The notes below the pieces were generated by a model. It saw nothing but the letters and a program-made list of their open reading frames with translations, did no database searches and was not told the DNA's origin. This document shows, in pieces, positions 1 through 64,000 of a stretch of 64,000 nt of DNA. The DNA comes from Streptomyces spiramyceticus (GTDB lineage Bacteria; Actinomycetota; Actinomycetes; Streptomycetales; Streptomycetaceae): NCBI RefSeq assembly GCF_028807635.1, contig NZ_JARBAX010000001.1, positions 757,001 through 821,000 of the forward strand, written 5' to 3'. The position numbers were made by a program, and so were the translations under genes. The stretch's first letter is position 1. Each line of letters begins with the position of its first letter.

Positions 1-743
1 CGCTCGGCGTTGTACGTGATGTTGCCGTGGGAGTTCATGGCGCCCTTGGGGGTGCCGCTGGTGCCCGAGGTGTAGCTGATCAACGCGATGTCGGTGGCGG
101 CGAGTTCGCGGCCGACGGGGGCGGGAAGTCCCTGGCGGGCAATGGTCACCAGGTCGTCGGCGTCCGAAGCCTGCGGCACGCGCTCGAAATTCAGGACCCT
201 GGTGTCGTTCCTGGTCTGGAGGTCGAGCTCGCAGGCGGTGAGGGCGATGCGTACGGGAGAGTCCGCGACCGTCTCGCGCAGATACGCCTCCCACGCCCGG
301 TCCGAGCAGATCAGCGCGGTCGCTTCGGAGTCCGCGAGGGCGTGGCCGACCTCGGCCGACTTGTACATCGGGTTGAGCGGGACGACGGTGGCCCCGGCCT
401 TCCAGGCGCCGAGGAGCGCGATGACGAAGTGCGGGGTGTTCTGAAGCATGATCGCGACCCGGTCGCCGCGTTCCAGGCCGTTCGCGGCCAGGTGGCCGGC
501 GACGGAGTCGGAGAGCGCGTCGGTCTCGCGGTAGGTCAGCCGTCCGTCGAAGTAGGCGAGGGCGGGGTGTTCCGGTGCGCGGGCCACCGTGGCGCGGAAG
601 GCGTGCAGCACCGTCTGCGGTGGCTGGACGGGCGCGAGCTGGGCGGCGCTGAGTTGGGCGAGCCAGGGCTTGGCGGCGTACATCGATCCACTCATCGGCT
701 CACTCGTCGGCTCGCTCATCGGCTCACTCGTCGGCTGACTCAC
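1..743 (-). CDS. AMP-dependent acyl-CoA synthetase/ligase, C-terminus cut by window edge
   Basis: This is the N-terminal part of an ANL-superfamily enzyme that would activate a carboxylic acid as acyl-AMP and transfer it to CoA. Translation of the minus strand shows the AMP-binding P-loop ISYTSGTSGTPKGAM close to the window edge, preceded by family segments such as LTYRETD and GDRVAIMLQNTPHFV. The rest of the protein lies outside the window. A GTG at 743 overlaps the TGA of the upstream SDR gene (GTGA), so the two are probably translationally coupled. In-frame ATGs at 719, 695 and 683 are alternatives, and the last gives a family-like start (MYAAKPWLAQL). The stretch between the GTG and the last ATG is a 12-bp tandem repeat encoding SEPTSEPM-type peptide. 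The substrate cannot be told; pairing with an SDR suggests fatty or aromatic acid catabolism (inference). Confidence 0.85.
   Translation of the reverse strand, partial: MSQPTSEPMSEPTSEPMSGSMYAAKPWLAQLSAAQLAPVQPPQTVLHAFRATVARAPEHPALAYFDGRLTYRETDALSDSVAGHLAANGLERGDRVAIMLQNTPHFVIALLGAWKAGATVVPLNPMYKSAEVGHALADSEATALICSDRAWEAYLRETVADSPVRIALTACELDLQTRNDTRVLNFERVPQASDADDLVTIARQGLPAPVGRELAATDIALISYTSGTSGTPKGAMNSHGNITYNAE
690..743 (-). repeat. 12-bp imperfect tandem repeat at the ligase 5' end
   Basis: Four imperfect copies of a 12-base unit (plus strand actcrtcggctc) follow one another. In the frame of the ligase they encode alternating SEPT/SEPM. They lie between the coupled GTG and the most family-like ATG start, so copy-number change would alter only a dispensable leader. 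Confidence 0.7.
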
Positions 744-1504
744 TGGGCTGCCTCTTCCCACTTCTGCTGCAGGTGGTTCATGCCGGCCAGCCAGCGGTCG
801 GGGTTCCCTGCGCGTGCCTGGTAATAACCGGCGACCTCACGGTGCGGCAGGATCAGGAAGCGGTCTGCCTCAATGCCGTCGAAGAGGGCATCGGCGACGT
901 CCTCCGGTTCGATGGCGGTCGGAGCGAGCACCAGTTCGCCGGCCGAGCCGGCCGCGGTCAGCATGTCGGTGCGTACGCCCTGCGGGCAAATCGCGTGGAC
1001 CTTGACGCCGCGGTGGCGGTAGGTGAGCGAGAGCCACTCGGCGAAGGCGAGCGCCCCGTGCTTGCTGACGCTGTACGGCGCCGCGCCGACCATGGTCAGC
1101 AGTCCGGCCGCCGAGACGGTGGAGACGAAGCGGCCGCTGCCGCCCTCCAGCCAGTCGGGCAGCAGCGCGCGGGCGGCCCTGACGTGGGCCATCACATTGA
1201 CGTCCCAGGCCGCTGCCCAGACCGCCTCGTCCGCGAAGGCGTCCCCGGGCGAGGCGAGGCCCGCGTTGGCGCAGTACACGTCGACCCGGCCGCCGAGGGC
1301 CTCGCGCGCCTCGTCGACGATCGCGGACGCGTCGCCCGCCACGGCGATGGCGCCGATCTCTTCGGCTATCGCCTTGATCTTCTGCGCGTCGAGGTCGTTG
1401 ACGACGACGCGTGCGCCCTCCGCCGCGAATCTGCGGGCGAGAGCGGCTCCGATGCCGCCTCCCGCACCGGTGACGACGACGCGCGCGTCCTGGAACTGGC
1501 TCAT
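740..1504 (-). CDS. Short-chain dehydrogenase/reductase (SDR)
   Basis: A 254-residue classical SDR that would oxidise or reduce an alcohol/carbonyl with NAD(P). Visible motifs are the Rossmann TGAGGGIG at 12-19, NAG at 80-82, the catalytic Ser131 and YSVSK at 144-148 (Tyr144, Lys148). D37 after the second strand (VVVND) favours NAD(H) over NADP(H), by family rule. It is the first gene of a two-gene operon; its stop overlaps the start of the acyl-CoA ligase. The ATG at 1504 leaves a short 5' region containing a palindromic operator-like site at 1543-1560. The substrate is unknown. Confidence 0.9.
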   Translation of the reverse strand: MSQFQDARVVVTGAGGGIGAALARRFAAEGARVVVNDLDAQKIKAIAEEIGAIAVAGDASAIVDEAREALGGRVDVYCANAGLASPGDAFADEAVWAAAWDVNVMAHVRAARALLPDWLEGGSGRFVSTVSAAGLLTMVGAAPYSVSKHGALAFAEWLSLTYRHRGVKVHAICPQGVRTDMLTAAGSAGELVLAPTAIEPEDVADALFDGIEADRFLILPHREVAGYYQARAGNPDRWLAGMNHLQQKWEEAAQ

Positions 1505-1542
1505 CTGTGGGGCCCGCCTCTCGCTGCCGACAACCCGAGCAG

Positions 1543-1560
1543 ACTAACCAGTCGGTATGG
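1543..1560 (-). promoter_or_regulatory. Candidate TetR-type operator (CATACCGACTGGTTAGT)
   Basis: About 40 bases upstream of the SDR start, the minus strand reads CCATACCGACTGGTTAGT, an imperfect palindrome. The half CATACCGACYGGT recurs upstream of the molybdopterin oxidoreductase at 23538-23550. TetR-type control is inferred from shape and position only. Confidence 0.45.
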
Positions 1561-1675
1561 AGCGGCGGAAGGGGTGGAAGGACTCGAACCTCCGTGCGCG
1601 ACGCGTTCCCGGCGGCCGGTCCGCGCGCTAGCGTGCGTGGCCATGACAGACAGTGCCGATCACGGAGGTAGTGGG

Positions 1676-2926
1676 ATGAACCTGTCCAGACGGGGACTGC
1701 TGGCCGCCACCGGGGCGGCGGGAGCGGCAGGAGCACTCGCCGCATCCGCCGGCCCCGCCACCGCACGGCCGGCACGGACCCGGGTGCGTACCGGCTTCGA
1801 CCGGCTGGCCGGCGACGGCTACGCGCACCTCCAGGGGCAGAAGGTCGGCGTCGTCACGAATCCGACCGGTATCACATCGGAAGTCCGCCACATCGTGGAC
1901 GTCATGCACGCCGACGACCGCGTGAACCTCGTCGCCGTCTTCGGCCCCGAGCACGGCTTCCGCGGCACCGCGCAGGCGGGCGGCTCGGAAAGGCGCTACG
2001 ACGATCCGGCGACCGGACTGCCCGTCTACGACACGTACGTGAAGAGCGGGCAGCCGCTCGCCGACATCTTCAGGACGTCGGGCGTGGACACGGTCGTCTT
2101 CGACATCCAGGACGCGGGCGCGCGCTTCTACACGTACATCTGGACCCTGTACGACTGCATGGTGGCCGCCGCGCTCGCGGGCAAGCGTTTCGTCGTCCTC
2201 GACCGTCCGAACCCGGTGACCGGACGCGCCGCGCTCGGCCCGGTGCTCGACAAGGCATTCGCCACCTTCGTGGGCCGCGAGCCGATCGCCCAGGCGCACG
2301 GGATGACGGTCTGCGAGCTGGCGCGGCTCTTCAACGGCGAGTTCCTGGCAAAGCCGGTGGAGCTGGACGTGGTCAGGATGTCGGGCTGGCGGCGCGGCGA
2401 CTTCTTCGACGCGACGGGCCTTCCGTGGGTGCCGCCGAGCCCCAACATGCCGACGCCCGACACCGCGCTCGTCTACGCGGGCACCTGCCTGTTCGAGGGT
2501 ACGAACCTGTCCGAGGGGCGCGGCACGACCCGGCCCTTCGAACTGCTCGGCGCGGACGGCATCGACCGCAGGTGGGCCGAGGCCGCGAACGCCGAGGGAC
2601 TGGCCGGCGTGCACTTCCGCGAGGCGTACTTCGCGCCCACGTTCTCCAAGTTCCAGGGCAGGACTGTCGGGGGCGTACAGCTGCATGTGCACGACCGGGA
2701 GGCGTACGACCCGGTGCGCACCGGCATCGCGCTGCTCGTGACCGCGAAGAGGAGCTGGAGCGGCTTCGCCTGGCGGCCCGACAACTGGATCGACAAGCTG
2801 ACGGGCAGCACGCGGGTCCGCACGATGATCGACGCGGGGGCGGGCACGGACGAGGTCGTGGGCGCGTGGGGCGGCGACCTCGCGGCTTTCAGGTCCGTAC
2901 GCCGGGAGTATTTGGTTTACCGCTAA
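1676..2926 (+). CDS. Exo-beta-N-acetylmuramidase NamZ-like (DUF1343), Tat-secreted
   Basis: A 416-residue protein of the DUF1343/NamZ family, which releases N-acetylmuramic acid from peptidoglycan fragments (family knowledge). The N-terminus MNLSRRGLLAATGAAG is a twin-arginine signal with a cleavable Ala-rich stretch to about residue 35. Family hallmarks are VVTNPTGI, FGPEHGFRG (the acidic residue of the PEHG segment is the proposed catalytic Glu), DIQDAGARFYTYI, and PSPNMPT followed by FEGTNLSEGRGT. The ATG at 1676 has a good ggaggt ribosome site at 1664-1669; the longer upstream frame has no Shine-Dalgarno and runs against the SDR gene. It stands alone between two intergenic gaps and likely serves wall recycling outside the membrane. 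Confidence 0.88.
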   Translation: MNLSRRGLLAATGAAGAAGALAASAGPATARPARTRVRTGFDRLAGDGYAHLQGQKVGVVTNPTGITSEVRHIVDVMHADDRVNLVAVFGPEHGFRGTAQAGGSERRYDDPATGLPVYDTYVKSGQPLADIFRTSGVDTVVFDIQDAGARFYTYIWTLYDCMVAAALAGKRFVVLDRPNPVTGRAALGPVLDKAFATFVGREPIAQAHGMTVCELARLFNGEFLAKPVELDVVRMSGWRRGDFFDATGLPWVPPSPNMPTPDTALVYAGTCLFEGTNLSEGRGTTRPFELLGADGIDRRWAEAANAEGLAGVHFREAYFAPTFSKFQGRTVGGVQLHVHDREAYDPVRTGIALLVTAKRSWSGFAWRPDNWIDKLTGSTRVRTMIDAGAGTDEVVGAWGGDLAAFRSVRREYLVYR

Positions 2927-3011
2927 CTGGTCCGACGTGGCGTATGGCCGACTCTCCGTTCCGGCGGGATGCTGTTTTCGCAGCACACGGCTCGGAGCGG
3001 AGGGGTGCGCC

Positions 3012-4322
3012 ATGGCGGATGTGGGTGTGAGGCCGTACCGGGAAATCACCTTCGACGCGGACGGGGATGTCGACGCGCGGCAGCGCGACCGGCTGGCGGA
3101 GCTCGATGTCACGGACCTGGTGATGTTCGCGCACGGCTGGAACAGCGACCGCTCGGTCGCCACCCGGCTGTACGACCGCTTCTACGCCCCCTTTCCCGGC
3201 CTGTTGGCGGACGCCACGGGTGTACGGCTCGGCTATGCGGGCATCGTGTGGCCGTCGATGCGCTTCACGGACGAGCCGATCCCGGACTTCGAGCCGCGGA
3301 CCGCCGCCCCGGCCGGTGCCCCCGGACCCGGGCTCGACAGACGCACGCGGCAGTCGCTGGCCGAGCTCTTCCCCGGCCGCGAGGCGGTCGTGGAGAGGCT
3401 GGCGCAGCTGCTCGACGAGCAGCCGGAGGAGCGGGCGGCCTTCGACGAATTCGGCATGCTGGTACGGCGGTTGATCGAAACGCCGACCGACGGGCCCGCC
3501 TCGCTCCACGGGTCCGACATGGAGTCGGGCGACGCATCGCAGACCGAGCCGACGATGCTGTACGAAGACACCCTGACCGTGTGCCGCGACTTCACACAGG
3601 CGCTGGCCGAAACCGGCACGGAGCCGGAGCCGGAGCGTAGCCTCGCGCTGGGCGGTGGCCTGAAGAAGGTGTGGAACGGCGCCAAGGAGCTGCTGCGCCA
3701 GGCGACGTACTACGCGATGAAGCGGCGGGCGGGGACGGTGGGCCAGTTGGGGCTCGGTCCGGTGCTCGGGCAGCTCGCGGGGTCCTCGCCGTCGGTGCGT
3801 ATCCACCTGGTCGGGCACAGCCAGGGGGCGCGGCTGGTCGCGTTCGCGCTGCGCGGCCTGCCCGACGGCGTACGGAACGTGAAGTCCGTGACGCTGCTCC
3901 AAGGCGCCTTCTCCCACTATGCGTTCGCCGGCCGCCTGCCGCACTCGACGCGCAACGGCGGCGCGCTCCGTGACGCCCAGCGGCGGGTGGACGGCCCCGT
4001 GGTGGCCTGCTACTCGCACCACGACACGGCGCTCGGGGTGATCTATCCGCTGGCTTCGCGGCTGGCGCGCGATTCGGCCGGGGTGGTGAGTCTCGGCGCA
4101 GAGTGGGGAGCGATGGGCTTCGACGGGATCCAGGCCGTCCTGGACACCCCCGTGTTCACGCTGACCAAGGCACTGCGGGACGGCATTCCTGGCTCGGGAT
4201 GTGTCAATGTCGACGCGGCTTCGGTCGTACGGCGCGGGGGTCCGCCGTCCGGTGCGCACAGCGACATCTGCCATGAGGAGCTGGCGAGGGTGGTGCTGGC
4301 CGCGGGGCGGATCGGCAGCTGA
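3012..4322 (+). CDS. Alpha/beta-hydrolase-like protein of unknown function
   Basis: A 436-residue cytoplasmic protein. It carries an alpha/beta-hydrolase nucleophile elbow, LVGHSQGARL, with Ser270 at the centre, and an upstream oxyanion-type segment FAHGWN near residue 41. A helical, charged region of about 200 residues (roughly 85-255) separates the two, which is longer than in ordinary esterases. A HHDTALG segment after residue 330 could hold the catalytic His. There is no signal peptide or membrane span. The ATG at 3012 is preceded by a purine-rich ggagcggagggg. A strong hairpin follows the stop. It resembles conserved Streptomyces proteins without an assigned substrate; activity is inferred from the elbow alone. 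Confidence 0.7.
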   Translation: MADVGVRPYREITFDADGDVDARQRDRLAELDVTDLVMFAHGWNSDRSVATRLYDRFYAPFPGLLADATGVRLGYAGIVWPSMRFTDEPIPDFEPRTAAPAGAPGPGLDRRTRQSLAELFPGREAVVERLAQLLDEQPEERAAFDEFGMLVRRLIETPTDGPASLHGSDMESGDASQTEPTMLYEDTLTVCRDFTQALAETGTEPEPERSLALGGGLKKVWNGAKELLRQATYYAMKRRAGTVGQLGLGPVLGQLAGSSPSVRIHLVGHSQGARLVAFALRGLPDGVRNVKSVTLLQGAFSHYAFAGRLPHSTRNGGALRDAQRRVDGPVVACYSHHDTALGVIYPLASRLARDSAGVVSLGAEWGAMGFDGIQAVLDTPVFTLTKALRDGIPGSGCVNVDAASVVRRGGPPSGAHSDICHEELARVVLAAGRIGS

Positions 4323-4323
4323 A

Positions 4324-4344
4324 CGCCCCCGGCGCCCGGGGGCG
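4324..4344 (+). terminator. GC-rich hairpin terminator
   Basis: cgcccccgg and ccgggggcg form a perfect 9-bp stem with a 3-base loop two bases after the hydrolase-like gene's stop. No clear U-tract follows, as is common in Streptomyces. Confidence 0.6.
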
Positions 4345-4513
4345 GTTGTGGTGGTGCGCGGTGGTGGCGGTGCGCGACTGGCGGAAAGCGAATGCGCGTC
4401 AACTCGCCAAAATCCCCATTGATGGGTTCGATTCGAATTTCGATGGAGCCGATCCGGGTAGGCGTACGTCCACTCTGTGACGCCGAAGTACCAGCGACGG
4501 AGGTGGCAGTGCA

Positions 4514-5125
4514 ATGGCCGGTTTCCGGAGTCTTGCGAGACAGGTGCGCGATCCGCGGTGCGATCTGGCACTGCGGCGGTATTCGCTGCGCAAATGCCTG
4601 GAGAGGTTTGCCCCTTATGGGCACCGGGCGACCTGGGACCACCTGTGCTCACGGCACAGGATCGAACCCGAGGACAGGGAGCCCGATCCGGCGCGGCTGG
4701 TGGCCGCGCTCGACGAACTGGAAGAGGCACGGGCCGTCTGGCTCGTGTACGAAGTGGAGTTCGCCAAGCGGCGCAAGCGCGAGAAGCACGACGGGCTGCG
4801 GCGCCCCGGCTCCTTCGACGACTGGCACCGGCGCACGTGGGGAGGCTGCGGGATTGCATGGTGCGACGATCCCTCGGTCCATCCGGCGGCGACGCTCGGC
4901 GACGTACTGCGCCGGCTGATCTCCGCCCTGGAGTCCGAGCCCGGCGCGGTGTGCCCGGTGTGCGCGGATGTCAGGATCGTCTGGAAGCAGGAACTGACTC
5001 ACGAGCCGTGGTCGGGACCGGTCTGCACGGGCTGCGGCATCCTGGTGCCGAGGCCCGTACTGACGCCCGAGGCACTGGCGGAGTCCAAGAAGGCACGGCG
5101 CAGGGAACTGGCATCGGTGGCGTGA
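4514..5125 (+). CDS. Hypothetical protein with C-terminal CxxC/CxxC zinc ribbon
   Basis: A 203-residue protein I do not recognise by name. It has a charged helical middle (about 60-95, LDELEEARAVWLVYEVEFAK) and a C-terminal pair of knuckles, C147-P-V-C150 and C171-T-G-C174, that would bind one zinc as a ribbon. It also has further cysteines at 16, 28, 45, 112 and 117. The start ATG at 4514 follows ggaggtggcag. A long GC hairpin terminator follows. A nucleic-acid-binding or structural role is possible from the ribbon but is not shown. The 190 bases upstream hold an unusually AT-rich promoter-like stretch around 4405-4445. Confidence 0.65.
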   Translation: MAGFRSLARQVRDPRCDLALRRYSLRKCLERFAPYGHRATWDHLCSRHRIEPEDREPDPARLVAALDELEEARAVWLVYEVEFAKRRKREKHDGLRRPGSFDDWHRRTWGGCGIAWCDDPSVHPAATLGDVLRRLISALESEPGAVCPVCADVRIVWKQELTHEPWSGPVCTGCGILVPRPVLTPEALAESKKARRRELASVA

Positions 5126-5142
5126 GCGATCGGTGGGTGAGC

Positions 5143-5184
5143 ACGCGGGGGCGCGGCGCGCAGTGTGCTGCCGCGCCCCCGCGT
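5143..5184. terminator. Bidirectional hairpin terminator
   Basis: acgcgggggcgcggc (5143-5157) pairs perfectly with gccgcgcccccgcgt (5170-5184): a 15-bp stem with a 12-base loop between the convergent zinc-ribbon gene and soxR. It can serve both strands. Confidence 0.75.
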
Positions 5185-5230
5185 TGACCCTGTTGACCGC
5201 TTTGCCGATGCGCCGCCACCGCATGCGCGC

Positions 5231-5719
5231 TCAGGTGGCCGACTGCTCGCAGTCCTGCGCGCTCTTGCGCTCGGGGAGCAGCCGGGATCCTGTCATGCGC
5301 TCGCCGAAGACGTCGTCCGGGTTGGACAGTACGCAGGTCTCCATGGACAGGCAGCCGCAGCCGATGCAGTCGGTGAGGTGGTCGCGCAGCCTGCCGAGCT
5401 GCTTGATCCGTTCGTCCAGTTCCGAGCGCCAGGCCTCGGAAAGCCTGGCCCAGTCCGCACGGTTGGGCGTGCGCTCCTCGGGAAGTTCGGCCAGGGCGTC
5501 CCTGATGGTGGCGAGCGGGATGCCCACGCGCTGCGCCGCGCGTACGAAGGCGACCCGGCGCAGGGCGTCGCGGCCGAAGCGGCGCTGGTTGCCCGCGGTC
5601 CTGCGGCTGCTGATGAGGCCCTTGGACTCGTAGAAGTGAAGGGCGGACACGGCGGCGCCGCTGCGCGCGGACAGCTGGCCGACCGTGAGTTCATGGATCT
5701 TCTCTGGAATCTGCGGCAC
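5231..5719 (-). CDS. soxR: Redox-sensing MerR-family regulator SoxR
   Basis: A 162-residue MerR-family activator. The N-terminal winged helix ([19 protein letters not shown]) is followed by a dimerisation helix and the SoxR [2Fe-2S] cluster motif C118-I-G-C121-G-C123-x5-C129. In Streptomyces, SoxR senses redox-active compounds such as the organism's own antibiotics, rather than superoxide itself (family knowledge). The best start is GTG at 5719, giving [14 protein letters not shown], with a GAGG just upstream; longer frames read into the divergent promoter. It is divergent from the MaoC gene, with about 95 bases between them. No SoxR box was confirmed. The only strong site in the gap is the AAGCGCTT palindrome at 5773-5788, which also occurs upstream of a nearby tetR. 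Confidence 0.92.
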
Positions 5720-5772
5720 TCCTCGAACCCTACTGGGCCATCCGTTGACAGGAGCGGGCCTCCCAAGGATGC

Positions 5773-5788
5773 TGAGCAAGCGCTTAGA
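5773..5788. promoter_or_regulatory. Operator candidate TGAGCAAGCGCTTAGA (copy 1)
   Basis: A 16-base sequence centred on the palindrome AAGCGCTT, 28 bases before the MaoC start. The identical 16 bases occur at 7002-7017 before the tetR gene, so the TetR at 6329-6955 probably controls both itself and maoC (inference). Confidence 0.65.
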
Positions 5789-5815
5789 CATTCGTTGAGA
5801 GGCAGGGGCAGGGAC

Positions 5816-6277
5816 ATGGCAGAGCCGAGGATCTTCACGTCCGCCGACGAGCTGCGCGCCGGGGTCGGCGAGCAGCTGGGGCACAGCGACTGGCTGGAGG
5901 TCGACCAGAAGCGGATCGACCTTTTCGCCGATGCGACAGGCGATCACCAGTGGATCCATGTGGACCCCGAGAAGGCCGCGGCCGGCCCGTTCGGGTCGAC
6001 GATCGCGCACGGCTATCTGACGCTCTCGCTGCTGCCCGCACTGGTCCCGCAGATCATGCGGGTCGAGGGCATGAAGATGGGCGTCAACTACGGCACCAAC
6101 AAGGTGCGTTTCCCGTCCCCCGTGCCGGTCGGCTCGCGGCTGCGCGCGACGGCGGTGCTCAAGGACGTCACCGACGCGGGCGGCGGCGTACAGGTGACCG
6201 CCGTCGTCACGGTGGAGCGCGAGGGCGGCGACAAGCCGGCATGCGTGGCGGAGTCGGTGTCCCGTTACTACTTCTAG
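5816..6277 (+). CDS. MaoC-like (R)-specific enoyl-CoA hydratase
   Basis: A single-hotdog MaoC-family protein of 153 residues, the usual length for (R)-specific enoyl-CoA hydratases, which hydrate trans-2-enoyl-CoA to (R)-3-hydroxyacyl-CoA. The hydratase-2 motif is clear in [15 protein letters not shown], with Asp43 and His48 at the catalytic positions, followed by [16 protein letters not shown]. The start ATG at 5816 sits after a purine-rich ggcaggggcaggg. The gene lies between a shared operator-like palindrome and the convergent tetR. This fits a small fatty-acyl-CoA regulon with the acyl-CoA dehydrogenase further along (inference). Confidence 0.9.
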
Positions 6278-6328
6278 CGCTGCTGCTTCTGAGCCCTGCT
6301 GCTTCTGAGCGCCAGTGCTTCTGAAGCT

Positions 6329-6955
6329 CTACGTGCGCGTGCCCACCATGCGCAGGACGAGGTCGGCGTAGAGCTCGCCGACCTCGTCGGGCGTCCTGCG
6401 TCCCTTGGTGTCGAACCAGCGGGCCACGTCGATGCAGAGCGAGAGCACCGCGAGGGTGGTCCCGGGCACGTCGGGGACGTCGAACTCGCCCGCCTGCACG
6501 CCCTCGTTGATGATGCGGCGCACCGCGGCGTCGCTCTTGCGGCGCAGCTCGACGATCTCGGCACGGTGCTCGGCGTCGAGCGAGTCGAGTTCGTACTGGA
6601 CCACGTGCGCGGTGGTGCGCCGTCCGGCGTGCCAGCGGACGAAGGAGCGTACGGCGTCGGCGAGCCGCTCGGCGGGGCTGCCCGGGCCGTTCGCGGCGGC
6701 CTCCAGGATCTCCAGGGCCTTGCCGTGGCCGATCCGGCTGATCCGGTGGAGCAGCTCTTCCTTGGTCTTGTAGTGGATGTAGAGCGCGGCCGGGCTCATC
6801 CCGGCGCGGCCCGCGATGTCGCGGGTGGTGGTCGCGTGGTAGCCGCGCTCGGCGAACGCCTCGACGGCGGCGACAAGCAGTCTCCTGGCCGCCTCAGGGG
6901 TGACCTCGTCCCACGGCATGTTCTCGCCGTCGGCCGTCTCCTCCGCCGTGGTCAT
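6329..6955 (-). CDS. TetR-family regulator (fatty-acid type)
   Basis: A 208-residue TetR repressor. The N-terminal HTH reads GYHATTTRDIAGRAGMSPAALYIHYKTKEELL (about 40-70). The C-terminal ligand domain belongs to the group common beside acyl-CoA genes. The ATG at 6955 (MTTAEETADG) is preferred over a start 12 codons earlier because AAGGGG lies upstream at the right distance. The site TGAGCAAGCGCTTAGA at 7002-7017, about 47 bases upstream, is repeated before the convergent maoC. This suggests autoregulation and control of maoC (inference). The ligand is probably an acyl-CoA. Confidence 0.85.
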   Translation of the reverse strand: MTTAEETADGENMPWDEVTPEAARRLLVAAVEAFAERGYHATTTRDIAGRAGMSPAALYIHYKTKEELLHRISRIGHGKALEILEAAANGPGSPAERLADAVRSFVRWHAGRRTTAHVVQYELDSLDAEHRAEIVELRRKSDAAVRRIINEGVQAGEFDVPDVPGTTLAVLSLCIDVARWFDTKGRRTPDEVGELYADLVLRMVGTRT

Positions 6956-7001
6956 CGTTCGCCCCTTCGTTTCCAGCAGGACGAACACCATACCCCGACG
7001 G

Positions 7002-7017
7002 TGAGCAAGCGCTTAGA
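7002..7017. promoter_or_regulatory. Operator candidate TGAGCAAGCGCTTAGA (copy 2)
   Basis: Identical over 16 bases to 5773-5788 and placed just upstream of tetR, as expected for an autoregulatory operator. Confidence 0.65.
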
Positions 7018-7059
7018 GAATGGCGCGGAGATTGGCCTGGACATTGGCGCGGAGCATAC

Positions 7060-7347
7060 TCAGAGCTTCTGGAACGGGTCGTGCTCGGCGAGGAGCTTCT
7101 CCAGCCTGGCCTGGTCTACGCGGCTCACGATCTGCCCCGCCTCCTGCCGGTCCCTGATGACCTTGGCGAGCGTGAAGGCGGAGGTGACGAGGTAGAGGAC
7201 GCCGATGGCCAGGAAGGCGCGCACCCAGGCGTCGGCTTCGAGGTAGAGGATCCCGAGGGTCACGGCGCCCAGGGCGATCGCGAAGGCGATGACGGCCTGT
7301 CCGTAGTACGCCGTCGTGTTCTGCTGCTTGACCGTTGTGTCGCTCAT
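7060..7347 (-). CDS. YiaA/YiaB-family small inner-membrane protein
   Basis: A 95-residue protein with two hydrophobic spans (about 16-37, VIAFAIALGAVTLGILYL, and 43-63, AFLAIGVLYLVTSAFTLAKVI) separated by a short loop, and a charged C-terminal helix. The pattern matches the YiaA/YiaB family, whose function is unknown. The start ATG at 7347 gives MSDTTVKQQNTTAYYGQ; longer frames are Pro-rich and unlikely. It lies between tetR and the acyl-CoA dehydrogenase on the same strand, with gaps of about 60 bases on the dehydrogenase side. Confidence 0.8.
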   Translation of the reverse strand: MSDTTVKQQNTTAYYGQAVIAFAIALGAVTLGILYLEADAWVRAFLAIGVLYLVTSAFTLAKVIRDRQEAGQIVSRVDQARLEKLLAEHDPFQKL

Positions 7348-7408
7348 GACGGACAGCATCGGCGGCGGCGGGGCGGGCGGCATCCGCTCACGTACTCACA
7401 TGACGTAC

Positions 7409-8596
7409 TCAGAATGCCGAAACGCCGGTCAGGGCACGGCCGATGAGCAGCTTCTGGATCTGGCTGGTGCCCTCGTAGAGCGTCATCACGCGCGCGTCGC
7501 GCAGCAGCTTGCCCACCGGGTACTCGTCGATGTAGCCGTAGCCGCCGAACACCTGGAGGGCGTTGTTCGCGGCCCGTACGGCGGCCTCGGAGGCGAAGAG
7601 CTTCGCTTTGGACGCCTCGGTCACGAACGGCTCGCCGCGATCGATCAGGTCGGCGACGCGCCAGGTCAGCAGGCGGGCGGCGTCCACGTCCACCGCAATG
7701 TCGGTGATCAGCTCCTGGACGAGCTGGTGACGGGCGATGCTCTTGCCGAACTGCTCTCGCTCGGTCGCGTACGTCACGGCCGCGTCCAGGGCGGCCTGCG
7801 CTATGCCGACACAGCCCGCCGCGACGGACATACGCCCCTTGGCGAGTGCCGACATGGCTACGGAGAAGCCCTTGCCTTCGGGCGCCAGCATGGCGGAGGC
7901 GGGGACGCGTACGTCTTCGAGGACCAGTTCGGCGGTGGCCTGGCCGCGCAGGCCGAGCTTGCCATGGATCTCACGGCGGGTCAGGCCGGGGGTGTCGGTG
8001 GGGACGAGGAAGGCGGATACGCCCTTGTGGCCCGGGGCGTCGGTGGAGCGGGCGAACAGCAGCACCACATCGGCCCAAGTGCCATTGGTGATGAACATCT
8101 TGGAGCCGTTGACGACGTAATTTCCCCCGCTCTCGGCTCCGCTCGAACGGGAGGTACCCCCATCGTCGCGCACCGCGCGGGTCGTGAGGTTGCCCGCGTC
8201 GGAGCCGGTGCCCGGCTCGGTGAGGCCGAAGCAGCCGACCAGTTCGCCGGACGTGAGGCCGGGCAGCCACTGCCGCTTCTGCGCCTCGCTCCCCCAGGAC
8301 GCGATGGTCTTGGCGACCAGACCGAGCGATACGGAGACGATGCCGCGCACCGAGGAGTCACCGCGGCCGAGTTCCTCCGTGACGAGGCAGTACGCGAGGT
8401 GGTCGCCGGCGGAGCCGCCGTACTCCTCAGGGATCGTGAGTCCCAGGAAGCCGAGCGCTCCGAGCTTCTTCACGATGGCGCGGTCGACGCTCTCGGCCCG
8501 GTCCCACTCGGCGGCGTGCGGGGTGATCTCGCGGCCGACGAAGTCCCGGGCGAGCTGCCGTACCGCGGCCTGCTCCTCACTGAGCTCCAGATTCAT
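7409..8596 (-). CDS. Acyl-CoA dehydrogenase with an in-frame repeat insertion
   Basis: A 395-residue FAD-dependent acyl-CoA dehydrogenase. It shows the family signatures FGLTEPGTGSDAGN (123-136), FITNGTWADV and the catalytic Glu375 in YEGTSQIQ, and would form trans-2-enoyl-CoA. Residues 146-158 (GGTSRSSGAESGG) interrupt the usual short loop before NYVVNGSKMFIT. This extra peptide is encoded exactly by a short interspersed repeat at 8124-8163, so the insertion looks secondary and tolerated. The start at ATG 8596 (MNLELSEEQ) is family-like. The gene is divergent from a TetR gene, with the operator-like site 8642-8658 between them. Confidence 0.93.
   Translation of the reverse strand: MNLELSEEQAAVRQLARDFVGREITPHAAEWDRAESVDRAIVKKLGALGFLGLTIPEEYGGSAGDHLAYCLVTEELGRGDSSVRGIVSVSLGLVAKTIASWGSEAQKRQWLPGLTSGELVGCFGLTEPGTGSDAGNLTTRAVRDDGGTSRSSGAESGGNYVVNGSKMFITNGTWADVVLLFARSTDAPGHKGVSAFLVPTDTPGLTRREIHGKLGLRGQATAELVLEDVRVPASAMLAPEGKGFSVAMSALAKGRMSVAAGCVGIAQAALDAAVTYATEREQFGKSIARHQLVQELITDIAVDVDAARLLTWRVADLIDRGEPFVTEASKAKLFASEAAVRAANNALQVFGGYGYIDEYPVGKLLRDARVMTLYEGTSQIQKLLIGRALTGVSAF
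8124..8163. repeat. Short interspersed GGTACCCCCATC-type repeat inside acyl-CoA dehydrogenase
   Basis: The 40 bases hold a ccccgctctcggctccgctcgaa..ggtacccccatc element related to copies at 15511-15560 and inside the MITE at 43729-43765. It is in frame within the dehydrogenase and adds about 13 residues to a surface loop. Confidence 0.7.
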
Positions 8597-8641
8597 CCCG
8601 GCACCCCACTTGTCGATGAGTCTTCTTTTCGATGAGGCTTT

Positions 8642-8658
8642 AATTAGCACTGCTAGCT
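8642..8658. promoter_or_regulatory. Operator candidate AATTAGCACTGCTAGCT
   Basis: A 17-base palindrome-like site between the divergent acyl-CoA dehydrogenase and tetR. It aligns with 17444-17460 upstream of the aldehyde dehydrogenase as AAYTAGCRMTGYTAGYT. It is probably bound by the TetR at 8679 (inference). Confidence 0.6.
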
Positions 8659-8678
8659 TCTGGCTGGCAGGCCCTACT

Positions 8679-9371
8679 ATGAGCCGCATGGCCCGCCCGC
8701 GCAAGCCCCTCCTCAGCCGTGACCGCATCGTCCTGGCGGCAGGCGCGCTCGTGGACGCCGAGGGACTGGAAGCGGTCTCCACGCGGCGACTCGCGGCCGA
8801 GCTCGGGGTCAGCGGCCCCTCCCTCTACAACCACTTCCGCAACAAGGACGAGATCCTCGAAGCGGTCGCCGACGCCGTCCAGGCGAGGGTCGACCTGTCG
8901 ATGTTCGACGAGTCGGACGGCCGGGACTGGCGCACCGCGCTGCACGACTGGGCGGTCTCCTACCGCGCGGCGCTCACCGAGCACCCGAACATCGTCCCGG
9001 TCCTGGCCCGGGGTCCGGGCCGCCGCCCGGCGGGCCTGCGGGTCGCGGACGCGGTGTTCGGCGCGATGGTCGGGGCGGGTTGGCCGCCCGCCCAGGCGAC
9101 GTACATCGGCGCGCTGATGCGGTACTTCATCACCGGCTCGGCGCTCGGCTCCTTCGCGAGCGGCTTCGTCGACGACGAGGCGGCGTACGACCCGGAGGAC
9201 TATCCGCACCTCGGGCAGGCGCATCTGCTGGCCGAGCGCCGGCAGAAGGTCGACGAGGGGGCGTTCGAGACGGGGCTGAGGGCGCTGCTCGACGGTCTGG
9301 CGCTGCAATACGAGCAGCACGGGCAGCACGGGCAACACGCGACGGTTCGGTCTGGGCCGAAGGGTCGCTGA
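8679..9371 (+). CDS. TetR-family regulator divergent from acyl-CoA dehydrogenase
   Basis: A 230-residue TetR protein with HTH TRRLAAELGVSGPSLYNHFRNKDEIL (residues about 33-58) and a TetR-C-like effector domain. The start ATG at 8679 (MSRMARP) has GGCAGG seven bases upstream; a second ATG at 8688 is equally in frame. The C-terminus carries a small (QHG)n repeat, EQHGQHGQHAT, from a tandem cagcacggg repeat. Position suggests repression of the acyl-CoA dehydrogenase and, through a shared operator, of the aldehyde/alcohol dehydrogenase operon 9 kb away (inference). Confidence 0.85.
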   Translation: MSRMARPRKPLLSRDRIVLAAGALVDAEGLEAVSTRRLAAELGVSGPSLYNHFRNKDEILEAVADAVQARVDLSMFDESDGRDWRTALHDWAVSYRAALTEHPNIVPVLARGPGRRPAGLRVADAVFGAMVGAGWPPAQATYIGALMRYFITGSALGSFASGFVDDEAAYDPEDYPHLGQAHLLAERRQKVDEGAFETGLRALLDGLALQYEQHGQHGQHATVRSGPKGR

Positions 9372-9385
9372 CGCATCCTGGATGC

Positions 9386-10141
9386 ATGGCGCACCCCTCG
9401 CACAACCCCTCGCAGAACGACTCGCACAACGACTCGCAGACCGGGTCCTCCCCGGCCCGTCGCCTCGCGGCCCTGGCCACGCTCCTCGCCGACGAGACGC
9501 GGGCGTCCTTCTGTCTGGCCCTGCTCGACGGGCGGGCCTGGACGGCCGGCGAGCTCGCGCGGCACGCGCGGGTGGCGCCGTCGACCGCGAGCGAGCACCT
9601 CGGCAAGCTCGTCGCGGGCGGGCTGCTCGCGGAGGAGCGCCAGGGCCGCCACCGGTATGTACGGCTCGCCGACGCGGCGATGGCGCACCTGGTGGAAGAC
9701 CTCGCCGCGCACGTTGCCCCGCCGGCCGACGAACGCCCGCGCACACTGCGTGCTGCGAACGCGAGCAGCGCGATGGCACGCGGGCGTACGTGTTACGACC
9801 ACCTCGCCGGGCGGATCGGCATCGTGATCACCGATGCGATGACCGAACGCGGCCTGCTGCGCCAGGACGCCGGCTTCGCGCTGACGGATGCCGGGGTGGG
9901 GTGGTTCGGCGCGCTCGGCATACCCCTGCAACGCACGGGCCGACGACCGCTGGTACGAGCCTGCCTGGACTGGACGGAACGCCGCCCGCACCTGGCCGGG
10001 ATCGCGGGGGCGGCGCTTTGCGGGCACGCGCTGGATGCCGGGTGGTGCGTACGGATCGGCTCGGAGCGGGCGGTGAAGGTGACGGCGGAGGGGGAACGGG
10101 CGCTGCGGGAGACGCTGGGGGTGGTGGAGTGGGGCGGTTGA
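9386..10141 (+). CDS. ArsR-like winged-helix regulator
   Basis: A 251-residue protein with an ArsR/HTH_20-type winged helix in its first half (LLADETRASFCLALLDGRAWTAGELARHARVAPSTASEHLGKLV, residues about 32-76). A C-terminal domain of unknown ligand follows (IGIVITDAM, FALTDAGVGWF). The N-terminus SHNPSQNDSHNDSQTG is a small repeat. No ArsR-type metal-binding CxC motif is visible in the recognition helix, so metal sensing is unlikely. It follows tetR by 14 bases and may be cotranscribed with it. Its gene end forms half of a strong terminator. Confidence 0.8.
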   Translation: MAHPSHNPSQNDSHNDSQTGSSPARRLAALATLLADETRASFCLALLDGRAWTAGELARHARVAPSTASEHLGKLVAGGLLAEERQGRHRYVRLADAAMAHLVEDLAAHVAPPADERPRTLRAANASSAMARGRTCYDHLAGRIGIVITDAMTERGLLRQDAGFALTDAGVGWFGALGIPLQRTGRRPLVRACLDWTERRPHLAGIAGAALCGHALDAGWCVRIGSERAVKVTAEGERALRETLGVVEWGG

Positions 10142-10158
10142 GGCCCCACTCCACCACC
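10120..10158. terminator. 16-bp bidirectional terminator
   Basis: ggtggtggagtggggc (10120-10135) and gccccactccaccacc (10143-10158) form a perfect 16-bp stem with a 7-base loop spanning the regulator's stop codon. The next gene is convergent, so it can terminate both. Confidence 0.8.
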
Positions 10159-10165
10159 ACCGCAC

Positions 10166-10954
10166 CTATCCCCCGTACGCCCCCGCCCACCCGTCCGCCG
10201 TGTCGTACGTCGGCACTCCCACCACATCCGCCTCGTCCCGAGCCACCGCCCCCGCAAGCTCCACCGCTCGGTGCACCGCCGCGCGGAAGAGCAGCGAGCC
10301 CAGGCTGATTCTGGCCACCCCTAGCGCGCCCAAGCGGGCCACCGTCAAACCGCCCGGCGTGTACAGGACATTGAGCGGCGTCTCGTACTTCGCCGTCAGA
10401 GTCCCGATGACCGGCTCGTCCTGCAGGCCGGGGACGAACAGACCGTCCGCGCCCGCGTCTTCGTAGGCCGACAGCCGGTACGCCGTCTCGTCCGCGTGCC
10501 CCGGAAGCCAGTACGTGTCCGTACGGGCGTTCACGAACAGCGTGGGCGCCGCGTCCTTCACCGCGCGGATCAGCTCACGCTGGTACGCCACGGGGGCGAG
10601 GGCCCCACCGGGGCGGCCGTCTTCGATGTTCACGCCGGCCACCCCGACGCGTACCAGATCCGCCGCCAGCTCGGCGACCTCCGCAGGCTCCCCGCCGAAG
10701 CCTCCCTCGATGTCCACGCTCACCGGGACCGTCAACCGGGCCAGGCCGCGCCCGAGTTGGAGCGTCTCCTCGCGGGCGGCGCCCGTCGCGTCGGACTTTC
10801 CGGCGGCCGACGCGACGCCGAGGCTGGTCGTGCCGATCGCGGCGAAACCGGCCTCGGCGAGCGCGGCGGCGGACGCGTGGTCCCAGGCGTTGGGCAGGAG
10901 AAGCGGGGTGCCCGGGCGGTGGTGCAGGCCGCGGAACTGCTCGTAACGGTTCAT
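10166..10954 (-). CDS. Isocitrate lyase/PEP-mutase superfamily protein
   Basis: A 262-residue beta-barrel protein of the PEP mutase/isocitrate lyase superfamily. Family signatures are LLLPNAWDHASA, GTTSLGVA, VSVDIEGGFG (Mg-binding Asp), VNIEDG and FVNARTDTYW. The members closest in pattern are uncharacterised 'phosphonomutase-like' carboxyvinyl lyase relatives; the catalytic KKCGH of isocitrate lyase is absent. The start overlaps the stop of the upstream P450-like gene (ATGA), so the two are coupled. No phosphonate genes lie nearby, so a C-C lyase or hydrolase activity is as likely as P-C chemistry. Confidence 0.85.
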   Translation of the reverse strand: MNRYEQFRGLHHRPGTPLLLPNAWDHASAAALAEAGFAAIGTTSLGVASAAGKSDATGAAREETLQLGRGLARLTVPVSVDIEGGFGGEPAEVAELAADLVRVGVAGVNIEDGRPGGALAPVAYQRELIRAVKDAAPTLFVNARTDTYWLPGHADETAYRLSAYEDAGADGLFVPGLQDEPVIGTLTAKYETPLNVLYTPGGLTVARLGALGVARISLGSLLFRAAVHRAVELAGAVARDEADVVGVPTYDTADGWAGAYGG

Positions 10955-11757
10955 GAAGAGGTCTCCTCAAGGAGTACGTCGAGTACGCCGCAGGCCAGCG
11001 CCACGGCGTGCAAGGATCCCGGGCACGGGCGCATGCCGTGCCCGAAGGGAGCGTCGGCGGCCGCGAGGTCCAGAGGCACCTCGGTGCCCTCGGCGACGGG
11101 CCGGCCGTGCAGGGTCGCCCCCGCGGCGGCAACCCGCTGGGTGCCACGCACAGGCGGGTCGAGGCGCAGCGTCTCGGCCACCAACTCGTCGGCGCCCTGG
11201 CCGGATTGTGACGGTCGCGCGGCAAGCGCGTTCGTGATCAGGGCCGCCGTCGCGTCACACGTCTGCACGAGGAGCCCGATCCGGTTCGCGACGGCCTCGG
11301 GCTCACCGTCGGGCAGCAGGACCACCAGCGTCCGTACGCCCTCGTCCGCCTGGGCCATCGCCCCGGGCGCCGCCCCCGGCCGGTACGCGGCGGCCACCAC
11401 GCGCGTCGCCGCGACGACCTCGGCGAACGCGTCGACCTCGTCGACCTCGTCGGATCCACCGCGCGCTCCGAGCGCGGCCCCCAGCACCGCCACCGGCACA
11501 TACGGCGCCGCGTCCCGCGTGACCTGCCGCGTCAGGGACCTGGCCCCGGCCCGGAGACGGGCGGGGTCGAGCAGCCGCAACTCCCCTTCCGTCAAAGCCC
11601 GTCGGCGTACATGCACCGCACCGTTGCTGAAGCGCGGCACCGTGCGGCGCAGCCACCGCATGGTGCCCATCGGCGCGGCCCCGTCAGCGGTGGCGGGCGG
11701 CACGATGAACCGGGGGTCGCAGAGCACGGCACGTACGTCCGGCACAGGCGTCGTCAT
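10951..11757 (-). CDS. Unusually short cytochrome P450-like protein
   Basis: A 268-residue protein with the P450 end motifs: ExxR as E195-T-L-R198 and the haem loop FGHGMRPCPG at 238-247 with Cys245 as thiolate ligand. An I-helix-like LLVQTCDATAALI (163-175) has an Asp-Ala-Thr in place of the usual acid/alcohol pair. Normal P450s are about 400 residues. Here the N-terminal beta region and the segment between the K-helix and the haem loop are missing or compressed (ValPro..LDLAAADAPFGHG). The compact length is open-frame, not a visible frameshift. It is coupled to the PEP-mutase-like gene downstream and divergent from the graspetide cassette. Whether it binds haem and works is open. Confidence 0.7.
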   Translation of the reverse strand: MTTPVPDVRAVLCDPRFIVPPATADGAAPMGTMRWLRRTVPRFSNGAVHVRRRALTEGELRLLDPARLRAGARSLTRQVTRDAAPYVPVAVLGAALGARGGSDEVDEVDAFAEVVAATRVVAAAYRPGAAPGAMAQADEGVRTLVVLLPDGEPEAVANRIGLLVQTCDATAALITNALAARPSQSGQGADELVAETLRLDPPVRGTQRVAAAGATLHGRPVAEGTEVPLDLAAADAPFGHGMRPCPGSLHAVALACGVLDVLLEETSS

Positions 11758-11993
11758 GCACCGAACGTAAGCCCGTGACTCTTCGGCCGCCGCCGAAGAG
11801 TGCGGCGACGTGTTGTACGGCTTTCGCGTTGCTCCTGTTCCAGCCACGCACGGTGTGACGTTCTTCACCCCGATAAGGCCCGAATATCACGCAGCGTAGC
11901 GACATGTGTACATCTTCTTTACGTACTGTTACGTGTGGCAAGGCAAGTCCGCAGGACCGCACGACCGCACGCCACAGGCACTGAAGGAGACTC
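11758..11993 (+). promoter_or_regulatory. Intergenic promoter region of the graspetide cassette
   Basis: 236 bases between divergent genes. The part nearest the precursor gene is AT-richer than its surroundings and contains overlapping palindrome-like words (acatgtgtacat, tacgtactgttacgtg around 11901-11937), plausible sites for a -10 and operator. No specific factor can be named. Confidence 0.4.
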
Positions 11994-12185
11994 ATGAAAC
12001 CGTTCGTGTTGAACTACGCACTTCCGGCGGAGAATTCAGCAGTCACCCTCCCTTACACCTACGACTCCGCACTCCAGTTGAACGTCCTGCCCGACGGACG
12101 CCCTGCCATCGCCGACCGGGCAGTGCTCCTGGCAGCGGGCACCACGACGTCAACAGCCGGTTCCCAGACGCACTTCGACGACTGA
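11994..12185 (+). CDS. tgmA: Graspetide precursor peptide (ATP-grasp target RiPP)
   Basis: A 63-residue peptide matching the ATP-grasp target family. It has a conserved-looking leader (LPYTYDSALQLNVLPDGRPAI, here given from 19 on in parts) and a hydroxyl-rich C-terminal core T50-T-T-S-T-A-G-S-Q-T-H-F-D-D63. In this family the ATP-grasp partner joins Thr/Ser side-chain hydroxyls to Asp/Glu carboxyls as omega-esters. Here the donors would be T50-T54, S57 and T59, with the acceptors D62 and D63 (inference). The ATG at 11994 has a strong ggaga Shine-Dalgarno. The ligase gene begins 17 bases after the stop. The product is small, so it would be missed by length filters. Confidence 0.88.
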   Translation: MKPFVLNYALPAENSAVTLPYTYDSALQLNVLPDGRPAIADRAVLLAAGTTTSTAGSQTHFDD

Positions 12186-12202
12186 CCGGCCCGGCGGCGT
12201 CG

Positions 12203-13132
12203 ATGACTGTGCTGATCCTGACCTGCCCGCAGGATGTGACGACGGACATGGTGGTGGCCAAGCTGCACGCACGGGGGGTCCCTTTGGTGCGTTTCGATCC
12301 TGCGGATCTGCCCGAGGAAGCCACCATGTCGGCGGAGTACATCAGTGGCGACTTCGACGGCTATCTGTCGTCCGAAGGGCGCATGGTGAGCATGAGTGGC
12401 CTGCGCTCCATATGGGTACGCAGGCCGGGCGAGCCCGCGGCACACGCCCCCGAGCCGTCGGAGTGGCTCACCGCCGAGTCGCGGCAGGCCCTGTACGGGA
12501 TGCTGTATTCCACGACCGCACGGTGGATGAACCATCCCTGCGTGGCAGCGCAGGCCCGCTGCAAGCCATGGCAACTGCGGGTTGCCCATCGCAGCGGTTT
12601 CGCCGTGCCCCCCACGGTCGTGACCACGTTCCCTCGCGTGGCCCGCCAATTCGCGGCGCAGCACCGGGACATCGTGGTGAAGTCCGCTTCGGGACCGCCG
12701 CCCGGTGATCCGCCGATCGCGCTTCCCACCACCCGCATCGGGCCGGAGGCGGACTTCGACGGCGTCGCGGCCGGGCCCACGCTCCTCCAGCAGTACATCC
12801 CCAAGCGGGCCGACATCCGGCTGACCTGTGTGGGCGGGCGACTGTTCGCGGCCCGCAAGGAATCGCCCTCCGGGCAGGTGGACGGGCGATACGCCGCGAC
12901 CGGTGAGGCCTGGGAGCCGGCCGACGTGCCCGATCGCGTGGCCCGGGCTGTCCATGAATACACCGAGCTTGCCGGTCTGGCTTACGGAGCTTTCGACTTC
13001 GCCGAGGATGCCGAGGGCCTGTGGTGGTTCCTGGAGTGCAATCAGGGGGGCCAGTTCGGCTTTGTCGAGCTGGAGACGGGTCAGCCCATCGCGGAGGCGG
13101 TCGCTTCCTGGCTGGCCACCGCGGCTGCGTAG
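12203..13132 (+). CDS. tgmB: ATP-grasp ribosomal peptide maturase (SAV_5884/MvdD-like)
   Basis: A 309-residue ATP-grasp ligase of the graspetide type. The N-terminal region (FDPADLP at 31-37, WVRRP at 71-75) matches the pre-ATP-grasp half of MvdC/MvdD-like enzymes. The ATP-grasp half has VVKSASG (Lys160), a QQYIPKRADIRLT segment, the metal-binding Asp265 in AFDFAED, and Glu278/Asn280 in LECNQGGQFGFVE. It should activate acidic side chains of the adjacent precursor as acyl phosphates for ester (or amide) ring closure. The start ATG at 12203 is family-like (MTVLILTCPQDVT) though its Shine-Dalgarno is weak, so coupling to the precursor is likely. No methyltransferase, protease or ABC exporter gene is adjacent. 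Confidence 0.88.
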   Translation: MTVLILTCPQDVTTDMVVAKLHARGVPLVRFDPADLPEEATMSAEYISGDFDGYLSSEGRMVSMSGLRSIWVRRPGEPAAHAPEPSEWLTAESRQALYGMLYSTTARWMNHPCVAAQARCKPWQLRVAHRSGFAVPPTVVTTFPRVARQFAAQHRDIVVKSASGPPPGDPPIALPTTRIGPEADFDGVAAGPTLLQQYIPKRADIRLTCVGGRLFAARKESPSGQVDGRYAATGEAWEPADVPDRVARAVHEYTELAGLAYGAFDFAEDAEGLWWFLECNQGGQFGFVELETGQPIAEAVASWLATAAA

Positions 13133-13185
13133 GCCGCGCGTACGTGAGCGGGTGCCAGTGCGGGTCCCCCGTCTGCCCTCAAACG

Positions 13186-13216
13186 CCGGACGGGCTGGAT
13201 TTACCAGCCCGTCCGG
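13186..13216. terminator. 13-bp bidirectional terminator
   Basis: ccggacgggctgg (13186-13198) and ccagcccgtccgg (13204-13216) form a perfect stem with loop attta, followed by a G-run. It lies between the convergent ATP-grasp and MHS transporter genes. Confidence 0.85.
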
Positions 13217-13222
13217 GGGGGT

Positions 13223-14563
13223 CTACCGCACCGCGTCCGCCGCCGCCCGCTTCGCCAGCACCCTGATCGACAGCAGGGCGATCACCGCGAGGCCCACGAT
13301 GTACCCCGACACCGCCATCGACGTACCGAACACCTCAAGCAGCAGCACCATCACGAACGGCGCCAGCCCGCCCCCGAAGACCGCCGCGATCTGATATCCG
13401 AGCGATGCCCCGGTGTATCGCATCTCCGCCGTGAACAGCTCCGCGAACAGCGCCGCCTGCGGCCCGTACATGATGCTCAGGAAGCAGCTGCACACGAACG
13501 TGCCCACCGCCAGCCACACCAGCGACCCCGTGTCGATCAGCAGGAACATCGGTACCGCCCACACCAGCAGGCCCACCGCACCCGCCGCGTAGATCCGCAG
13601 TCGCCCGATACGGTCCGAGAGCGCCGCAGCCGCCGGGATCAGCGCCAGCTGGGTGAGGCTGACGCACAACGACACCGCGAGAACCGCGCTGCGCTTCATG
13701 TCCAGTTCGCGCGTCGCGTAGTCCAGCACGCCGGTGATGATGATGTAGAACGTCGCGGTATTGACGGCGAACGAACCACCGGCCAGGAACACCGTGCCGA
13801 GATGCTTCGTCAGGATCGTACGCAGCGGCGACCGGGCGGCGTCCGCGCCCTTCTCCTGCTCCGCCAGAGCCCGTTCGGCCTCCCGGAAGGCAGGTGTCTC
13901 CTCGACCCGCGTGTGGATGTACCAGGCGAGTACGAGCACGAGGATGCCCACGAAGAACGGCACCCGCCATCCCCACGACGCGAAGGCGCTCTCACTGGTG
14001 GTCGCACCCGCGATGAGGAAGACGGTGTTGGCGGTCACCACACCGATCGGCACACCGAGCTGGACCAGGCTGCCGTACAGGCCGCGCTTCCCCTCCGGGG
14101 CGTACTCCGTGGCCATCAGCATCGCGCCGCCCCACTGCGCACCGACCGCGATGCCCTGGGCGACGCGGAGCAGGACCAGCAGGATCGGTGCCGCGATGCC
14201 GATCGTCTCGTACGTCGGCAGGAGGCCGATTCCGGTGGTGGCGAGGCCCATCAGGGTCAGGGCCATTACCAGCATCGGCTTGCGGCCGCGCTTATCACCC
14301 AGCTGACCTGCGATGATGCCGCCGACGGGGCGGGCGAGGAAGCCGACGGCAAAGGTGGCGAAGGCGGCGAGCACACCCGCCGACGAGCTGCCGGACGGGA
14401 AGTACAGGTCTCCGAGGACGAGAGCCGCTGCGATGCCGAAGACGAAGTAGTCGTACCACTCGACGGCGGACGCGAGGGCGGCCGCAGTGGCGACTTTGCG
14501 GCGATTGCGGTCGGCGGGCGGGGAGTTCGTGGTGTCCGTGAGCGGGGAAGGTGCCGTGTCCAT
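13223..14563 (-). CDS. MHS-family MFS transporter (ProP/ShiA-like)
   Basis: A 446-residue, 12-span major facilitator of the metabolite:H+ symporter family. The N-terminal ASAVEWYDYFVFG, the GQLGDKRGRKPML loop between spans 2 and 3, and VAQGIAVGAQWGGA in span 4 are typical of this family, which moves osmolytes, shikimate, dicarboxylates or aromatic acids. The substrate cannot be told from sequence. The ATG at 14563 (MDTAPSPL) is preceded by ggagtg. It is a single gene; 228 bases separate it from the alcohol dehydrogenase gene upstream and hold a duplicated 12-mer (ggacgtaacagg, 14590-14613). Confidence 0.9.
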   Translation of the reverse strand: MDTAPSPLTDTTNSPPADRNRRKVATAAALASAVEWYDYFVFGIAAALVLGDLYFPSGSSSAGVLAAFATFAVGFLARPVGGIIAGQLGDKRGRKPMLVMALTLMGLATTGIGLLPTYETIGIAAPILLVLLRVAQGIAVGAQWGGAMLMATEYAPEGKRGLYGSLVQLGVPIGVVTANTVFLIAGATTSESAFASWGWRVPFFVGILVLVLAWYIHTRVEETPAFREAERALAEQEKGADAARSPLRTILTKHLGTVFLAGGSFAVNTATFYIIITGVLDYATRELDMKRSAVLAVSLCVSLTQLALIPAAAALSDRIGRLRIYAAGAVGLLVWAVPMFLLIDTGSLVWLAVGTFVCSCFLSIMYGPQAALFAELFTAEMRYTGASLGYQIAAVFGGGLAPFVMVLLLEVFGTSMAVSGYIVGLAVIALLSIRVLAKRAAADAVR

Positions 14564-14733
14564 GCTGTGCACACTCCGATGGGTGCGGGGGACGTAACAG
14601 GGGACGTAACAGGGGGGCGGCGCCGAGATGTGCCGGGACCGTACCGACCGGATGGTACGGCGGTCAACGGGTCTGGCATCCGGAGTTTCCGCCGCTCCGT
14701 CGCCCCGGCCGCAACCGCCTCCGCGCAGCACAA

Positions 14734-14765
14734 GCACCCCGGCCGCACAATGGCGTCCGGGGTGC
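14734..14765 (-). terminator. Hairpin downstream of alcohol dehydrogenase
   Basis: gcaccccgg (14734-14742) and ccggggtgc (14757-14765) form a 9-bp stem 27 bases beyond the dehydrogenase stop on the minus strand. Confidence 0.55.
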
Positions 14766-14791
14766 CGGAAATGCAGGGCCGCTAGCTCGGG

Positions 14792-15913
14792 CTAGAAGAC
14801 GACCAGGGCGCGGCCCCCCTTGCCCGCCAGCATGTTGTCGAACGCGGCCGGGATGCCGTCGAGGCCGATCTGTTCGGTGACCATGCTGCTCAGGTCGAGG
14901 CGTCCGGCCCGGATGTGGTCGGCGAGCACGGGCAGGTCACGCTCCGGGTCGGAGTTGCCGTACACGCAGCCCGAGAGCGTACGGCCGAAGTGGAAGATCT
15001 CCAGGGCGTTGAACGTGACCTGCTGGTCCTTGCCGCCGATGCCGACGACCGTGGTCCGCCCGCCCCGCCGCGTGGAGTCCCACGCCGCACGGATGGTGAG
15101 GGCCCGGCCCACGCACTCGACGGCCACGTCGACGCCCTGCGCGGCACCGGTGAGCTTGCGGACCTCCTTGGCGGTGGTCTCGGAGGCGATCACGAAGTCG
15201 GTGGCTCCGGCGGCCCGCGCCAGCTCCTCCTTCGCCGGGGACATGTCGACGGCGACGATCTGCCCCGCGCCCGCGATACGGGCCGACTGGAGGACGGCCA
15301 GGCCGACCCCGCCGACTCCGAAGACCGCGACCGACTCGCCCGCACGTACCCGCGCGGAGTGGTGGACCGCCCCGTAACCGGTGAGGACCGCGCAGCCGAG
15401 CAGCGCCGCGTCGGTGAGCGGGATGCCTTCGGGGACCGGCAGGACGCAGTTGGCGGCGACAACCGTCTCCTCGGCGAACGCCGCGACGTTCAGACCGGGG
15501 TGGAGGTCCGTGCCTCCCCCAGCCTCCGGCCGGGGGGACCCCCATCTCGCTGCGCTCGCGGTGCGGGCGTAGACACTGGCGGCACCGGACAGGGCGCTGG
15601 CGCACAGCCACACCTCGCCGATGCCGCAGTGGTGACACGTCCCGCAGGAGGGCGCCCAGTTGAGGACCACGCCGTCACCGGGGGCGACATGCGTGACGCC
15701 CTCGCCGACGGAGACGACTGTGCCCGCGCCCTCGTGGCCGAGTACGGCGGGGACCGGCACCCGCATGGTGCCGTTGGACAGCGAGAGGTCGGAGTGGCAG
15801 ACCCCGGCAGCGGCGAGACGGACCCTCACCTGGCCGGGTCCCGGCTCCGGAAGTTCGATGTCGCGGATCTCCAGGGGGGAGCCGACGGCGGGCAGTATGG
15901 CGGCGCGGACCAC
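14792..15913 (-). CDS. Zinc-dependent alcohol dehydrogenase (MDR family) with in-frame repeat insertion
   Basis: A 373-residue medium-chain dehydrogenase. Catalytic zinc ligands are Cys39, His60-Glu61 and Cys174. The structural zinc site is C90-x2-C93-x2-C96-x7-C104. The NAD fold is GVGGVG (199-204) with Asp223 selecting NAD. The segment about 119-134 (ASAARWGSPRPEAGGG) interrupts the usual YARTADGTDLHPGLN stretch and coincides with a short interspersed repeat at 15511-15560. The start is GTG 15913 with an AAGGAGT site. It is the second gene of an operon with the aldehyde dehydrogenase 96 bases upstream. Together they would oxidise an alcohol to the acid. Confidence 0.92.
   Translation of the reverse strand: MVRAAILPAVGSPLEIRDIELPEPGPGQVRVRLAAAGVCHSDLSLSNGTMRVPVPAVLGHEGAGTVVSVGEGVTHVAPGDGVVLNWAPSCGTCHHCGIGEVWLCASALSGAASVYARTASAARWGSPRPEAGGGTDLHPGLNVAAFAEETVVAANCVLPVPEGIPLTDAALLGCAVLTGYGAVHHSARVRAGESVAVFGVGGVGLAVLQSARIAGAGQIVAVDMSPAKEELARAAGATDFVIASETTAKEVRKLTGAAQGVDVAVECVGRALTIRAAWDSTRRGGRTTVVGIGGKDQQVTFNALEIFHFGRTLSGCVYGNSDPERDLPVLADHIRAGRLDLSSMVTEQIGLDGIPAAFDNMLAGKGGRALVVF
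15511..15560. repeat. Short interspersed GGGGGGACCCCCATC repeat inside alcohol dehydrogenase
   Basis: Reads tgcctcccccagcctccggccggggggacccccatctcgctgcgctcgcg in two arms that pair (ctccccc / gggggac). It shares the gggacccccatctcgc end with copies at 8124-8163 and 43729-43765, and it is in frame, adding about 15 residues. Confidence 0.75.
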
Positions 15914-16009
15914 AGTGGGTTACTCCTTGCGCGGAGGACGGAGGACGGAGGGAGAGGTGGCTGGGGAACCTCGGCGGAGGACCTGCCCGGGCGGCGGCAG
16001 CGCCCGCGC

Positions 16010-17404
16010 TCAGAACTGCAGCGACTTGGTCTGCAGGTACTCGGAGAGGCCGTGCGACCCCAGCTCGCGCCCGACACCCGACTGCTTGTAGCCCCCGAAG
16101 GGCGCAAGCGGGTTGAAGCGGCCACCGTTGATGTCGACCTGCCCGGTGTCCATGCGGCGGGCGAAGGCCACGGCCTCCGCCTCGTCGGCGGCCCAGACCG
16201 CGCCCGCGAGGCCGTAGACCGTGCCGTTGGCGATACGCAGCGCCTCGTCCTCGTCCTCGTACTTCAGGATGGAGACGACCGGACCGAAGATCTCCTCCTG
16301 GGCGATGGTCATGCCCGGAGTGACGTCGGCGAAGACGGTCGGGGCGACGTAGTAACCCTTGTCGAGCGGAGCCTCGGCGCCGCCGGCGACGAGCCGTGCG
16401 CCCTCCTCGACGCCCTTCTCGATGTAACCGCGCACGCGCGCCTGCTGCTTGGCGTTGACCAGCGGGCCCACCCGGTCACCGACGGTGTACTTGGCGACAG
16501 CAGCGGCGGCGACGGCCACGGCCTCGTCGTACTGGTCCCGGTGGACCAGCATCCGCGTCCACGCGCTGCACGTCTGGCCGGAGTTGCTCATCACATTGGC
16601 GATGCCGACATTGACCGCCTTGGCCAGATCGGCGCTCGGCAGGATGACATTGGCCGACTTGCCGCCCAGCTCCAGCGCCACCCGCTTGACGGCGGCGCCG
16701 GCCGTCGCGCCGATCTGCTTGCCGACGGCGGTGGATCCGGTGAACGAGACCAGGTCGACGCCGTCGTGCTCGGCGAGCGCCTGGCCCGCGACCGGCCCGA
16801 GGCCGGTGACGAGGTTGAAGACACCGGCCGGGATGCCGGCCTCGTCGACCGCCTCGGCGAAGAGCTGGGCGGTCAGCGGGGTGTCCTCGGCGGGCTTGAG
16901 TACGACCGTGCAGCCCGCCGCGAGGGCGGGTCCCACCTTGGCGACGATCTGGTGCAGCGGGTAGTTCCACGGCGTGATCGCGCCGACCACACCCACCGGC
17001 TCCAGGAGCACGGTGGAGTTCCCGACCTTCTCCTCGAAGGAGTACGTCGCGGCCAGTTCGGCGTACGACCCGGCAACCAGGATCGGCACCCCCGCGTGCA
17101 CCATCTGCGAGAAGCCCAGCGGTGAGCCCAGCTCGGCGGTGACCGTCTCGGCGATCTCGTCCTTGCGGGCCACGAGTACGTCGCGCAGCGCGGCGATCTT
17201 CGCGGCGCGCTCGGCGGGCGCGGTCGCGGCCCACCCCGGGAAGGCGTCGCGCGCCGCGCGCACGGCGGTGTCGACGTCTTCGGCGTTACCGGCCGGAACC
17301 TGGCCGATGATCTGCTCGTCGGCGGGGTTCACGACCGTGATCGTGTCCCGGCCTGCGGCGGGCCGCCACTGACCGCCGATGTACATCCCGTCGTGGGCCT
17401 TCAT
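16010..17404 (-). CDS. NAD(P)-dependent aldehyde dehydrogenase
   Basis: A 464-residue ALDH that would convert an aldehyde to the acid. It shows ITPWNYPL, the Rossmann-like FTGSTAVGK, the general base Glu in LELGGK and the nucleophilic Cys in [12 protein letters not shown], plus [10 protein letters not shown] and [11 protein letters not shown]. The start ATG at 17404 follows a perfect ggagg; the longer frame begins with an unlikely leader. It heads the operon with the zinc alcohol dehydrogenase. A palindrome AAACTA-N7-TAGTTT at 17443-17461 lies 40 bases upstream. It matches the site beside the acyl-CoA dehydrogenase/tetR pair, suggesting a common repressor. Confidence 0.93.
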
Positions 17405-17443
17405 CGCATCCTCCAAGGGCTGGCGTAAGTCGTCCACAGCCCA

Positions 17444-17460
17444 AACTAGCGATGTTAGTT
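17444..17460. promoter_or_regulatory. Operator candidate AACTAGCGATGTTAGTT
   Basis: An inverted repeat AAACTA/TAGTTT with a 7-base spacer, about 40 bases before the aldehyde dehydrogenase. It aligns base for base with 8642-8658 (consensus AAYTAGCRMTGYTAGYT). Confidence 0.65.
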
Positions 17461-17566
17461 TTTGGGCGCCAGGGGCACCGGAGTGAGGAAGGCCTGTTTC
17501 GGGCCGGTCGCCTGTTGACCGCCGGAGGTGGTTCAGTGGCGCGGATCAGGGGCGTGGATCAGTGGC

Positions 17567-18034
17567 TCAGAAGTCGGCCCAGGTCGGCTCGTCCAGGCGG
17601 GCCACGGACTCCTGGGCGTACGCGCGCTCGTAGGCGTCGCGGATCCGCTCGATCTGATCGTCGCGGACCTCGGCCTCCGACCCGGGGTACAGCAGGATCA
17701 GTTCGTACGAACGCTCGCGCTCGATCGTCCCGTTGGCGTCCCGCCACTGCCCCCACCCGTTCTGCACGGTGAGCCCGGACGGGAATCTGCTGGTCACGTG
17801 CCGCTCCACGAAGCGCATGAACTGCTTGTCGGTGACGTCGGGGCCCCCGTCGGGGCGCTGCGTCCCGAAGAAGAGCCGCGTTTCCACGTACTCCTTGCCC
17901 CGGGCAGCGGCGGACGAGGCGGCGGATGCCGGGGCTTCGCCGCCGAGCGTGGCGTACGCGGTCGGGGCGCCGACGGCGAGGAGGACGCCCGCCGTGACGG
18001 CGACGAGGCGGGTGCGCGTGGTCGGGAAAGGCAT
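17567..18034 (-). CDS. Secreted DUF3574 protein
   Basis: A 155-residue exported protein. A signal peptide (TRTRLVAVTAGVLLAVGAPTAYA, to about residue 29) is followed by a DUF3574 domain: YVETRLFFGTQRPDGG, WRDANGTIERERSYELILLYPG. The family function is unknown. The start ATG at 18034 gives a normal signal peptide. It is separated from the sortase gene by 78 bases and could be transcribed with it. Confidence 0.82.
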   Translation of the reverse strand: MPFPTTRTRLVAVTAGVLLAVGAPTAYATLGGEAPASAASSAAARGKEYVETRLFFGTQRPDGGPDVTDKQFMRFVERHVTSRFPSGLTVQNGWGQWRDANGTIERERSYELILLYPGSEAEVRDDQIERIRDAYERAYAQESVARLDEPTWADF

Positions 18035-18112
18035 GGGGACCCCTTCGGTACGGATGGAGTGGCGGCCAGGGGGCGTTGGTCGCACCCGGCACAGCCAATG
18101 CCCCTCGCCGGA

Positions 18113-18859
18113 TCACGCCCTGCGGTTGAGATCCGCGAGACCGGTGACATCCGTGAGATGGGCGAAGACAACGACGTTGGACGCGTAGCCCGCCTTGCGG
18201 TCGAACGCGCCGCCGCAGGTGAGCACTCGGAGCTCGGGGCGACCGGTGGAGCCGTACACCTCTTTGTCGGGGAACTTCGACTTCTCGTACGTCCGCACGG
18301 AGTCGACCGTGAACACGGCAACCCGGCCGTCCTTACGGGCCAACCGCACGGTGTTCCCGGGCTTGAGGAGTTTGAGGTTGAGGAAGATGGCGGGGCCGGT
18401 CCGCGTGTCGCGGTGACCGACGACCACGGCGGTTCCCTTCTCGCCGGGGCTGGGGCCCCGGTTGTACCAGCCGACGAGGCGCGGATTGTCCACCGGCGGG
18501 GTGATGAGGCGCCCGGACTTGTCGAGGCCCAGGCCGACGACCGGCGCCGCGACATTGAAAGCGGGGATGGCGAGGCGGGTCGCGGGCGAGGACGACAGCG
18601 GCGCAGGCGGCGGCTTCGACTCCGCCTCGGGCTCGGGCTTCGGCTCCGCCTGCGGCCGTGGTCCGGCTTCCGCCTCCGAGGGCTCCTGCGCCGCCCCGTC
18701 CGCCGCCGGCGCGGCGGCGGACGGCGGGCCGGGCGACGAGTCCCCGTCCCCGGCCCACCACATCACGCCCTGGACCAGCAGCCAGGTCACGACCACCGTC
18801 CTGGCAAGACGGAAGAGGCGCCTTTGCCTGCGCGAGTACCGGTACCTACGACGCGCCAT
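18113..18859 (-). CDS. Class F-like sortase
   Basis: A 248-residue membrane-anchored sortase. An N-terminal span (about 19-36, ARTVVVTWLLVQGVMWW) and a Pro/Glu-rich linker to about 90 precede the sortase barrel. The catalytic His149 is in VVVGHRDT and Cys215 in VLTCGGAFD; the motif continues GYASNVVVFAHL. At the position where many class F sortases have an Arg two to three residues after Tyr (YRDNVVV) this protein has Ala-Ser, so the third catalytic residue is not obvious (Arg221 is nearby). It overlaps the upstream repeat-protein gene by 14 bases, so that protein is the likely substrate or partner (inference). Confidence 0.85.
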   Translation of the reverse strand: MARRRYRYSRRQRRLFRLARTVVVTWLLVQGVMWWAGDGDSSPGPPSAAAPAADGAAQEPSEAEAGPRPQAEPKPEPEAESKPPPAPLSSSPATRLAIPAFNVAAPVVGLGLDKSGRLITPPVDNPRLVGWYNRGPSPGEKGTAVVVGHRDTRTGPAIFLNLKLLKPGNTVRLARKDGRVAVFTVDSVRTYEKSKFPDKEVYGSTGRPELRVLTCGGAFDRKAGYASNVVVFAHLTDVTGLADLNRRA

Positions 18860-19571
18860 CGGTGCGGCGACGGGACCGACGGACGAGGATCAGTCCGGCC
18901 GTCCCCGCCAGGCCCGCCGCGATCATCGCACCGACGCCGAACGAAGAGCTCTCGGCGTTGGTCTCGGCCATGCCGCCGCCGCCCGCGCCGACGGGACCCT
19001 TGGGCGGGATGCCCTGAGGCGGGTTGCCCTGAGGCGGGTTGCCCTGAGGCGGGTTGCCCTGGGGCGGGACACCCTGGGGCAGGTTGCCCTGAGGCGGGAC
19101 ACCCTGGGGCGGGTTGCCCTGAGGCGCGGCGGCGCCCTTGGCGGCAGCGGCCGGTCCGTTCGCGCCGGCCGGGCACTCGACCTTGAACACCTTCATCTTG
19201 CGGGCGTTCTGGGCGCCCTTGAAGGTCCAGGTGACCTTGTACATGCCGTTCGGCAGGTTGAGCGGGGTGGTGACACCCGTGCCCGTTTCGCCGAGGCTGA
19301 TCCGGCCGTTGATGCTCGCAACGGCCGGCTTGGGGGGCTGGGGATCGATCTTCCAGGAGACCTGCTGGAGCCCGTCGAACTTGAAGGCTGCGAGGTAGAA
19401 CGCACAGACCTCGGGCTCGTTGTTCTGGCTGGCGAAGGCCGTGCCGACAGAGTGGATCACCACGTTGCCATTGTCGCCGGGGGCGGCGAGCGCCGTCGGT
19501 GCTCCCGTCAGGGCGACAGCGCCCAGGGTGAGCCCGGCGACGGTGGTGCGCAGAAGTGGTCGGACAGTCAT
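18846..19571 (-). CDS. Surface protein with PPQG repeats and C-terminal anchor
   Basis: A 241-residue secreted protein. A signal peptide ends near residue 29 (GAPTALAA). Next is a beta-rich domain (30-135) with two cysteines, then about eight PPQG(N/V/I) pentapeptide repeats (about 148-195). The C-terminus has a hydrophobic span (SFGVGAMIAAGLAGTAGLILV) and a basic tail (RRSRRR). That is the tripartite wall-sorting layout, but the position of LPXTG/LAXTG is occupied by GGGGMAETNAESS; only a degenerate AETN is present. Its gene overlaps the sortase gene downstream. The repeats suggest a stalk projecting the domain through the wall. Confidence 0.8.
   Translation of the reverse strand: MTVRPLLRTTVAGLTLGAVALTGAPTALAAPGDNGNVVIHSVGTAFASQNNEPEVCAFYLAAFKFDGLQQVSWKIDPQPPKPAVASINGRISLGETGTGVTTPLNLPNGMYKVTWTFKGAQNARKMKVFKVECPAGANGPAAAAKGAAAPQGNPPQGVPPQGNLPQGVPPQGNPPQGNPPQGNPPQGIPPKGPVGAGGGGMAETNAESSSFGVGAMIAAGLAGTAGLILVRRSRRRTDGAS
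19014..19134 (-). repeat. 15-bp tandem repeat encoding PPQGN
   Basis: About eight copies of a 15-base unit (gggttgccctgaggc and close variants) encode the PPQG(N/V/L) stalk of the surface protein. Units differ mainly at the fifth residue. Confidence 0.9.
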
Positions 19572-19698
19572 GCGGGGTTCCTCCAAACCATGAAGATGTC
19601 GGATAGATCACCTGATAATCCGACTATCTGTCACGGCACGGGTACGGAGGGTGGGCGAAACGCCGCGCCACCCTCCGATGTCCCCCGTCCAGCCCCAC

Positions 19699-19718
19699 GA
19701 CCGCCCGAGCGGGCGGTC
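19699..19718 (-). terminator. 8-bp hairpin downstream of citrate transporter
   Basis: gaccgccc/gggcggtc with a 4-base loop, 10 bases beyond the CitMHS stop on the minus strand. Confidence 0.5.
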
Positions 19719-19727
19719 TCCGCGGGA

Positions 19728-21158
19728 TCAGATGATGCCGAACGCGATCCCCGCCGCCAGCACCACCAGCGAAGTGAGCGCGGCCCACTTGACCGTGAAC
19801 CTGGTGTGGTCGCCGAACTCGACCTTGGCCATGCCCACCAGGACGTACACGGCGGGGACCAGCGGCGACGACATGTGCAGCGCCTGGCCGACCAGCGAAG
19901 CGCGGGCGATTTCGAGCGGCGAGACTCCGTGCGCGGCTCCGGCCTCGGCGAGGACCGGCAGGACGCCGAAGTAGAAGCCGTCGTTCGACATGAAGTAGGT
20001 GAGCGGGAGGCTCAGGATGCCGGTGACGACGGCCATGTGCGGGCCCATGCCCTCGGGGATGGCGCCGACGAGCCAGTCGGCCATGTGCTCGACCATGCCG
20101 GTGCCGGTGAGTACGCCGGTGAAGACCGCGGCAGCAAAGACCATCCCGGCGACATTGAGGACGTTGTCCGCGTGGGCGGCGATACGGGCCTTCTGCTCGG
20201 CCATGTTCGGGTAGTTGACGGTGAGAGCGAGAGCCGCACCCATGAGGAACAGCACCGGGATCGGCAGCAGTTCCGTGATCATCGCCGTGAGCAGGACGAG
20301 GGTGAGACCGGCGTTGAACCAGTAGAGCTTGGGGCGCAGGGTCGCGCGGTTGGGGTCCAGGCCCTGGAAGCCCTCGCCGTCCGCGGAATCGGCGCCAGGG
20401 CCGACGTTCGTACCCGTACCTGCACCCGTACCCGTACCCGTACCCGTACCGCCAACGCTCTTACGGGGCTCGGAGTCACAGCCGCCCGCCCCCACCAACA
20501 CCTGCTCCTCCGACTCGACCTCGACCGCCTCGTCCAGCGACAGATACCCGAGCCGCTTGCGCTCGCGCCGGCCCAGCACGTACGCCAGCACGAAGACGAA
20601 GACCAGTCCGACGGCCAGCGCCGGAATCATCGGCACGAAGATGTCGGCCGCGTCGAGCTTCAGCGCGGTGGCGGCGCGGGCGGTGGGGCCGCCCCAAGGC
20701 AGCGTGTTCATCACGCCGTTCGCGGTGGCGGCGACGCCGGTCATGACGACCAGGCTCATGCCGAGCCGCTTGTACAGCGGGTACATCGCCGAGACCGTGA
20801 TCATGAAGGTGGTCGAGCCGTCGCCGTCGAGCGAGACGATCGCGGCGAGCGCGGCCGTACCCACCACGATGCGCAGCGGGTCGGCCTTGCAGAACCGCAG
20901 GATGCCTCGCACGATCGGGTCGAAGAGACCCACGTCGATCATCACGCCGAAGTAGACGATGGCGAACATCAGCATCGCGGCGGTGGGCGCGAGATTGCCG
21001 ACGCCTTCGAGGACGTAGTCCCCGAGTTTCGCGCCCTGTCCGACGAACACACAGAAGAGTGCCGGGATCAGCACCAGCGCCGCGATCGGCGACATCTTCT
21101 TCATCATGATCAGGACCAGGAAGGTCGCGATCATGACGAATCCGAGGATTGTCAGCAT
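19728..21158 (-). CDS. CitMHS-family metal-citrate/H+ symporter
   Basis: A 476-residue membrane protein with about 12 hydrophobic segments. It matches the CitMHS family, which imports citrate complexed to Mg2+ or Ca2+. Recognisable stretches are SLDGDGSTTFMITVSAMYPLYKRL in two halves, GVMNTLPWGGPTARAA and FMSNDGFYFGVLPVL. The central cytoplasmic loop carries a variable (GT)n tract, GTGTGTGTGAGTGT, from a hexanucleotide repeat. The ATG at 21158 has a weak ribosome site. Upstream is a CTTGTTAACGC word shared with the tctC promoter, so both carboxylate uptake systems may answer to one regulator (inference). Confidence 0.9.
   Translation of the reverse strand: MLTILGFVMIATFLVLIMMKKMSPIAALVLIPALFCVFVGQGAKLGDYVLEGVGNLAPTAAMLMFAIVYFGVMIDVGLFDPIVRGILRFCKADPLRIVVGTAALAAIVSLDGDGSTTFMITVSAMYPLYKRLGMSLVVMTGVAATANGVMNTLPWGGPTARAATALKLDAADIFVPMIPALAVGLVFVFVLAYVLGRRERKRLGYLSLDEAVEVESEEQVLVGAGGCDSEPRKSVGGTGTGTGTGAGTGTNVGPGADSADGEGFQGLDPNRATLRPKLYWFNAGLTLVLLTAMITELLPIPVLFLMGAALALTVNYPNMAEQKARIAAHADNVLNVAGMVFAAAVFTGVLTGTGMVEHMADWLVGAIPEGMGPHMAVVTGILSLPLTYFMSNDGFYFGVLPVLAEAGAAHGVSPLEIARASLVGQALHMSSPLVPAVYVLVGMAKVEFGDHTRFTVKWAALTSLVVLAAGIAFGII
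20411..20450. repeat. Hexanucleotide tacccg repeat in the citrate transporter
   Basis: About six and a half units of tacccg (two with one change). In frame on the minus strand they encode a Gly-Thr run in the central loop, so copy number can vary without frameshift. Confidence 0.85.
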
Positions 21159-21231
21159 TTGGGGTACCTAACGCTCGCCCTTGAACTCCCACCAGACCCG
21201 GCGGTTCGTTGACGTTAGGTCGCGCCCCGAT

Positions 21232-21242
21232 GCGTTAACAAG
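21232..21242. promoter_or_regulatory. Shared GCGTTAACAAG word upstream of citrate transporter
   Basis: Lies 73 bases before the CitMHS start; the same 11 bases occur at 50750-50760, 58 bases before tctC. It contains the palindrome GTTAAC. Confidence 0.4.
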
Positions 21243-21278
21243 ACGTTGACGTGCGAGCAATAAGAGCAAAACCCCAGG

Positions 21279-23489
21279 TCACAGCGCAGGTACGATGTCG
21301 ACGGGGAAGCCGTTGAGCACAGCGGTGCCGGACAGCGGGTCGAGTCGGCTCCCGTCGAGCAGCTGGTTGACGTTGACGCCCGGGGTGGCCGCCGCGACCG
21401 ACATCCGGACGCCCGGCCTGTCATGACCCCAGCCGTGCGGCAGGCTCACGACGCCGGCGCGCACCGCGTCTGTCACCTCCACCGGCGCCTCCACTGCCCC
21501 TCCCTCCGCGCTGATACGGGCTGACGCGCCGTCGGTGAGACCGAGCCGCAGCGCGTCGTCCGGGTGGATCTGGAGGGTGCAGCGGTTGCTGCCGCCGTTG
21601 AGCGACGCGATGTTGTGCATCCAGCTGTTGTTGGACCGCAGATGACGCCGGCCGACGAGGACGAGAGCCGCGGGCCGCTCGTCCAGCGCGCGCCGCAGCC
21701 GGGGCAGGTCGGCGGCGATGGGGGCGGGCAGCAGCTCGATCCTTCCGCTGCGGGTCTTGAGGATCTGCCCGAGGCGCGGCTTGAGCGGGCCCAGGTCGAT
21801 GCCGTGCGGGGCTGCCTTGAGCCTGTCGAGTGTGAGGTCGTACGGACCGAGGCGCAGCATCAGGTCGAGCCGCCGCTCGGGCCCGGTGCGGCCGGTGAGT
21901 TCGGCGGCGAGCTCCTTGGGGGCGCCGACCCTGGTGAGCGTGGAGTCGATGACCATGTCGTCGACGGCCGACGGATCGGCGCCGTGCATACCGCTGACAG
22001 CGAGGATCAGCCGGGCGTGGATCTCGCTCTCGTCCATCCGTCCGGCCTCCAGCGGGACGGCCGCCGGGGAGTAGCGCACCTGGTTGTGCACGGCGAAGGT
22101 GTTGAACGAGAAGTCGAAGTGCGCGCTCCGGGAGGGCGGCGGCGGGGGCAGGACGACGTCGGCGTGCCGCGAGGTCTCGTTGAGATACGGGTCGATGCTG
22201 ACCATGAAGTCGAGATCCTCGCTCAGCGCCTGGTCCAGGCGGTCGCCGTCGGGCGCTGAGAGCACGGGGTTGGCGGCGATGGCGATGAGCGCGCGCACCC
22301 GCCCCTCCCCCGGCGTCCGGATCTCCTCGGCCAGCGCGGCGAGCGGCAGTTCGCCCTTGGCCTCGGGGTGGCCGCTGACCCTGCTGTGCCAGCGGCCGAG
22401 GTCGAAGCCCTTGCCGGGGCCTGCGGGGCGGGGCGTGCGGGCGGTGGCGGAGAGCGGGAAGAGGGCGCCGCCGGGGCGGTCGAGGTTGCCGGTGAGGATG
22501 TTGAGTACGTCGACGAGCCAGTTGGCCAGCGTGCCGAACTCGACGGTGGAGCTGCCGACCCGTCCGTACACGGCGGCGGTCGGCGCGGCGGCGAGTCCGC
22601 GTGCCAGGCCGCGGATCTCGTCGGCCGGGACGTCGCAGGCGGCGGCGACGGCCTGAGGGGTGAAGTCCCGTACGGCTTCCCGCACTTCGGCCAGGCCCTC
22701 GATGTGCTTCTCCAGCACGCCGGGCGCGGTGAGCTTCTCCTCGAAGAGAACCTGCGCGAGGGCGGCGAGCAGCAGTGCGTCCGTGCCGGGCCTGATGGCG
22801 ACATGCCGGTCGGCGGTCTTCGCCGTACGCGTGCGGCGCGGGTCGACGACGACGAGCGTGCCGCCGCGCTTGCGCAGTGCCTTGAGCTTGCCGGGGAAAT
22901 CGGGGGCCGTGCACAGACTGCCGTTGGAGTCGAGAGGGTTGGCGCCGAGGAGCAGCAGATGGTCCGTACAGTCCAGGTCGGGCACCGGAATCGCGTACGG
23001 GTCGCCGAAGAGCAGGCCGCTGGACACGTGCTTGGGCATCTGGTCGACCGTGCTGGCCGTGAAGAGGCTGCGGGTGCGCAGCGCGGCGAGCAGGACGGAC
23101 GGGTAGAGGGAGCCGGCCATGGTGTGGACGTTGGGGTTGCCGAGGACCACGCCGACGGAGTTCGGCCCGTACTCCTCGATCAGCGGACGTATCCGGGCGG
23201 CGACGAGATCGAAGGCCTCGCTCCAGCTCGCCTCCCGCAGCTCTCCGTCCTTGCGGACGAGGGGCCCGGTCAGGCGGTCGGGGTCGGCGTCGAGATCTCC
23301 GAAGGAGGCGCCCTTGGGGCAGATGAAGCCCCGGCTGAAGATGTCTTCGCGGTCGCCGCGTGCTCCGGTGACCTTGGTCCCCTCGATCGTGAGGGTCAGG
23401 CCGCAGGTGGCCTCGCAGAGTGGGCAGATACGCAGGGCGGTGCGGGAATCGGTGGTGCGGGATACGGCGGCTGGGGCTTGACCGGACAT
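21279..23489 (-). CDS. Molybdopterin-dependent oxidoreductase (formate dehydrogenase/nitrate reductase-like)
   Basis: A 736-residue DMSO-reductase-superfamily enzyme. The N-terminal [4Fe-4S] site C-P-L-C-E-A-T-C-G plus CPKG is followed by molybdopterin-binding segments (LLGANPLDSNG, VVDPRRTRTAKTAD, LTGNLDRPGGALFP). The C-terminal MopB domain has LRSNNSWMHN and VSLPHGWGHDRPG. It is a single-subunit form without FeS or quinone partner genes nearby; the substrate is not predictable. The start is ATG 23489, with a CATACCGACCGGT operator-like site 50 bases upstream. The tetR gene lies upstream on the same strand, 117 bases away. Confidence 0.88.
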   Translation of the reverse strand: MSGQAPAAVSRTTDSRTALRICPLCEATCGLTLTIEGTKVTGARGDREDIFSRGFICPKGASFGDLDADPDRLTGPLVRKDGELREASWSEAFDLVAARIRPLIEEYGPNSVGVVLGNPNVHTMAGSLYPSVLLAALRTRSLFTASTVDQMPKHVSSGLLFGDPYAIPVPDLDCTDHLLLLGANPLDSNGSLCTAPDFPGKLKALRKRGGTLVVVDPRRTRTAKTADRHVAIRPGTDALLLAALAQVLFEEKLTAPGVLEKHIEGLAEVREAVRDFTPQAVAAACDVPADEIRGLARGLAAAPTAAVYGRVGSSTVEFGTLANWLVDVLNILTGNLDRPGGALFPLSATARTPRPAGPGKGFDLGRWHSRVSGHPEAKGELPLAALAEEIRTPGEGRVRALIAIAANPVLSAPDGDRLDQALSEDLDFMVSIDPYLNETSRHADVVLPPPPPSRSAHFDFSFNTFAVHNQVRYSPAAVPLEAGRMDESEIHARLILAVSGMHGADPSAVDDMVIDSTLTRVGAPKELAAELTGRTGPERRLDLMLRLGPYDLTLDRLKAAPHGIDLGPLKPRLGQILKTRSGRIELLPAPIAADLPRLRRALDERPAALVLVGRRHLRSNNSWMHNIASLNGGSNRCTLQIHPDDALRLGLTDGASARISAEGGAVEAPVEVTDAVRAGVVSLPHGWGHDRPGVRMSVAAATPGVNVNQLLDGSRLDPLSGTAVLNGFPVDIVPAL

Positions 23490-23537
23490 GAGCCCTCCCG
23501 GGGGCGGCGGCGACGGTGGCGCGCGGGCACGGCCGAG

Positions 23538-23550
23538 CATACCGACCGGT
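23538..23550. promoter_or_regulatory. Operator candidate CATACCGACCGGT
   Basis: Forms part of TACCGACCGGTA, a near-perfect palindrome in front of the molybdopterin oxidoreductase. It matches the site before the SDR gene (1543-1560). The adjacent TetR (23607-24224) is the obvious candidate binder. Confidence 0.5.
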
Positions 23551-23606
23551 ACGAACGTCGGGGAGTCATTCGCCGAGGCATTCCGGAGTCAGCGGCATGC
23601 GCGGAC

Positions 23607-24224
23607 TCATTCGAGCGTACGGGCGAGATAGGCGTGGAGGACCGCCCGCGTCTCGGCGATGAGATCCGGGTCGCCCGACGGCTGCGCACGGAACGCCAGC
23701 TGAAGCAGCGCGTCGGCGGCCTCGACGGCGACCAGCATCGTCCGGCGCAGGGCAGCGTCCGGTTTGCGGCCGAGGTGGGCGGAGAGCAGGCCGGTCAGGC
23801 GGTCCGTTACGCGGTGATTGATCCCGGCGGCCGGATCGCCCACCGGGATCTGGACGCCGAAGTCGACGAGGCCGAAGCCGGGGACGGTGCGCTTCATGGC
23901 GATGTACTCGTCGAGCACGGCATCGGTGGCGCGACGCCAGTCGGCGGCCGGGATGCCGGCGATCCGGCTGCTGATCCGCTCGGCGTAACTGTCGAGGTTG
24001 CGCTGGGCGAGGGCGTCGGCCATGGCGCGCTTGTTGCCGAAGAATCGGTAGACCGAGCCGATGGGGACGCCCGCACGGGCGGCGACGTCGCGGGTGCTCA
24101 GGTCCTCGTAACCGGTCTCGTCGAGGAGTTCGGCGCAGGCGTCCAGTATCCGGGTCAGCCGCTCGGCGCTGCGCTGCTGCACGGGGGCTCGGCGGAGTGA
24201 GTTCGTAACAGGCACGGGCTCCAT
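23607..24224 (-). CDS. TetR-family regulator
   Basis: A 205-residue TetR protein. The HTH lies at about 42-72 (YEDLSTRDVAARAGVPIGSVYRFFGNKRAMADAL), and a C-terminal ligand domain follows. The start ATG at 24224 gives a typical basic arm, RRAPVQQRSAERLTRILDA. It lies just upstream of the molybdopterin oxidoreductase on the same strand. The palindrome between the two genes suggests it represses that enzyme (inference). It is divergent from hmgA, with 143 bases between. Confidence 0.86.
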   Translation of the reverse strand: MEPVPVTNSLRRAPVQQRSAERLTRILDACAELLDETGYEDLSTRDVAARAGVPIGSVYRFFGNKRAMADALAQRNLDSYAERISSRIAGIPAADWRRATDAVLDEYIAMKRTVPGFGLVDFGVQIPVGDPAAGINHRVTDRLTGLLSAHLGRKPDAALRRTMLVAVEAADALLQLAFRAQPSGDPDLIAETRAVLHAYLARTLE

Positions 24225-24319
24225 GGTGCCGATCCTCCCCTACGGGCGGCTCCGGGCGGGCCTCGCGCAAACACCGGAAAGTGATCACACGGCCCAGTAG
24301 CCGTTGACGGCCGGGCCAG

Positions 24320-24347
24320 GGAATCCTACTGTCATCCATAGGATTCC
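24320..24347. promoter_or_regulatory. Perfect inverted repeat upstream of hmgA
   Basis: GGAATCCTA (24320-24328) and TAGGATTCC (24339-24347) are perfect 9-base arms with a 10-base spacer, ending 20 bases before the hmgA start. Position and symmetry suggest a dimeric repressor site overlapping the promoter; the regulator may be the GntR gene immediately downstream of hmgA (inference). Confidence 0.7.
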
Positions 24348-24367
24348 TTCGGCACCGGGAGCGGACG

Positions 24368-25696
24368 ATGAACGGCATCGAGCAGGCGAGGAAGACGGCT
24401 GAGGGACTGGCCCATTCCTCGGGCTTCGGCAACGAACACAGCTCGGAGGCTGTTCCCGGCGCCCTGCCGCACGGCCGGAATTCGCCGCAGCGCGCACCGC
24501 TCGGCCTCTACGCGGAGCAGCTCAGCGGCAGCGCCTTCACCGAGCCGCGGGCCCACAACCGCCGCTCGTGGCTGTACCGGATCATGCCGTCGGCCGCGCA
24601 CCCCCCGTTCGTCCGCACCGACAACGGCGGCCTGCGCAGCGCGCCCTTCACCGAGACGGTCCCCGATCCGAACCGGCTGCGCTGGAACCCGCTGCCCGAG
24701 CCCGAGCCCGGCACCGACTTCGTGGCCGGCCTGTGGACGGTGGGCGGCAATGGCGACGTGACCCAGCGCACCGGCATGTCGATTCACCTTTACCACGCCA
24801 ACTCCCCCATGACCGGCCGTGTGTTCAGCGACTCCGACGGCGAGCTGCTGATCGTTCCGGAGCGCGGCGGACTGCTGCTGCGCACCGAGTTCGGGCTGCT
24901 GCGCTGCGAACCCGGCCACATCGCGCTGATTCCGCGCGGCGTGCGCTTCCGCGTCGAGCTGCTCGACGAGAGTGCCCGGGGTTACGTCTGCGAAAACTAC
25001 GGGCAGCCCTTCCAGCTCCCCGACCTCGGCCCGATCGGCGCCAACGGCCTGGCCAACGCGCGTGACTTCCTCGCCCCGGTGGCGGCGTACGAGGACACCG
25101 AAGGCCCGGTCGAGGTGGTCAACAAGTTCTGCGGCAACCTCTGGTCGGCGACGTACGACCACTCACCTCTCGATGTCGTCGCCTGGCACGGCAATCACGT
25201 GCCGTACGTCTACGACCTGCACCGCTTCAATGTCATCGGCTCCATCAGCTACGACCACCCCGACCCGTCGATCTTCACCGTGCTGACGTCGCCGTCCGAC
25301 ACCCCGGGCCTGGCCGGTGTCGACTTCGTCGTCTTCGCGCCGCGCTGGCTGGTCGGTGAGGACACCTTCCGGCCGCCGTACTTCCACCGCAATGTGATGA
25401 GCGAGTACATGGGCCTCATCGAGGGCGCGTACGACGCGAAGACTGCCGGAAAGGGGGGCTTTGTCCCAGGCGGTGGTTCACTGCACAACATGATGTCGGC
25501 GCACGGACCCGACCGGGAGACCTTCGACCGGGCGAGCGCCGCCGAGCTGAAGCCGCAGAAGATCGACGACGGTCTTGCCTTCATGTTCGAGACGCGCTGG
25601 CCGGTGACGGCGACCGGGCAGGCGGCGACCGCCGACCATCTTCAGGCGTCGTACGACGACGTGTGGCAGGGTCTGGAACGCCACTTCAGGTCGTAG
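24368..25696 (+). CDS. hmgA: Homogentisate 1,2-dioxygenase
   Basis: A 442-residue non-haem iron dioxygenase that opens homogentisate to maleylacetoacetate in tyrosine/phenylalanine breakdown. Length and landmarks match the family: [47 protein letters not shown], and the iron-binding region [18 protein letters not shown] with [11 protein letters not shown] near the C-terminus. The ATG at 24368 has ggagcgga upstream and a perfect inverted repeat just before it. It is followed after 43 bases by a GntR/UTRA regulator. No fumarylacetoacetase gene is adjacent in the window. Confidence 0.96.
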
Positions 25697-25739
25697 TACA
25701 TGCGGCCCACCACCGGCGTACCGACGGAGAACTGAAACC

Positions 25740-26489
25740 GTGACCGCATTCGCCCCCGACTCGCTGGTCCTGAACCGGAAGCTGCCCCTCTGGTACCAGG
25801 TCTCGCAGTCCCTGCGCGCTTCCATACTGGGCCGCACGCCCGACGCTTCACTGCGGCTGCCCACCGAGGAACAGCTCGCGGCGCACTACGGCGTGAGCGT
25901 GCTCACCATGCGCCAGGCCCTCAAGGAACTGGAGGCCGAGGGCCTGATCAGCAGGCACCGGCGGCGCGGCACGTTCATCGAGCCGGGGGCGAGGCGGGGC
26001 GCCCCGCGCCGGCTGCTGGGCTCGATCGACGCGATCGTGGCCCAGCAGTCGGGCGAGCTGACGACGGTCCTGGACCACGGTCCGGCGCCCGTGCCCGGCG
26101 AGCTCTTCGCGTACTTCCCGGACGTGCGCGAGGTGGTGACGTACAAGCGGCTGCGCCGCGACGGCGAGAGCGGCGAGCCGACCAACTGGGCGGAGAACGC
26201 GGTGCGTCCGGAGCTCGCGGCCGGTCTCGACATCGCCGATCTCGAACGCTGGCCGATGACGAAGGTGCTGCGTGACGTGCTCGGCGTGCGCATCAGCAAG
26301 ATCACGGACACGGTGGAGGCGACGCTCGCCGATCCGGCCACGGCCGACCTGCTGAAGGTGCCGCTGCTGAGCCCGATCCTGCACTACACGGGGGTGACGT
26401 ACGACGAGGAGGGGCGGGTGGTCGATGTCGCCCGCATCCGCTACCGGGGCGACCGTTTCTCGTTCTCCGTGACGGTGGACGCGCACTGA
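25740..26489 (+). CDS. GntR-family regulator with UTRA domain
   Basis: A 249-residue HutC-type GntR regulator. The winged helix (LWYQVSQSLRASIL, LPTEEQLAAHYGVSVLTMRQALKEL) occupies about 15-80 and the UTRA ligand domain about 100-245. The start is GTG 25740. It follows hmgA by 43 bases in the same direction and could autoregulate the pair through the palindrome before hmgA. The ligand is probably an aromatic catabolite, from context only. Confidence 0.87.
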   Translation: MTAFAPDSLVLNRKLPLWYQVSQSLRASILGRTPDASLRLPTEEQLAAHYGVSVLTMRQALKELEAEGLISRHRRRGTFIEPGARRGAPRRLLGSIDAIVAQQSGELTTVLDHGPAPVPGELFAYFPDVREVVTYKRLRRDGESGEPTNWAENAVRPELAAGLDIADLERWPMTKVLRDVLGVRISKITDTVEATLADPATADLLKVPLLSPILHYTGVTYDEEGRVVDVARIRYRGDRFSFSVTVDAH

Positions 26490-26564
26490 CGTCCGGTCCG
26501 CGGGCGCTTGGTTACGATGCCGGGGGCTGCGACTGATGGGGAGAGTTACGGGGAGGATGCCCGC

Positions 26565-27755
26565 ATGAGTGGTACGGACGCCCCGCTGCTCGACGAACTG
26601 ATGCCGTGGTCGGTGGCGGCCTTGCGGCTGGGACGTGGCTGGATTCTCGCGCCGGACAGGCGGACACTGCGGGCCCGTTGGGATGCGCTGGTACGGGCGC
26701 GGGGCGCCGAGCGCGAGGAGCTGTTCGTGGCGACGCGGGCGCGGACGACGCGCAGTTCGGTTGCCGCACTGCCCGGTCGGCCCACCGGAACCGGGCGCCT
26801 CACGCGCGAGAGCGGGCCCTGCCCGGAGCCGGTGCGTGTCGTGCACGGCCCGTTCGACGAGCAGTGGCTCATCCCCGACCACCGCCTGATCGACGCCGCC
26901 CGCCCCGAGCTGTGGCGGGTCGCCGACGCGGAGCAGCTCTTCGCCGTCGAGCAGGGTTACGTGCCCGGGTCGGCGGGGCCGGCGCTGCTGGTCAGCGCGG
27001 TGCTGCCGGACGGCCGCTCCGCCGCCGGCCGCCCCGGGCGCATCCGCCCTCTCTTTCGCCGTCCCGGCGGCCGCGAGCCCAACCTCGCGCCGGGGCTCTT
27101 GGCGCTGCTGAGCGGGCGTTACGGGCGCGAGGTCACGGCCGACGAGGTGCTGGCGTGGGCGGTCGCGGCGGCGGAGGGGTCACCGTCGGGCGCCGTGGTC
27201 CCGCTGCCGGCGGACCCCGGCGCCTGGTCGACGGGGGTGGAGCTGGGCCGCCGGATGACCGCGATCCAGCTGCGCGGGGCGCGGGGCGGGGAACGCCCGA
27301 GGCTGCCGGGAGGGTGCCGCCCGTACGTACGCTCCGCGGTGCCGGCCCGGCCCGGGGAGCTGACGTACGACGCGGAGGAGGAGACGCTGCACATCGGGGC
27401 CGGCCGCATCTCACCCGTACCGCGTGCGGCGTGGGACTTCGAGGTGAGCGGCGTACGGGTGCTGGACCTGTGGTTCGACCGCCGCACGGCGGAACCGGAA
27501 CCCGGCACGCTGGAGGCGATCCGCGCGGCGGAGTGGGCGCAGGAGTGGACTTCGGAGCTGCTGGAGCTGATTACGGTGCTGGCGTTGTTGGGCGAACTGG
27601 AGCCCGGGCGGCGCGAGTTGGCGGGGACCGAACGGATCACACGTGCTGAGTTGACGGAGGCGGGGGTGCTGCCGGTGCGGGACGCTGCACGGCGGCCGGC
27701 GTCTGTGCTGGACCATGCGGAGGAAGGCCCTGAGGGCCAGTTCGCGCTGCTGTAG
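26565..27755 (+). CDS. Orphan type ISP restriction-enzyme C-terminal-like protein
   Basis: A 396-residue protein resembling the C-terminal specificity part of type ISP restriction-modification enzymes. The clearest segment is FDEQWLIPDHRLIDAARPELW (97-117), matching the family's 'F(D)xRW..D.R..RP.LW' block, followed by LAPGLLALLSGRYG and LTYDAEEETLHIGAGRI. No nuclease, helicase or methylase motif is present and no such gene is adjacent. So this is a standalone recognition-type domain or a domesticated homologue. It is the usual form of an annotated Streptomyces 'type ISP' protein. The ATG at 26565 follows ggggagg; an overlapping ATG in another frame was rejected. Confidence 0.6.
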   Translation: MSGTDAPLLDELMPWSVAALRLGRGWILAPDRRTLRARWDALVRARGAEREELFVATRARTTRSSVAALPGRPTGTGRLTRESGPCPEPVRVVHGPFDEQWLIPDHRLIDAARPELWRVADAEQLFAVEQGYVPGSAGPALLVSAVLPDGRSAAGRPGRIRPLFRRPGGREPNLAPGLLALLSGRYGREVTADEVLAWAVAAAEGSPSGAVVPLPADPGAWSTGVELGRRMTAIQLRGARGGERPRLPGGCRPYVRSAVPARPGELTYDAEEETLHIGAGRISPVPRAAWDFEVSGVRVLDLWFDRRTAEPEPGTLEAIRAAEWAQEWTSELLELITVLALLGELEPGRRELAGTERITRAELTEAGVLPVRDAARRPASVLDHAEEGPEGQFALL

Positions 27756-28012
27756 GGATGGGCGGCGGTGCGCGACCTCTTCGGGTACGCCCGGTCCCGG
27801 CGGACGCCGCCTGGCCGGTGGCCCGTCCCGTCGCCGGATCGCCGGCCTGGTCGCTGGTGGATCGCGGTCTTCGCAGCGCTCGCCGTCCGCCGGTACGCCG
27901 ACCGGAGGGTGGTGAGCGGCGGCAAACTCTCCATCCCGGCAGGGTCGCTCCGTCAACCTGTGCGGATGACAGCGATGACAAAGGTGCTGCGTACACGGTA
28001 GTCAGTGCTGTT
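27756..28012. other. Intergenic gap without a recognisable gene
   Basis: 257 bases between the type ISP-like gene and the CoA transferase. Short open frames exist on both strands but show no family-like sequence or ribosome site. It is presumably the CoA transferase promoter region. Confidence 0.5.
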
Positions 28013-29209
28013 ATGAGCCATCAGCCACTGCCCCTCGACGGCATCACCGTCGTCGCCGTCGAGCAAGCCGTCTCGGCGCCGTTCGCCACCCGCCAGCTCG
28101 CCGATCTCGGCGCCCGCGTGATCAAGATCGAGCGCCCGGACGGCGGCGACTTCGCCCGCGGCTACGACACCGCGGCGCGCGGCCTCGCCTCGCACTTCGT
28201 CTGGTGCAACCGGGGCAAGGAGTCCATCGCCGTCGACCTCAAGGACCCGCGTGGCCTCGACACCGTCCGCCGGCTCGTCGCGGGCGCCGATGTGTTCATA
28301 CAGAACCTCGCTCACGGCGCGGCCGCCCGGCTCGGTCTGGACGCGGCGACGCTGTGCGCCGCGTACCCGCGCCTGATCGCCGTCGACATCTCCGGATACG
28401 GCGACGGCGGACCGTACGCCGACAAGCGGGCGTACGACATGCTCGTCCAGTGCGAGGCGGGCCTGGTGTCCGTGACCGGCACCCCCGCGCAGCCCGTCAA
28501 GGCCGGTATTCCGGCGGCCGACATCGCGGCGGCGATGTACGCGTTCTCGGGGGTCCTGGCGGCGCTGCTGCGGCGCGGGACGACGGGGCTCGGCGGGCCT
28601 GTGGAGGTCTCGATGCTGGAGGCGCTCGCCGAGTGGATGGGGCATCCGCTGCACCATGGGATGCATGGGGGTGAAGCCCCGGCGCGCACCGGGGTCGCGC
28701 ACGCCGTCATCTCTCCGTACGACGCCTATCCGACGGCGGACGGCGGCCAGGTGCTGCTGTCCGTACAGAACGACAGGGAGTGGCGGCGGCTGGCCGAGCA
28801 GGTGCTCGGCCGACCGGAGCTGGCGGACGATCCGGCCTTCGCGACGAACACCGCCCGTACCGGGAACCGGGAGAAGACGGATGCGGTGGTCGCCGAGGCG
28901 CTGGTCGCGATGAGTGCGCCGGAGGCGGTCGCGGCGCTGGAAGCTGCCGGTATCGCCTGTGCGCGGCTGAATACGGTGGCCGATGTTGCCGCGCATCCGC
29001 AGTTGGCGGCGCGGAACCGCTGGCGTGACGTGGAGTCACCGGCGGGGCCCTTGCGGGCACTTCTGCCGCCGATCACGATGCCGGGTGGGACGGACCCTGT
29101 GATGGGTCCGGTTCCCGCACTCGGCGAACACACCGACGCGCTGCTGCACGGCCTGGGGATGACGGACGTACAGGTTTCAGCGCTGCGCCGGGACGGTGTG
29201 GTCGCCTGA
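28013..29209 (+). CDS. CaiB/BaiF family III CoA transferase
   Basis: A 398-residue family III CoA transferase that moves CoA between carboxylates. The N-terminal LPLDGITVVAVEQAVSAPFATRQLADLGARVIKIE is diagnostic. The catalytic Asp is in KRAYDMLVQCEAGL, following SGYGDGGPY, and the C-terminal AGIACARLNTVADVAAHPQL fits the family. The start ATG at 28013 is family-like (MSHQPLPLDGI); the longer frame crosses the intergenic gap. The substrate is unknown. It is transcribed alone. Confidence 0.92.
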   Translation: MSHQPLPLDGITVVAVEQAVSAPFATRQLADLGARVIKIERPDGGDFARGYDTAARGLASHFVWCNRGKESIAVDLKDPRGLDTVRRLVAGADVFIQNLAHGAAARLGLDAATLCAAYPRLIAVDISGYGDGGPYADKRAYDMLVQCEAGLVSVTGTPAQPVKAGIPAADIAAAMYAFSGVLAALLRRGTTGLGGPVEVSMLEALAEWMGHPLHHGMHGGEAPARTGVAHAVISPYDAYPTADGGQVLLSVQNDREWRRLAEQVLGRPELADDPAFATNTARTGNREKTDAVVAEALVAMSAPEAVAALEAAGIACARLNTVADVAAHPQLAARNRWRDVESPAGPLRALLPPITMPGGTDPVMGPVPALGEHTDALLHGLGMTDVQVSALRRDGVVA

Positions 29210-29238
29210 GCGTGTCCGTGACTCTGGTTCCGCCCGAG

Positions 29239-29502
29239 TCAGTGGCGGCTGCCGAAGAGCGATCGACGCAGCCGTCGCAGCGGAGCGAAGAGCGAGACGC
29301 GTCCGCTCCTGCTCGCTCGCGAGTGCGCAACATCACGCGAGGTCAGCTCGCGCATCAGCAGTGTCGCCTCGGCCGACTCGCGCTGCGGGACGGCTGGGCC
29401 GCCGAGCACCGCGAGATGGCGGTCGAGACGCGAGCTGGTCGCGCCGCTTCCACACGTGATCGCAGGCACTCGCGGCCTGCTGCGCACCGTTATCTGTTCC
29501 AT
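29239..29502 (-). CDS. Small conserved Streptomyces protein of unknown function
   Basis: An 87-residue basic protein, MEQITVRSRPRVPAITCG at the start and a very basic end (RVSLFAPLRRLRRSLFGS). The ATG at 29502 has a strong GGGGAG site at the right distance, and the sequence looks like a conserved small protein rather than a shadow frame. There are no transmembrane segments. It sits between the CoA transferase (convergent) and the kinase gene (divergent). The function is unknown. Confidence 0.65.
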   Translation of the reverse strand: MEQITVRSRPRVPAITCGSGATSSRLDRHLAVLGGPAVPQRESAEATLLMRELTSRDVAHSRASRSGRVSLFAPLRRLRRSLFGSRH

Positions 29503-29769
29503 GTCACTCCCCACCCGTACGAGGGCACCCGGCCCGGGCAGGTTAACCCTATCCCGCCGGCTGGACACACGTGTATCCCGCCCACGGGATTCACCACTGC
29601 GATACGGGTGTTGACGGTCACTCTCCGAATACGGCTGATTCCAGGGCGAGTTGGACAGCCCGCAGCTCCGGTCGGCCCGTCCGGCCCTGATTGCCGCTCA
29701 AGGGGGCTGCATACGCCGTGAGTTGAGCTAACTTGAAGTGGTTTCTACCGTGATGCCGCTCTGCTGCGG

Positions 29770-31536
29770 ATGGGGGGCTCGCCAGTGAGTGAAGAGCCGG
29801 GCAACGAGCAGCGGGTGATCGCGGGCCGCTATCGCCTGCTGGCCCCGCTGGGTGAGGGCGGCATGGGCGTCGTATGGCGTGCCCGCGACGACGTGCTGGG
29901 CCGTGAAGTCGCGGTCAAGGAGGTCAGAGCGCCGTCCGGACTCGGAGCCACCGACGGGCGGCGGCTGTACGCACGGCTGGAGCGCGAGGCCTGGGCGGCG
30001 GCCCGCATCTCGCACCGCAATGTGGTCACCGTGTACGACGTGGCGACCGAGGAGGGCCGGCCCTGGATCGTGATGGAGCTGGTGCGCGGGCTGACGCTCT
30101 CCGACGTACTGGACGGCGAAGGGCCGATGCCGCCGCAGCGGGCCGCGCACATCGGGGGCGACGTCCTGGCGGCCCTGCGCGCCGCGCACGAGGCGGGCGT
30201 ACTCCACCGCGATGTGAAGCCGGGCAATGTCCTGATCGCCAATGACGGCCGGGTCGTACTGACGGACTTCGGCATCGCGATGGTCGAGGGCAGCTCGGCG
30301 CTCACCATGACGGGCGAGCTGATCGGGTCGCCCGAATTCCTCGCGCCGGAGCGGGCGATGGGGCGTACGCCGGGGCCCGAATCGGATCTGTGGTCGCTCG
30401 GAGTGCTGCTGTACGCCGCCGTCGAGGGCAATTCGCCGTTCCGTCAGGACACCCCGCTCTCCACGCTGCGCGCGGTGGTGGACGAAGAGCTGCCGCGGCC
30501 TGTACGGGCGGGGGCGCTGGCACCGGTGATCGAGGGGCTGCTGCGGAAGGACCCGGCCGAGCGGCTGTCCGCCGACGAGACAGCGCGGCAGCTGCGGATC
30601 GTGGCGGCAGGCGGAGCGCCGCGTACAGGAGAGACCCCAGTCGCCCCCGGGCCGTACAGCAGCCCGACCGTCACGGCTCCGACGCCGGTCCCCGGTCCCG
30701 CGCCGTCGCCGTACGGCAGCCCCACGCCGCCCCCCGGCCCCCTGCCGACGCCAGGCACCGTGACGACGACCACCACGCAGGGGCGGCCCCGGCGGGCGGG
30801 ACTGGTGCTGGCGGCGGGGTTGGCCGTGCTGCTGCTCGTGATCGGCGGCATCACGTGGGCGTTGCTGAACGGCAACAAGGGGGATCCGGGGGAGAGTTCC
30901 GGTGCCTCGTCCGGCACGGCCGGCGTCGACAACGGCGGAGCCAACGGCAGCAGCGGCGGTACCGACGGCGGTGGCTCCGCCACGGGCGGGAGCGGCACGC
31001 CGGGCAGCACGGGCGGCGACAACGGCGGCGGCGACGGGGGCAATGACGGCGGCGGAAGCGGCAACGGCGGCGGTCACGGGAACGGGGGCAATGGCGGCAC
31101 CACCACCCCGCCGCCCGCCCAGTCCGTGAAGGTCGCCGTCACGACCGTGCGCGGCAGTTACTCCGGCACCTGCCCGCCGCCCGAGGCGCAGGCACCGGCC
31201 TTCACCGCCACGTTCACCGTCGGCCGCACCCCGGTGGAGGTCGAATACCGCTGGGTGAGCGAGAGCGGCGAGTCGTCCGACCCTGGCTGGAAAACGCTGT
31301 CCTTCGGGGCCGGCGACGGGAAGTCGAAGCAGGTCAACCACACCGAGCTGACGTACAAGGAGGGCGAGACCTTCCACGACGAGATCAGTGTGGAGGTCAG
31401 GAGTCCGGTTTCGGCCCGGTCCAACTCCGTGTCGTTCTCGGTCACCTGCGAACAGGAAGAGGAGACCCCGACGGGCGGGGCCTCCTCGTACACGGCCTCC
31501 TACACAGCCGAAGCGCAGGTCAGGCGGCGGAGTTGA
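29770..31536 (+). CDS. Membrane Ser/Thr protein kinase (PASTA-less PknB-like)
   Basis: A 588-residue Hanks-type kinase. The cytoplasmic kinase domain (20-280) is complete: Gly-rich LGEGGMGVVW (28-36), Lys50, Glu73, H146-R-D148 (HRDVKPGNVL), D166-F-G and APE. A Pro-rich linker leads to one membrane span (about 342-364, GLVLAAGLAVLLLVIGGITWALL). Outside are a Gly/Asn/Ser-rich stalk and a beta-rich ectodomain with two cysteines that may bind an extracellular signal. No PASTA repeats are present. The start is ATG 29770; a GTG at 29785 is possible. Its 3' end overlaps the convergent esterase gene by 17 bases. Confidence 0.93.
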   Translation: MGGSPVSEEPGNEQRVIAGRYRLLAPLGEGGMGVVWRARDDVLGREVAVKEVRAPSGLGATDGRRLYARLEREAWAAARISHRNVVTVYDVATEEGRPWIVMELVRGLTLSDVLDGEGPMPPQRAAHIGGDVLAALRAAHEAGVLHRDVKPGNVLIANDGRVVLTDFGIAMVEGSSALTMTGELIGSPEFLAPERAMGRTPGPESDLWSLGVLLYAAVEGNSPFRQDTPLSTLRAVVDEELPRPVRAGALAPVIEGLLRKDPAERLSADETARQLRIVAAGGAPRTGETPVAPGPYSSPTVTAPTPVPGPAPSPYGSPTPPPGPLPTPGTVTTTTTQGRPRRAGLVLAAGLAVLLLVIGGITWALLNGNKGDPGESSGASSGTAGVDNGGANGSSGGTDGGGSATGGSGTPGSTGGDNGGGDGGNDGGGSGNGGGHGNGGNGGTTTPPPAQSVKVAVTTVRGSYSGTCPPPEAQAPAFTATFTVGRTPVEVEYRWVSESGESSDPGWKTLSFGAGDGKSKQVNHTELTYKEGETFHDEISVEVRSPVSARSNSVSFSVTCEQEEETPTGGASSYTASYTAEAQVRRRS

Positions 31537-32344
31537 ATACCGGCAGGTAGCCGCCCGACTGGCCGGCGGCCGTCGGGTGGTACGACTCGCCGATGTTCGT
31601 CCACTTCACACTGTGCAGCCACGGGGACGAGGAGCAGATCTCGTGTCCCGTGAAGGCCGGTGTGACCTCGGCGAAGGTGTAGCCGTGGTCGGCCGCCCGC
31701 TTGGCGGTGGCGGCGTTGAGGTAGTCGGCAGCGCCGTTGATGGCAGCGCGCTCCTTCTCGGTGAGGCCGGCGGTGCAGCTGCCGTTGAGCTTGTAGAAGC
31801 GGGGGTAGCCGAGTACGACGACACGCGCCGACGGGGCTTTGGCTCTGATCGCCGAGTACACCGAGTCGAGCTTGCCGGGCAGGGTCGAGTCCACGTAGCG
31901 CTTCGCCTCCTCGATCCGGGCGAGGCAGGCGGACTCGGACTGGAGGACGCAGGTCGTCATGACGTCGGCGAAGCCGGCGTCGTTGCCGCCGACGGTGAGG
32001 GAGACGAGGTCGGTCGAGGAGCTGAGCGGGCCGAGCTGACCGGCTGTCACATCACCCGTACGGGCGCCGGAGCAAGCCGTGAAGGCGAACGACGAGGGTG
32101 AATGGGACGCGGCCCACAGGGCCGGGTAGGCACGTGTACTTCGCTTGCAGGAGCCGCTGCCACTGTCGTAGCTGCCGGCCCCGACGCCCGAGGAGTAGGA
32201 GTCGCCGAGGGCTGCGTAGTTGATGGACGCAGCGTCGAGGGATTCGGCCTGTTGAGCTGCCTGCGCCGCGCCCGCCCCGGTGAGGGCGAGGGCGGCGGCG
32301 AGCAGGAGCGACGATGAGAATGCCGCGATTCGGGACAGTTTCAT
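31520..32344 (-). CDS. Secreted SGNH (GDSL) lipase/esterase
   Basis: A 274-residue exported hydrolase of the Streptomyces SGNH lipase group. The signal peptide runs to about Ala30. Block I is ALGDSYSSGVGAG with the nucleophile Ser49; Gly and Asn of the oxyanion hole follow, the latter in TVGGNDAG; the catalytic His is in SYHPTAAGQ. Six cysteines suggest the three disulfides of this group. It hydrolyses carboxylic esters outside the cell. Its last 17 bases overlap the kinase gene's end on the other strand. Confidence 0.92.
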   Translation of the reverse strand: MKLSRIAAFSSSLLLAAALALTGAGAAQAAQQAESLDAASINYAALGDSYSSGVGAGSYDSGSGSCKRSTRAYPALWAASHSPSSFAFTACSGARTGDVTAGQLGPLSSSTDLVSLTVGGNDAGFADVMTTCVLQSESACLARIEEAKRYVDSTLPGKLDSVYSAIRAKAPSARVVVLGYPRFYKLNGSCTAGLTEKERAAINGAADYLNAATAKRAADHGYTFAEVTPAFTGHEICSSSPWLHSVKWTNIGESYHPTAAGQSGGYLPVFNSAA

Positions 32345-32529
32345 GGAACCTCCCTTAGCAGGATTTCCGCCTCAACTGTCGTAGCAGTCCCCATACATCA
32401 CCGGAAGTGTCCATGCCAAGGAGTTTCGCCAGGGATCTTCCACACACTCTCTCCGCATCCTTGACGGGGCTGAGCCGACTGCGCGACATTGAAGCCCGGC
32501 ATCCGGCGCTTCAGGGGGCAAAGTCGCCA

Positions 32530-32925
32530 ATGCAGACCATCAGTAACAAGACATCAGCAGCCGTCGCGGATTCGCTGCCCGTTCTCGCGGGCGCCGCGCT
32601 CGCCGTATCGGCGGTCGGCGCGGTCCTGGCGCTCACCGATCTGACATCGCCGCTGCGGCCGCCGTTCACCCTCTTCTTCCTGATCGCGGCTCCGGCGTCC
32701 GCCGTGGCCGCGGGACTTCGGGGCATGGAACCGCTGGGCCGTCTGGTGGCGTCGACAGCAGGGGCAGTAGCACTGAACCTGCTGGTCGCCCAGGCCATGC
32801 TGGCCACGCACATGTGGTCGGTGCGGGGCGGCGTGGCGGCGATCGCCGGGCTCAGCGCTCTCCTCTTCCTGCTGGCACTGGTACGGCGCCCCGGCGGCCG
32901 TACGGCGAGAAGGCAGACCCTCTGA
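32530..32925 (+). CDS. Small integral membrane protein, first gene of polysaccharide cluster
   Basis: A 131-residue protein with about four hydrophobic segments (SLPVLAGAALAVSAVGAVLAL; FTLFFLIAAPASAVAAGL; LVASTAGAVALNLLVAQAML; GVAAIAGLSALLFLLALV) and a basic tail. No family was recognised. The ATG at 32530 follows AGGGGG; an upstream frame to 32413 lacks a ribosome site. Its stop is one base before the start of the FemAB/CelD-like gene, so it is part of that operon and may help export or anchor the polymer machinery (inference). Confidence 0.7.
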   Translation: MQTISNKTSAAVADSLPVLAGAALAVSAVGAVLALTDLTSPLRPPFTLFFLIAAPASAVAAGLRGMEPLGRLVASTAGAVALNLLVAQAMLATHMWSVRGGVAAIAGLSALLFLLALVRRPGGRTARRQTL

Positions 32926-32926
32926 C

Positions 32927-34030
32927 GTGGACATCCATGTGCACCGCCCCGGTGAACTCAGCGCCGCCGACCGGGCCTCCTGGACCGCGATGCAGTCCAA
33001 GGCGCATCTGCACGGTTCGCCGGAGCTGGCGAACCCTTTCCTCTCCCCCGAGTTCGCCCTCGCCATGGGCCGGTACCGGCGCGGGGTGCGGATCGCCGTC
33101 GTACGCGAGGACGGTGAGCCGGCCGCGTTCTTCCCGCACCAGAGATCCGCCACCGGCGTCGGCCGGGCCATCGGTCTCGGTGTGTCCGACAGTCAGGGCC
33201 TGGTGCACAGGCCGGGCTTCGAGTGGGACGCACGGGAACTGCTGCGGGCCTGCGGGCTCGCGGTGTGGGAATTCGACCACTTGGCGCAGGGACAGGGGCC
33301 TTTCGAGGCCGGCGCCACCGGTTCGTTCGCGTCGCCGGTGATCGACACGCAGGACGGGTACGAGGCCTACCTCGCGCACCTGCGGAAGAACTCACCGAAG
33401 TTCCTCAAGACGACCCTAGCCAAGGAGCGGAAGCTGATCCGCACCGTCGGCGAGCTGACGTACGTGCACGACGAGCGGGACCCGGAGGCGCTGCGCACGC
33501 TGATGCGCTGGAAGTCCGCGCAGTACCGGAGGACCGGGCGCAGCGACCGCTTCACACAGTCCTGGATCATCGGACTCGTCGACCATCTGTTCCACACCCG
33601 CACCGAATCCTTCAGCGGGCTCCTGTCGGTTCTTTACGCGGACGGCCGGCCGATTGCCGCGCATTTCGGTCCGCGTACGGAAAGGATCATCAGCTGCTGG
33701 TTCCCGGCCTATGATCCGGCGTTCGCGAAATTCTCGCCCGGTTTGCTGATGCATCTGCGGATCGCTGAGGCCGCCGCCGCCGACGGCACCGCTTACATCG
33801 ATCTCGGCCGCGGCCAGAAACAGTACAAGGACTCCCTCAAGACGCGGGAAATCATGGTGTCCGAGGGGTGGGTGATGCGCCGTCACCCGGTCGCCCTGGG
33901 CCAATGGGCACGGCGTGCCCCGGTCCGGGCGCTGCGCAATACGGTGGTCGAACGGCCTGAACTGTTCGAACCCGCCGATAAGTTGCTCAAACGGATCGGG
34001 GAAATCCGATCGGGACGGTTCCGTATGTGA
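32927..34030 (+). CDS. CelD/BcsL-like GNAT (FemAB-type) acyltransferase
   Basis: A 367-residue double-GNAT protein of the CelD/FemAB-like group that acylates sugars or peptides in surface polymer pathways. The C-terminal GNAT part shows LSVLYADGRPIAAHFGPRTERIISCWFPAYDPAFAKFSPG (shown in parts), LLMHLRIAEAAAADG and the IDLGRGQKQYKDSLKTREI end typical of the family. The GTG start at 32927 is one base after the previous stop. It is probably the polysaccharide-modifying acetyltransferase of the cluster that continues after a 354-base leader. Confidence 0.85.
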   Translation: MDIHVHRPGELSAADRASWTAMQSKAHLHGSPELANPFLSPEFALAMGRYRRGVRIAVVREDGEPAAFFPHQRSATGVGRAIGLGVSDSQGLVHRPGFEWDARELLRACGLAVWEFDHLAQGQGPFEAGATGSFASPVIDTQDGYEAYLAHLRKNSPKFLKTTLAKERKLIRTVGELTYVHDERDPEALRTLMRWKSAQYRRTGRSDRFTQSWIIGLVDHLFHTRTESFSGLLSVLYADGRPIAAHFGPRTERIISCWFPAYDPAFAKFSPGLLMHLRIAEAAAADGTAYIDLGRGQKQYKDSLKTREIMVSEGWVMRRHPVALGQWARRAPVRALRNTVVERPELFEPADKLLKRIGEIRSGRFRM

Positions 34031-34199
34031 CCGTCGATGTAAGGCCAAAGACACAAAAAAGCGAGTCTACGTTCCAGGTCTTGCCATACAGTCCCAATCA
34101 TCAATACCGTCGTACATCCACCCGCATCGGTCCATCATGCAAAGCGGCTCTAGGGGAGGGCTCAAGCGTCGCGAGGGGTCCGGGGCGGGCGCGGTAGGG

Positions 34200-34384
34200 G
34201 GGTGCCGTACTCGGTGACCACAGCTGTGCCGAGTCGCGTGCCGCGTGGAGAGTTATGCCAGCTCACCCGACCAGTACGGAGTTCCATGCCGTCATGGGCC
34301 GGGTGAGAACCCCCCCTTTCGAACCGGAAACTCATCCGGACCGCCCGGGGGCGGGCGGTCCACCGGTGGAGAGGGAAAACACTC
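34200..34384 (+). promoter_or_regulatory. Structured leader upstream of the glycosyltransferase operon
   Basis: Two long-range stems are visible: actcgg (34209-34214) with ccgagt (34229-34234), and ctcacccg (34262-34269) with cgggtgag (34300-34307). The second encloses a further acgg/ccgt stem. A C-run follows at 34310-34316, then a purine-rich ribosome site before the start at 34385. The 354-base gap from 34031 holds no plausible gene. It may be a riboswitch, an attenuator, or simply a structured 5' UTR; no known class was recognised. Confidence 0.45.
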
Positions 34385-35212
34385 ATGAGCTCAGTACTCC
34401 GCCCTGCGGTGCCAGGGCAAGATCCGTTAATCGCGCCGTCACGGAACGGCAATTCGCAAGGGACGGGAGCCGGCCGAATACCCGGTCAGTACCGGCCGAT
34501 CTCTTCGCACCTCGCCATTGCGCCGCCGGTGAGCGTGGTGATCCCCGCCATGAATGAGGCGGAAAACCTCCCGTACGTCTTCAAGACACTTCCCGACTGG
34601 ATCCACGAAGTGATCCTGGTCGACGGGAATTCGACCGACGACACCGTGCAGGTGGCCCGCGATCTCTGGCCGGGAATCAAGGTCGTCAAGCAGCGCGGAA
34701 AAGGCAAGGGCGACGCACTGATCAGTGGATTCGCCGCCGCCACCGGCGAAATCATCGTGATGGTCGACGCGGACGGCTCGGCCGACGGCAATGAGATCGT
34801 CAGCTATGTCTCGGCGCTCGTCTCGGGGGCCGATTTCGCGAAGGGATCACGCTTCGCCAACGGCGGCGGCACGGACGACATGACGCCGGTCCGCAAGCTC
34901 GGCAACCGGGTGCTGTGCGCCGTGGTCAACGCCAAGTTCGGCGCCCGCTACACGGACCTCTGCTACGGCTACAACGCCTTCTGGCGGCACTGCCTCGACA
35001 AGATCGACCTGGACTGCACCGGCTTCGAGGTCGAGACCCTGATGAACATCCGGGTCGTCAAGGCGGGCCTGCGGGTCCAGGAGATTCCCAGCCACGAGTA
35101 CGTCCGCATCCACGGCATGAGCAACCTCAGCGCCGTACGGGACGGACTGCGCGTCCTGCGAGTGATCCTCAAGGAGCGGGGGAAGCGGCACGGCCGGGGA
35201 GCGGTGTCTTGA
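34385..35212 (+). CDS. GT2 glycosyltransferase (polyprenyl-phosphate sugar transferase-like)
   Basis: A 275-residue GT2 enzyme with VSVVIPAMNEAENLP, DGNSTDDTVQVAR and a DAD-type nucleotide-binding motif in MVDADGSADG. It has no C-terminal membrane spans, matching the soluble dolichol-phosphate-mannose-synthase-like group. It would move a sugar from an NDP-sugar to a polyprenyl phosphate or acceptor inside the cell. The start ATG at 34385 follows ggagaggg. The next GT2 gene starts at TTG overlapping this stop (TTGA), so the two are coupled. Confidence 0.9.
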   Translation: MSSVLRPAVPGQDPLIAPSRNGNSQGTGAGRIPGQYRPISSHLAIAPPVSVVIPAMNEAENLPYVFKTLPDWIHEVILVDGNSTDDTVQVARDLWPGIKVVKQRGKGKGDALISGFAAATGEIIVMVDADGSADGNEIVSYVSALVSGADFAKGSRFANGGGTDDMTPVRKLGNRVLCAVVNAKFGARYTDLCYGYNAFWRHCLDKIDLDCTGFEVETLMNIRVVKAGLRVQEIPSHEYVRIHGMSNLSAVRDGLRVLRVILKERGKRHGRGAVS

Positions 35213-36231
35213 ACCAGCCGGACCTGAACGAGCCGGACATCTCGGTGGTGATCTGCGTCTACACCGAGGATCGCTGGGAGGACATCCTCGCGGCGGTCGA
35301 CTCGGTGCGTCACCAGTCACGGCCCGCCGCCGAGACGCTGCTGGTCGTCGACCACAATCCGGCGCTGCTCGAACGGCTCGGCAAGGAGTACAAAGACGCA
35401 GGCGAGGAGGTGCGGGTGCTCGCCAATGCGGGCCCCCGCGGCCTCTCCTCGGGTCGCAACACCGGCATCGCCGCAGCCCGCGGCGACATCGTCGCCTTCC
35501 TCGACGACGACGCCGTGGCCGAGCGCGACTGGCTGCGGCACTTCGCGGAGGGCTACGAGGATCCCCGGGTGATGGCCGTCGGGGGAAGAACCATGCCCGC
35601 CTGGGCATCCGGCCGCAGACCGGACTGGTTCCCCGAGGAGTTCGACTGGGTCGTCGGCTGTACGTACAAGGGCCTGCCACCCGGCCGGGTGCGGGTCCGC
35701 AATGTCCTCGGCGGCAATGCCTCCTTCCGTAAATCGGCCTTCGACGCGGCGGGGGGCTTCGCCACGGGCATCGGCAGGGACGGCGACAAGCGGCCGCTGG
35801 GCTGCGAGGAGACGGAGCTGTGCATCCGGCTCACCACGGCCCTGCCCGACGCGGTGCTGCTGATCGACGACCGTGCGGTCATCCACCACAAGGTCCCGGC
35901 CGCCCGGGAGCGCTTCGGGTACTTCCGTACGCGGGCCTACGCCGAGGGGTTGTCGAAGGCACTCGTGGCGCGAAGTGTCGGTGCGGGCAAGGGGCTTGCC
36001 TCCGAGCGCCGGTATACGACGCGGGTGCTGCCGGCGGGTGTGGCCCGCGGGCTGCGTGACGCCGTGCTCGGCCGACCGGGCGGGGCGGGCCGCGCGGGGG
36101 CCATTGTGGCCGGGGTGGCGGTCGCGGCGGGCGGGTACGTACTCGGCACCGTCCGCGCGCGTCGGGGCGGCGGCTTTTCGGTGCCCCGCCCGGCCCTCCA
36201 AGAACCGCATGCGCGAGGTGAGATGCGATGA
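35209..36231 (+). CDS. GT2 family glycosyltransferase
   Basis: A 340-residue GT2 enzyme. DISVVICVYTEDRWE opens the fold, GLSSGRNTGIAAARGDIVAFLDDDAVAE supplies the DxD-like acid cluster, and GGNASFRK and EETELCIRL complete the acceptor site. A C-terminal hydrophobic segment (AGAIVAGVAVAAGGYVLG) may anchor it to the membrane. The TTG start at 35209 has GGGGAG seven bases upstream and overlaps the preceding stop. Its own stop overlaps the deacetylase start (ATGA). Confidence 0.9.
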   Translation: MNQPDLNEPDISVVICVYTEDRWEDILAAVDSVRHQSRPAAETLLVVDHNPALLERLGKEYKDAGEEVRVLANAGPRGLSSGRNTGIAAARGDIVAFLDDDAVAERDWLRHFAEGYEDPRVMAVGGRTMPAWASGRRPDWFPEEFDWVVGCTYKGLPPGRVRVRNVLGGNASFRKSAFDAAGGFATGIGRDGDKRPLGCEETELCIRLTTALPDAVLLIDDRAVIHHKVPAARERFGYFRTRAYAEGLSKALVARSVGAGKGLASERRYTTRVLPAGVARGLRDAVLGRPGGAGRAGAIVAGVAVAAGGYVLGTVRARRGGGFSVPRPALQEPHARGEMR

Positions 36232-37025
36232 GCACACCGGTGCCGATCCTGATGTACCACGCGGTGGGGCACCGCCCGGCGAAGGCCGCGTACCGCCTCT
36301 CGGTGTCTCCCGAGGCGTTCGCCGAGCAGCTGGAACTGCTGGACGAGCGCGGGTTCACGCCGCTCACCACCGCGCAGCTGGGCGCGGCCTGGCGCGGTGG
36401 CGGGGTGCTGCCACCGCGGCCGGTACTGATCACCTTCGACGACGGTTACGAGGGCGTGCACCGGCACGCCCTGCCGGCGCTCGCCAAGCACGGTTTCGCG
36501 TCCACCCTGTTCGTGTCGACGGGCTGGCTGCGCGGCCCGTACGACACCGGGGGCGCCCTCGACACCATGCTCGACTGGGACCAGGTGCGCGAACTCGCCG
36601 CCGCGGGAACCGAGATCGGCGGCCACAGCCACACTCATCCACAGATGGACCAACTCCCGGACGACGAGCTGCTGTTCGAGGCAAGGCGCTGCCGGGAGAT
36701 CATCACGGAGGAGCTGGGCGACAGGCCCGTCTCCTTCGCCTACCCGTACGGCTACTCCAGCCGGCGCGTGCGCCGGACCGTGCGCGAGACCGGGTTCGCG
36801 CAGTCCCTCGCCGTGGGGAACGCGCTCGCCCGACGGCGGCAGGGACCGTACGCCCTGGAGCGGGTGACCGTACAGCGCAGCACCGGTATCGAGGAGTTCC
36901 AGCGGCTGGTGGAGGGCCGGTCGATCGCCCGCAACTTCGCCGGGGACCGGGCCCTCACCAAGGGGTACGCCATGGTCCGCAGAGCCCGAGCGGCCGGCCG
37001 GAAGGTAAGCAGAATCCGTGTCTGA
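36228..37025 (+). CDS. Polysaccharide deacetylase (CE4)
   Basis: A 265-residue NodB-homology (CE4) domain protein. Motif 1 is LITFDDGYEG (Asp71/Asp72), motif 2 is GGHSHTHP with His133 and His137, and motif 3 is AYPYGYSS. It would remove N- or O-acetyl groups from the polymer made by this cluster. No signal peptide is visible, so it may act on a lipid-linked precursor inside. The start overlaps the upstream stop by 4 bases; the end overlaps the fusion gene by 8. Confidence 0.92.
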   Translation: MSTPVPILMYHAVGHRPAKAAYRLSVSPEAFAEQLELLDERGFTPLTTAQLGAAWRGGGVLPPRPVLITFDDGYEGVHRHALPALAKHGFASTLFVSTGWLRGPYDTGGALDTMLDWDQVRELAAAGTEIGGHSHTHPQMDQLPDDELLFEARRCREIITEELGDRPVSFAYPYGYSSRRVRRTVRETGFAQSLAVGNALARRRQGPYALERVTVQRSTGIEEFQRLVEGRSIARNFAGDRALTKGYAMVRRARAAGRKVSRIRV

Positions 37026-40000
37026 CACGACCACCGCCCAGGCCGAGAGCGCCGAAAGCCCGGCGACGGCGGGGCAGTCGTCCGGGCGCCGCTTACGGCT
37101 GCCCGGAAGGGGCGGTGGGAGTCCGCTCTTCCGCAATGCCTACGCCCTGATGCTCAATACGGGTATCAGTGCGCTGCTCGGCCTGAGCTTCTGGCTGGCC
37201 GCAGCCCGGTACTACTCGGAGGCCGCGGTCGGCCAGGGTTCCGCGGCCATCGCCGCGATGAAGCTCCTCGCCGGACTGACCGCGCTGACGCTCACCGGTG
37301 CGCTGGCGCGCTTCATCCCGGTGGCGGGGCGCAGCACGGGGCGGCTGGTGCTCAGGACGTACGCGGGCAGCTCCGTGGTGGTCGCCGTGGCCGCCGTGAT
37401 CTTCCTGGCCACGCTGGACCTGTGGGGTCCTTCGTACCGCTTTCTGCACGGCCCGCTGAACGGCCTCGGCTTCGTGCTCGCCGTCATCGCCTGGGCATTG
37501 CTGACCCTCCAGGACGGGGTGCTGACCGGTCTGCGCAGCGCGCTGTGGGTGCCGGTGGGCAATACCGTCTTCTCCGCGGTCAAGCTGGTGCTGCTCGTTG
37601 CGATCGCCACGTCGATCCCGACCGCGGGCGTCTTCGTCTCGTGGGTCGCCGCGATCGCCATGTCCGTCATCCCGCTGGGCTGGCTGGTCTTCCGGCGGCT
37701 GGTGCCGCGCCATGTGAAAGCCACCGAGGAGCGCGCTCAGCCGCCGACACTGCGGCAGATGGGCCGCTTCCTGGCGGGCGACTACACCGGTTCGCTGTTC
37801 TCGCTGGCCGTGGTCTACGCCGTGCCTGTGATCGTCGCCGCGCAGGTCAGCTCCGAGGACAACGCGTACTTCTACATCACCACGACCATCGGCGGCACGG
37901 TCAATCTGCTCGCCATCAACATGGGTGCCTCCCTCACGGTCGAGGGCGCGCACGATCCGAGCACCCTGGCGCAGAACTGCCGGGCCGCCCTGCGCCGCAT
38001 GGCGCGGATCATGCTGCCGGTGGCGGCCGTCCTGTTCTTCGGCGCCCCCTACATCCTGGGCGTGTTCGGCGAGGGATACGCGAACGCGGCGACGCCGCTG
38101 CTGCGCTGGTTCGCGGTCGGCGCGCTGCTGCGCGTCGTCATCGAGGTGTACTTCGCGGTGCTGCGCGCCCAGAGCCGTACGTCCGGACTCGCCTATCTCC
38201 AGGGTGGACTGTGCGTGCTGGTGCTGGGCCTGACGCTGTTGCTGCTGCCGCGCATGGGCCTTACGGGCGCGGGCGTCGCGGAGATCTCCAGCCTTGCCGT
38301 CGTCGCGGCGGTGGCGGGCGTCAAGCTGTACCGGGTGGTCAAGTCCGCGCCGCCGGCCGGTGCGAGGGGTGCTGCGAGGGATACGAGGGGCGTGGACGCG
38401 GCGGCTCCGGACGGTGACCTGGCCGACCTGGCGGTCGACGGCGACCTCGGCGACGCGGACCGTGGCGACCGTGGCCGTACGGAGAAGGGGCCGGCCGGGG
38501 GCGAGTACGGGACGCGCTGGGCGCTGCGCTCCGCGCTCGACCCGCCCACCATGCCGCTGGGGGCGCGGCTGGACTTCGACCACCCGGAGCGCAGGCCCGA
38601 TGTGCGGCCGGGGCCCGGGACTCCGGCCGCGGGTACGCCCGTAACGGAGACCGGCGGAAGCGACGCGGCCGACCACCGGCCGACCTGGGCGCTCAGGTCG
38701 CCGCTGCCGCGGGCGATCTCTTCGCCCCGGTCCGGCTCCTCCGTACCCGAGGCCGCGGTGTCGGCCGACGCGAGCGAGACCGGCGAGGCGCATCCGAGTG
38801 ACGAGGCGCATTCGGCAGGCGAGGCGCGTTCGGTGGGCGAGGAGCCCGAGACGCCTGTGGCCCCCGAGGCGGCGCCCACGCCCGCGCCGCGCCGCTCACC
38901 GTTCCGCGCCCTGCACCTCCGCGTCCCCGAACTGGGCGTCGGGCTGCTGCTTCTGGCCGCGCTGGTGCTCTACTGGCTGCCGGTGCGGGGCATCGGCGAG
39001 GCCGACCTGGACCGCATGGGCGGCCTCGGGCTGATCTCCGTACTTCCGGCGGCGACTCTGCTCGGCGCCGGCCTCCTCGCGCTGTCCTTCGCTTCGCTGC
39101 TGTGGCTGGACCGGCCACGGACCGTACTGCTGACGCTGGCGCTGCTGGCCACGGTGGTGTCGCTGCACGCGCTGCCCGCCGTACTGGAGACGGAGCCGCG
39201 GTTCCCGACGGCCTGGCAGCACCTCGGCTTCATGGACTACATCGACAGGACCGGCTCGGCGGTGCCGGACCTCGACGCGCGCTGGAGCTGGCCGGGCTTC
39301 TTCGCGGCGGCCACCTTTGTCGCCGAGGCGTGCGGTGTCTCCGACATGTCGTCGGTGATCCGCTGGTGGCCACTCGCCATGCAGCTCCTCTACCTCCCGC
39401 CGCTGTTCCTCCTGATGCGGTCCGTGCGGGCGAGCTGGCGGGCGAAGTGGGCGGGTGTCTGGATCTTCGTACTGAGCGGCTGGGTCGGCCAGGACTACTT
39501 CTCGCCGCAGGGCTTCACGTACGGGATGTATCTCGCCTTCGTCGCGGTGCTGCTGGTGTGGTTCCGTGAGCCACGGGTGCTGTGGACCAAGCGGCGTCCC
39601 GGCGAGGCCGAGGTCACGCCCGCCGGGCGGCGCGAGAAGGCGGTGCTGCTGCTCGTCCTGGTCGGGCTCTTCGCCGCGACCGTACCCGCGCACCAGCTCA
39701 CGCCGTTCGTGATGCTCGGGGTCCTGGCCGTCCTGGTGATGGCGGGCCGCTCCACGCTGCGCGGGCTGCCGATGCTGTTCGCCGTACTGGTCGCGGTGTG
39801 GATCGGCTTCTTCGCCGAGCCGTACTGGTCGGGGCACTTCGACGAGCTCTTCGGCGGGGTCGGCGGGGTGGGCGGCAATGTGACGTCGTCCGTCTCCGGC
39901 CGTATCGAGGGCGGCAGCTCGACGCACAAGCTGGTGCTGTACGTCCGTGTCGCGATGGCCGGCGGTGTGATGGCCTTCGCGTGCTGGGGCTGGTGGCGGC

Positions 40001-40926
40001 GCCGCTTCGCCGGTTACAGCGAGCGGTCCCTGCTGGTGCTGGCCTTTGTGCCGTTCCTGGGCTTCGGCATGCAGTCGTACGGCGGGGAAATGGCGCTGCG
40101 CGTCTTCATGTTCGCGCTGCCGGGCGCCGCGCTGCTGGCCGGGCTCGCGCTCTTCCCGCGCACCGGGGCGACCGCCGCCGAGCGGGACGCGGACCGCAAG
40201 AGCCTGGCGCCGCTGGCCGCGCTGATGACGGGCCTGCTCCTCATCGGCGGCTTCCTCGTCGCACGCTGGGGCAACGAGCCCTTCGAGCGGGTCAGGGGCG
40301 GCGAGGTCGCGGCGATGGAGTTCGTGTACGCGCACGACGACCCGTCGGTGCGGCTGCTGTGGATGAGCAACGACACCCTGGACAATGTGACGCCCGCAAT
40401 CCCCTGGGGCGCCAGGGACATGGAGAAGGTCAACTACGTACCGACGCTCGCTCCGGTCGACCCGGTGCTGGTGGCGGGCCTGGTGAAGTCGCTCAAGGAC
40501 GCGGGCCCGAACTCGTACCTCATGATCAACCGGAGTCAGTCGGTCTATCTGCGGCTCGACGCGGGCTATTCGGCCACCTGGGAGAAGCGGCTGACCGCGA
40601 ATCTCGACAAACGGCCGGAGCTCAAGAAGGTCCTGTCGAACGAGGACGTGTCGTTGTACGCGCTGCGCGAGCAGCCGGACGGCGCGGTCGAGAAGCCGGA
40701 TCCGGGACCGGTCGGACCGAAGATCACCTGGACGCCGTGGTCGGTGGTGGGCGCGCTGGCCGCGCTGGCGCTGATCGTGCTGCTCGCGGCGCGCGAGGTC
40801 GTACGGGTGGCGGTGGCGCCGGGTGTGCGGCAGCTGCAGTGGCTGCAGAGCACGTTCTGGTTCTCGCTGCCGCTGCTGGCGGTGCTGCTGGCTTCACTGG
40901 TGCAGCGGTTCCTGACGATGTCGTGA
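37018..40926 (+). CDS. Flippase fused to a second polytopic membrane domain
   Basis: A 1302-residue protein in two halves. Residues about 38-445 form a 12-14-span MOP/Wzx-like flippase (FRNAYALMLNTGISALLG, LGLTLLLLPRMGLTGAGVAEISSLAVVAAV shown in parts). Residues about 450-625 are a long, Asp/Gly/Glu-rich, probably disordered linker. Residues about 636-1302 are a second polytopic unit with about 11 spans and a long loop (LSGWVGQDYFSPQGFTYGMY; SNDTLDNVTPAIPWGARDMEKVNY in pieces), resembling membrane polymerase/glycosyltransferase-C-like proteins of the cluster type. The start is GTG 37018. Fusion of export and probable polymerisation in one chain is the most unusual feature of the cluster. Confidence 0.85.
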   Translation: MSDTTTAQAESAESPATAGQSSGRRLRLPGRGGGSPLFRNAYALMLNTGISALLGLSFWLAAARYYSEAAVGQGSAAIAAMKLLAGLTALTLTGALARFIPVAGRSTGRLVLRTYAGSSVVVAVAAVIFLATLDLWGPSYRFLHGPLNGLGFVLAVIAWALLTLQDGVLTGLRSALWVPVGNTVFSAVKLVLLVAIATSIPTAGVFVSWVAAIAMSVIPLGWLVFRRLVPRHVKATEERAQPPTLRQMGRFLAGDYTGSLFSLAVVYAVPVIVAAQVSSEDNAYFYITTTIGGTVNLLAINMGASLTVEGAHDPSTLAQNCRAALRRMARIMLPVAAVLFFGAPYILGVFGEGYANAATPLLRWFAVGALLRVVIEVYFAVLRAQSRTSGLAYLQGGLCVLVLGLTLLLLPRMGLTGAGVAEISSLAVVAAVAGVKLYRVVKSAPPAGARGAARDTRGVDAAAPDGDLADLAVDGDLGDADRGDRGRTEKGPAGGEYGTRWALRSALDPPTMPLGARLDFDHPERRPDVRPGPGTPAAGTPVTETGGSDAADHRPTWALRSPLPRAISSPRSGSSVPEAAVSADASETGEAHPSDEAHSAGEARSVGEEPETPVAPEAAPTPAPRRSPFRALHLRVPELGVGLLLLAALVLYWLPVRGIGEADLDRMGGLGLISVLPAATLLGAGLLALSFASLLWLDRPRTVLLTLALLATVVSLHALPAVLETEPRFPTAWQHLGFMDYIDRTGSAVPDLDARWSWPGFFAAATFVAEACGVSDMSSVIRWWPLAMQLLYLPPLFLLMRSVRASWRAKWAGVWIFVLSGWVGQDYFSPQGFTYGMYLAFVAVLLVWFREPRVLWTKRRPGEAEVTPAGRREKAVLLLVLVGLFAATVPAHQLTPFVMLGVLAVLVMAGRSTLRGLPMLFAVLVAVWIGFFAEPYWSGHFDELFGGVGGVGGNVTSSVSGRIEGGSSTHKLVLYVRVAMAGGVMAFACWGWWRRRFAGYSERSLLVLAFVPFLGFGMQSYGGEMALRVFMFALPGAALLAGLALFPRTGATAAERDADRKSLAPLAALMTGLLLIGGFLVARWGNEPFERVRGGEVAAMEFVYAHDDPSVRLLWMSNDTLDNVTPAIPWGARDMEKVNYVPTLAPVDPVLVAGLVKSLKDAGPNSYLMINRSQSVYLRLDAGYSATWEKRLTANLDKRPELKKVLSNEDVSLYALREQPDGAVEKPDPGPVGPKITWTPWSVVGALAALALIVLLAAREVVRVAVAPGVRQLQWLQSTFWFSLPLLAVLLASLVQRFLTMS

Positions 40927-40944
40927 GGTGGTGTCGTACGGCGC

Positions 40945-42375
40945 TCAGGAACGCGCCAGCCACCGCACCTCATAGCTCTTCATGTCGAAGGACTTGCCGT
41001 CGATCTTCGCCTTGATGGGGCGGTCGAGGATGTTCACGACGAGGACGGTCCTGTCGTCGGCGAGGACGCGCACATTCGGTACGTCGTCGGGGGCGACCCG
41101 GACGCGCGCGTCGTACCGGGTGCCCGGCGGGAACTCCTTCGCGAACCGCGCCAGCAGCTTCATCATCGGCAACTGACCGCCGCCGTCGTCGAGTTCGGTG
41201 GAGCGCCACAGGCAGCCCGCGCACGTGGCGCCCCTGTTCTGCGGGTTCCAGTAGAAGCCGGTGCTCGCCCCGCCGCGGACCATCGCGATCATTCCCGAGG
41301 CGTGTACGGCGGTGCGGTGCGGCTCGCTCCAGCCGTCGCGGTCGTCATCGTCGTCGCCCGGCTCGACGTAGTACTCGGCCCACCAGAGCGGCAGCCCGCC
41401 GGACCGGTCGCGGATCCACCTGCTCACCGCGGTGAGCTTGTCCGTCGCCTTGAACTCGTCGGGCAGCAGCTCGTCGTCGCGGGTGTAGCTCGCGCCGTCG
41501 ACGACGACGAAGTCCGCGCCCTTCTTGTTCTCGTCCCAGTAGCTGTAGGCGTCGAGGACCCGCTGGTCGACGCTGCCCCAGGGGCCCTTGAGAGCGGAGG
41601 CATAGGTCGTGTCGCGCGGCTCGTAACTGTCCATGACGAGGTAGGGGCCGCCGACCAGGTTCGCCTTGTTGACCTTCTTCAGCTCGGCGTACACGAGGTT
41701 GTAGAGCTGGGTGTAGCCCTCGTAGTTCCAGCGCTTGCGGCCGTCGTCGAAGAAGCCCTTGAACTCGTTCCAGACGATGAAGTGGCGTACGTCCGGATAG
41801 CGCTTGGCGACGGTGGCGGCGAGCTTCGCGAAGTCCTTGTAGTGCTCGGGGCTCGGCGCGGTCTCCAGGGCCTTCTTGCTCCAGTCGGTGTTGTCCGAGC
41901 CGGCCTTGCCGCCCTTCATCCAGTCGGGCGCGCAGCACAGGGTGATGACGGGGGTGCCGCCCGTACGGCGGATCAGGTCGATGCGGCTGTCCAGTTCGTC
42001 GAACCGGTACCGGCCGGGCGAGGGCTCCGGGTTCTCCGCGCCCCACCCCATGATGTGCTGGATCTGCGGCACCGACTGCGCGGACAGTGTGCTCTGTGCT
42101 CTGCGCAGGGCCGCCGGTGTGCCCTCGTCCGCGCTGTACTGCGTATGCGTGAAGCCCCAGCCCAGTTCGGGCTCGGCTTTCGCGGGCACCGGTGCGGGTG
42201 TGCCGTGCACCTTGTCGCCTTCGGCTGTGGTGCCGCCGTCGCTGCCCCGGCCGGTGTCGTCGGTGGGAAGAGTGGCGCACATCGTCAGTACGAGGGCGAT
42301 TACGGCCACACCCACGCCGATCAGCGCGGTGAGCCGCCACCGCTTTGCCCCCGAGGTCCATCCATGACGTCCCAT
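40945..42375 (-). CDS. Membrane-anchored GH39-like glycoside hydrolase
   Basis: A 476-residue secreted or membrane-anchored hydrolase (one span at about 15-36). The TIM-barrel shows GWGFTHTQY, the acid/base Glu204 in FIVWNEFKG and a candidate nucleophile Glu334 in LPLWWAEYYVE, the spacing seen in GH39/clan A. It is convergent with the fusion gene, 18 bases apart, and would trim or process the cluster's polysaccharide outside (inference). The start is ATG 42375, with GTG 42378 directly upstream as an alternative. Confidence 0.8.
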   Translation of the reverse strand: MGRHGWTSGAKRWRLTALIGVGVAVIALVLTMCATLPTDDTGRGSDGGTTAEGDKVHGTPAPVPAKAEPELGWGFTHTQYSADEGTPAALRRAQSTLSAQSVPQIQHIMGWGAENPEPSPGRYRFDELDSRIDLIRRTGGTPVITLCCAPDWMKGGKAGSDNTDWSKKALETAPSPEHYKDFAKLAATVAKRYPDVRHFIVWNEFKGFFDDGRKRWNYEGYTQLYNLVYAELKKVNKANLVGGPYLVMDSYEPRDTTYASALKGPWGSVDQRVLDAYSYWDENKKGADFVVVDGASYTRDDELLPDEFKATDKLTAVSRWIRDRSGGLPLWWAEYYVEPGDDDDDRDGWSEPHRTAVHASGMIAMVRGGASTGFYWNPQNRGATCAGCLWRSTELDDGGGQLPMMKLLARFAKEFPPGTRYDARVRVAPDDVPNVRVLADDRTVLVVNILDRPIKAKIDGKSFDMKSYEVRWLARS

Positions 42376-42514
42376 CACCCGTCAGGGTATCGGCGGGGGT
42401 TGGCATTCCGGCAGGTATCGCAGGAACAGGTACGTAACGCCACCGGGGGCCGGCGTGCCGGTGAAAGTTGAAACCTGGGTGCATACGGCGTCCCCGTGCC
42501 GGATCATGGGCGGC

Positions 42515-43624
42515 ATGTCTGCGAACCCTGAAGCCGCTCTGCCGATCCGGCTGAACGTCGACGACAGCGACTCGCCGTCGGATGTCGTCGACGCGCTGTT
42601 CCTCGGCCGTTTCGCGACGGGCGAGCAGCCGTACTCGCACTCCTCCTCGATCGACCGCGTCAAGTCGGGCGCGACGCTGTTGCCGCCGTCGGCGAAGGTG
42701 CTGCGCGCCGCGCGCGACGACGACCGCAGCGCGACGCTGGCCGAGGGCGAGGGCTGGACGCTGCTGGTGTCCCGCTGGAACCGCGGCGCGGACGTGACGG
42801 TCACCGCGGTCACCTCCGACCTGGCCGAAAAGGTCCTGAAGCAGGCAACGGACGGCGCCCAGGACGAGCCCGAACCGCAGCCGGAGAACGTCACCATGGG
42901 CTTCTGGTACGTCTCCCCGCGCCGCGGCCCGCACCGCACCACCCGGCAGATCGCGGCCGGCACGTGGGAGGAGGTGCGGTCCAACTACACGGCGCCGGTG
43001 GCCGACGCGATGGACCGCCTGATGAAGGTCACACCGGACGACATCGCGGGCCGGCTGCTGCTGTTGCACGGTCCGCCCGGCACGGGCAAGACGTCCGCGC
43101 TGCGCACGCTGGCCCGCTCGTGGCGGGACTGGTGCCAGGTCGACTGCGTGCTCGATCCGGAGCGGCTCTTCAACGACGTCGGCTACCTGATGGACATCGC
43201 GATCGGCGAGGACGATGGATCGGCGAAGGGCCGCTGGCGGCTGCTCCTGCTGGAGGACTGCGACGAGCTGATCAGGGGCGAGGCCAAGCACACGGCGGGC
43301 CAGGCCCTTTCGCGCCTCCTGAACCTCACGGACGGGCTGCTGGGTCAGGGCCGCAATGTCCTGGTGGGAGTCACCACCAACGAAGACCTGGAGCGCCTGC
43401 ACCCCGCCGTGGTCCGGCCGGGGCGCTGCATGGCCCGTATCGAGGTCGGCTCGCTGACCCGCGAGGAGTCGGTGCGCTGGCTGGGCAGGGAGGCCCACGG
43501 CCGGGAGGAAGCCATCGGCCGAGAGGGCACGACGCTGGCGGAGCTCTATGCGCTGCGCCGCGGCACTGGCCCGGCATCGGTCCCGCCCCAGAACGACGGC
43601 TCGGACGCAGGCCTGTACCTGTAA
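42515..43624 (+). CDS. AAA+ ATPase (DUF5925-type)
   Basis: A 369-residue AAA+ protein. An N-terminal domain of about 170 residues precedes the ATPase core: Walker A GPPGTGKTSAL, Walker B LLLLEDCDEL, sensor 1 VGVTTNEDLERLHPA and the arginine-finger region RPGRCMARIEVG. It resembles a conserved Streptomyces DUF5925/AAA protein; the client is unknown. The start at ATG 42515 (MSANPEAALP) or 42506 is uncertain, with a weak ribosome site. It is divergent from the GH39-like gene and followed by a MITE. Confidence 0.82.
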   Translation: MSANPEAALPIRLNVDDSDSPSDVVDALFLGRFATGEQPYSHSSSIDRVKSGATLLPPSAKVLRAARDDDRSATLAEGEGWTLLVSRWNRGADVTVTAVTSDLAEKVLKQATDGAQDEPEPQPENVTMGFWYVSPRRGPHRTTRQIAAGTWEEVRSNYTAPVADAMDRLMKVTPDDIAGRLLLLHGPPGTGKTSALRTLARSWRDWCQVDCVLDPERLFNDVGYLMDIAIGEDDGSAKGRWRLLLLEDCDELIRGEAKHTAGQALSRLLNLTDGLLGQGRNVLVGVTTNEDLERLHPAVVRPGRCMARIEVGSLTREESVRWLGREAHGREEAIGREGTTLAELYALRRGTGPASVPPQNDGSDAGLYL

Positions 43625-43644
43625 CCGGCACTGCACCGCCCCCC

Positions 43645-43847
43645 TAGGGGGTGTCCGGTCGATCTCCGCGGCGTCGCGGGGCTTGGCACGCACATCTGCG
43701 GCGTTGTCGTCAGTCGCTGACTCCCCCAAGTTCTCGACTGCGCTCGAACAGGGGGGACCCCCATCGCGTCGCCTCCCTCCTCCGCCTTGCAGCTGCACGC
43801 ACCAAGCCCCGCTCCTTCTCCCACGGAGATCGACCGGACACCCCCTA
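43645..43847. mobile_element. 203-bp MITE with 24-bp perfect inverted ends and TA duplication
   Basis: The ends tagggggtgtccggtcgatctccg (43645-43668) and its exact reverse complement (43824-43847) bracket 155 bases. Subterminal regions pair too (gcggggcttgg at 43676-43686 against ccaagccccgc near 43803-43813), so the whole element can fold into a long hairpin. TA at both outer ends fits a TA target duplication, as made by IS630/Tc1-mariner-type transposases (family knowledge). No coding capacity is present. An interspersed repeat (cgactgcgctcgaacaggggggacccccatc) sits inside it. It is inserted at the stop codon of the convergent GntR gene. Confidence 0.85.
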
Positions 43848-44219
43848 CCCCGCATACACCGCCCGCACCGCATCCTGCACCGCAGCCAGCGCCTCCGCCC
43901 GGCTCAGCCCCAGCCGCTGCGCCCGCTCCGCGTACACCCGCGCCGCGGCCGCCGCCTCCCGGTCCGCCGCGTCCCCCACCGCGGCGATGAACGTACCGTT
44001 GCGTCCCCGCGTCTCGATCACCCCGTCACCCTCCAGCGCGCGGTACGCCTTGGCAACGGTGTTCGCGGCAAGACCGAGGTCCTCCGCGAGGCCGCGTACG
44101 GTCGGGAGCTTGTAGCCCACCGGCAGCGCACCGGCGCGGGCCTGTTCCGAGATCTGGGCGCGCAGTTGCTCGTACGGAGCGACACCGGCGTCCACGTCAA
44201 TGGCGATCTTCAAAGTCAC
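43845..44219 (-). CDS. Short GntR-family (YtrA-like) regulator
   Basis: A 124-residue GntR regulator of the YtrA type: a winged helix (PYEQLRAQISEQARAGALPVGYKLPTVRGLAEDLGLAANTVAKAYRALE in parts, about 15-65) and a short helical tail. The start is GTG 44219. The stop TAG at 43845-43847 is made of the TA flank and the first base of the MITE, so the element sits exactly at the end of this gene. The divergent neighbour is a GNAT acetyltransferase, with 70 bases between, which may be its target. Confidence 0.88.
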   Translation of the reverse strand: MTLKIAIDVDAGVAPYEQLRAQISEQARAGALPVGYKLPTVRGLAEDLGLAANTVAKAYRALEGDGVIETRGRNGTFIAAVGDAADREAAAAARVYAERAQRLGLSRAEALAAVQDAVRAVYAG

Positions 44220-44289
44220 GGCCCGATTGTCCCCCACCGCCGGAAAATGGGAGGCACCGCAACGTGTCGCGCGCGTAACGTGCCGCTCC

Positions 44290-45210
44290 ATGACGATGAT
44301 CGTGCGTGACCTCGCACCCTCGGACACGGATGCCTGGGTGCGTGTACGCCGCGCCGCACTGCCCTTCATGGTGACCACTCCGGAGCAAGTCGCCTTCGAG
44401 CTGCGAACCGCGCACCCGGACAAGAAGATGCGTCTGCTGACAGCGGAGGAGGACGGCGAAGTCATCGGCACGGCGTACGCCGGAATCGCGTACGACAGCA
44501 CCGAACCCGGCCAGTCGTACGTCACCCCGCACGTCCACCCCGACCGCCGCGGCCGCGGCGCGGGATCGCTGATGCTGCGCGCCGCCGAGGAGCATCTGGC
44601 GGCCGAGGGCGCCACGGCGGTCTACTCCTGGGCGATGGACACCCCGGAGTCCCGGACCTTCGCCGAGAAGCGCGGCTACCGGCCGACCCGGTCCGCCCAC
44701 TTCCAGCGCCTGGACCTGGCGAACGGACCGCTTCCCCAGCTCCAGGAGCTGCCCGCCGGTGTCGAACTCCGCACCGCCGCGGACTTCTTGGACGACCCGA
44801 GGCCGATGTTCGAGGCCGACGCGGAAACCACCTCCGACGAGCCCGGCGACATCAGCGTGGACTTCTCGGACTACGAGGACTGGATCAACCACACCTGGAA
44901 CCATCCGCTCCTCGACCGCGGCCTCTCCACGGTCGTGATGGTGGACGGTCGGGTGGCGGCGTTCACCGCCGCCCACACGGACGGGCTCACCCGGTACGCG
45001 TCCGGCATGACCGGCACCCTGCGCGCCTTCCGGGGCCGGGGCTTCGCCAAGCTCGCCAAGACCGCCTCCCTGCACCGCGCCCGCGCCGCCGGCTACACGG
45101 AGGCGTTCACCAACAACGACGCGGACAACGGTCCGATGCTGGCGGTAAACAAGTGGTTCGGCTACAAAATCTGCGCTACGGAGGTACGTCATGTCCGCAA
45201 GCTCGGTTGA
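44290..45210 (+). CDS. Two-domain GNAT acetyltransferase
   Basis: A 306-residue protein of two GNAT folds. The first (1-150) holds the acetyl-CoA motif VTPHVHPDRRGRGAGSLML and the second (about 155-300) holds GTLRAFRGRGFAKLAK followed by GYTEAFTNNDADNGPMLAVNKWFGY. Both pyrophosphate-binding signatures are present, so both halves might be active, though in such pairs usually only one is. It overlaps the DUF402 gene by 20 bases. The substrate is unknown. Confidence 0.88.
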   Translation: MTMIVRDLAPSDTDAWVRVRRAALPFMVTTPEQVAFELRTAHPDKKMRLLTAEEDGEVIGTAYAGIAYDSTEPGQSYVTPHVHPDRRGRGAGSLMLRAAEEHLAAEGATAVYSWAMDTPESRTFAEKRGYRPTRSAHFQRLDLANGPLPQLQELPAGVELRTAADFLDDPRPMFEADAETTSDEPGDISVDFSDYEDWINHTWNHPLLDRGLSTVVMVDGRVAAFTAAHTDGLTRYASGMTGTLRAFRGRGFAKLAKTASLHRARAAGYTEAFTNNDADNGPMLAVNKWFGYKICATEVRHVRKLG

Positions 45211-45676
45211 GGTCGCCCTCGTCAAGGCCGGCCGTACGAAGATCCGCTACCCGGCGGCCCTGGTCTCCGACGACGGCACGCACCTCGTGGTGCGCGCGCC
45301 GTGGGCGGCGCCGGGGGTGCGGGACTTCGGCTTCGTACGGTTCGAGCCCGGCGACGTATTCACGGAGCACTACTGGCGGGACCGGTGGTACGCCGTGAAG
45401 GAAGTCAGGTCGGGCAACGGCACCCTCAAGGGCTGGTACTGCGACGTGACCCGCCCCGCTGTCGTCCTCGAAGGCCGGGTCGAGGTCGAGGATCTGGACC
45501 TCGACCTGTGGATGTCGGCCGACGGCTCCACCGTTCTGCGGCTGGACGAGGACGAGTTCGAGGAGAGCGGCCTGGCGGACCGCGACCCGGAGGCCGCGGC
45601 CGAGGCCCGCCGGGCGCTCGACGCCCTCGAACTCCGGGCCCGCAGCCAAGGCTTCACCGAGCTGCTCAGCCGCTGA
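45191..45676 (+). CDS. DUF402 family protein
   Basis: A 161-residue protein of the DUF402/Ntdp group, some members of which hydrolyse nucleoside tri- and diphosphates. Landmarks are FTEHYWRDRWYAVKEVR, GWYCDVTRP and a WMSADGS..LDEDEFEE acidic stretch that would bind metal. The start ATG at 45191 overlaps the GNAT gene, so the two are coupled. The exact activity is inferred from the family. Confidence 0.85.
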   Translation: MSASSVEVALVKAGRTKIRYPAALVSDDGTHLVVRAPWAAPGVRDFGFVRFEPGDVFTEHYWRDRWYAVKEVRSGNGTLKGWYCDVTRPAVVLEGRVEVEDLDLDLWMSADGSTVLRLDEDEFEESGLADRDPEAAAEARRALDALELRARSQGFTELLSR

Positions 45677-45704
45677 ACTCAACTGCTGAGCCCATCTGCT
45701 GAGC

Positions 45705-46196
45705 TCAGCCGTCGGCCCCGACATCATTGTTGGGAGCCCCGTCCCCCACCGGGGGCAGGTCACCGCGCTCGGGCATCTCGTCCGCGCCGGCACCCTCACC
45801 GGTCGGGGGGAGCACCTTGCCCAGCTCCTCGTTGTCGGCCCGGTGCGCCTTCTCGGCTGCACGCCGCAGAGTGGCGCGGTCCACGAGCTTCGCATCGGCG
45901 CTGATCCGCACGACATGCCCCTCGTGTGCCCGCGCGTACTCGTGCGTGGCGGCCGCGGCGCGGTACCAGAGGTCGCCGTCGCGCTCGCACTCGACAGGCT
46001 CGCCGGACCCGGAGGACTCCACCGACCGCTTCGCGCAGGTCGCCTCGTCCAGCTTCCCGCGGTCGACCGACAGCTGTATCTGTCCGCCCGTGCCGGCGGA
46101 GAAGTACAAGGCCGAGAAGCCGTCGTTGCCGATGACGCCGACGGACTGCTTGGCCAGCGCGTACCCCGGCGCTTCGGTCACATAGATCAGCTCCAT
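45705..46196 (-). CDS. Hypothetical protein
   Basis: A 163-residue acidic protein, not recognised. The first half is beta-like (ELIYVTEAPGYALAKQSVGVIGNDGFSALYF in parts) with two cysteines (54 and 70), and the C-terminal third is a charged helix followed by a Pro/Gly/Asp tail. There is no signal peptide, so the cysteines may be reduced. The start ATG at 46196 has a weak ribosome site. It is convergent with the DUF402 gene, 28 bases apart. Confidence 0.6.
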   Translation of the reverse strand: MELIYVTEAPGYALAKQSVGVIGNDGFSALYFSAGTGGQIQLSVDRGKLDEATCAKRSVESSGSGEPVECERDGDLWYRAAAATHEYARAHEGHVVRISADAKLVDRATLRRAAEKAHRADNEELGKVLPPTGEGAGADEMPERGDLPPVGDGAPNNDVGADG

Positions 46197-46274
46197 CGCC
46201 GACTCCCCTGCGCGCGCCTTGAGTTCGGCCGACGGTGGGCCTGCGGTGTCCGCGTTCTCAGGCCGGTGTGCCCG

Positions 46275-47393
46275 TCATGTGCCCGTCACCGGAAGATTGA
46301 TTCCGCGCGGCTCCCCCTTTGCGTCGTAGGCGATGCGATCTCCGTCCTCGTGCCAGTGAATGACAAAGCGCTCACGGGCCCGATACGCGTCGAGGCCCGC
46401 ACGGCAGTAGGCGACCATATCGGTGGGGAGGTCGCCCAAGGGGTGCCAGGCGAGCTCGGAGCACTTGTCCGGTTCCCGGTTGTACGGTTCGCCGCCCGCG
46501 CCGTACTCCGCCTCGAAGAACCAGCCCGTCCTGGGGTCACCGCCCGGACCACGGTGCTGCATGACCAGAGCCACGCGCAGGTCGTCGGCGGTCAGGGCGA
46601 TGCCGATTTCCTCCGCCGCCTCGCGGATCATTGCCGCGACGACGTCCTCGCCGTCCTCGACGTGCCCCGAAGGCCCGTTCAGCAGGCCGTCCGCATAGCC
46701 CGTATCGGCCCGGCGGGCGAGCAGCACCTCGTCGCCCCGACGGAGGATCAGGTGCACGTCGACCACCTCGGCATGGCGTGCGGGCAGCGCCGGCCGGGCC
46801 ACCACCGCGTAACGCTCGTCGTCGACGCTGCGGCCCCACAGGGTCGGGTCGGCGGAGAGCCGTTCGTACTGGACGTACGAGGTGAGCGGGGCGAGTGCCT
46901 CGGTCACCTCGCCCGCCGGGATGCCTGCGTCGCCCCAGACGCCCTCGATCAGCAACAGCCGCCCGCCGGGCTTCAGCAGCGAACACCAGTGGCGCAGAGC
47001 GGCGGCCGTGTCGGGCAGCAGCCACAGCACGTGACGGGCCATCACCACATCGAACTTCCGCTCCCCGACCGGTGGTTGAAAAGCGTCCCCGACCAGAACC
47101 TCCGCATCCGCATCAGCCAGCTTGATCCTGGCCAGGTCCACCATCCTGGGCGAGCGGTCGACACCGGTCACCCGGTGGCCCTGCTCGGCGGCGAGCAGGG
47201 AGAGGCTGCCCGTGCCGCATCCGAGGTCGAGCACCTCGGCCGGTCTGTCCTGCGGCAGCCACATCCGCATCCTCGCCGCCCATGCGTCGCGCACGGCGGG
47301 GTCGAGCAGTCCGTGGTCGGGCTCCTGGTCGAAGGAGTCCGCTGTGGCGTCCCAGTCGATCGTCGTCGGGTGTCCAGTCGTGTGCCCAGTCAT
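46275..47393 (-). CDS. SAM methyltransferase-Nudix hydrolase fusion
   Basis: A 372-residue two-domain protein. The N-terminal class I methyltransferase has VLDLGCGTGSL (55-65), GVDRSP and a post-motif region MARHVLWLLPD. The C-terminal Nudix domain has a complete box, G243-x5-E249-x7-R257-E258-A-A-E261-E262-I-G264-I265, and a conserved start VVDVHLILRRGDEVLLARR. No stop or frameshift separates the two. The fusion may couple methylation with removal of an inhibitory or damaged nucleotide, or simply reflect a combined pathway (inference). A TTG at 47423 or GTG at 47417 could lengthen the N-terminus. The truncated GNAT gene starts upstream. Confidence 0.85.
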   Translation of the reverse strand: MTGHTTGHPTTIDWDATADSFDQEPDHGLLDPAVRDAWAARMRMWLPQDRPAEVLDLGCGTGSLSLLAAEQGHRVTGVDRSPRMVDLARIKLADADAEVLVGDAFQPPVGERKFDVVMARHVLWLLPDTAAALRHWCSLLKPGGRLLLIEGVWGDAGIPAGEVTEALAPLTSYVQYERLSADPTLWGRSVDDERYAVVARPALPARHAEVVDVHLILRRGDEVLLARRADTGYADGLLNGPSGHVEDGEDVVAAMIREAAEEIGIALTADDLRVALVMQHRGPGGDPRTGWFFEAEYGAGGEPYNREPDKCSELAWHPLGDLPTDMVAYCRAGLDAYRARERFVIHWHEDGDRIAYDAKGEPRGINLPVTGT

Positions 47394-47423
47394 GTGTCCG
47401 ATCGTGGCATCCGCCACTGACAA

Positions 47424-47672
47424 TCAGGCTCCGGAGAGCCGCTTGCGGTAGTGGAAGCGGTCGTACCGGCCCTCCACCCGCCGCTCCACGAGCTCGTAAC
47501 CGAACCGGGGGTACATCTTCTGGTTCTCCCACATCTTGGCGTTCGTATAGAGGCGCACCTCCGTCAGCCCGAGCGAGAGTGCGTACTCCTCGACGTACTC
47601 CAGCAGTCGGCGGCGGTGGCGTGGGCCTCCCCCCACGCCCGCAGGGCGTAGGGGGAGGATGTCGTCGCTCAT
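47424..47672 (-). pseudogene. Truncated GNAT acetyltransferase remnant
   Basis: Eighty-two codons whose last 60 (RRRLLEYVEEYALSLGLTEVRLYTNAKMWENQKMYPRFGYELVERR in parts) match the C-terminal half of a GNAT fold, including the YxRFGYE end. The acetyl-CoA-binding N-terminal half is missing and replaced by a palindromic repeat at 47626-47658 plus the tctA stop region. The ATG at 47672 overlaps the tctA stop (ATGA), so the remnant may still be translated. Confidence 0.7.
47626..47658. repeat. 33-bp palindromic repeat at the broken end of the GNAT remnant
   Basis: cctccccccacgccc and gggcgtagggggagg form a 14-15 bp stem with one mismatch around gca. It is of the short intergenic hairpin type seen widely in Streptomyces and marks the point where GNAT similarity begins. 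Confidence 0.75.
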
Positions 47673-49168
47673 GCCGTCACATTACGACGGCGGCGCATCA
47701 CCAGCCTCTTCAGCCAGGGCCAGGCCAGCAGTATCACGATCACCGCGTAAACCGTCACCGAGAAGGGGGTGTTGAACAGACCCGTCGCGCTTCCGTCGCT
47801 GATCTGGAGCGCGCGCCGCAGTTGCTGTTCGGCGGCCGGGCCGAGGATCACGCCGATCACCGCGGGCAGCACCGGCAGCCCGTACCGCCGCATGCCGAAC
47901 CCGATCAGGCCGATGACCAGCAGGATCACCAGGTCCAGCGCCTCGCCGCCCACCGCGTACGCGCCGACCGCGGCGAAGAAGAGGATGCCGGCGTAGAGGT
48001 ACGGGCGCGGGATCCGCAGCAGCTTTGCCCAGAGCGGGGCCAGCGGCAGGTTGAGCAGGAGCAGCAGCACCATGCCGACGAAGAGCGAGGCGATCAGGCC
48101 CCACACCAGATCGGGTTCGCGCTCGAAGAGGAGCGGGCCCGGCTGGATTCCGTACTGCTGGAAGGCGGCCAGCATGACGGCGGCGACGGCCGTCGTCGGC
48201 AGGCCCAGGGTCAGCATCGACACGAGGGTGCCTGCCGCGGAGGCCGAGGCCGCCGATTCCGGTCCCGCCACGCCTTCGATGGCGCCCTTGCCGAACTCCT
48301 CCTTGTGCTTGGAGAGCCGCTTCTCCGTGACGTACGAGAGGAACGTCGGGATCTCCGCGCCGCCGGCCGGGATCGCGCCGAACGGGAAGCCGATGACGGG
48401 ACCGCGCAGCCAGGACTTCCAGGTGCGCTTGACGTCCGCCTTGCCGAGCCAGGGGCGGCCGACCGGAATGGGCTCGGCCACCGCACGCCGCAGGTGCGCG
48501 GCCACCCACAGCGCCTCGCCGATCGCGAAGAGCCCGACGGCGACGATCACCACATCGATGCCGTCGGCGAGTTGGAGCGAGCCGAAGGTGAGGCGCTGCT
48601 GGCCGGTCATCTGGTCCAGGCCGACCAGGCCGATGGTGAGGCCGATCAGGAGGGAGGCCGCGCCGCGGATGCGTGACGAGCCGAGTACGGACGTCACGGC
48701 GATGAAGGCCAGCACCATGATGGCGAAGTAGTCGGGCGCGCCGATGTCCACGGCCAGGGATGCGACGGTCGGGGCGAGGGCCACCAGCAGGATCGTGCCG
48801 ATCATGCCGCCCGCGAAGTGGCCGATGGCGGCGGCTGCCAGGGCTTGCGCGCCGCGGCCCGCCTTCGCCATCGGGTTGCCTTCGATGGCCGCCACGACGG
48901 CCGCGCTCTCACCCGGTGTGTTGAGCAGGATCGAGGTGGTGGAGCCGCCGAACATCGCGCCGTAGTAGATGCCCGCGAACATGATGAACGCGCCGGTCGG
49001 CTCAAGGCCGTACGTGACCGGGAGGAGCAGGGCGACGGCCATCGCCGGGCCGATGCCGGGGAGTACACCGATCGCTGTGCCGAGCAGTACGCCTATCGCG
49101 GCCCAGAGCAGATTGATCGGGGTGAGGGCCGTACCGAAGCCGTCGACAAGGGAGTTGAGGGAGTCCAT
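47669..49168 (-). CDS. tctA: Tripartite tricarboxylate transporter, large permease TctA
   Basis: A 499-residue polytopic protein matching Tct[59 protein letters not shown] (seen in pieces near 30-95) is the diagnostic first half, and [22 protein letters not shown] and [31 protein letters not shown] the second. It forms the channel of a binding-protein-dependent tricarboxylate uptake system. It follows tctB after 3 bases and ends overlapping the GNAT remnant. Confidence 0.95.
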
Positions 49169-49171
49169 GAC

Positions 49172-49699
49172 TCAGAGCACCTCCATCAGGGGGCCACCGG
49201 GGAGCGGGACTCCGAGCAGGTTGTTGAAGACGAAGTACGTGACGAGGGAGAGCACGGCCGCGATGAGCGGGTCGCGGTCGTAGTGGCGGCTGCCGAGGGC
49301 GTATGCCGAGCCCCAGAAGAGCAGTGCGCCGGAGACGGGGAAGCCGAGCGGGCCGATGAGGACGGCGTTGCCGAGGAAGACGCCGGCGAGGAGCAGCACC
49401 GTACGCCAGTCGCTCGGCTCGCTCAGGTCGATGTCCTCACCGCCTTCGGCTTCGCCACGGCCGCCGCGCAGGACGTCGACGGCGAGGAGTACGGCGACGA
49501 GCAGCAGGGCGAGGCCGACGACGACCGGGACGGTCTTGGGGCCGACGGGGCCGCGCTGGGTGATGTCGACGTCCATGGTGAGGGCGTCGGTGAGGACGAG
49601 GGCGCCGAGCAGCAACAGGAGGGCGCTGACGCCGATTTCGGAGTGCTCGCGCAGCCATGAACGGGGTGCGCGCACGGGGGTCTCGATTTCGGTGGTCAC
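49172..49699 (-). CDS. tctB: Tripartite tricarboxylate transporter, small permease TctB
   Basis: A 175-residue membrane protein with four hydrophobic spans (VSALLLLLGALVLTDAL; VPVVVGLALLLVAVLLAVDVL; VLLLAGVFLGNAVLIGPLGFPVSGALLFWG; VLSLVTYFVFNNLLGV), the TctB layout. The GTG start at 49699 overlaps the tctC stop (GTGA), so translation is coupled. TctB supports TctA in the membrane. Confidence 0.9.
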   Translation of the reverse strand: MTTEIETPVRAPRSWLREHSEIGVSALLLLLGALVLTDALTMDVDITQRGPVGPKTVPVVVGLALLLVAVLLAVDVLRGGRGEAEGGEDIDLSEPSDWRTVLLLAGVFLGNAVLIGPLGFPVSGALLFWGSAYALGSRHYDRDPLIAAVLSLVTYFVFNNLLGVPLPGGPLMEVL

Positions 49700-50691
49700 A
49701 GCCCCAGCTCCTTCAGCACCGAGTCGACGCGCTTGTCCTGTTCGCCCAGGAAGTCGCCGAATTTGTCGCCCGTCAGGAACGCGTCGTCCCAGCCGTTCTT
49801 CTTCATCGACGCCTGCCACTGGGGCGATTCGTGCAGCTTGTCGATCAGCGCGACGAGCTTGTCGCGTTCGGCGTCGGTGAGGCCGGGCGGGGCGACGATG
49901 CCGCGCCAGTTGGTGAAGTCCGTGTCGAGTCCCGACTCGCGCAGGGTGGGGGCGTCGAGGCCCTCGACGCGCTCGGGCCCGGTGACGGCGAGCAGCCTCA
50001 GCTCGCCCGACTTGATCTGGTCGAGGTATTCGCCGACGCCCGAGACGCCGAAGGCGACCTTGTTGCCGAGGATGGAGGCGAGTAGCTCGCCGCCGCCGTC
50101 GAAGGGGATGTAGTTGACGGATTTTGGCTCGATACCGGCGGCCTTGGCCATCAGCATCGGAGCGAGGTGGTCGGGCCCGCCGGGCGAGGAGCCGCCGCCG
50201 ACGGGGAGCTTGGCGGGGTTCTTCTTCCAGGCCGCGACCAGATCGTCGAGCGTCTTGTACGGGGAGTCCTTGGCGACGACGACGATGTCCTGCTCTTCGG
50301 TGAGCCGGGCGATCGGCGTCGTGTCGCCAAGTGTCTTGGGCGACTTGTTGGTGTGTACGGCGCCGACGACGCCGAGGCCCATCGACATGGCGAGTTTTCC
50401 GTTGCCGTGTTCGCCGACGAGCCTGGTGAGGCCGACGGTGCCGCCGGCGCCCGGCAGGTTGAAGACCTCGACGTTGTGGGTGAGTCCGGCGTCCTCGGCG
50501 TCCTTGGCCGCCGTACGGGCCGTGATGTCGTAACCGCCGCCGGGGGTATTGGGAACCATGAAGCGCAGGCCGGGGATCTGCGTGCCGGTGTCGGCGCCGC
50601 TGCCTGTCGTGAGCAGCGGCGGCCCCACCAGTACGAGCAGTGCCGCCCCGAGCAGGGCGAGGGGAGTGCGCATGCGCACCTGGGCCACCAC
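49696..50691 (-). CDS. tctC: Tripartite tricarboxylate transporter substrate-binding protein TctC
   Basis: A 331-residue exported binding protein of the TctC/Bug family. A signal segment (LALLGAALLVLVGPPLLTTGSGA) is followed by the two-lobed fold. Hallmarks are MVPNTPGGGYDITART and NLPGAGGTVGLTRLV, which shape the carboxylate site, and YIPFDGGGELLASILG. There is no lipobox Cys, so the anchoring route is unclear. The first codon is GTG 50691; ATG 50673 is an alternative. It would bind citrate or another tricarboxylate and deliver it to TctBA. Confidence 0.92.
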   Translation of the reverse strand: MVAQVRMRTPLALLGAALLVLVGPPLLTTGSGADTGTQIPGLRFMVPNTPGGGYDITARTAAKDAEDAGLTHNVEVFNLPGAGGTVGLTRLVGEHGNGKLAMSMGLGVVGAVHTNKSPKTLGDTTPIARLTEEQDIVVVAKDSPYKTLDDLVAAWKKNPAKLPVGGGSSPGGPDHLAPMLMAKAAGIEPKSVNYIPFDGGGELLASILGNKVAFGVSGVGEYLDQIKSGELRLLAVTGPERVEGLDAPTLRESGLDTDFTNWRGIVAPPGLTDAERDKLVALIDKLHESPQWQASMKKNGWDDAFLTGDKFGDFLGEQDKRVDSVLKELGL

Positions 50692-50749
50692 CTGTCCGTT
50701 TGAACTGGGAATTCACGGAAATTTGTGAAGTGGCCCACATGTTGCCTGC

Positions 50750-50760
50750 GCGTTAACAAG
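50750..50760. promoter_or_regulatory. Shared GCGTTAACAAG word upstream of tctC
   Basis: Same 11 bases as 21232-21242 before the CitMHS gene. It lies in the 131-base divergent promoter between tctC and the response regulator. Confidence 0.4.
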
Positions 50761-50822
50761 CTGTCTCTCTTCCGCAATCAACGGACGTTGTGGTCGTTGT
50801 GGTCGAGACCTAGCCTGGCGCG

Positions 50823-51530
50823 GTGACCAAGGTGCTGGTGGTGGACGACGACTTCATGGTCGCGAAGCTGCACAGTCGCTGCGTGTCCGCGATGGACGGT
50901 TTTACGGTCGTCGGAGTGGCGCACAGCGGCGCCGAGGCGCTGCGCGCGGCGGAGCGGCTTCGTCCCGATCTGGTCCTGCTCGACGTATATCTCCCCGACA
51001 TGGACGGGATCAGCGTGCTGCGCGAGCTGCGCGCGGCGGAGGAGCGGGAGGCGACCACCGAGACCGCCCGGCACACGGTGGACGTCCTGTTCATCACGGC
51101 CGCCCGGGATGCGGAGATCATCCGGGCCGCGATGCGGGCCGGCGCTCTGCACTACCTGATCAAGCCCTTCAATCAGGCCGCCCTCCAGGATCAGTTGCGG
51201 CACGTCGCGTCGATGCGTACCCGCTTCGACCAACTGGCCGAGCTGGGCGAGGCCCGCCAGGAGGACGTCGACCACTTCTTCGGCACCCGCCCGCCGGGCT
51301 CGCGCGAGCTACCGAAGGGCCTCGCGGCACACACCGCGGAGTTGGTGGAGCGCACTTTGCGCGAGCACCCGGCGGGCCTGTCCGCCACCGAGTGCGCGGA
51401 GGGCGGATCGCTGTCGCGCGTCAGCGCCCGCCGCTATCTCGAATTCTTCGCGGATACGGGCCGTGCCGAGGTGACGCTGCGGTACGGCGGGGCGGGGCGG
51501 CCGGAGCGCCGCTACCGGTGGATCGGCTAG
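50823..51530 (+). CDS. CitB/DctR-family response regulator
   Basis: A 235-residue response regulator. The receiver domain has VLVVDDDFMV (Asp8-10), the phospho-acceptor Asp54 in LVLLDVYLPDMDG and the Lys in YLIKPF. The output half (about 130-235) is the CitB/DcuR-type HTH ending in LSRVSARRYLEFFADTG. It is divergent from tctCBA, which it should activate in response to an external carboxylate (family knowledge). The usual partner sensor kinase gene is not next to it in this window. The start is GTG 50823. Confidence 0.9.
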   Translation: MTKVLVVDDDFMVAKLHSRCVSAMDGFTVVGVAHSGAEALRAAERLRPDLVLLDVYLPDMDGISVLRELRAAEEREATTETARHTVDVLFITAARDAEIIRAAMRAGALHYLIKPFNQAALQDQLRHVASMRTRFDQLAELGEARQEDVDHFFGTRPPGSRELPKGLAAHTAELVERTLREHPAGLSATECAEGGSLSRVSARRYLEFFADTGRAEVTLRYGGAGRPERRYRWIG

Positions 51531-51832
51531 CGCACGGCGCATCACACGCCCGTCGAGCAACACTTTCCAGCCGAAGCGGCCATTCCGCAAAAAAGGCCAC
51601 GCGAACATATGCGCAGGTCAGAAGGTAGTTTTCGATTGGACCACCGAGGTGTGTCCATATGCTGGACACCCCTTCACGGTACCTCCACACCCGCCCCGAA
51701 CTGCCCGAACGACCATTCGGTCCCCCTCGATCGGCCACGCGAGGCCGGAAAGAGGTGATCGACGTGCACTCACTGTCCGCTTACGCAAGACTCCCGACCG
51801 CAATCGCACCCGCGAACGAAAGGGATTCACTC
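51531..51832. other. Intergenic region before the subtilisin inhibitor gene
   Basis: 302 bases, more AT-rich than the surroundings around 51585-51640 (gcaaaaaaggcc; gtagttttcgattgg). It contains the inverted repeat 51651-51669. No gene-like frame was found. Confidence 0.5.
51651..51669. promoter_or_regulatory. GTGTCC-N7-GGACAC inverted repeat
   Basis: Six-base arms with a 7-base spacer in the long leader of the inhibitor gene, about 165 bases before its ATG. It is a possible operator; no regulator can be named. Confidence 0.35.
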
Positions 51833-52279
51833 ATGCGTTCCACCCGCAGCCGAGTCGGCGCAGCCGCGACGGCAACCGCCCTCGCTCTGACCGGAATGGC
51901 GACCATGGGCGTCGCACACGCCCAGCCCGCCCAGCCGACGAGCCTGTACGCCCCGTCGGCCCTCGTACTCACCATGGGCAAGGGCATGGACGCCGCCACG
52001 GCCACCGTCGACCGGGCCGTCACCCTGAACTGCGCTCCCCGCCCCTCCGGCACCCACCCCTCCCCCGCGTCCGCGTGCAAGGAACTGCGCTCCGTCGAAG
52101 GTGAGTTCACCCGGCTGACGGCAGAGCCCTCACAGCAGAGCTGCACGCGCCAGTACGACCCCGTCGTGGTTACGGCCGACGGGGTGTGGCAGGGCAAGCG
52201 GGTCACCTGGTCGACCACCTTCGGCAACGCGTGCGAAATGCAGGGCGTCCTGTCCGAAGGAACGGTCTTCGCCTTCTGA
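51833..52279 (+). CDS. Streptomyces subtilisin inhibitor (SSI-like), P1 Arg
   Basis: A 148-residue secreted protease inhibitor of the SSI family. A signal peptide of about 30 residues (to AHA30) is followed by LYAPSALVLTMGKG. Two disulfides are C67-C82 and C104-C134. The reactive-site loop is C104-T-R106-Q107-Y-D-P; by alignment to SSI (C-P-M73-V74) P1 is Arg106 and P1' is Gln107. Arg at P1 indicates trypsin-like targets, and Gln at P1' is not the common Val. The C-terminal VFAF is typical. It probably regulates the organism's own trypsin-like or S1 proteases outside the cell. Confidence 0.93.
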   Translation: MRSTRSRVGAAATATALALTGMATMGVAHAQPAQPTSLYAPSALVLTMGKGMDAATATVDRAVTLNCAPRPSGTHPSPASACKELRSVEGEFTRLTAEPSQQSCTRQYDPVVVTADGVWQGKRVTWSTTFGNACEMQGVLSEGTVFAF

Positions 52280-52294
52280 GACCAGCGGGAGCAC

Positions 52295-52367
52295 GCCGGG
52301 TGATGGCGATCCTGAGGTGCCTCTTAGCGCCCCCTTAAGAGGACCATAAAGATCGCCATCACCCGGC
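52295..52367. terminator. Large nested hairpin, probable terminator or attenuator
   Basis: gccgggtgatggcgatc (52295-52311) pairs perfectly with gatcgccatcacccggc (52351-52367): 17 bp. Inside it cctctta (52320-52326) pairs with taagagg (52336-52342). It starts 16 bases after the inhibitor gene's stop. A classical terminator would not need a second perfect stem in its loop. Confidence 0.7.
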
Positions 52368-52526
52368 CTCAGCAGGGGTTTTCGCCGATTCCTGGGGCTA
52401 GCGTGCTGATCGCCGGGGCGGGGTTTCAGTCCGACGGTGCCGCTGGATTTCGGGGGGCTGCGCCGCCGGACTTGATCCCCGCCCCGGTGACCCCCCCGCA
52501 TGTCCCCACTGAAGGAGAACGTCCCG

Positions 52527-53519
52527 ATGACTGCCCTGCGCACGACAGCCGGAATCGCCGCCCTCAGCATCGCTCCGCTGGCGCTGACGGCCCTGGCCGC
52601 CGGCCCGGCTTCTGCCCACGGATCGATGACGGACCCGGTCTCCCGCGTGTCTGCGTGTTACGCGGAGGGTCCGGAGAGCCCCGATTCGGCGGCGTGCAAG
52701 GCGGCGGTCGCGGCGAGCGGTGCGCAGGCGTTCTACGACTGGAACGAAGTCAACATCGCCAACGCCGCCGGGAAGCACAAGGAGTTGATCCCCGACGGCA
52801 AGCTGTGCAGCGCGGGCAACGACAAGTACAAGGGCTTGGATCTGCCGCGCGTGGACTGGCCGTCCAGCAAGTCGGCCGCGGGCAAGCACACCTTCCGTTA
52901 CAAGGGCACCGCCCCGCACAAGGGCTCCTTCGAGCTGTACGTCACCAAGGACGGCTACGACCCGGCCAAGCCGCTGAAGTGGTCCGACCTGGAGGAGAAG
53001 CCCTTCGCCAAGGTCACGGACCCGAGGATGGAGAACGGCGACTACGTCTTCGACGGGACGATCCCGGCGAAGTCGGGCCGTCACCTCGTCTACAGCATCT
53101 GGCAGCGCTCGGACAGCCCCGAGGCCTTCTACACCTGCTCCGACGTGGTCTTCGGCAAGGACAACGCAGGCCCGGGCACCGCCCCGGCGCCGACCGCCTC
53201 CGCCCCCACCGAGCAGGACGTTGCGGACGGCGCCGGCAAGTCCACCGTCGAGCACAACGGCCACGGCGACGACGACCACAAGACCGGAGCCGACGCCACA
53301 CCGACCGCCGAGGAGTCCGCAGGCAACGCGCCGGCGGCGAACAGCGCCGCACAGCCGTCCGCCGCCGCCGCTGCCACTCCCGCCGACGGCGAGAACCTGG
53401 CCGAGACCGGCGGCGACAGCACCACCCCGTACATCGCGATCGGTGGTGCTGCCGCTCTCGCCGTCGGCGCCGCGGCGATGTTCGGCTCGGTCCGCCGCAA
53501 GGCCACCGCCCGCCGCTGA
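52527..53519 (+). CDS. AA10 lytic polysaccharide monooxygenase, wall-anchored
   Basis: A 330-residue copper oxidase. Cleavage of the signal peptide after Ala30 exposes His31 (HGSMTDPVSR), the first copper ligand; the second lies in a later histidine-containing segment (HTFRYKGTAPHKG), and YSIWQRSDSPEAFYTCSDVVF closes the domain near residue 210. A Thr/Ala/Pro/Asp-rich stalk follows, then LAETGG (291-296), a hydrophobic span (YIAIGGAAALAVGAAAMFG) and RRKATARR, the sortase E type wall-sorting signal. It cuts chitin or cellulose at the cell surface. The ATG at 52527 has gaaggag upstream. Confidence 0.92.
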   Translation: MTALRTTAGIAALSIAPLALTALAAGPASAHGSMTDPVSRVSACYAEGPESPDSAACKAAVAASGAQAFYDWNEVNIANAAGKHKELIPDGKLCSAGNDKYKGLDLPRVDWPSSKSAAGKHTFRYKGTAPHKGSFELYVTKDGYDPAKPLKWSDLEEKPFAKVTDPRMENGDYVFDGTIPAKSGRHLVYSIWQRSDSPEAFYTCSDVVFGKDNAGPGTAPAPTASAPTEQDVADGAGKSTVEHNGHGDDDHKTGADATPTAEESAGNAPAANSAAQPSAAAAATPADGENLAETGGDSTTPYIAIGGAAALAVGAAAMFGSVRRKATARR

Positions 53520-53544
53520 CCCAGCCGGGGCTCAGTCCCGACGA

Positions 53545-53589
53545 CTCAGCCGGTGCTCAGCCAGTGGCTCAGCCGGTGCTCAGCCGGTG
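53545..53589. repeat. 11-bp tandem repeat at the lipase gene's 3' end
   Basis: Four units of ctcagccggtg (one with a 12-base variant) run between the LPMO gene and the lipase gene. The last unit includes the lipase stop and final codons. Confidence 0.75.
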
Positions 53590-54443
53590 ACCGACGCGCA
53601 CGTGGTCGGGGTGGCCCGCGCCGGATCCAGGGCGTTGGCCACCTCGTGGAAGGCGATCCGGTCGATCAGGCCGATCGCCACATGCTCGGAGAAGTCGACC
53701 GGGCAGAGGTCCTGGAGCAGTACGTTCCGTACGCCGGGACCGTCCAGGTACTGCGTGCGGTACGGGGTGACCACCTGGTCGTACTTGGTGGCGATGACGG
53801 TGTAGCGCACCCCTGGGACCGTGTCGCCGCCCTCGTTGAGCCGGGTGAGGAAGGCCGATCCCGCGATCTGGTCGGCGAGGCCGGGGGTGTTTGCGGTCAA
53901 CAGGTCCTCGGCGCCCGGGAAGTAGGGCAGCAGCTTGGTCAGGCCGAGAAGCGTGGTGCCGTGGTTGTCGGGGGCGATGCCGATCAGGGCGTTCACCTCG
54001 GTGGCCCCGCCCAGGAACTTGAGGTAGTGGCGCGGCATCATGCCGCCCTGGGAGTGGCCGACGAGGTCGGCCTCGGGGGCGCCGGTCGCGGCCAGCACCT
54101 TGTCCACGAAAGCGTCGAGCTGTACTGCTGACTTGTCGATCGGGCCGAGGCCGTGGAAGAACGGCACGTTGGGAAGTTGCCCGTAGTCGAGGGAGAAGAC
54201 GCAGTAACCCCGCCTCACCAGGTACGGAGCCAGGCCGAGCCAGTTGTCGACGGAGTTTCCGAGGGTGCCGTGGACGAGGACGACGGGGCGGGGATGGGCG
54301 GCGGACGGCTTGCAGGAGTAGTCATTCCATCCGCTGGTGGTTGCGGGGGTGACGGCGCTCGCGGTGGCGGCGGGAGTGAGGGTCGCCGCCACCGCCAGGA
54401 GCAGGGCGGCGGCCGGTCTGAGGACGCGTTTCCAGGGCAGCAC
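53580..54443 (-). CDS. Secreted triacylglycerol lipase (class 2, alpha/beta-hydrolase)
   Basis: A 287-residue exported lipase/esterase. The signal peptide ends near Ala30. PVVLVHGTLGNSVDNW is the oxyanion turn and DLVGHSQGGMMPRHYLKFLG carries nucleophile Ser131; the catalytic His is probably in the CPVDFSEHVAIGL segment. Cysteines 44, 81 and two near the C-terminus are consistent with disulfides. The start is GTG 54443 with a perfect AAGGAG site. Its 3' end runs into a tandem repeat. Confidence 0.9.
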   Translation of the reverse strand: MLPWKRVLRPAAALLLAVAATLTPAATASAVTPATTSGWNDYSCKPSAAHPRPVVLVHGTLGNSVDNWLGLAPYLVRRGYCVFSLDYGQLPNVPFFHGLGPIDKSAVQLDAFVDKVLAATGAPEADLVGHSQGGMMPRHYLKFLGGATEVNALIGIAPDNHGTTLLGLTKLLPYFPGAEDLLTANTPGLADQIAGSAFLTRLNEGGDTVPGVRYTVIATKYDQVVTPYRTQYLDGPGVRNVLLQDLCPVDFSEHVAIGLIDRIAFHEVANALDPARATPTTCASVTG

Positions 54444-54634
54444 CGTGTGATCTCCTTGCGGCTCAAGGGGAATTGGGGATGTGGGCGCTGGGGAAAGCGC
54501 CCTGTGATCCGGATCACATAGATGCTGTGCAATCGCTAAATTACGCGCGAGTAGCTGAAGAGTGAAGTGACGCGTCGGTAAAAATTGACGAAGAGTCAAT
54601 AGGGGTGGCTCACCGGCCGGTTGGGACGGCAGGT

Positions 54635-54714
54635 CCGGTCTCAGGCGGCCCCGGTCTCAGGCGGCCCCGGTCTCAGGCCGCTCCGGTCTCAGGCCGCTCC
54701 GGTCTCAGGCCGCC
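54635..54714. repeat. Five 16-bp tandem repeats at the imuB-like gene's 3' end
   Basis: Five head-to-tail copies of ccggtctcaggcsgcy with at most two variable bases. The last copy contains the final codons and TGA of the polymerase-like gene, so the array arose against or inside its 3' end. Confidence 0.9.
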
Positions 54715-55667
54715 AGCGATCCCGGGATGACCGCCCCTGGCCCGAACCTCGCCCTGGCCCGGTCCGCCACGGCCTCGATCCTGCGGGCCCTGTCGTCCGC
54801 CGGGTCGAACGTCAGCTGGTGCGCGGCCTGTTCCGCCGGAGTCAGCCCCTCCGCGCGCAGCGCGATGCCGCGCACCCTGGCCCGCTGCAGACCCAGCGAA
54901 GCGTGCAGTCCGTACGCCGCCGCAGTGAGCGCAGCCGAGTGCGCCGTCGGCTCCACCAGGGCTTTGGTGCGGGTGGTCGTGGAGCGGTCGGCGTAGCGCA
55001 CGGTGAGGGTCAGAGAGCGGCACACCTGTTCCTCGCCGCGCAGCCTGACTCCCACTTCCTCCGCGAGCGAGAGCAGCGCGCGCCGGTGGCGTACGGGGTC
55101 CAGCTCGTCGCGGTCGAAGCGCCGTTCGGCGGCGAGCGACCGGGATACGGCGTTCGGTGCAACCGGCGTACGGTCGATGCCCCGCGCCCTCTCCTGAAGC
55201 TCGCGCCCTGCCCGGGCGCCGACGATGCGCTGGAGGGTGGCGAGTGGCGCGGCGGCGACCTTGCCGATGCTGTCGAGCCCGTACGAGGACAGGGTGCGGG
55301 CCGTCGCAGGCCCGACGCCGTACAGCGCCGCGGCCGGCTTCTCGCAGAGAAACGCCGCGACGGCGTCCGGCTCGTCCGGCACGGCGAGGGTCGTGCCCGG
55401 CGGTGCGTCCTGCGCGGCGATCCTCGCCAGCAGGGGGTTGGCGCCCACCCCGATCGTGCAGTCGGCGCCGTAGTGCGCGAGGGCGCGGACCCGCAGCAGG
55501 GCGGCGAGCCCGGCCGCGTCCTGCCCGAAGTACCGTTCGGCGCCCCGGACATCGACGAGCGCACCGTCGGGCGGGAGAGCCTGGACGGTGGGGGCGATGT
55601 CCTCGATCAGCCCGATGAGGGCGGGCAGCGCGACCTCGCCGGTGTGGAAGCGTACGTAAAGGATCAT
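54705..55667 (-). CDS. Y-family DNA polymerase homologue, ImuB-like (active-site residues absent)
   Basis: A 320-residue Y-family fold with LYGVGPATARTLSSYGLDSIGKVA (helix-hairpin-helix), RELQERARGIDRTPV and a C-terminal little-finger-like region. The catalytic acids are missing: the opening strand reads MILYVRFHTG instead of the usual DxD, and the second motif reads PDGALVDVRGAERYFG instead of SxDE. This matches ImuB, a catalytically dead hub that brings DnaE2 to the beta clamp. Its ATG at 55667 overlaps the dnaE2 stop (ATGA). No C-terminal clamp motif could be confirmed; the gene ends in a tandem repeat. Confidence 0.8.
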   Translation of the reverse strand: MILYVRFHTGEVALPALIGLIEDIAPTVQALPPDGALVDVRGAERYFGQDAAGLAALLRVRALAHYGADCTIGVGANPLLARIAAQDAPPGTTLAVPDEPDAVAAFLCEKPAAALYGVGPATARTLSSYGLDSIGKVAAAPLATLQRIVGARAGRELQERARGIDRTPVAPNAVSRSLAAERRFDRDELDPVRHRRALLSLAEEVGVRLRGEEQVCRSLTLTVRYADRSTTTRTKALVEPTAHSAALTAAAYGLHASLGLQRARVRGIALRAEGLTPAEQAAHQLTFDPADDRARRIEAVADRARARFGPGAVIPGSLAA

Positions 55668-58600
55668 CCTGCGCTCCCCGGGCTCGAGTGCCACAGCTTG
55701 CGGCCGGTCGGGGTGCCTTCACCCGCGGGCTGGAGGTCCGCCCAGGGGTTCATTTCGTAGCCGGTGGGCAGATGGATGCGGCGGCCTCCGTCGCCTTCGG
55801 GCGCCTCGTGCGCGGGCTCGGCGGGAGCCGCCAGCCGCGCCGCGACCGCGTCGAGTCCGCCCGTACGCCGCAACTCCACGAGCTCCGCCAGATTCCAGGC
55901 CGCCGACCCGACCACGCTGAGGCTCTGCGGCCCGCGCCGCTGCACCACTCCGCGTACGAGCAGCAGCCAGGAGTGGAAGACGGTGTACGCGCACGTCGCG
56001 TGGCTGTCGTCGAAGAAGGCGAGGTCGACCAGGCCCGTACCGTCGTCCAGGGTCGTGAAGATGACCCGGCGGCCGGAGCGTACCGGCGGGGTCTGGGTCG
56101 CGGCCTTGGCGCCCGCGACCAGGACGGCCTGCCCGTGCTCGGCCATTCTCAGCCGCTTGGCGGAGGTGGCGCCCAGCTCCTTGAGGAAGGCGTAGTGGTC
56201 CCCCATCAGGTGGCGGGACGCGTCCATGCCGAGGACGCCCAGTTCGGCACTGAGGCGCTCGGCGTCGCTGAGGTCCGGGAGCCCGGCGGGGATGGTCCGC
56301 TGCCCTTCGTCCAGGGCGATTTGACGGCCGGATGTCCCGGGGCCCCGCTGTCCCGAACGGAGTTCGGACAGGTGCAGCAGCAGGTCGCGGCGGTTGGCGC
56401 CGAACGCGTCGAGCGCGCCCACCTGCGCGAGCCGTTCGGCTACGGGCCGGCTCGGGCGGGCACGCTGCCAGAGGTCGAGCAGCGAGGAGTAGGGCCGGCC
56501 TGCCACGATCCGCGCGGTCTCGGCCTCGCTGATGCCATGGACGTCCGCGAGCCCGAGACGTAGTCCCCACATCTCCTTGACCCCGTTCATCCCCTTTCCG
56601 CCAGACACCAGTTCGATCTGATGAGCGGCCGCCGACCGGTTCACATCCAGCGGCAGCACCGGCACCCCGCGCCGCCGCGCGTCCGCGAGCAGCAGCCGCT
56701 TCGGGTACATGCCGGGGTCGTGGGTGAGCAGCCCTGCGTAGAAGGCCGCCGGGTGGTGCGCCTTGAGCCACGCCGACTGGTACGTGGGCACGGCGAAGGC
56801 GACGGCGTGCGCCTTGCAGAAGCCGTAACTGCCGAACGCCTCGACGATCTCCCAGGTGTGCGCGATCACTTCGGGCGAGTAGCCCCGCGCCCTCGTCCGC
56901 TCCATGAACCGGTCACGGATCTCCCCCTGCCGCTCGGGATCGGACAGTCCGCGCCGCATCTGGTCCGCCTCGCCCCGGTCGCAGCCGGTCATGATCCGCA
57001 GAATCTCGATGATCTGCTCGTGGAAGACGACAACGCCGTAGGTCTCCCGCAGCGCGTCCTCCAGATCCGGATGCGGGTAACGGGCGGGCGCGCGGCCGTG
57101 CCTGGCCTCGATGAAGGGCCGCACCATGTCGGCGGCGACGGGCCCCGGCCTGAAGAGCGAGATGTCGACGACCAGGTCGCCGAAAGTCGACGGCTGGAGC
57201 CTGCCGACCAGGTCGCGCTGGCCCGGCGACTCGATCTGGAAGCAGCCGAGGGTCTCGGCAGAGCGGATCAGTTCGTACGTCGCCGGGTCGCCCTGCGGGA
57301 CCTGCGCCGGGTCGTCGATGTCGAGCGTCACGTCCGCCGCCCGCCGCAGCTCGGCGACCGCGTGCGCCATCGCCGACTGCATCCGTACGCCCAGCACGTC
57401 GAGCTTGAGCAGCCCGAGCTCCTCCACGTCGTCCTTGTCGAACTGGGACATGGGCAGGCCCTCGCCACTGGTGGGCACGACGGGCGTGCGGTGCAGCAGC
57501 GTGGCGTCGGAGAGCAGCACCCCGCACGGGTGCATGGCGACCCCGCGCGGCAGCGCGTCCAGCGCCTCGACGAGCTCCCACATCCGCCCGTGCCGGTCCT
57601 TCCCGGCGGCCACCTCGCGCAGTTCGGGCAGCTCCTCCATCGCGGCGAGGGCGTCGCGGGCCCTGATGTGCGGGAATGCCTTGGCGATACGGTCCACCTC
57701 GGCCGGGTCCATGGACAGTGCGGCGCCCACGTCCCGTATCGCATGGCGCACCCGGTACGTCTCGGGCATGGCGACGGTCGCGACCCGCTCGGCGCCGAAG
57801 CGGCCGATGATCGCGCGGTAGACCTCCAGGCGGCGGGCGGACTCGACGTCGATGTCGATGTCGGGCAGCACGGACCGCTGCTTGGACAGGAAGCGCTCCA
57901 TCAGCAGGTGGTGCTCGACGGGATCGGCGTGCGCGATGCCGATGAGGTGGTTGACGAGGGAGCCGGCGCCGGAGCCGCGCGCGGCGACCCTGATGCCCAT
58001 GTTCTTCACGTCGTCGACGACTCCGGCCACGGTCAGGAAGTAGGTGGCGAAGCCGTGGTGGGCGATGATGTCCAGCTCGTGGTGCATCCGCTGCCAGTAC
58101 TCGCGGGCGCGCGGGCCCCGGTCGTAGCCGCGCAGCACCATGCCCGCGGCGGCCCGGGAGGCCAGCACGCGCTGCGCGGTGCGCCGGCCGGCGCCGACGA
58201 GGTGGGGCTCGGGGAAGTGGACGGTGCCGAGCCCGAGGTCGTCCTCGGGGTCGACACGGCAGGCGGCGGCGGTCTCCTCGGTCACGGCCAGCAGCCGGTG
58301 GGCGACGTCGCGGCGGAAGCCTGCGGCCTCTGCGATCCGCTCGGCGCTGCGCGCCATCTCGTCGGCGCTCTTGAGGAAGCGCTCGCCGCTGTCGAGAGGC
58401 TTGCGCGGGTCGATGGGTACGAGCCTGCGGGCCGCGTCGAGCACGTCGGCGACCGGGCCCAGGCCCCGGTCGGCGTAACGGACGGCGTTGGTGAGTACGG
58501 GAGGTACGCCCTGTTCGGCGGCGAGGCCGAGGGTGCGGGCGGCCAGACGCAGCGATCCGGGGCCCGTGCCCGTACGGCCGTGGTGGGTGGCTTCGAGGCG

Positions 58601-59134
58601 CAGGGCGTCGCCGTAGATCTCCCGCCAGGCGGCGAGCAGCCGGGCGGCCCGGTCGGGGCGGCCTGCGGCCAGCGCCCTGCCGACGTCGGAGCCGGGGCCC
58701 AGCAGCACGGTGAGTCCTTCGCCGTGGTTCTGGTCCCAGTTCAGTACGGGGTGCCGGTCGCCCTTCGCGTGGGCGGCGGTGATCAGCCGGCAGAGGTCCG
58801 CCCAGCCGGCGGCGCCGTCCCGGGCGAGGAAGGTGGCGCGGGGCGCGGACTCGTCGACGAAGGCTCCGCCGCGCACCGGCGTGCGCTGCCGTTGCGTACG
58901 CCCCTCTTCTCTGGCGCGCTCCGCGATCGCCAGCTCCACCCCGAAGAGGGGACGTATGCCCGCCTTCATGCAGGCGTTGGCGAAGCGGACGGTGCCCGCG
59001 AGGGTGTCCCGGTCAGTGAGGGCGAGGGCGTCCATGTCGTGTTCGGCGGCGCGCTGGACCAGCCGCTCCGGGTGCGAGGCGCCGTAGCGCACGGAGAACC
59101 CGGAAACGGTGTGCAGATGTGTGAACACGGACAT
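55664..59134 (-). CDS. dnaE2: Error-prone DNA polymerase DnaE2
   Basis: A 1156-residue C-family polymerase, the short error-prone type. The PHP domain (LHTVSGFSVRYGASHPERLVQRAAEHDMDALALTDRDTL in pieces) lacks several metal ligands of the proofreading PHP. The palm holds the three acids in SVLPDIDIDVESARR and the later GLLKLDVLGVRM region, and FGSYGFCKAHAVAFAVPTYQSAWLKAHHP is a DnaE2/DnaE hallmark. The OB domain follows. The ATG at 59134 has a perfect AGGAGG. The LexA-like site at 59201-59216 lies 67 bases upstream, so SOS induction with the coupled imuB-like gene is likely. Confidence 0.95.
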   Translation of the reverse strand: MSVFTHLHTVSGFSVRYGASHPERLVQRAAEHDMDALALTDRDTLAGTVRFANACMKAGIRPLFGVELAIAERAREEGRTQRQRTPVRGGAFVDESAPRATFLARDGAAGWADLCRLITAAHAKGDRHPVLNWDQNHGEGLTVLLGPGSDVGRALAAGRPDRAARLLAAWREIYGDALRLEATHHGRTGTGPGSLRLAARTLGLAAEQGVPPVLTNAVRYADRGLGPVADVLDAARRLVPIDPRKPLDSGERFLKSADEMARSAERIAEAAGFRRDVAHRLLAVTEETAAACRVDPEDDLGLGTVHFPEPHLVGAGRRTAQRVLASRAAAGMVLRGYDRGPRAREYWQRMHHELDIIAHHGFATYFLTVAGVVDDVKNMGIRVAARGSGAGSLVNHLIGIAHADPVEHHLLMERFLSKQRSVLPDIDIDVESARRLEVYRAIIGRFGAERVATVAMPETYRVRHAIRDVGAALSMDPAEVDRIAKAFPHIRARDALAAMEELPELREVAAGKDRHGRMWELVEALDALPRGVAMHPCGVLLSDATLLHRTPVVPTSGEGLPMSQFDKDDVEELGLLKLDVLGVRMQSAMAHAVAELRRAADVTLDIDDPAQVPQGDPATYELIRSAETLGCFQIESPGQRDLVGRLQPSTFGDLVVDISLFRPGPVAADMVRPFIEARHGRAPARYPHPDLEDALRETYGVVVFHEQIIEILRIMTGCDRGEADQMRRGLSDPERQGEIRDRFMERTRARGYSPEVIAHTWEIVEAFGSYGFCKAHAVAFAVPTYQSAWLKAHHPAAFYAGLLTHDPGMYPKRLLLADARRRGVPVLPLDVNRSAAAHQIELVSGGKGMNGVKEMWGLRLGLADVHGISEAETARIVAGRPYSSLLDLWQRARPSRPVAERLAQVGALDAFGANRRDLLLHLSELRSGQRGPGTSGRQIALDEGQRTIPAGLPDLSDAERLSAELGVLGMDASRHLMGDHYAFLKELGATSAKRLRMAEHGQAVLVAGAKAATQTPPVRSGRRVIFTTLDDGTGLVDLAFFDDSHATCAYTVFHSWLLLVRGVVQRRGPQSLSVVGSAAWNLAELVELRRTGGLDAVAARLAAPAEPAHEAPEGDGGRRIHLPTGYEMNPWADLQPAGEGTPTGRKLWHSSPGSAG

Positions 59135-59200
59135 CCGCACCTCCTGATCCCCAGCTGTCTCCAGTGTCCCGCCTCCCCCGTCACCACCATAGACCAAGTT

Positions 59201-59216
59201 TCGAATATTAGTTCGA
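59201..59216. promoter_or_regulatory. LexA (SOS) box upstream of dnaE2
   Basis: TCGAATATTAGTTCGA matches the actinobacterial SOS palindrome TCGAAC-N4-GTTCGA with one mismatch (T for C), 67 bases before dnaE2. It also lies 70 bases before the divergent permease gene. Confidence 0.8.
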
Positions 59217-59285
59217 TACCCGTGTTCTCGGCCATTCGGCCCCGCCCCACCTGCGCAAACACCGGGTGCCACGGAGCGTGGGGGC

Positions 59286-60362
59286 ATGACTTTCGTCGAC
59301 GAGATGAAGACCGCCGTCACACCGCGGGCCGCCCTGCTCGTCATCGGCGTGCTCGTGCTGCAGCTGCTTTTCATCGCGTCCTACGTGGGGGCGCTGCACG
59401 ATCCGAAACCGAGGGACGTCCCCTTCGGCGTCGTCGCGCCCGAGCAGTCGGCGGCGCAGCTCGTCGACAAACTCCGGAGCCTCCCCGGCGAACCGCTGGA
59501 CCCCCGCACGGTCACGGACGAGGCCACGGCCCGGCGGGAGATCATGAACCGGGACATCGACGGTGCCCTGATCGTCGACCCCGCTTCGAAGACCGACACC
59601 CTGCTGGTCGCCTCCGGCGGAGGCACCGTACTGTCCTCCGCCCTGACCACGCTCGCCACCAGGGTCGAGGCATCCCAGCAGCGAGAAGTGAAGACCGTGG
59701 ACGTGGCCCCGGCCTCCGCCAAGGACTTCGACGGCCTCTCCGCGTTCTATCTGGTCGTCGGGTGGTGCGTCGGCGGCTACCTCTGCGCCTCGATCCTGGC
59801 GATCAGCGCGGGCTCCCGGCCCGCCAACCGGCAGCGTGCGGTGATCAGGCTCGGCACCATGGCGCTCTACTCGATCGCGGGCGGGATCGGCGGCGCGGTC
59901 ATCGTCGGCCCGATCCTCGACGCCCTGCCCGGCAGCGTCATGGCCCTGTGGGGCCTCGGCGCCCTCGTCGTCTTCGCCGTCGGCGCGATCACGCTCGGCC
60001 TCCAGGCGCTCACCGGCATCGTGGGTATCGGCCTGGCCGTCCTGATCGTCGTGATCGCGGGCAATCCGAGCGCGGGCGGCGCGTTCCCGCTGCCGATGCT
60101 GCCGCCGTTCTGGGAGGCGATCGGTCCCGCCCTGCCGCCGGGCGCGGGAACGTGGGCGGCGCGCTCGATCGCGTACTTCGAGGGCAACGCGGTCTCCGAA
60201 CCGCTTCAGGTGCTCTCCGTGTGGGCGCTCGCGGGGGCAGTGATCACATTTGTCATGGCGTCACTGCGCAGGCCGGGGGACACGCCCGCAGCGCCCGCAG
60301 CCCTGTCCACGCCCTCAACTCCCTCCCCGCCACCGGCTCCCTCCGCGCCACCGGCCCCCTGA
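59286..60362 (+). CDS. ABC-2/YhgE-Pip-like membrane permease
   Basis: A 358-residue membrane protein. One N-terminal span (15-33, AALLVIGVLVLQLLFIASY) is followed by an extracytoplasmic loop of about 120 residues with a DxG-type beta fold. Five or so spans come after residue 153 (FYLVVGWCVGGYLCASILAIS to VWALAGAVITFVMASL), and a Pro/Ala tail ends it. The layout is that of YhgE/Pip or ABC-2-type permeases. No ATPase is adjacent. The ATG at 59286 has little Shine-Dalgarno. It ends at a strong terminator. Confidence 0.75.
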   Translation: MTFVDEMKTAVTPRAALLVIGVLVLQLLFIASYVGALHDPKPRDVPFGVVAPEQSAAQLVDKLRSLPGEPLDPRTVTDEATARREIMNRDIDGALIVDPASKTDTLLVASGGGTVLSSALTTLATRVEASQQREVKTVDVAPASAKDFDGLSAFYLVVGWCVGGYLCASILAISAGSRPANRQRAVIRLGTMALYSIAGGIGGAVIVGPILDALPGSVMALWGLGALVVFAVGAITLGLQALTGIVGIGLAVLIVVIAGNPSAGGAFPLPMLPPFWEAIGPALPPGAGTWAARSIAYFEGNAVSEPLQVLSVWALAGAVITFVMASLRRPGDTPAAPAALSTPSTPSPPPAPSAPPAP

Positions 60363-60369
60363 CGCGAAG

Positions 60370-60405
60370 AGGCCGCCCGGTGCGGCGACGCACCGGGCGG
60401 CCTCC
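60370..60405. terminator. 16-bp bidirectional terminator
   Basis: gaggccgcccggtgcg (60370-60385) and cgcaccgggcggcctc (60390-60405) are perfect arms around loop gcga, between the convergent permease and S1 protease genes. Confidence 0.9.
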
Positions 60406-60420
60406 CTCGTGAAGAGCGGG

Positions 60421-61503
60421 TCAGCCGATTTCCGCCCCCAGCGCCGCCAGCGCCGCCGGCACCGGCTGGAAGAACGTCTCGCCGCCCGAGGAGCAGTCGC
60501 CGCTGCCGCCCGAGGTGAGCCCGATCGCCGTGTCGCCCGCGAAGAGCGAGCCGCCACTGTCGCCCGGCTCGGCGCAGACCGTGGTCTGGATGAGCCCGTT
60601 CACGATGTCGCCGTTGCCGTAGTTCACGGTGGCGTCGAGCGCGGTGACCTCACCGTCGTGCACCTGCGTGGTGGAGCCGCTGCGCTGCACCGCCATGCCG
60701 ACGGTCGCCTCGCCCGCCTTGGCGATCGGCTGTGTGCTGCCGTTGTAGAGGTCGACCTCGCTCGGGTGCTCGACCCCGTCGTTGTACTTGACGAGTGCGA
60801 AGTCGTTGCCCGGGAACTTCGAGTCGGCCATCGTGCCCAGCGCGCCGCCCGTCGAGTCCGTCCACTCGCTGCCCGCCTCGCCGCAGTGGCCCGCGGTGAT
60901 GAAGTGCGGGGCGCCGTCCTTGACGACGTTGAAGCCGAGCGAACAGCGTCCGCCGCCGCTGAGGATGGCGTCGCCGCCCGCGATGAGCGGCTTGAACTCC
61001 CCGGCGGACTTCTTGAGTTCGGCCTTGCCGCCCAGGCCCTCGACGACCTTCTCCAGCTTCGCCCACGCGGCGCCCTTGACCGTACGGTCGGCCGTCACGA
61101 CGACCTTGTTGGTCACCGGGTCGGTTGCCCACGAAGTGCCCGGAATGGTCACCTTGTCGGTGAGGGTGCTCCGGGCGCTCGTCAGCTCGGCGAGAGTGTT
61201 CTCGACGATTCTGGCCTTGCCGCCCGCCTTCCGTACGCCCTGGGCCGCCGCCTCGTCCACGACATTGACCACGAGCGACTTGGACTTGGTGTCGTAGTAC
61301 GCCCCGGCCGCGTCGCCGCCCAGGCCCGAGGTCAGGTCGGAGGCGAGGCTCGCGGCGCCCGTCGCCGACAGCGTCTTGACGGTGTACTGCGGGGCGTCCT
61401 CGCTCGCGTTCGCAGTCTGGAAGGTGACTCCCGCTGCCACCAGGGCCGCGATGCCGGCCCCTGCTGCTGCCGCGCGCCGCTTGGGTATGCGTCGGTGCTT
61501 CAC
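60421..61503 (-). CDS. Secreted S1 serine protease with alpha-lytic-type propeptide
   Basis: A 360-residue preproprotease. A signal peptide (to about residue 33) is followed by an alpha-lytic-type prosegment to about residue 173 (YTVKTLSATGAASLASDLTSGLGG...). The mature enzyme starts at Ile174 (IAGGDAIL), giving 187 residues. The triad is His206 (TAGHC), Asp234 (NDFALV) and Ser316 (GDSGG). Cysteines 187/207 and 310 and downstream fit the streptogrisin disulfides. It is closer in layout to streptogrisin D than to A/B, with the long prosegment. The GTG start at 61503 has a perfect AGGAGG. Confidence 0.95.
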   Translation of the reverse strand: MKHRRIPKRRAAAAGAGIAALVAAGVTFQTANASEDAPQYTVKTLSATGAASLASDLTSGLGGDAAGAYYDTKSKSLVVNVVDEAAAQGVRKAGGKARIVENTLAELTSARSTLTDKVTIPGTSWATDPVTNKVVVTADRTVKGAAWAKLEKVVEGLGGKAELKKSAGEFKPLIAGGDAILSGGGRCSLGFNVVKDGAPHFITAGHCGEAGSEWTDSTGGALGTMADSKFPGNDFALVKYNDGVEHPSEVDLYNGSTQPIAKAGEATVGMAVQRSGSTTQVHDGEVTALDATVNYGNGDIVNGLIQTTVCAEPGDSGGSLFAGDTAIGLTSGGSGDCSSGGETFFQPVPAALAALGAEIG

Positions 61504-61829
61504 GTAATGACCTCCTGTGGGGGGTTCGGACCCTGCAAGGTGGGGGGGCAGGCCCGAGTGCGCCCACTATTCCGAGGTCAACGGGTCGCACACAAGGTCG
61601 ACTTCAGGACGCGCACACGACAACCCCCGTGCGCCCCCTGTCCCTTTACAAAAGGGATCCTGCCCAGTCATCCTTCCCAATCCGTCGCGTTCGCGAACAC
61701 CGCGTGCGATCGTGCGATCGGCGGTGCGTGAGGACTAGTCCTGTCCGGTACTTGTCCCTCGGGCAGGTCCTCACTCCCCAAGAGGCTCCAAGTCGCGCTG
61801 GAAACGCCGTCCTTCGCGGGCCGAACGCG
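61504..61829. other. Intergenic region upstream of the S1 protease
   Basis: 326 bases. It holds the protease promoter near its end and AT-richer words (ctttacaaaagggatcctg at 61644-61662). No gene-like frame beyond short ORFs was found. Confidence 0.45.
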
Positions 61830-61916
61830 TCACAGGGCATGGTCGCCTCCGAGCAGCCGCTCCAGCTCCTCGCAGGCCTCCGCAGCGATCCGCTGCGCCT
61901 CCCCGTCGCGGCCCAT
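61830..61916 (-). pseudogene. C-terminal tetratricopeptide-like remnant
   Basis: Twenty-eight codons, MGRDGEAQRIAAEACEELERLL followed by GGDHAL and a stop, look like the end of a bacterial TPR repeat (alternating small/aromatic positions, 'EAQRIAAEA..EL'). Upstream frames shift and give no continuous repeat, so this is probably the degenerate 3' end of a former gene. Recognition is by pattern only. Confidence 0.4.
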
Positions 61917-62080
61917 CGCCCGCGCCGAGCATGGAGGGATCGAGGAAGGGGTGGAAGAAGCGGTGCAGGCCGGGAGCTTCCTCCACATCTCTCTCCCGCT
62001 CCTCAGGGGCTGCGGCCACCAGCCTCCCCCCGTTCAGGGCGAGTTGAGCGGCGAACCCGGGATATGGGACGGACCGCTCG

Positions 62081-62377
62081 TCAGAGCGCGTCCAGCTCCA
62101 CACCGGCACCCTTGAGGAGGTTCATGGTGCGCTCATGGCTGTCCCCCACAGCGTCCGTGACCCGCATCCTCGCCGCGAATTCCCCGGTCTCCCAGCGCGA
62201 TCGCCGGCCCAGTATCGGCCGTGCGGTGCGGGCGTACTGGGCGCGGGCGAAGACCACACCCGCGCCGACGGCTATCAGGCTGCCCAGGGTCTGGCCGTCG
62301 AGGAGTTCCAGCTTCCAGGGCCAGTCCTCGCGCGCCCCGGGCGAGAGGTTGCTGCGTACGACCTCCCACACCAGCAT
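62081..62377 (-). CDS. Hypothetical membrane-linked protein
   Basis: A 98-residue fragment-like protein. A hydrophobic lead (MLVWEVV, part of a longer VFVAMLVWEVV span if translation starts further upstream) is followed by WPWKLELLDGQTLGSLIAVGAGVVFARAQYARTARP, a second hydrophobic segment, and a charged tail. No in-frame ATG/GTG/TTG exists above 62377, and the first span is cut, so the gene may be N-terminally truncated or start at the weak ATG. The protein does not match a family I know. Confidence 0.4.
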   Translation of the reverse strand: MLVWEVVRSNLSPGAREDWPWKLELLDGQTLGSLIAVGAGVVFARAQYARTARPILGRRSRWETGEFAARMRVTDAVGDSHERTMNLLKGAGVELDAL

Positions 62378-62466
62378 CGCGACGAAGACAGCGGCGAGTC
62401 CCCACCCGGTCGACCGGGCGGGGACTCGCGTGCTGCTGGCTGCAGTTGTCCGGTGGTGCCCGGTTC

Positions 62467-63366
62467 TTAGTAGACGCTGACGCCGTACGCGCTGAGCGCC
62501 TCGGTGACCGGCTGGAAGAAGGTCGTACCACCGGAGGAGCAGTTGCCGCTGCCGCCCGAGGTCAGACCGACGGCGCGGGTGCCGGAGTAGAGCGGGCCGC
62601 CACTGTCGCCGGGCTCGGCGCACACGTTGGTGCGGATCATGCCGTAGACGATGTCGCCGCCGCCGTAGTTCACCGTGGCGTTCAGGCCGGTGACGGAGCC
62701 GCGGTGGGTGCCGGTGGTGGAGCCGCGGCGGGTGACGGACATGCCGACGGTGGCGTTGACCGCGCTGGTGATGTCCTGGCTGCCGACGGTGCCCGGGTGC
62801 GAGAGCGAGGTGTTGGAGTACCTCACGAGCCCGTAGTCGTTGCCCGGGAAGCTGGATCCGGCCGTGGGGCCGATGCTCGTGGTACGCGAGGAGTTGGTGT
62901 ACCAGGGCGGGTTGCCGTCGGTGCAATGACCTGCCGTCAGGAAGTAATAGGTGCTCCCGCTACGGACGTTGAAGCCGAGGGAGCAGCGCCAGCTGGTGGC
63001 GTAGATGGCGTCGCCGCCGGATATCAGCTTGGAGAACTTGCCAGGGGTGCGCTCGACGCGTATAGCGCCTGCGTTCGTCCCGGCCTCGCGCTTGATCTTG
63101 GCGATTTCGGCGCGGGAGACGGTGCTGTCGGCCGTGACGACAAGGGTGTTCGTCGCCTTGTCCACGTGCCATGCGGTACCGGCGACGTCGGCCTCCAGGA
63201 CGGCGTCGCTCGCGGAGGAGAGCTGGTTGGCGCTGTACGTGCGCGGCGTGTCGGCGTTCGCGTTCGGCACGGCGAGTGCGGCGGCGGCGACGAGCCCTGT
63301 CGTGACGGCCAGCAGACGGGTTCGTCTCGCGATACCACTGCGGGGGGTGGTGCGCTTGATCCTCAC
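62467..63366 (-). CDS. sprB: Streptogrisin B-like S1 protease
   Basis: A 299-residue preproprotease. Signal peptide to Ala38, prosegment 39-114 and mature enzyme from Ile115 (ISGGDAIY), 185 residues, the length of streptogrisin B. The triad is His147 (TAGHCTDG), Asp177 ([10 protein letters not shown]) and Ser255 (EPGDSGGPL). The last 40 residues ([23 protein letters not shown], then SAYGVSVY) are streptogrisin-type. The start is GTG 63366 with ggagg nine bases upstream; longer frames run into the leader. A GGACCCGCT/AGCGGGTCC hairpin lies in its 5' leader (63394-63419). Confidence 0.93.
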
Positions 63367-63393
63367 TTCTCGTTCCTCCCAGGGGGAAGTAGG

Positions 63394-63419
63394 GGACCCG
63401 CTGTGGGTGGAGCGGGTCC
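63394..63419. promoter_or_regulatory. 9-bp leader hairpin of the streptogrisin gene
   Basis: ggacccgct and agcgggtcc with an 8-base loop, 28 bases before the GTG. It could stabilise the mRNA or act as a terminator for the upstream direction. Confidence 0.4.
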
Positions 63420-63564
63420 GTGAGGCGCAGCCAGTGACCATGTCCGCATTACGGACACGTTGTGCCCCTGACAAGCGCTGTTCGGGAGTATTCGTGGCGT
63501 CAACTTCCCGCGCAAGAGCGCCTTTCGGCCGCCCGCCTTCCCCGGACGACCTCCCACGACCGGC

Positions 63565-64000
63565 TCAGCGGCCGGCGCTCGCGCCCCCCGGTGTTCCACC
63601 CGGCGACAGGCGTCGCTCCCCTGCCGGGACCGGGACGCTCAGGGTGTTGCCCGGCGGCGGGAACGGGCAGATGAAGTGGTCGGCGAAGGCGCACGGCGGC
63701 AGCAGCGCCCGGTTGAAGTCGACGGTCACCGTGCCGTCCGCCGCCGGTTCGGCCGGCCGCAGGAAGCGGAAGCGGTAGGTACTGACGCCACTGGTCGCAT
63801 CGGCGAAGACGGCCCAGAGCGAGCCGTCGTCCTCGATCGCGACCTGAAGCGTGTGCTCCTCGCCGTCGATGTCGAAGGCGATCTCGCCGGCGAGGCCGAG
63901 CCCGCGCACGCGCCCGTCCGCGTTCTCGATCTGGATCGTCGTGCGCCCTTCGTCGTACGGCCGGAACCGGCCGGGCAGCACCCAGTTGGGGTCGTACGGC
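63565..64000 (-). CDS. DUF1684 domain protein, N-terminus beyond the window
   Basis: The C-terminal part of a DUF1684 protein. Visible signatures are YDPNWVLPGRFRPYDEGR at the edge, FDIDGEEHTLQV, the SGVSTYRFRFLRP segment, and the diagnostic ADHFICPFPPPGNTLSVPVPAGERR near the end. DUF1684 is of unknown function. The start lies outside the window. The last codons overlap a GC-rich tail. Confidence 0.82.
   Translation of the reverse strand, partial: PYDPNWVLPGRFRPYDEGRTTIQIENADGRVRGLGLAGEIAFDIDGEEHTLQVAIEDDGSLWAVFADATSGVSTYRFRFLRPAEPAADGTVTVDFNRALLPPCAFADHFICPFPPPGNTLSVPVPAGERRLSPGGTPGGASAGR

Follow-up and report, generated by a model that had tools for sequence, protein, structure and literature searches.

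The two-gene locus at 11994..13132 of the window (the whole stretch of DNA analyzed here, 64,000 nucleotides from Streptomyces spiramyceticus) raises the question of whether a short peptide and a single ATP-grasp enzyme make up a complete graspetide system with no methyltransferase beside them, and which residues of the peptide would then be joined. The precursor gene lies at 11994..12185 on the forward strand, with its ATG at 11994 and its stop codon ending at 12185, and encodes 63 residues. The ligase (graspetide synthetase) gene follows at 12203..13132 on the same strand, with its ATG at 12203 and its stop codon ending at 13132, and encodes 309 residues. Both are intact reading frames, and the coordinates agree with the earlier note, which had placed a 63-residue precursor 17 bases before the start codon of an ATP-grasp gene. 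An AAGGAG stretch at 11984..11989 (forward strand), spotted by eye upstream of the precursor, resembles a ribosome site. The genome of 7.08 Mb has one match each to TIGR04187 and TIGR04186 in a profile search, and no RNA family reaches its gathering score in 11500-13600.

The precursor matches Pfam PF14404 (Strep_pep) at 123.9 bits against a cut-off of 25 (E 2.8e-36), over residues 1-63 of a 63-position model, and NCBIfam TIGR04186 at 49 bits against a cut-off of 25 (E 5e-13), and the ligase matches TIGR04187 at 375 bits against a cut-off of 350 (E 2.7e-112). Since the precursor exceeds the cut-off of PF14404 and the ligase that of TIGR04187, this is a graspetide locus of a catalogued family; the earlier reading of it as such holds, and the matches are not due to chance. 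The family was already known as PF14404. Compared with other PF14404 precursors paired with TIGR04187 (SAV_5884-type) ligases, the window peptide looks ordinary, with no difference found, and the locus is genuine, intact, and typical of a two-gene graspetide family already described. The comparison contributes three things: it shortlists four ester donors, accounts for the lack of a methyltransferase, and points to a site conserved upstream.

The preferred reading, which is given a probability of nearly nine in ten, is that of a self-contained two-gene graspetide unit of the Streptomyces PF14404 family together with the following mechanism. Recruitment of the ligase would depend on the PF segment near the N-terminus of the leader, and the enzyme would spend ATP to phosphorylate the terminal D62 and D63 so that Thr or Ser side chains, presumably from among T51, S53, S57, and T59, could attack. 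The product would carry omega-ester rings, most likely two but perhaps one. Enzymes encoded elsewhere would remove the leader and export the product, with processing an indirect conclusion and secretion an assumption, and this step is counted against the reading. A regulator binding TGTGA-N6-TCAC would set expression. Of these elements, the family, the order of the genes, the conservation, the distinct ligase branch, and the site upstream come directly from the comparison, and ring formation, the donors, the number of rings, the regulation, and the processing are predictions. Graspetide synthetases in general phosphorylate a carboxylate, which Ser, Thr, or Lys then attacks (PMC13097080).

The ligase also matches the MvdC and MvdD families, each below its own cut-off, and the RimK family at 35 bits. 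Among solved structures, the nearest by sequence is 9bou_A at 411 bits, followed by the microviridin-type ligases 5ig8, 7m4s (AMdnB), and 5ig9 of the same enzyme family at 90-115 bits. The entries 5ig8 and 5ig9 are taken here to be MdnB and MdnC, respectively, and the leader and ring pattern of the microviridin type are presumably unlike those of the window peptide. The earlier note had named a ligase outside the peptide-maturing ATP-grasp families as a ground against its reading; the homologue search places the enzyme inside them, by the TIGR04187 and 9bou matches, and this sequence-based ground therefore falls away. Residues E278 and N280, which we take to bind metal, are invariant in all 25 aligned ligases. 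A literature search for SAV_5884, the NCBI protein names, or 9BOU found nothing.

One genome per species was scanned for relatives of the ligase, and the best 80 of the 428 found were kept; 79 of these carry a Streptomyces title (one is a MAG) and one is Wenjunlia. The nearest ligase, from Streptomyces sp. ISL-98, is 97% identical. Across 41 of these relatives the identity to the window ligase is 69-97%, and it is 33-37% to the 30 ligases that score best in the wider family. Structure 9bou is 62% identical to the window ligase, 57-70% to the 41 relatives, and 33-36% to the 30 others. A tree was built from 72 ligases, 42 of them of the present kind (that of the window and those of 41 relatives). 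These 42 are set apart from the others by a branch with an SH-aLRT of 100, which is long according to a warning of the tool. A core-type reading frame ends 6-38 nt before the ligase in all 80 related loci. In one of them, L017, the frame of the leader differs from that of the core at about 5790-5985, through either sequencing error or real damage.

The peptide can be divided provisionally into a leader (about residues 1-48) and a core (about residues 49-63), both within 11994..12185 of the forward strand. The core GTTTSTAGSQTHFDD, residues 49-63 at 12138..12182 (forward strand), is near-invariant by both conservation and pN/pS. The earlier count of seven core hydroxyls (T50, T51, T52, S53, T54, S57, and T59) and two terminal Asp residues is correct. 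In 259 sequences, taken from the 80 loci and from 179 of 181 database proteins after clustering (two sets that are not independent of each other), T51, S53, A55, G56, S57, and T59 are constant, and variation occurs at T50 (S, A), T52 (A, V, C), T54 (K, Q), and Q58. The 179 proteins were retained for their HFDD ending, so the constancy of H60-D63 among them is by choice; candidates in the protein searches are moreover gathered by shared short words, which together with the HFDD filter favors like cores. Two proteins were not retained: in P0024 the frame is lost after STA, and P0174, encoded on a short contig, carries Pro in place of His60 in an otherwise identical core. The 80 loci were picked by the ligase alone, and all of them have the THFDD ending. 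D62 and D63 are present in 80/80 loci and in 180/181 proteins, in sets partly selected by this C-terminal ending. Literature text searches found no mention of STAGSQTHFDD and, for THFDD, only papers whose titles are unrelated.

Selection is also concentrated in the core, which has a pN/pS of 0.12 in 81 loci, compared with 0.41 for the 15 codons preceding it and 0.58 for codons 1-33 (78 loci in register), and the core is therefore the constrained part of the precursor. Such purifying selection across the relatives, together with the two intact genes of the window, leaves very little room for the idea that the locus is a decayed or silent remnant. That idea could draw on the frame-split L017, and it is regarded as hardly credible.

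Because T51, S53, S57, and T59 do not change, the possible ester donors are cut from seven to four, and these four are the likely donors as judged from the alignment. The donors still outnumber the acceptors, since D62 and D63 are the only acids in the core, which is counted against the preferred reading. The earlier limit of at most two rings is slightly too strict: the available text of PMC10787088 postulates an ester between a side chain and the C-terminus in SsfA, and a third ring is for that reason possible in the window peptide. The ester rings themselves are predicted from sequence. At the other end of the precursor, P3 and F4 are invariant in 20 of 20 aligned precursors of A1 and in 20 of 20 of A2. 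According to the part of PMC13003496 available, ThfB requires the RPFG segment of the ThfA leader, and by analogy the PF at residues 3-4 may serve as the recognition motif of the ligase.

The same residues bear on a different role for the enzyme, namely that it attaches a free amino acid, or a second protein, to the C-terminus or side chains of the precursor and makes no internal rings. Coupling of amino acids to proteins is another activity of ATP-grasp ligases, as the RimK match illustrates, and the sole conserved carboxylates of the core are both terminal. Against this, the best matches of the ligase are ring-making maturases (TIGR04187, MvdC, and MvdD) and related solved ligases, and a tail-adding enzyme would have no obvious need of four invariant hydroxyls. 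This role is considered distinctly unlikely, and ring formation remains the preferred reading. No solved structure of the precursor was found in the structure search, which gave one chance match (E 1.5).

The absence of a methyltransferase, which the earlier note had stressed, is real, as none lies beside the pair, but the emphasis was misplaced. A PIMT-like methyltransferase was found in only one of the 80 related loci with flanks of up to 6 kb (L069, about 3 kb beyond the ligase), and several of these loci have flanks shortened by contig ends. In the 60 best-scoring TIGR04186/TIGR04187 loci of the genus, which are not a random sample and include some places found by both searches, a methyltransferase was found in 56 with flanks of 1.5 kb (27/30 TIGR04186 and 29/30 TIGR04187 loci). 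The same six methyltransferase queries were used for both groups; two of them (L003 and L006) were wrong-strand frames, and the best matches came from L002 and L005. Within this family, then, absence is the norm. It would also make chemical sense: with no loop aspartate in the core for it to act on, a methyltransferase would not be needed.

The known systems that do carry the enzyme are the group 13 peptides fuscimiditide and amycolimiditide, which, like the window peptide, are actinobacterial ATP-grasp graspetides. In the accessible text of PMC12291112 and PMC13001092 they have Thr-Asp esters, and the RPFG leader segment of ThfA is a further point of likeness. Unlike the window locus, they have a methyltransferase and a methylated loop Asp. 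The window locus could be of this group with its methyltransferase lost or borrowed in trans, and the genome does hold 11 TIGR04188 matches elsewhere, none over the cut-off and the nearest more than 1 Mb away on the same contig. Six of the 11 are long and PIMT-like, on C1 and C2 of the genome. The locus itself has no adjacent TIGR04188 PIMT-type methyltransferase, its core has no internal Asp that could form an aspartimide (the acids being D62 and D63 only), and 79 of the 80 relatives equally lack the enzyme. The ligase is off the methyltransferase-linked branch, separated by the long, fully supported branch described above, and shares 33-37% identity with the methyltransferase-linked ligases found within the genus. 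The precursors also differ in kind. Those of the methyltransferase-linked loci, derived from match coordinates with 5 of 30 printed on the wrong strand, have several Asp residues before the C-terminus and match PF14408 (4/4 tested), and those of the present kind match PF14404 (3/3 tested). On the ligase branch, the PF14408 precursors, and the 79 relatives, a lost or borrowed methyltransferase is rejected as highly improbable, and a locus with no need of one is preferred.

The window locus is probably of the prunipeptin type. The prunipeptin cluster reportedly consists of a precursor and a ligase only. Prunipeptin (Unno and Kodani 2021; MIBiG BGC0002725) belongs, like the window, to Streptomyces and is likely the published relative of the window locus. 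A title in the reference list of PMC13097080 describes it as a bicyclic peptide of S. prunicolor, and the accessible part of PMC11888242 gives its cluster family 3,589 members, 99.53% of them in Streptomyces. No S. prunicolor protein is among the matches listed (the best 120 of 175 and the best 120 of 342, with names abbreviated and most clusters under one name). In the part of PMC8939145 available, Makarova et al. describe a large cluster of precursors with a shared leader, in an actinobacterial branch, that spans groups 8, 9, and 11 of an earlier scheme.

Around the pair, a P450-like gene on the reverse strand and a PEP-mutase gene (Pfam match) are present, as the earlier note reported of its divergent neighbors, but they are incidental and not common to the relatives. 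The short P450-like protein (10954-11757, reverse strand) scores 15.4 bits against a Pfam cut-off of 22.8. It has a FGHGMRPCPG stretch, read by eye, which looks like a haem-binding loop, and it weakly resembles the P450-derived glycosyltransferase activators, at 33 bits against a cut-off of 343. An MFS transporter gene lies downstream of the pair on the reverse strand. Among the 81 loci, only the precursor and ligase recur throughout (reading frames of at least 80 residues), and the next most frequent family, MFS-like by eye and several kb upstream, occurs in 16/81, with the other families printed at 12/81 or fewer. The comparison covered reading frames of at least 80 residues that pass a base-composition filter, so smaller shared genes could be missed; a cruder gene caller gave the same picture of the neighbors but missed 10 of the 81 ligases, including that of the window. 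The P450, PEP mutase, and MFS transporter genes were therefore rejected as cluster members, as none recurs beside the pair in relatives. Among reading frames of this size, no family of proteases or exporters recurs generally around the 81 loci, so leader removal and export would depend on genes elsewhere, or the peptide may stay unexported.

The precursor profile A1 matches 165 of 295 genus genomes sampled (E up to 0.001), 160 of them better than 1e-20 (G085, G166, G171, G204, and G274 are weaker); more than half of the sampled genomes are thus positive. In a sample of 394 genomes of the class, 23 match, of which 22, the window's own included, are within the genus, and the single match outside it (E 3e-4) looks spurious. 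A hand count with rounded sizes covered the 34 A1 copies listed for 30 genomes that consist of a single contig, and 25 of these copies fall in the outer 20% at one end or the other.

Upstream of the precursor, a TGTGA-N6-TCAC inverted repeat, TGTGACGTTCTTCAC at 11854..11868 (no strand assigned), is a candidate operator that recurs in the relatives. The exact pattern occurs within 250 nt upstream of the precursor in 34 of 81 loci, the window included, against a mean of 0.1 loci expected from dinucleotide shuffling. The spacing is narrow, with 32 of the 35 sites at 98-116 nt from the start codon, two (the window and L011) at 140, and one at 223. In the 80 relatives there are 34 matches in 24,800 nt upstream and 9 in 972,914 nt elsewhere. 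The related loci are not independent, and the shuffle expectations take no account of kinship; this dependence and the restriction of the exact site to 34 of 81 loci are counted against the preferred reading. Among the 47 loci lacking an exact site, 10 score above the 1% level of mononucleotide shuffles, five of them with the site at 100-103 nt, and 37 do not. In the wider family, the 30 top-scoring TIGR04186 loci all lack the pattern (0/30); a methyltransferase was found in 27 of them. In shape it resembles the sites of CRP-type regulators or of BldD. A factor that binds at this candidate site probably controls expression. A search of the binding-site literature gave nothing usable on Streptomyces in the texts accessible, and neither a terminator nor a sigma-70-like promoter was found within 11758-13250; the lack of such a promoter is counted against the preferred reading.

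A near-constant peptide with a shared upstream site suggests a common role across the family, for which the accessible parts of the literature found give no function. The near-frozen core is unlike peptides in an arms race. A tentative and, taken as a whole, doubtful proposal is that the PF14404 peptide is no toxin or antibiotic of the diversifying kind and may instead be a genus-wide, near-invariant ring peptide with a part in growth or development, either as a signal or as an effector inside the cell. It would be made by an autonomous two-gene unit that has a promoter of its own, and its expression would be tied through the conserved TGTGA-N6-TCAC operator to a global regulator of the CRP type or similar.

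The sole other TGTGA-N6-TCAC match in the window is a perfect palindrome, TGTGATCCGGATCACA, at 54503-54518. It has no gene call and lies within two open reading frames, with mechanical reading-frame starts nearby at 54599 (reverse strand) and 54621 (forward strand). Downstream of the inverted repeat at the present locus, a second block, ACGTACTGTTACGTGT at 11921-11936, is common to the window and its near relatives L011, L012, L013, L014, and L018.
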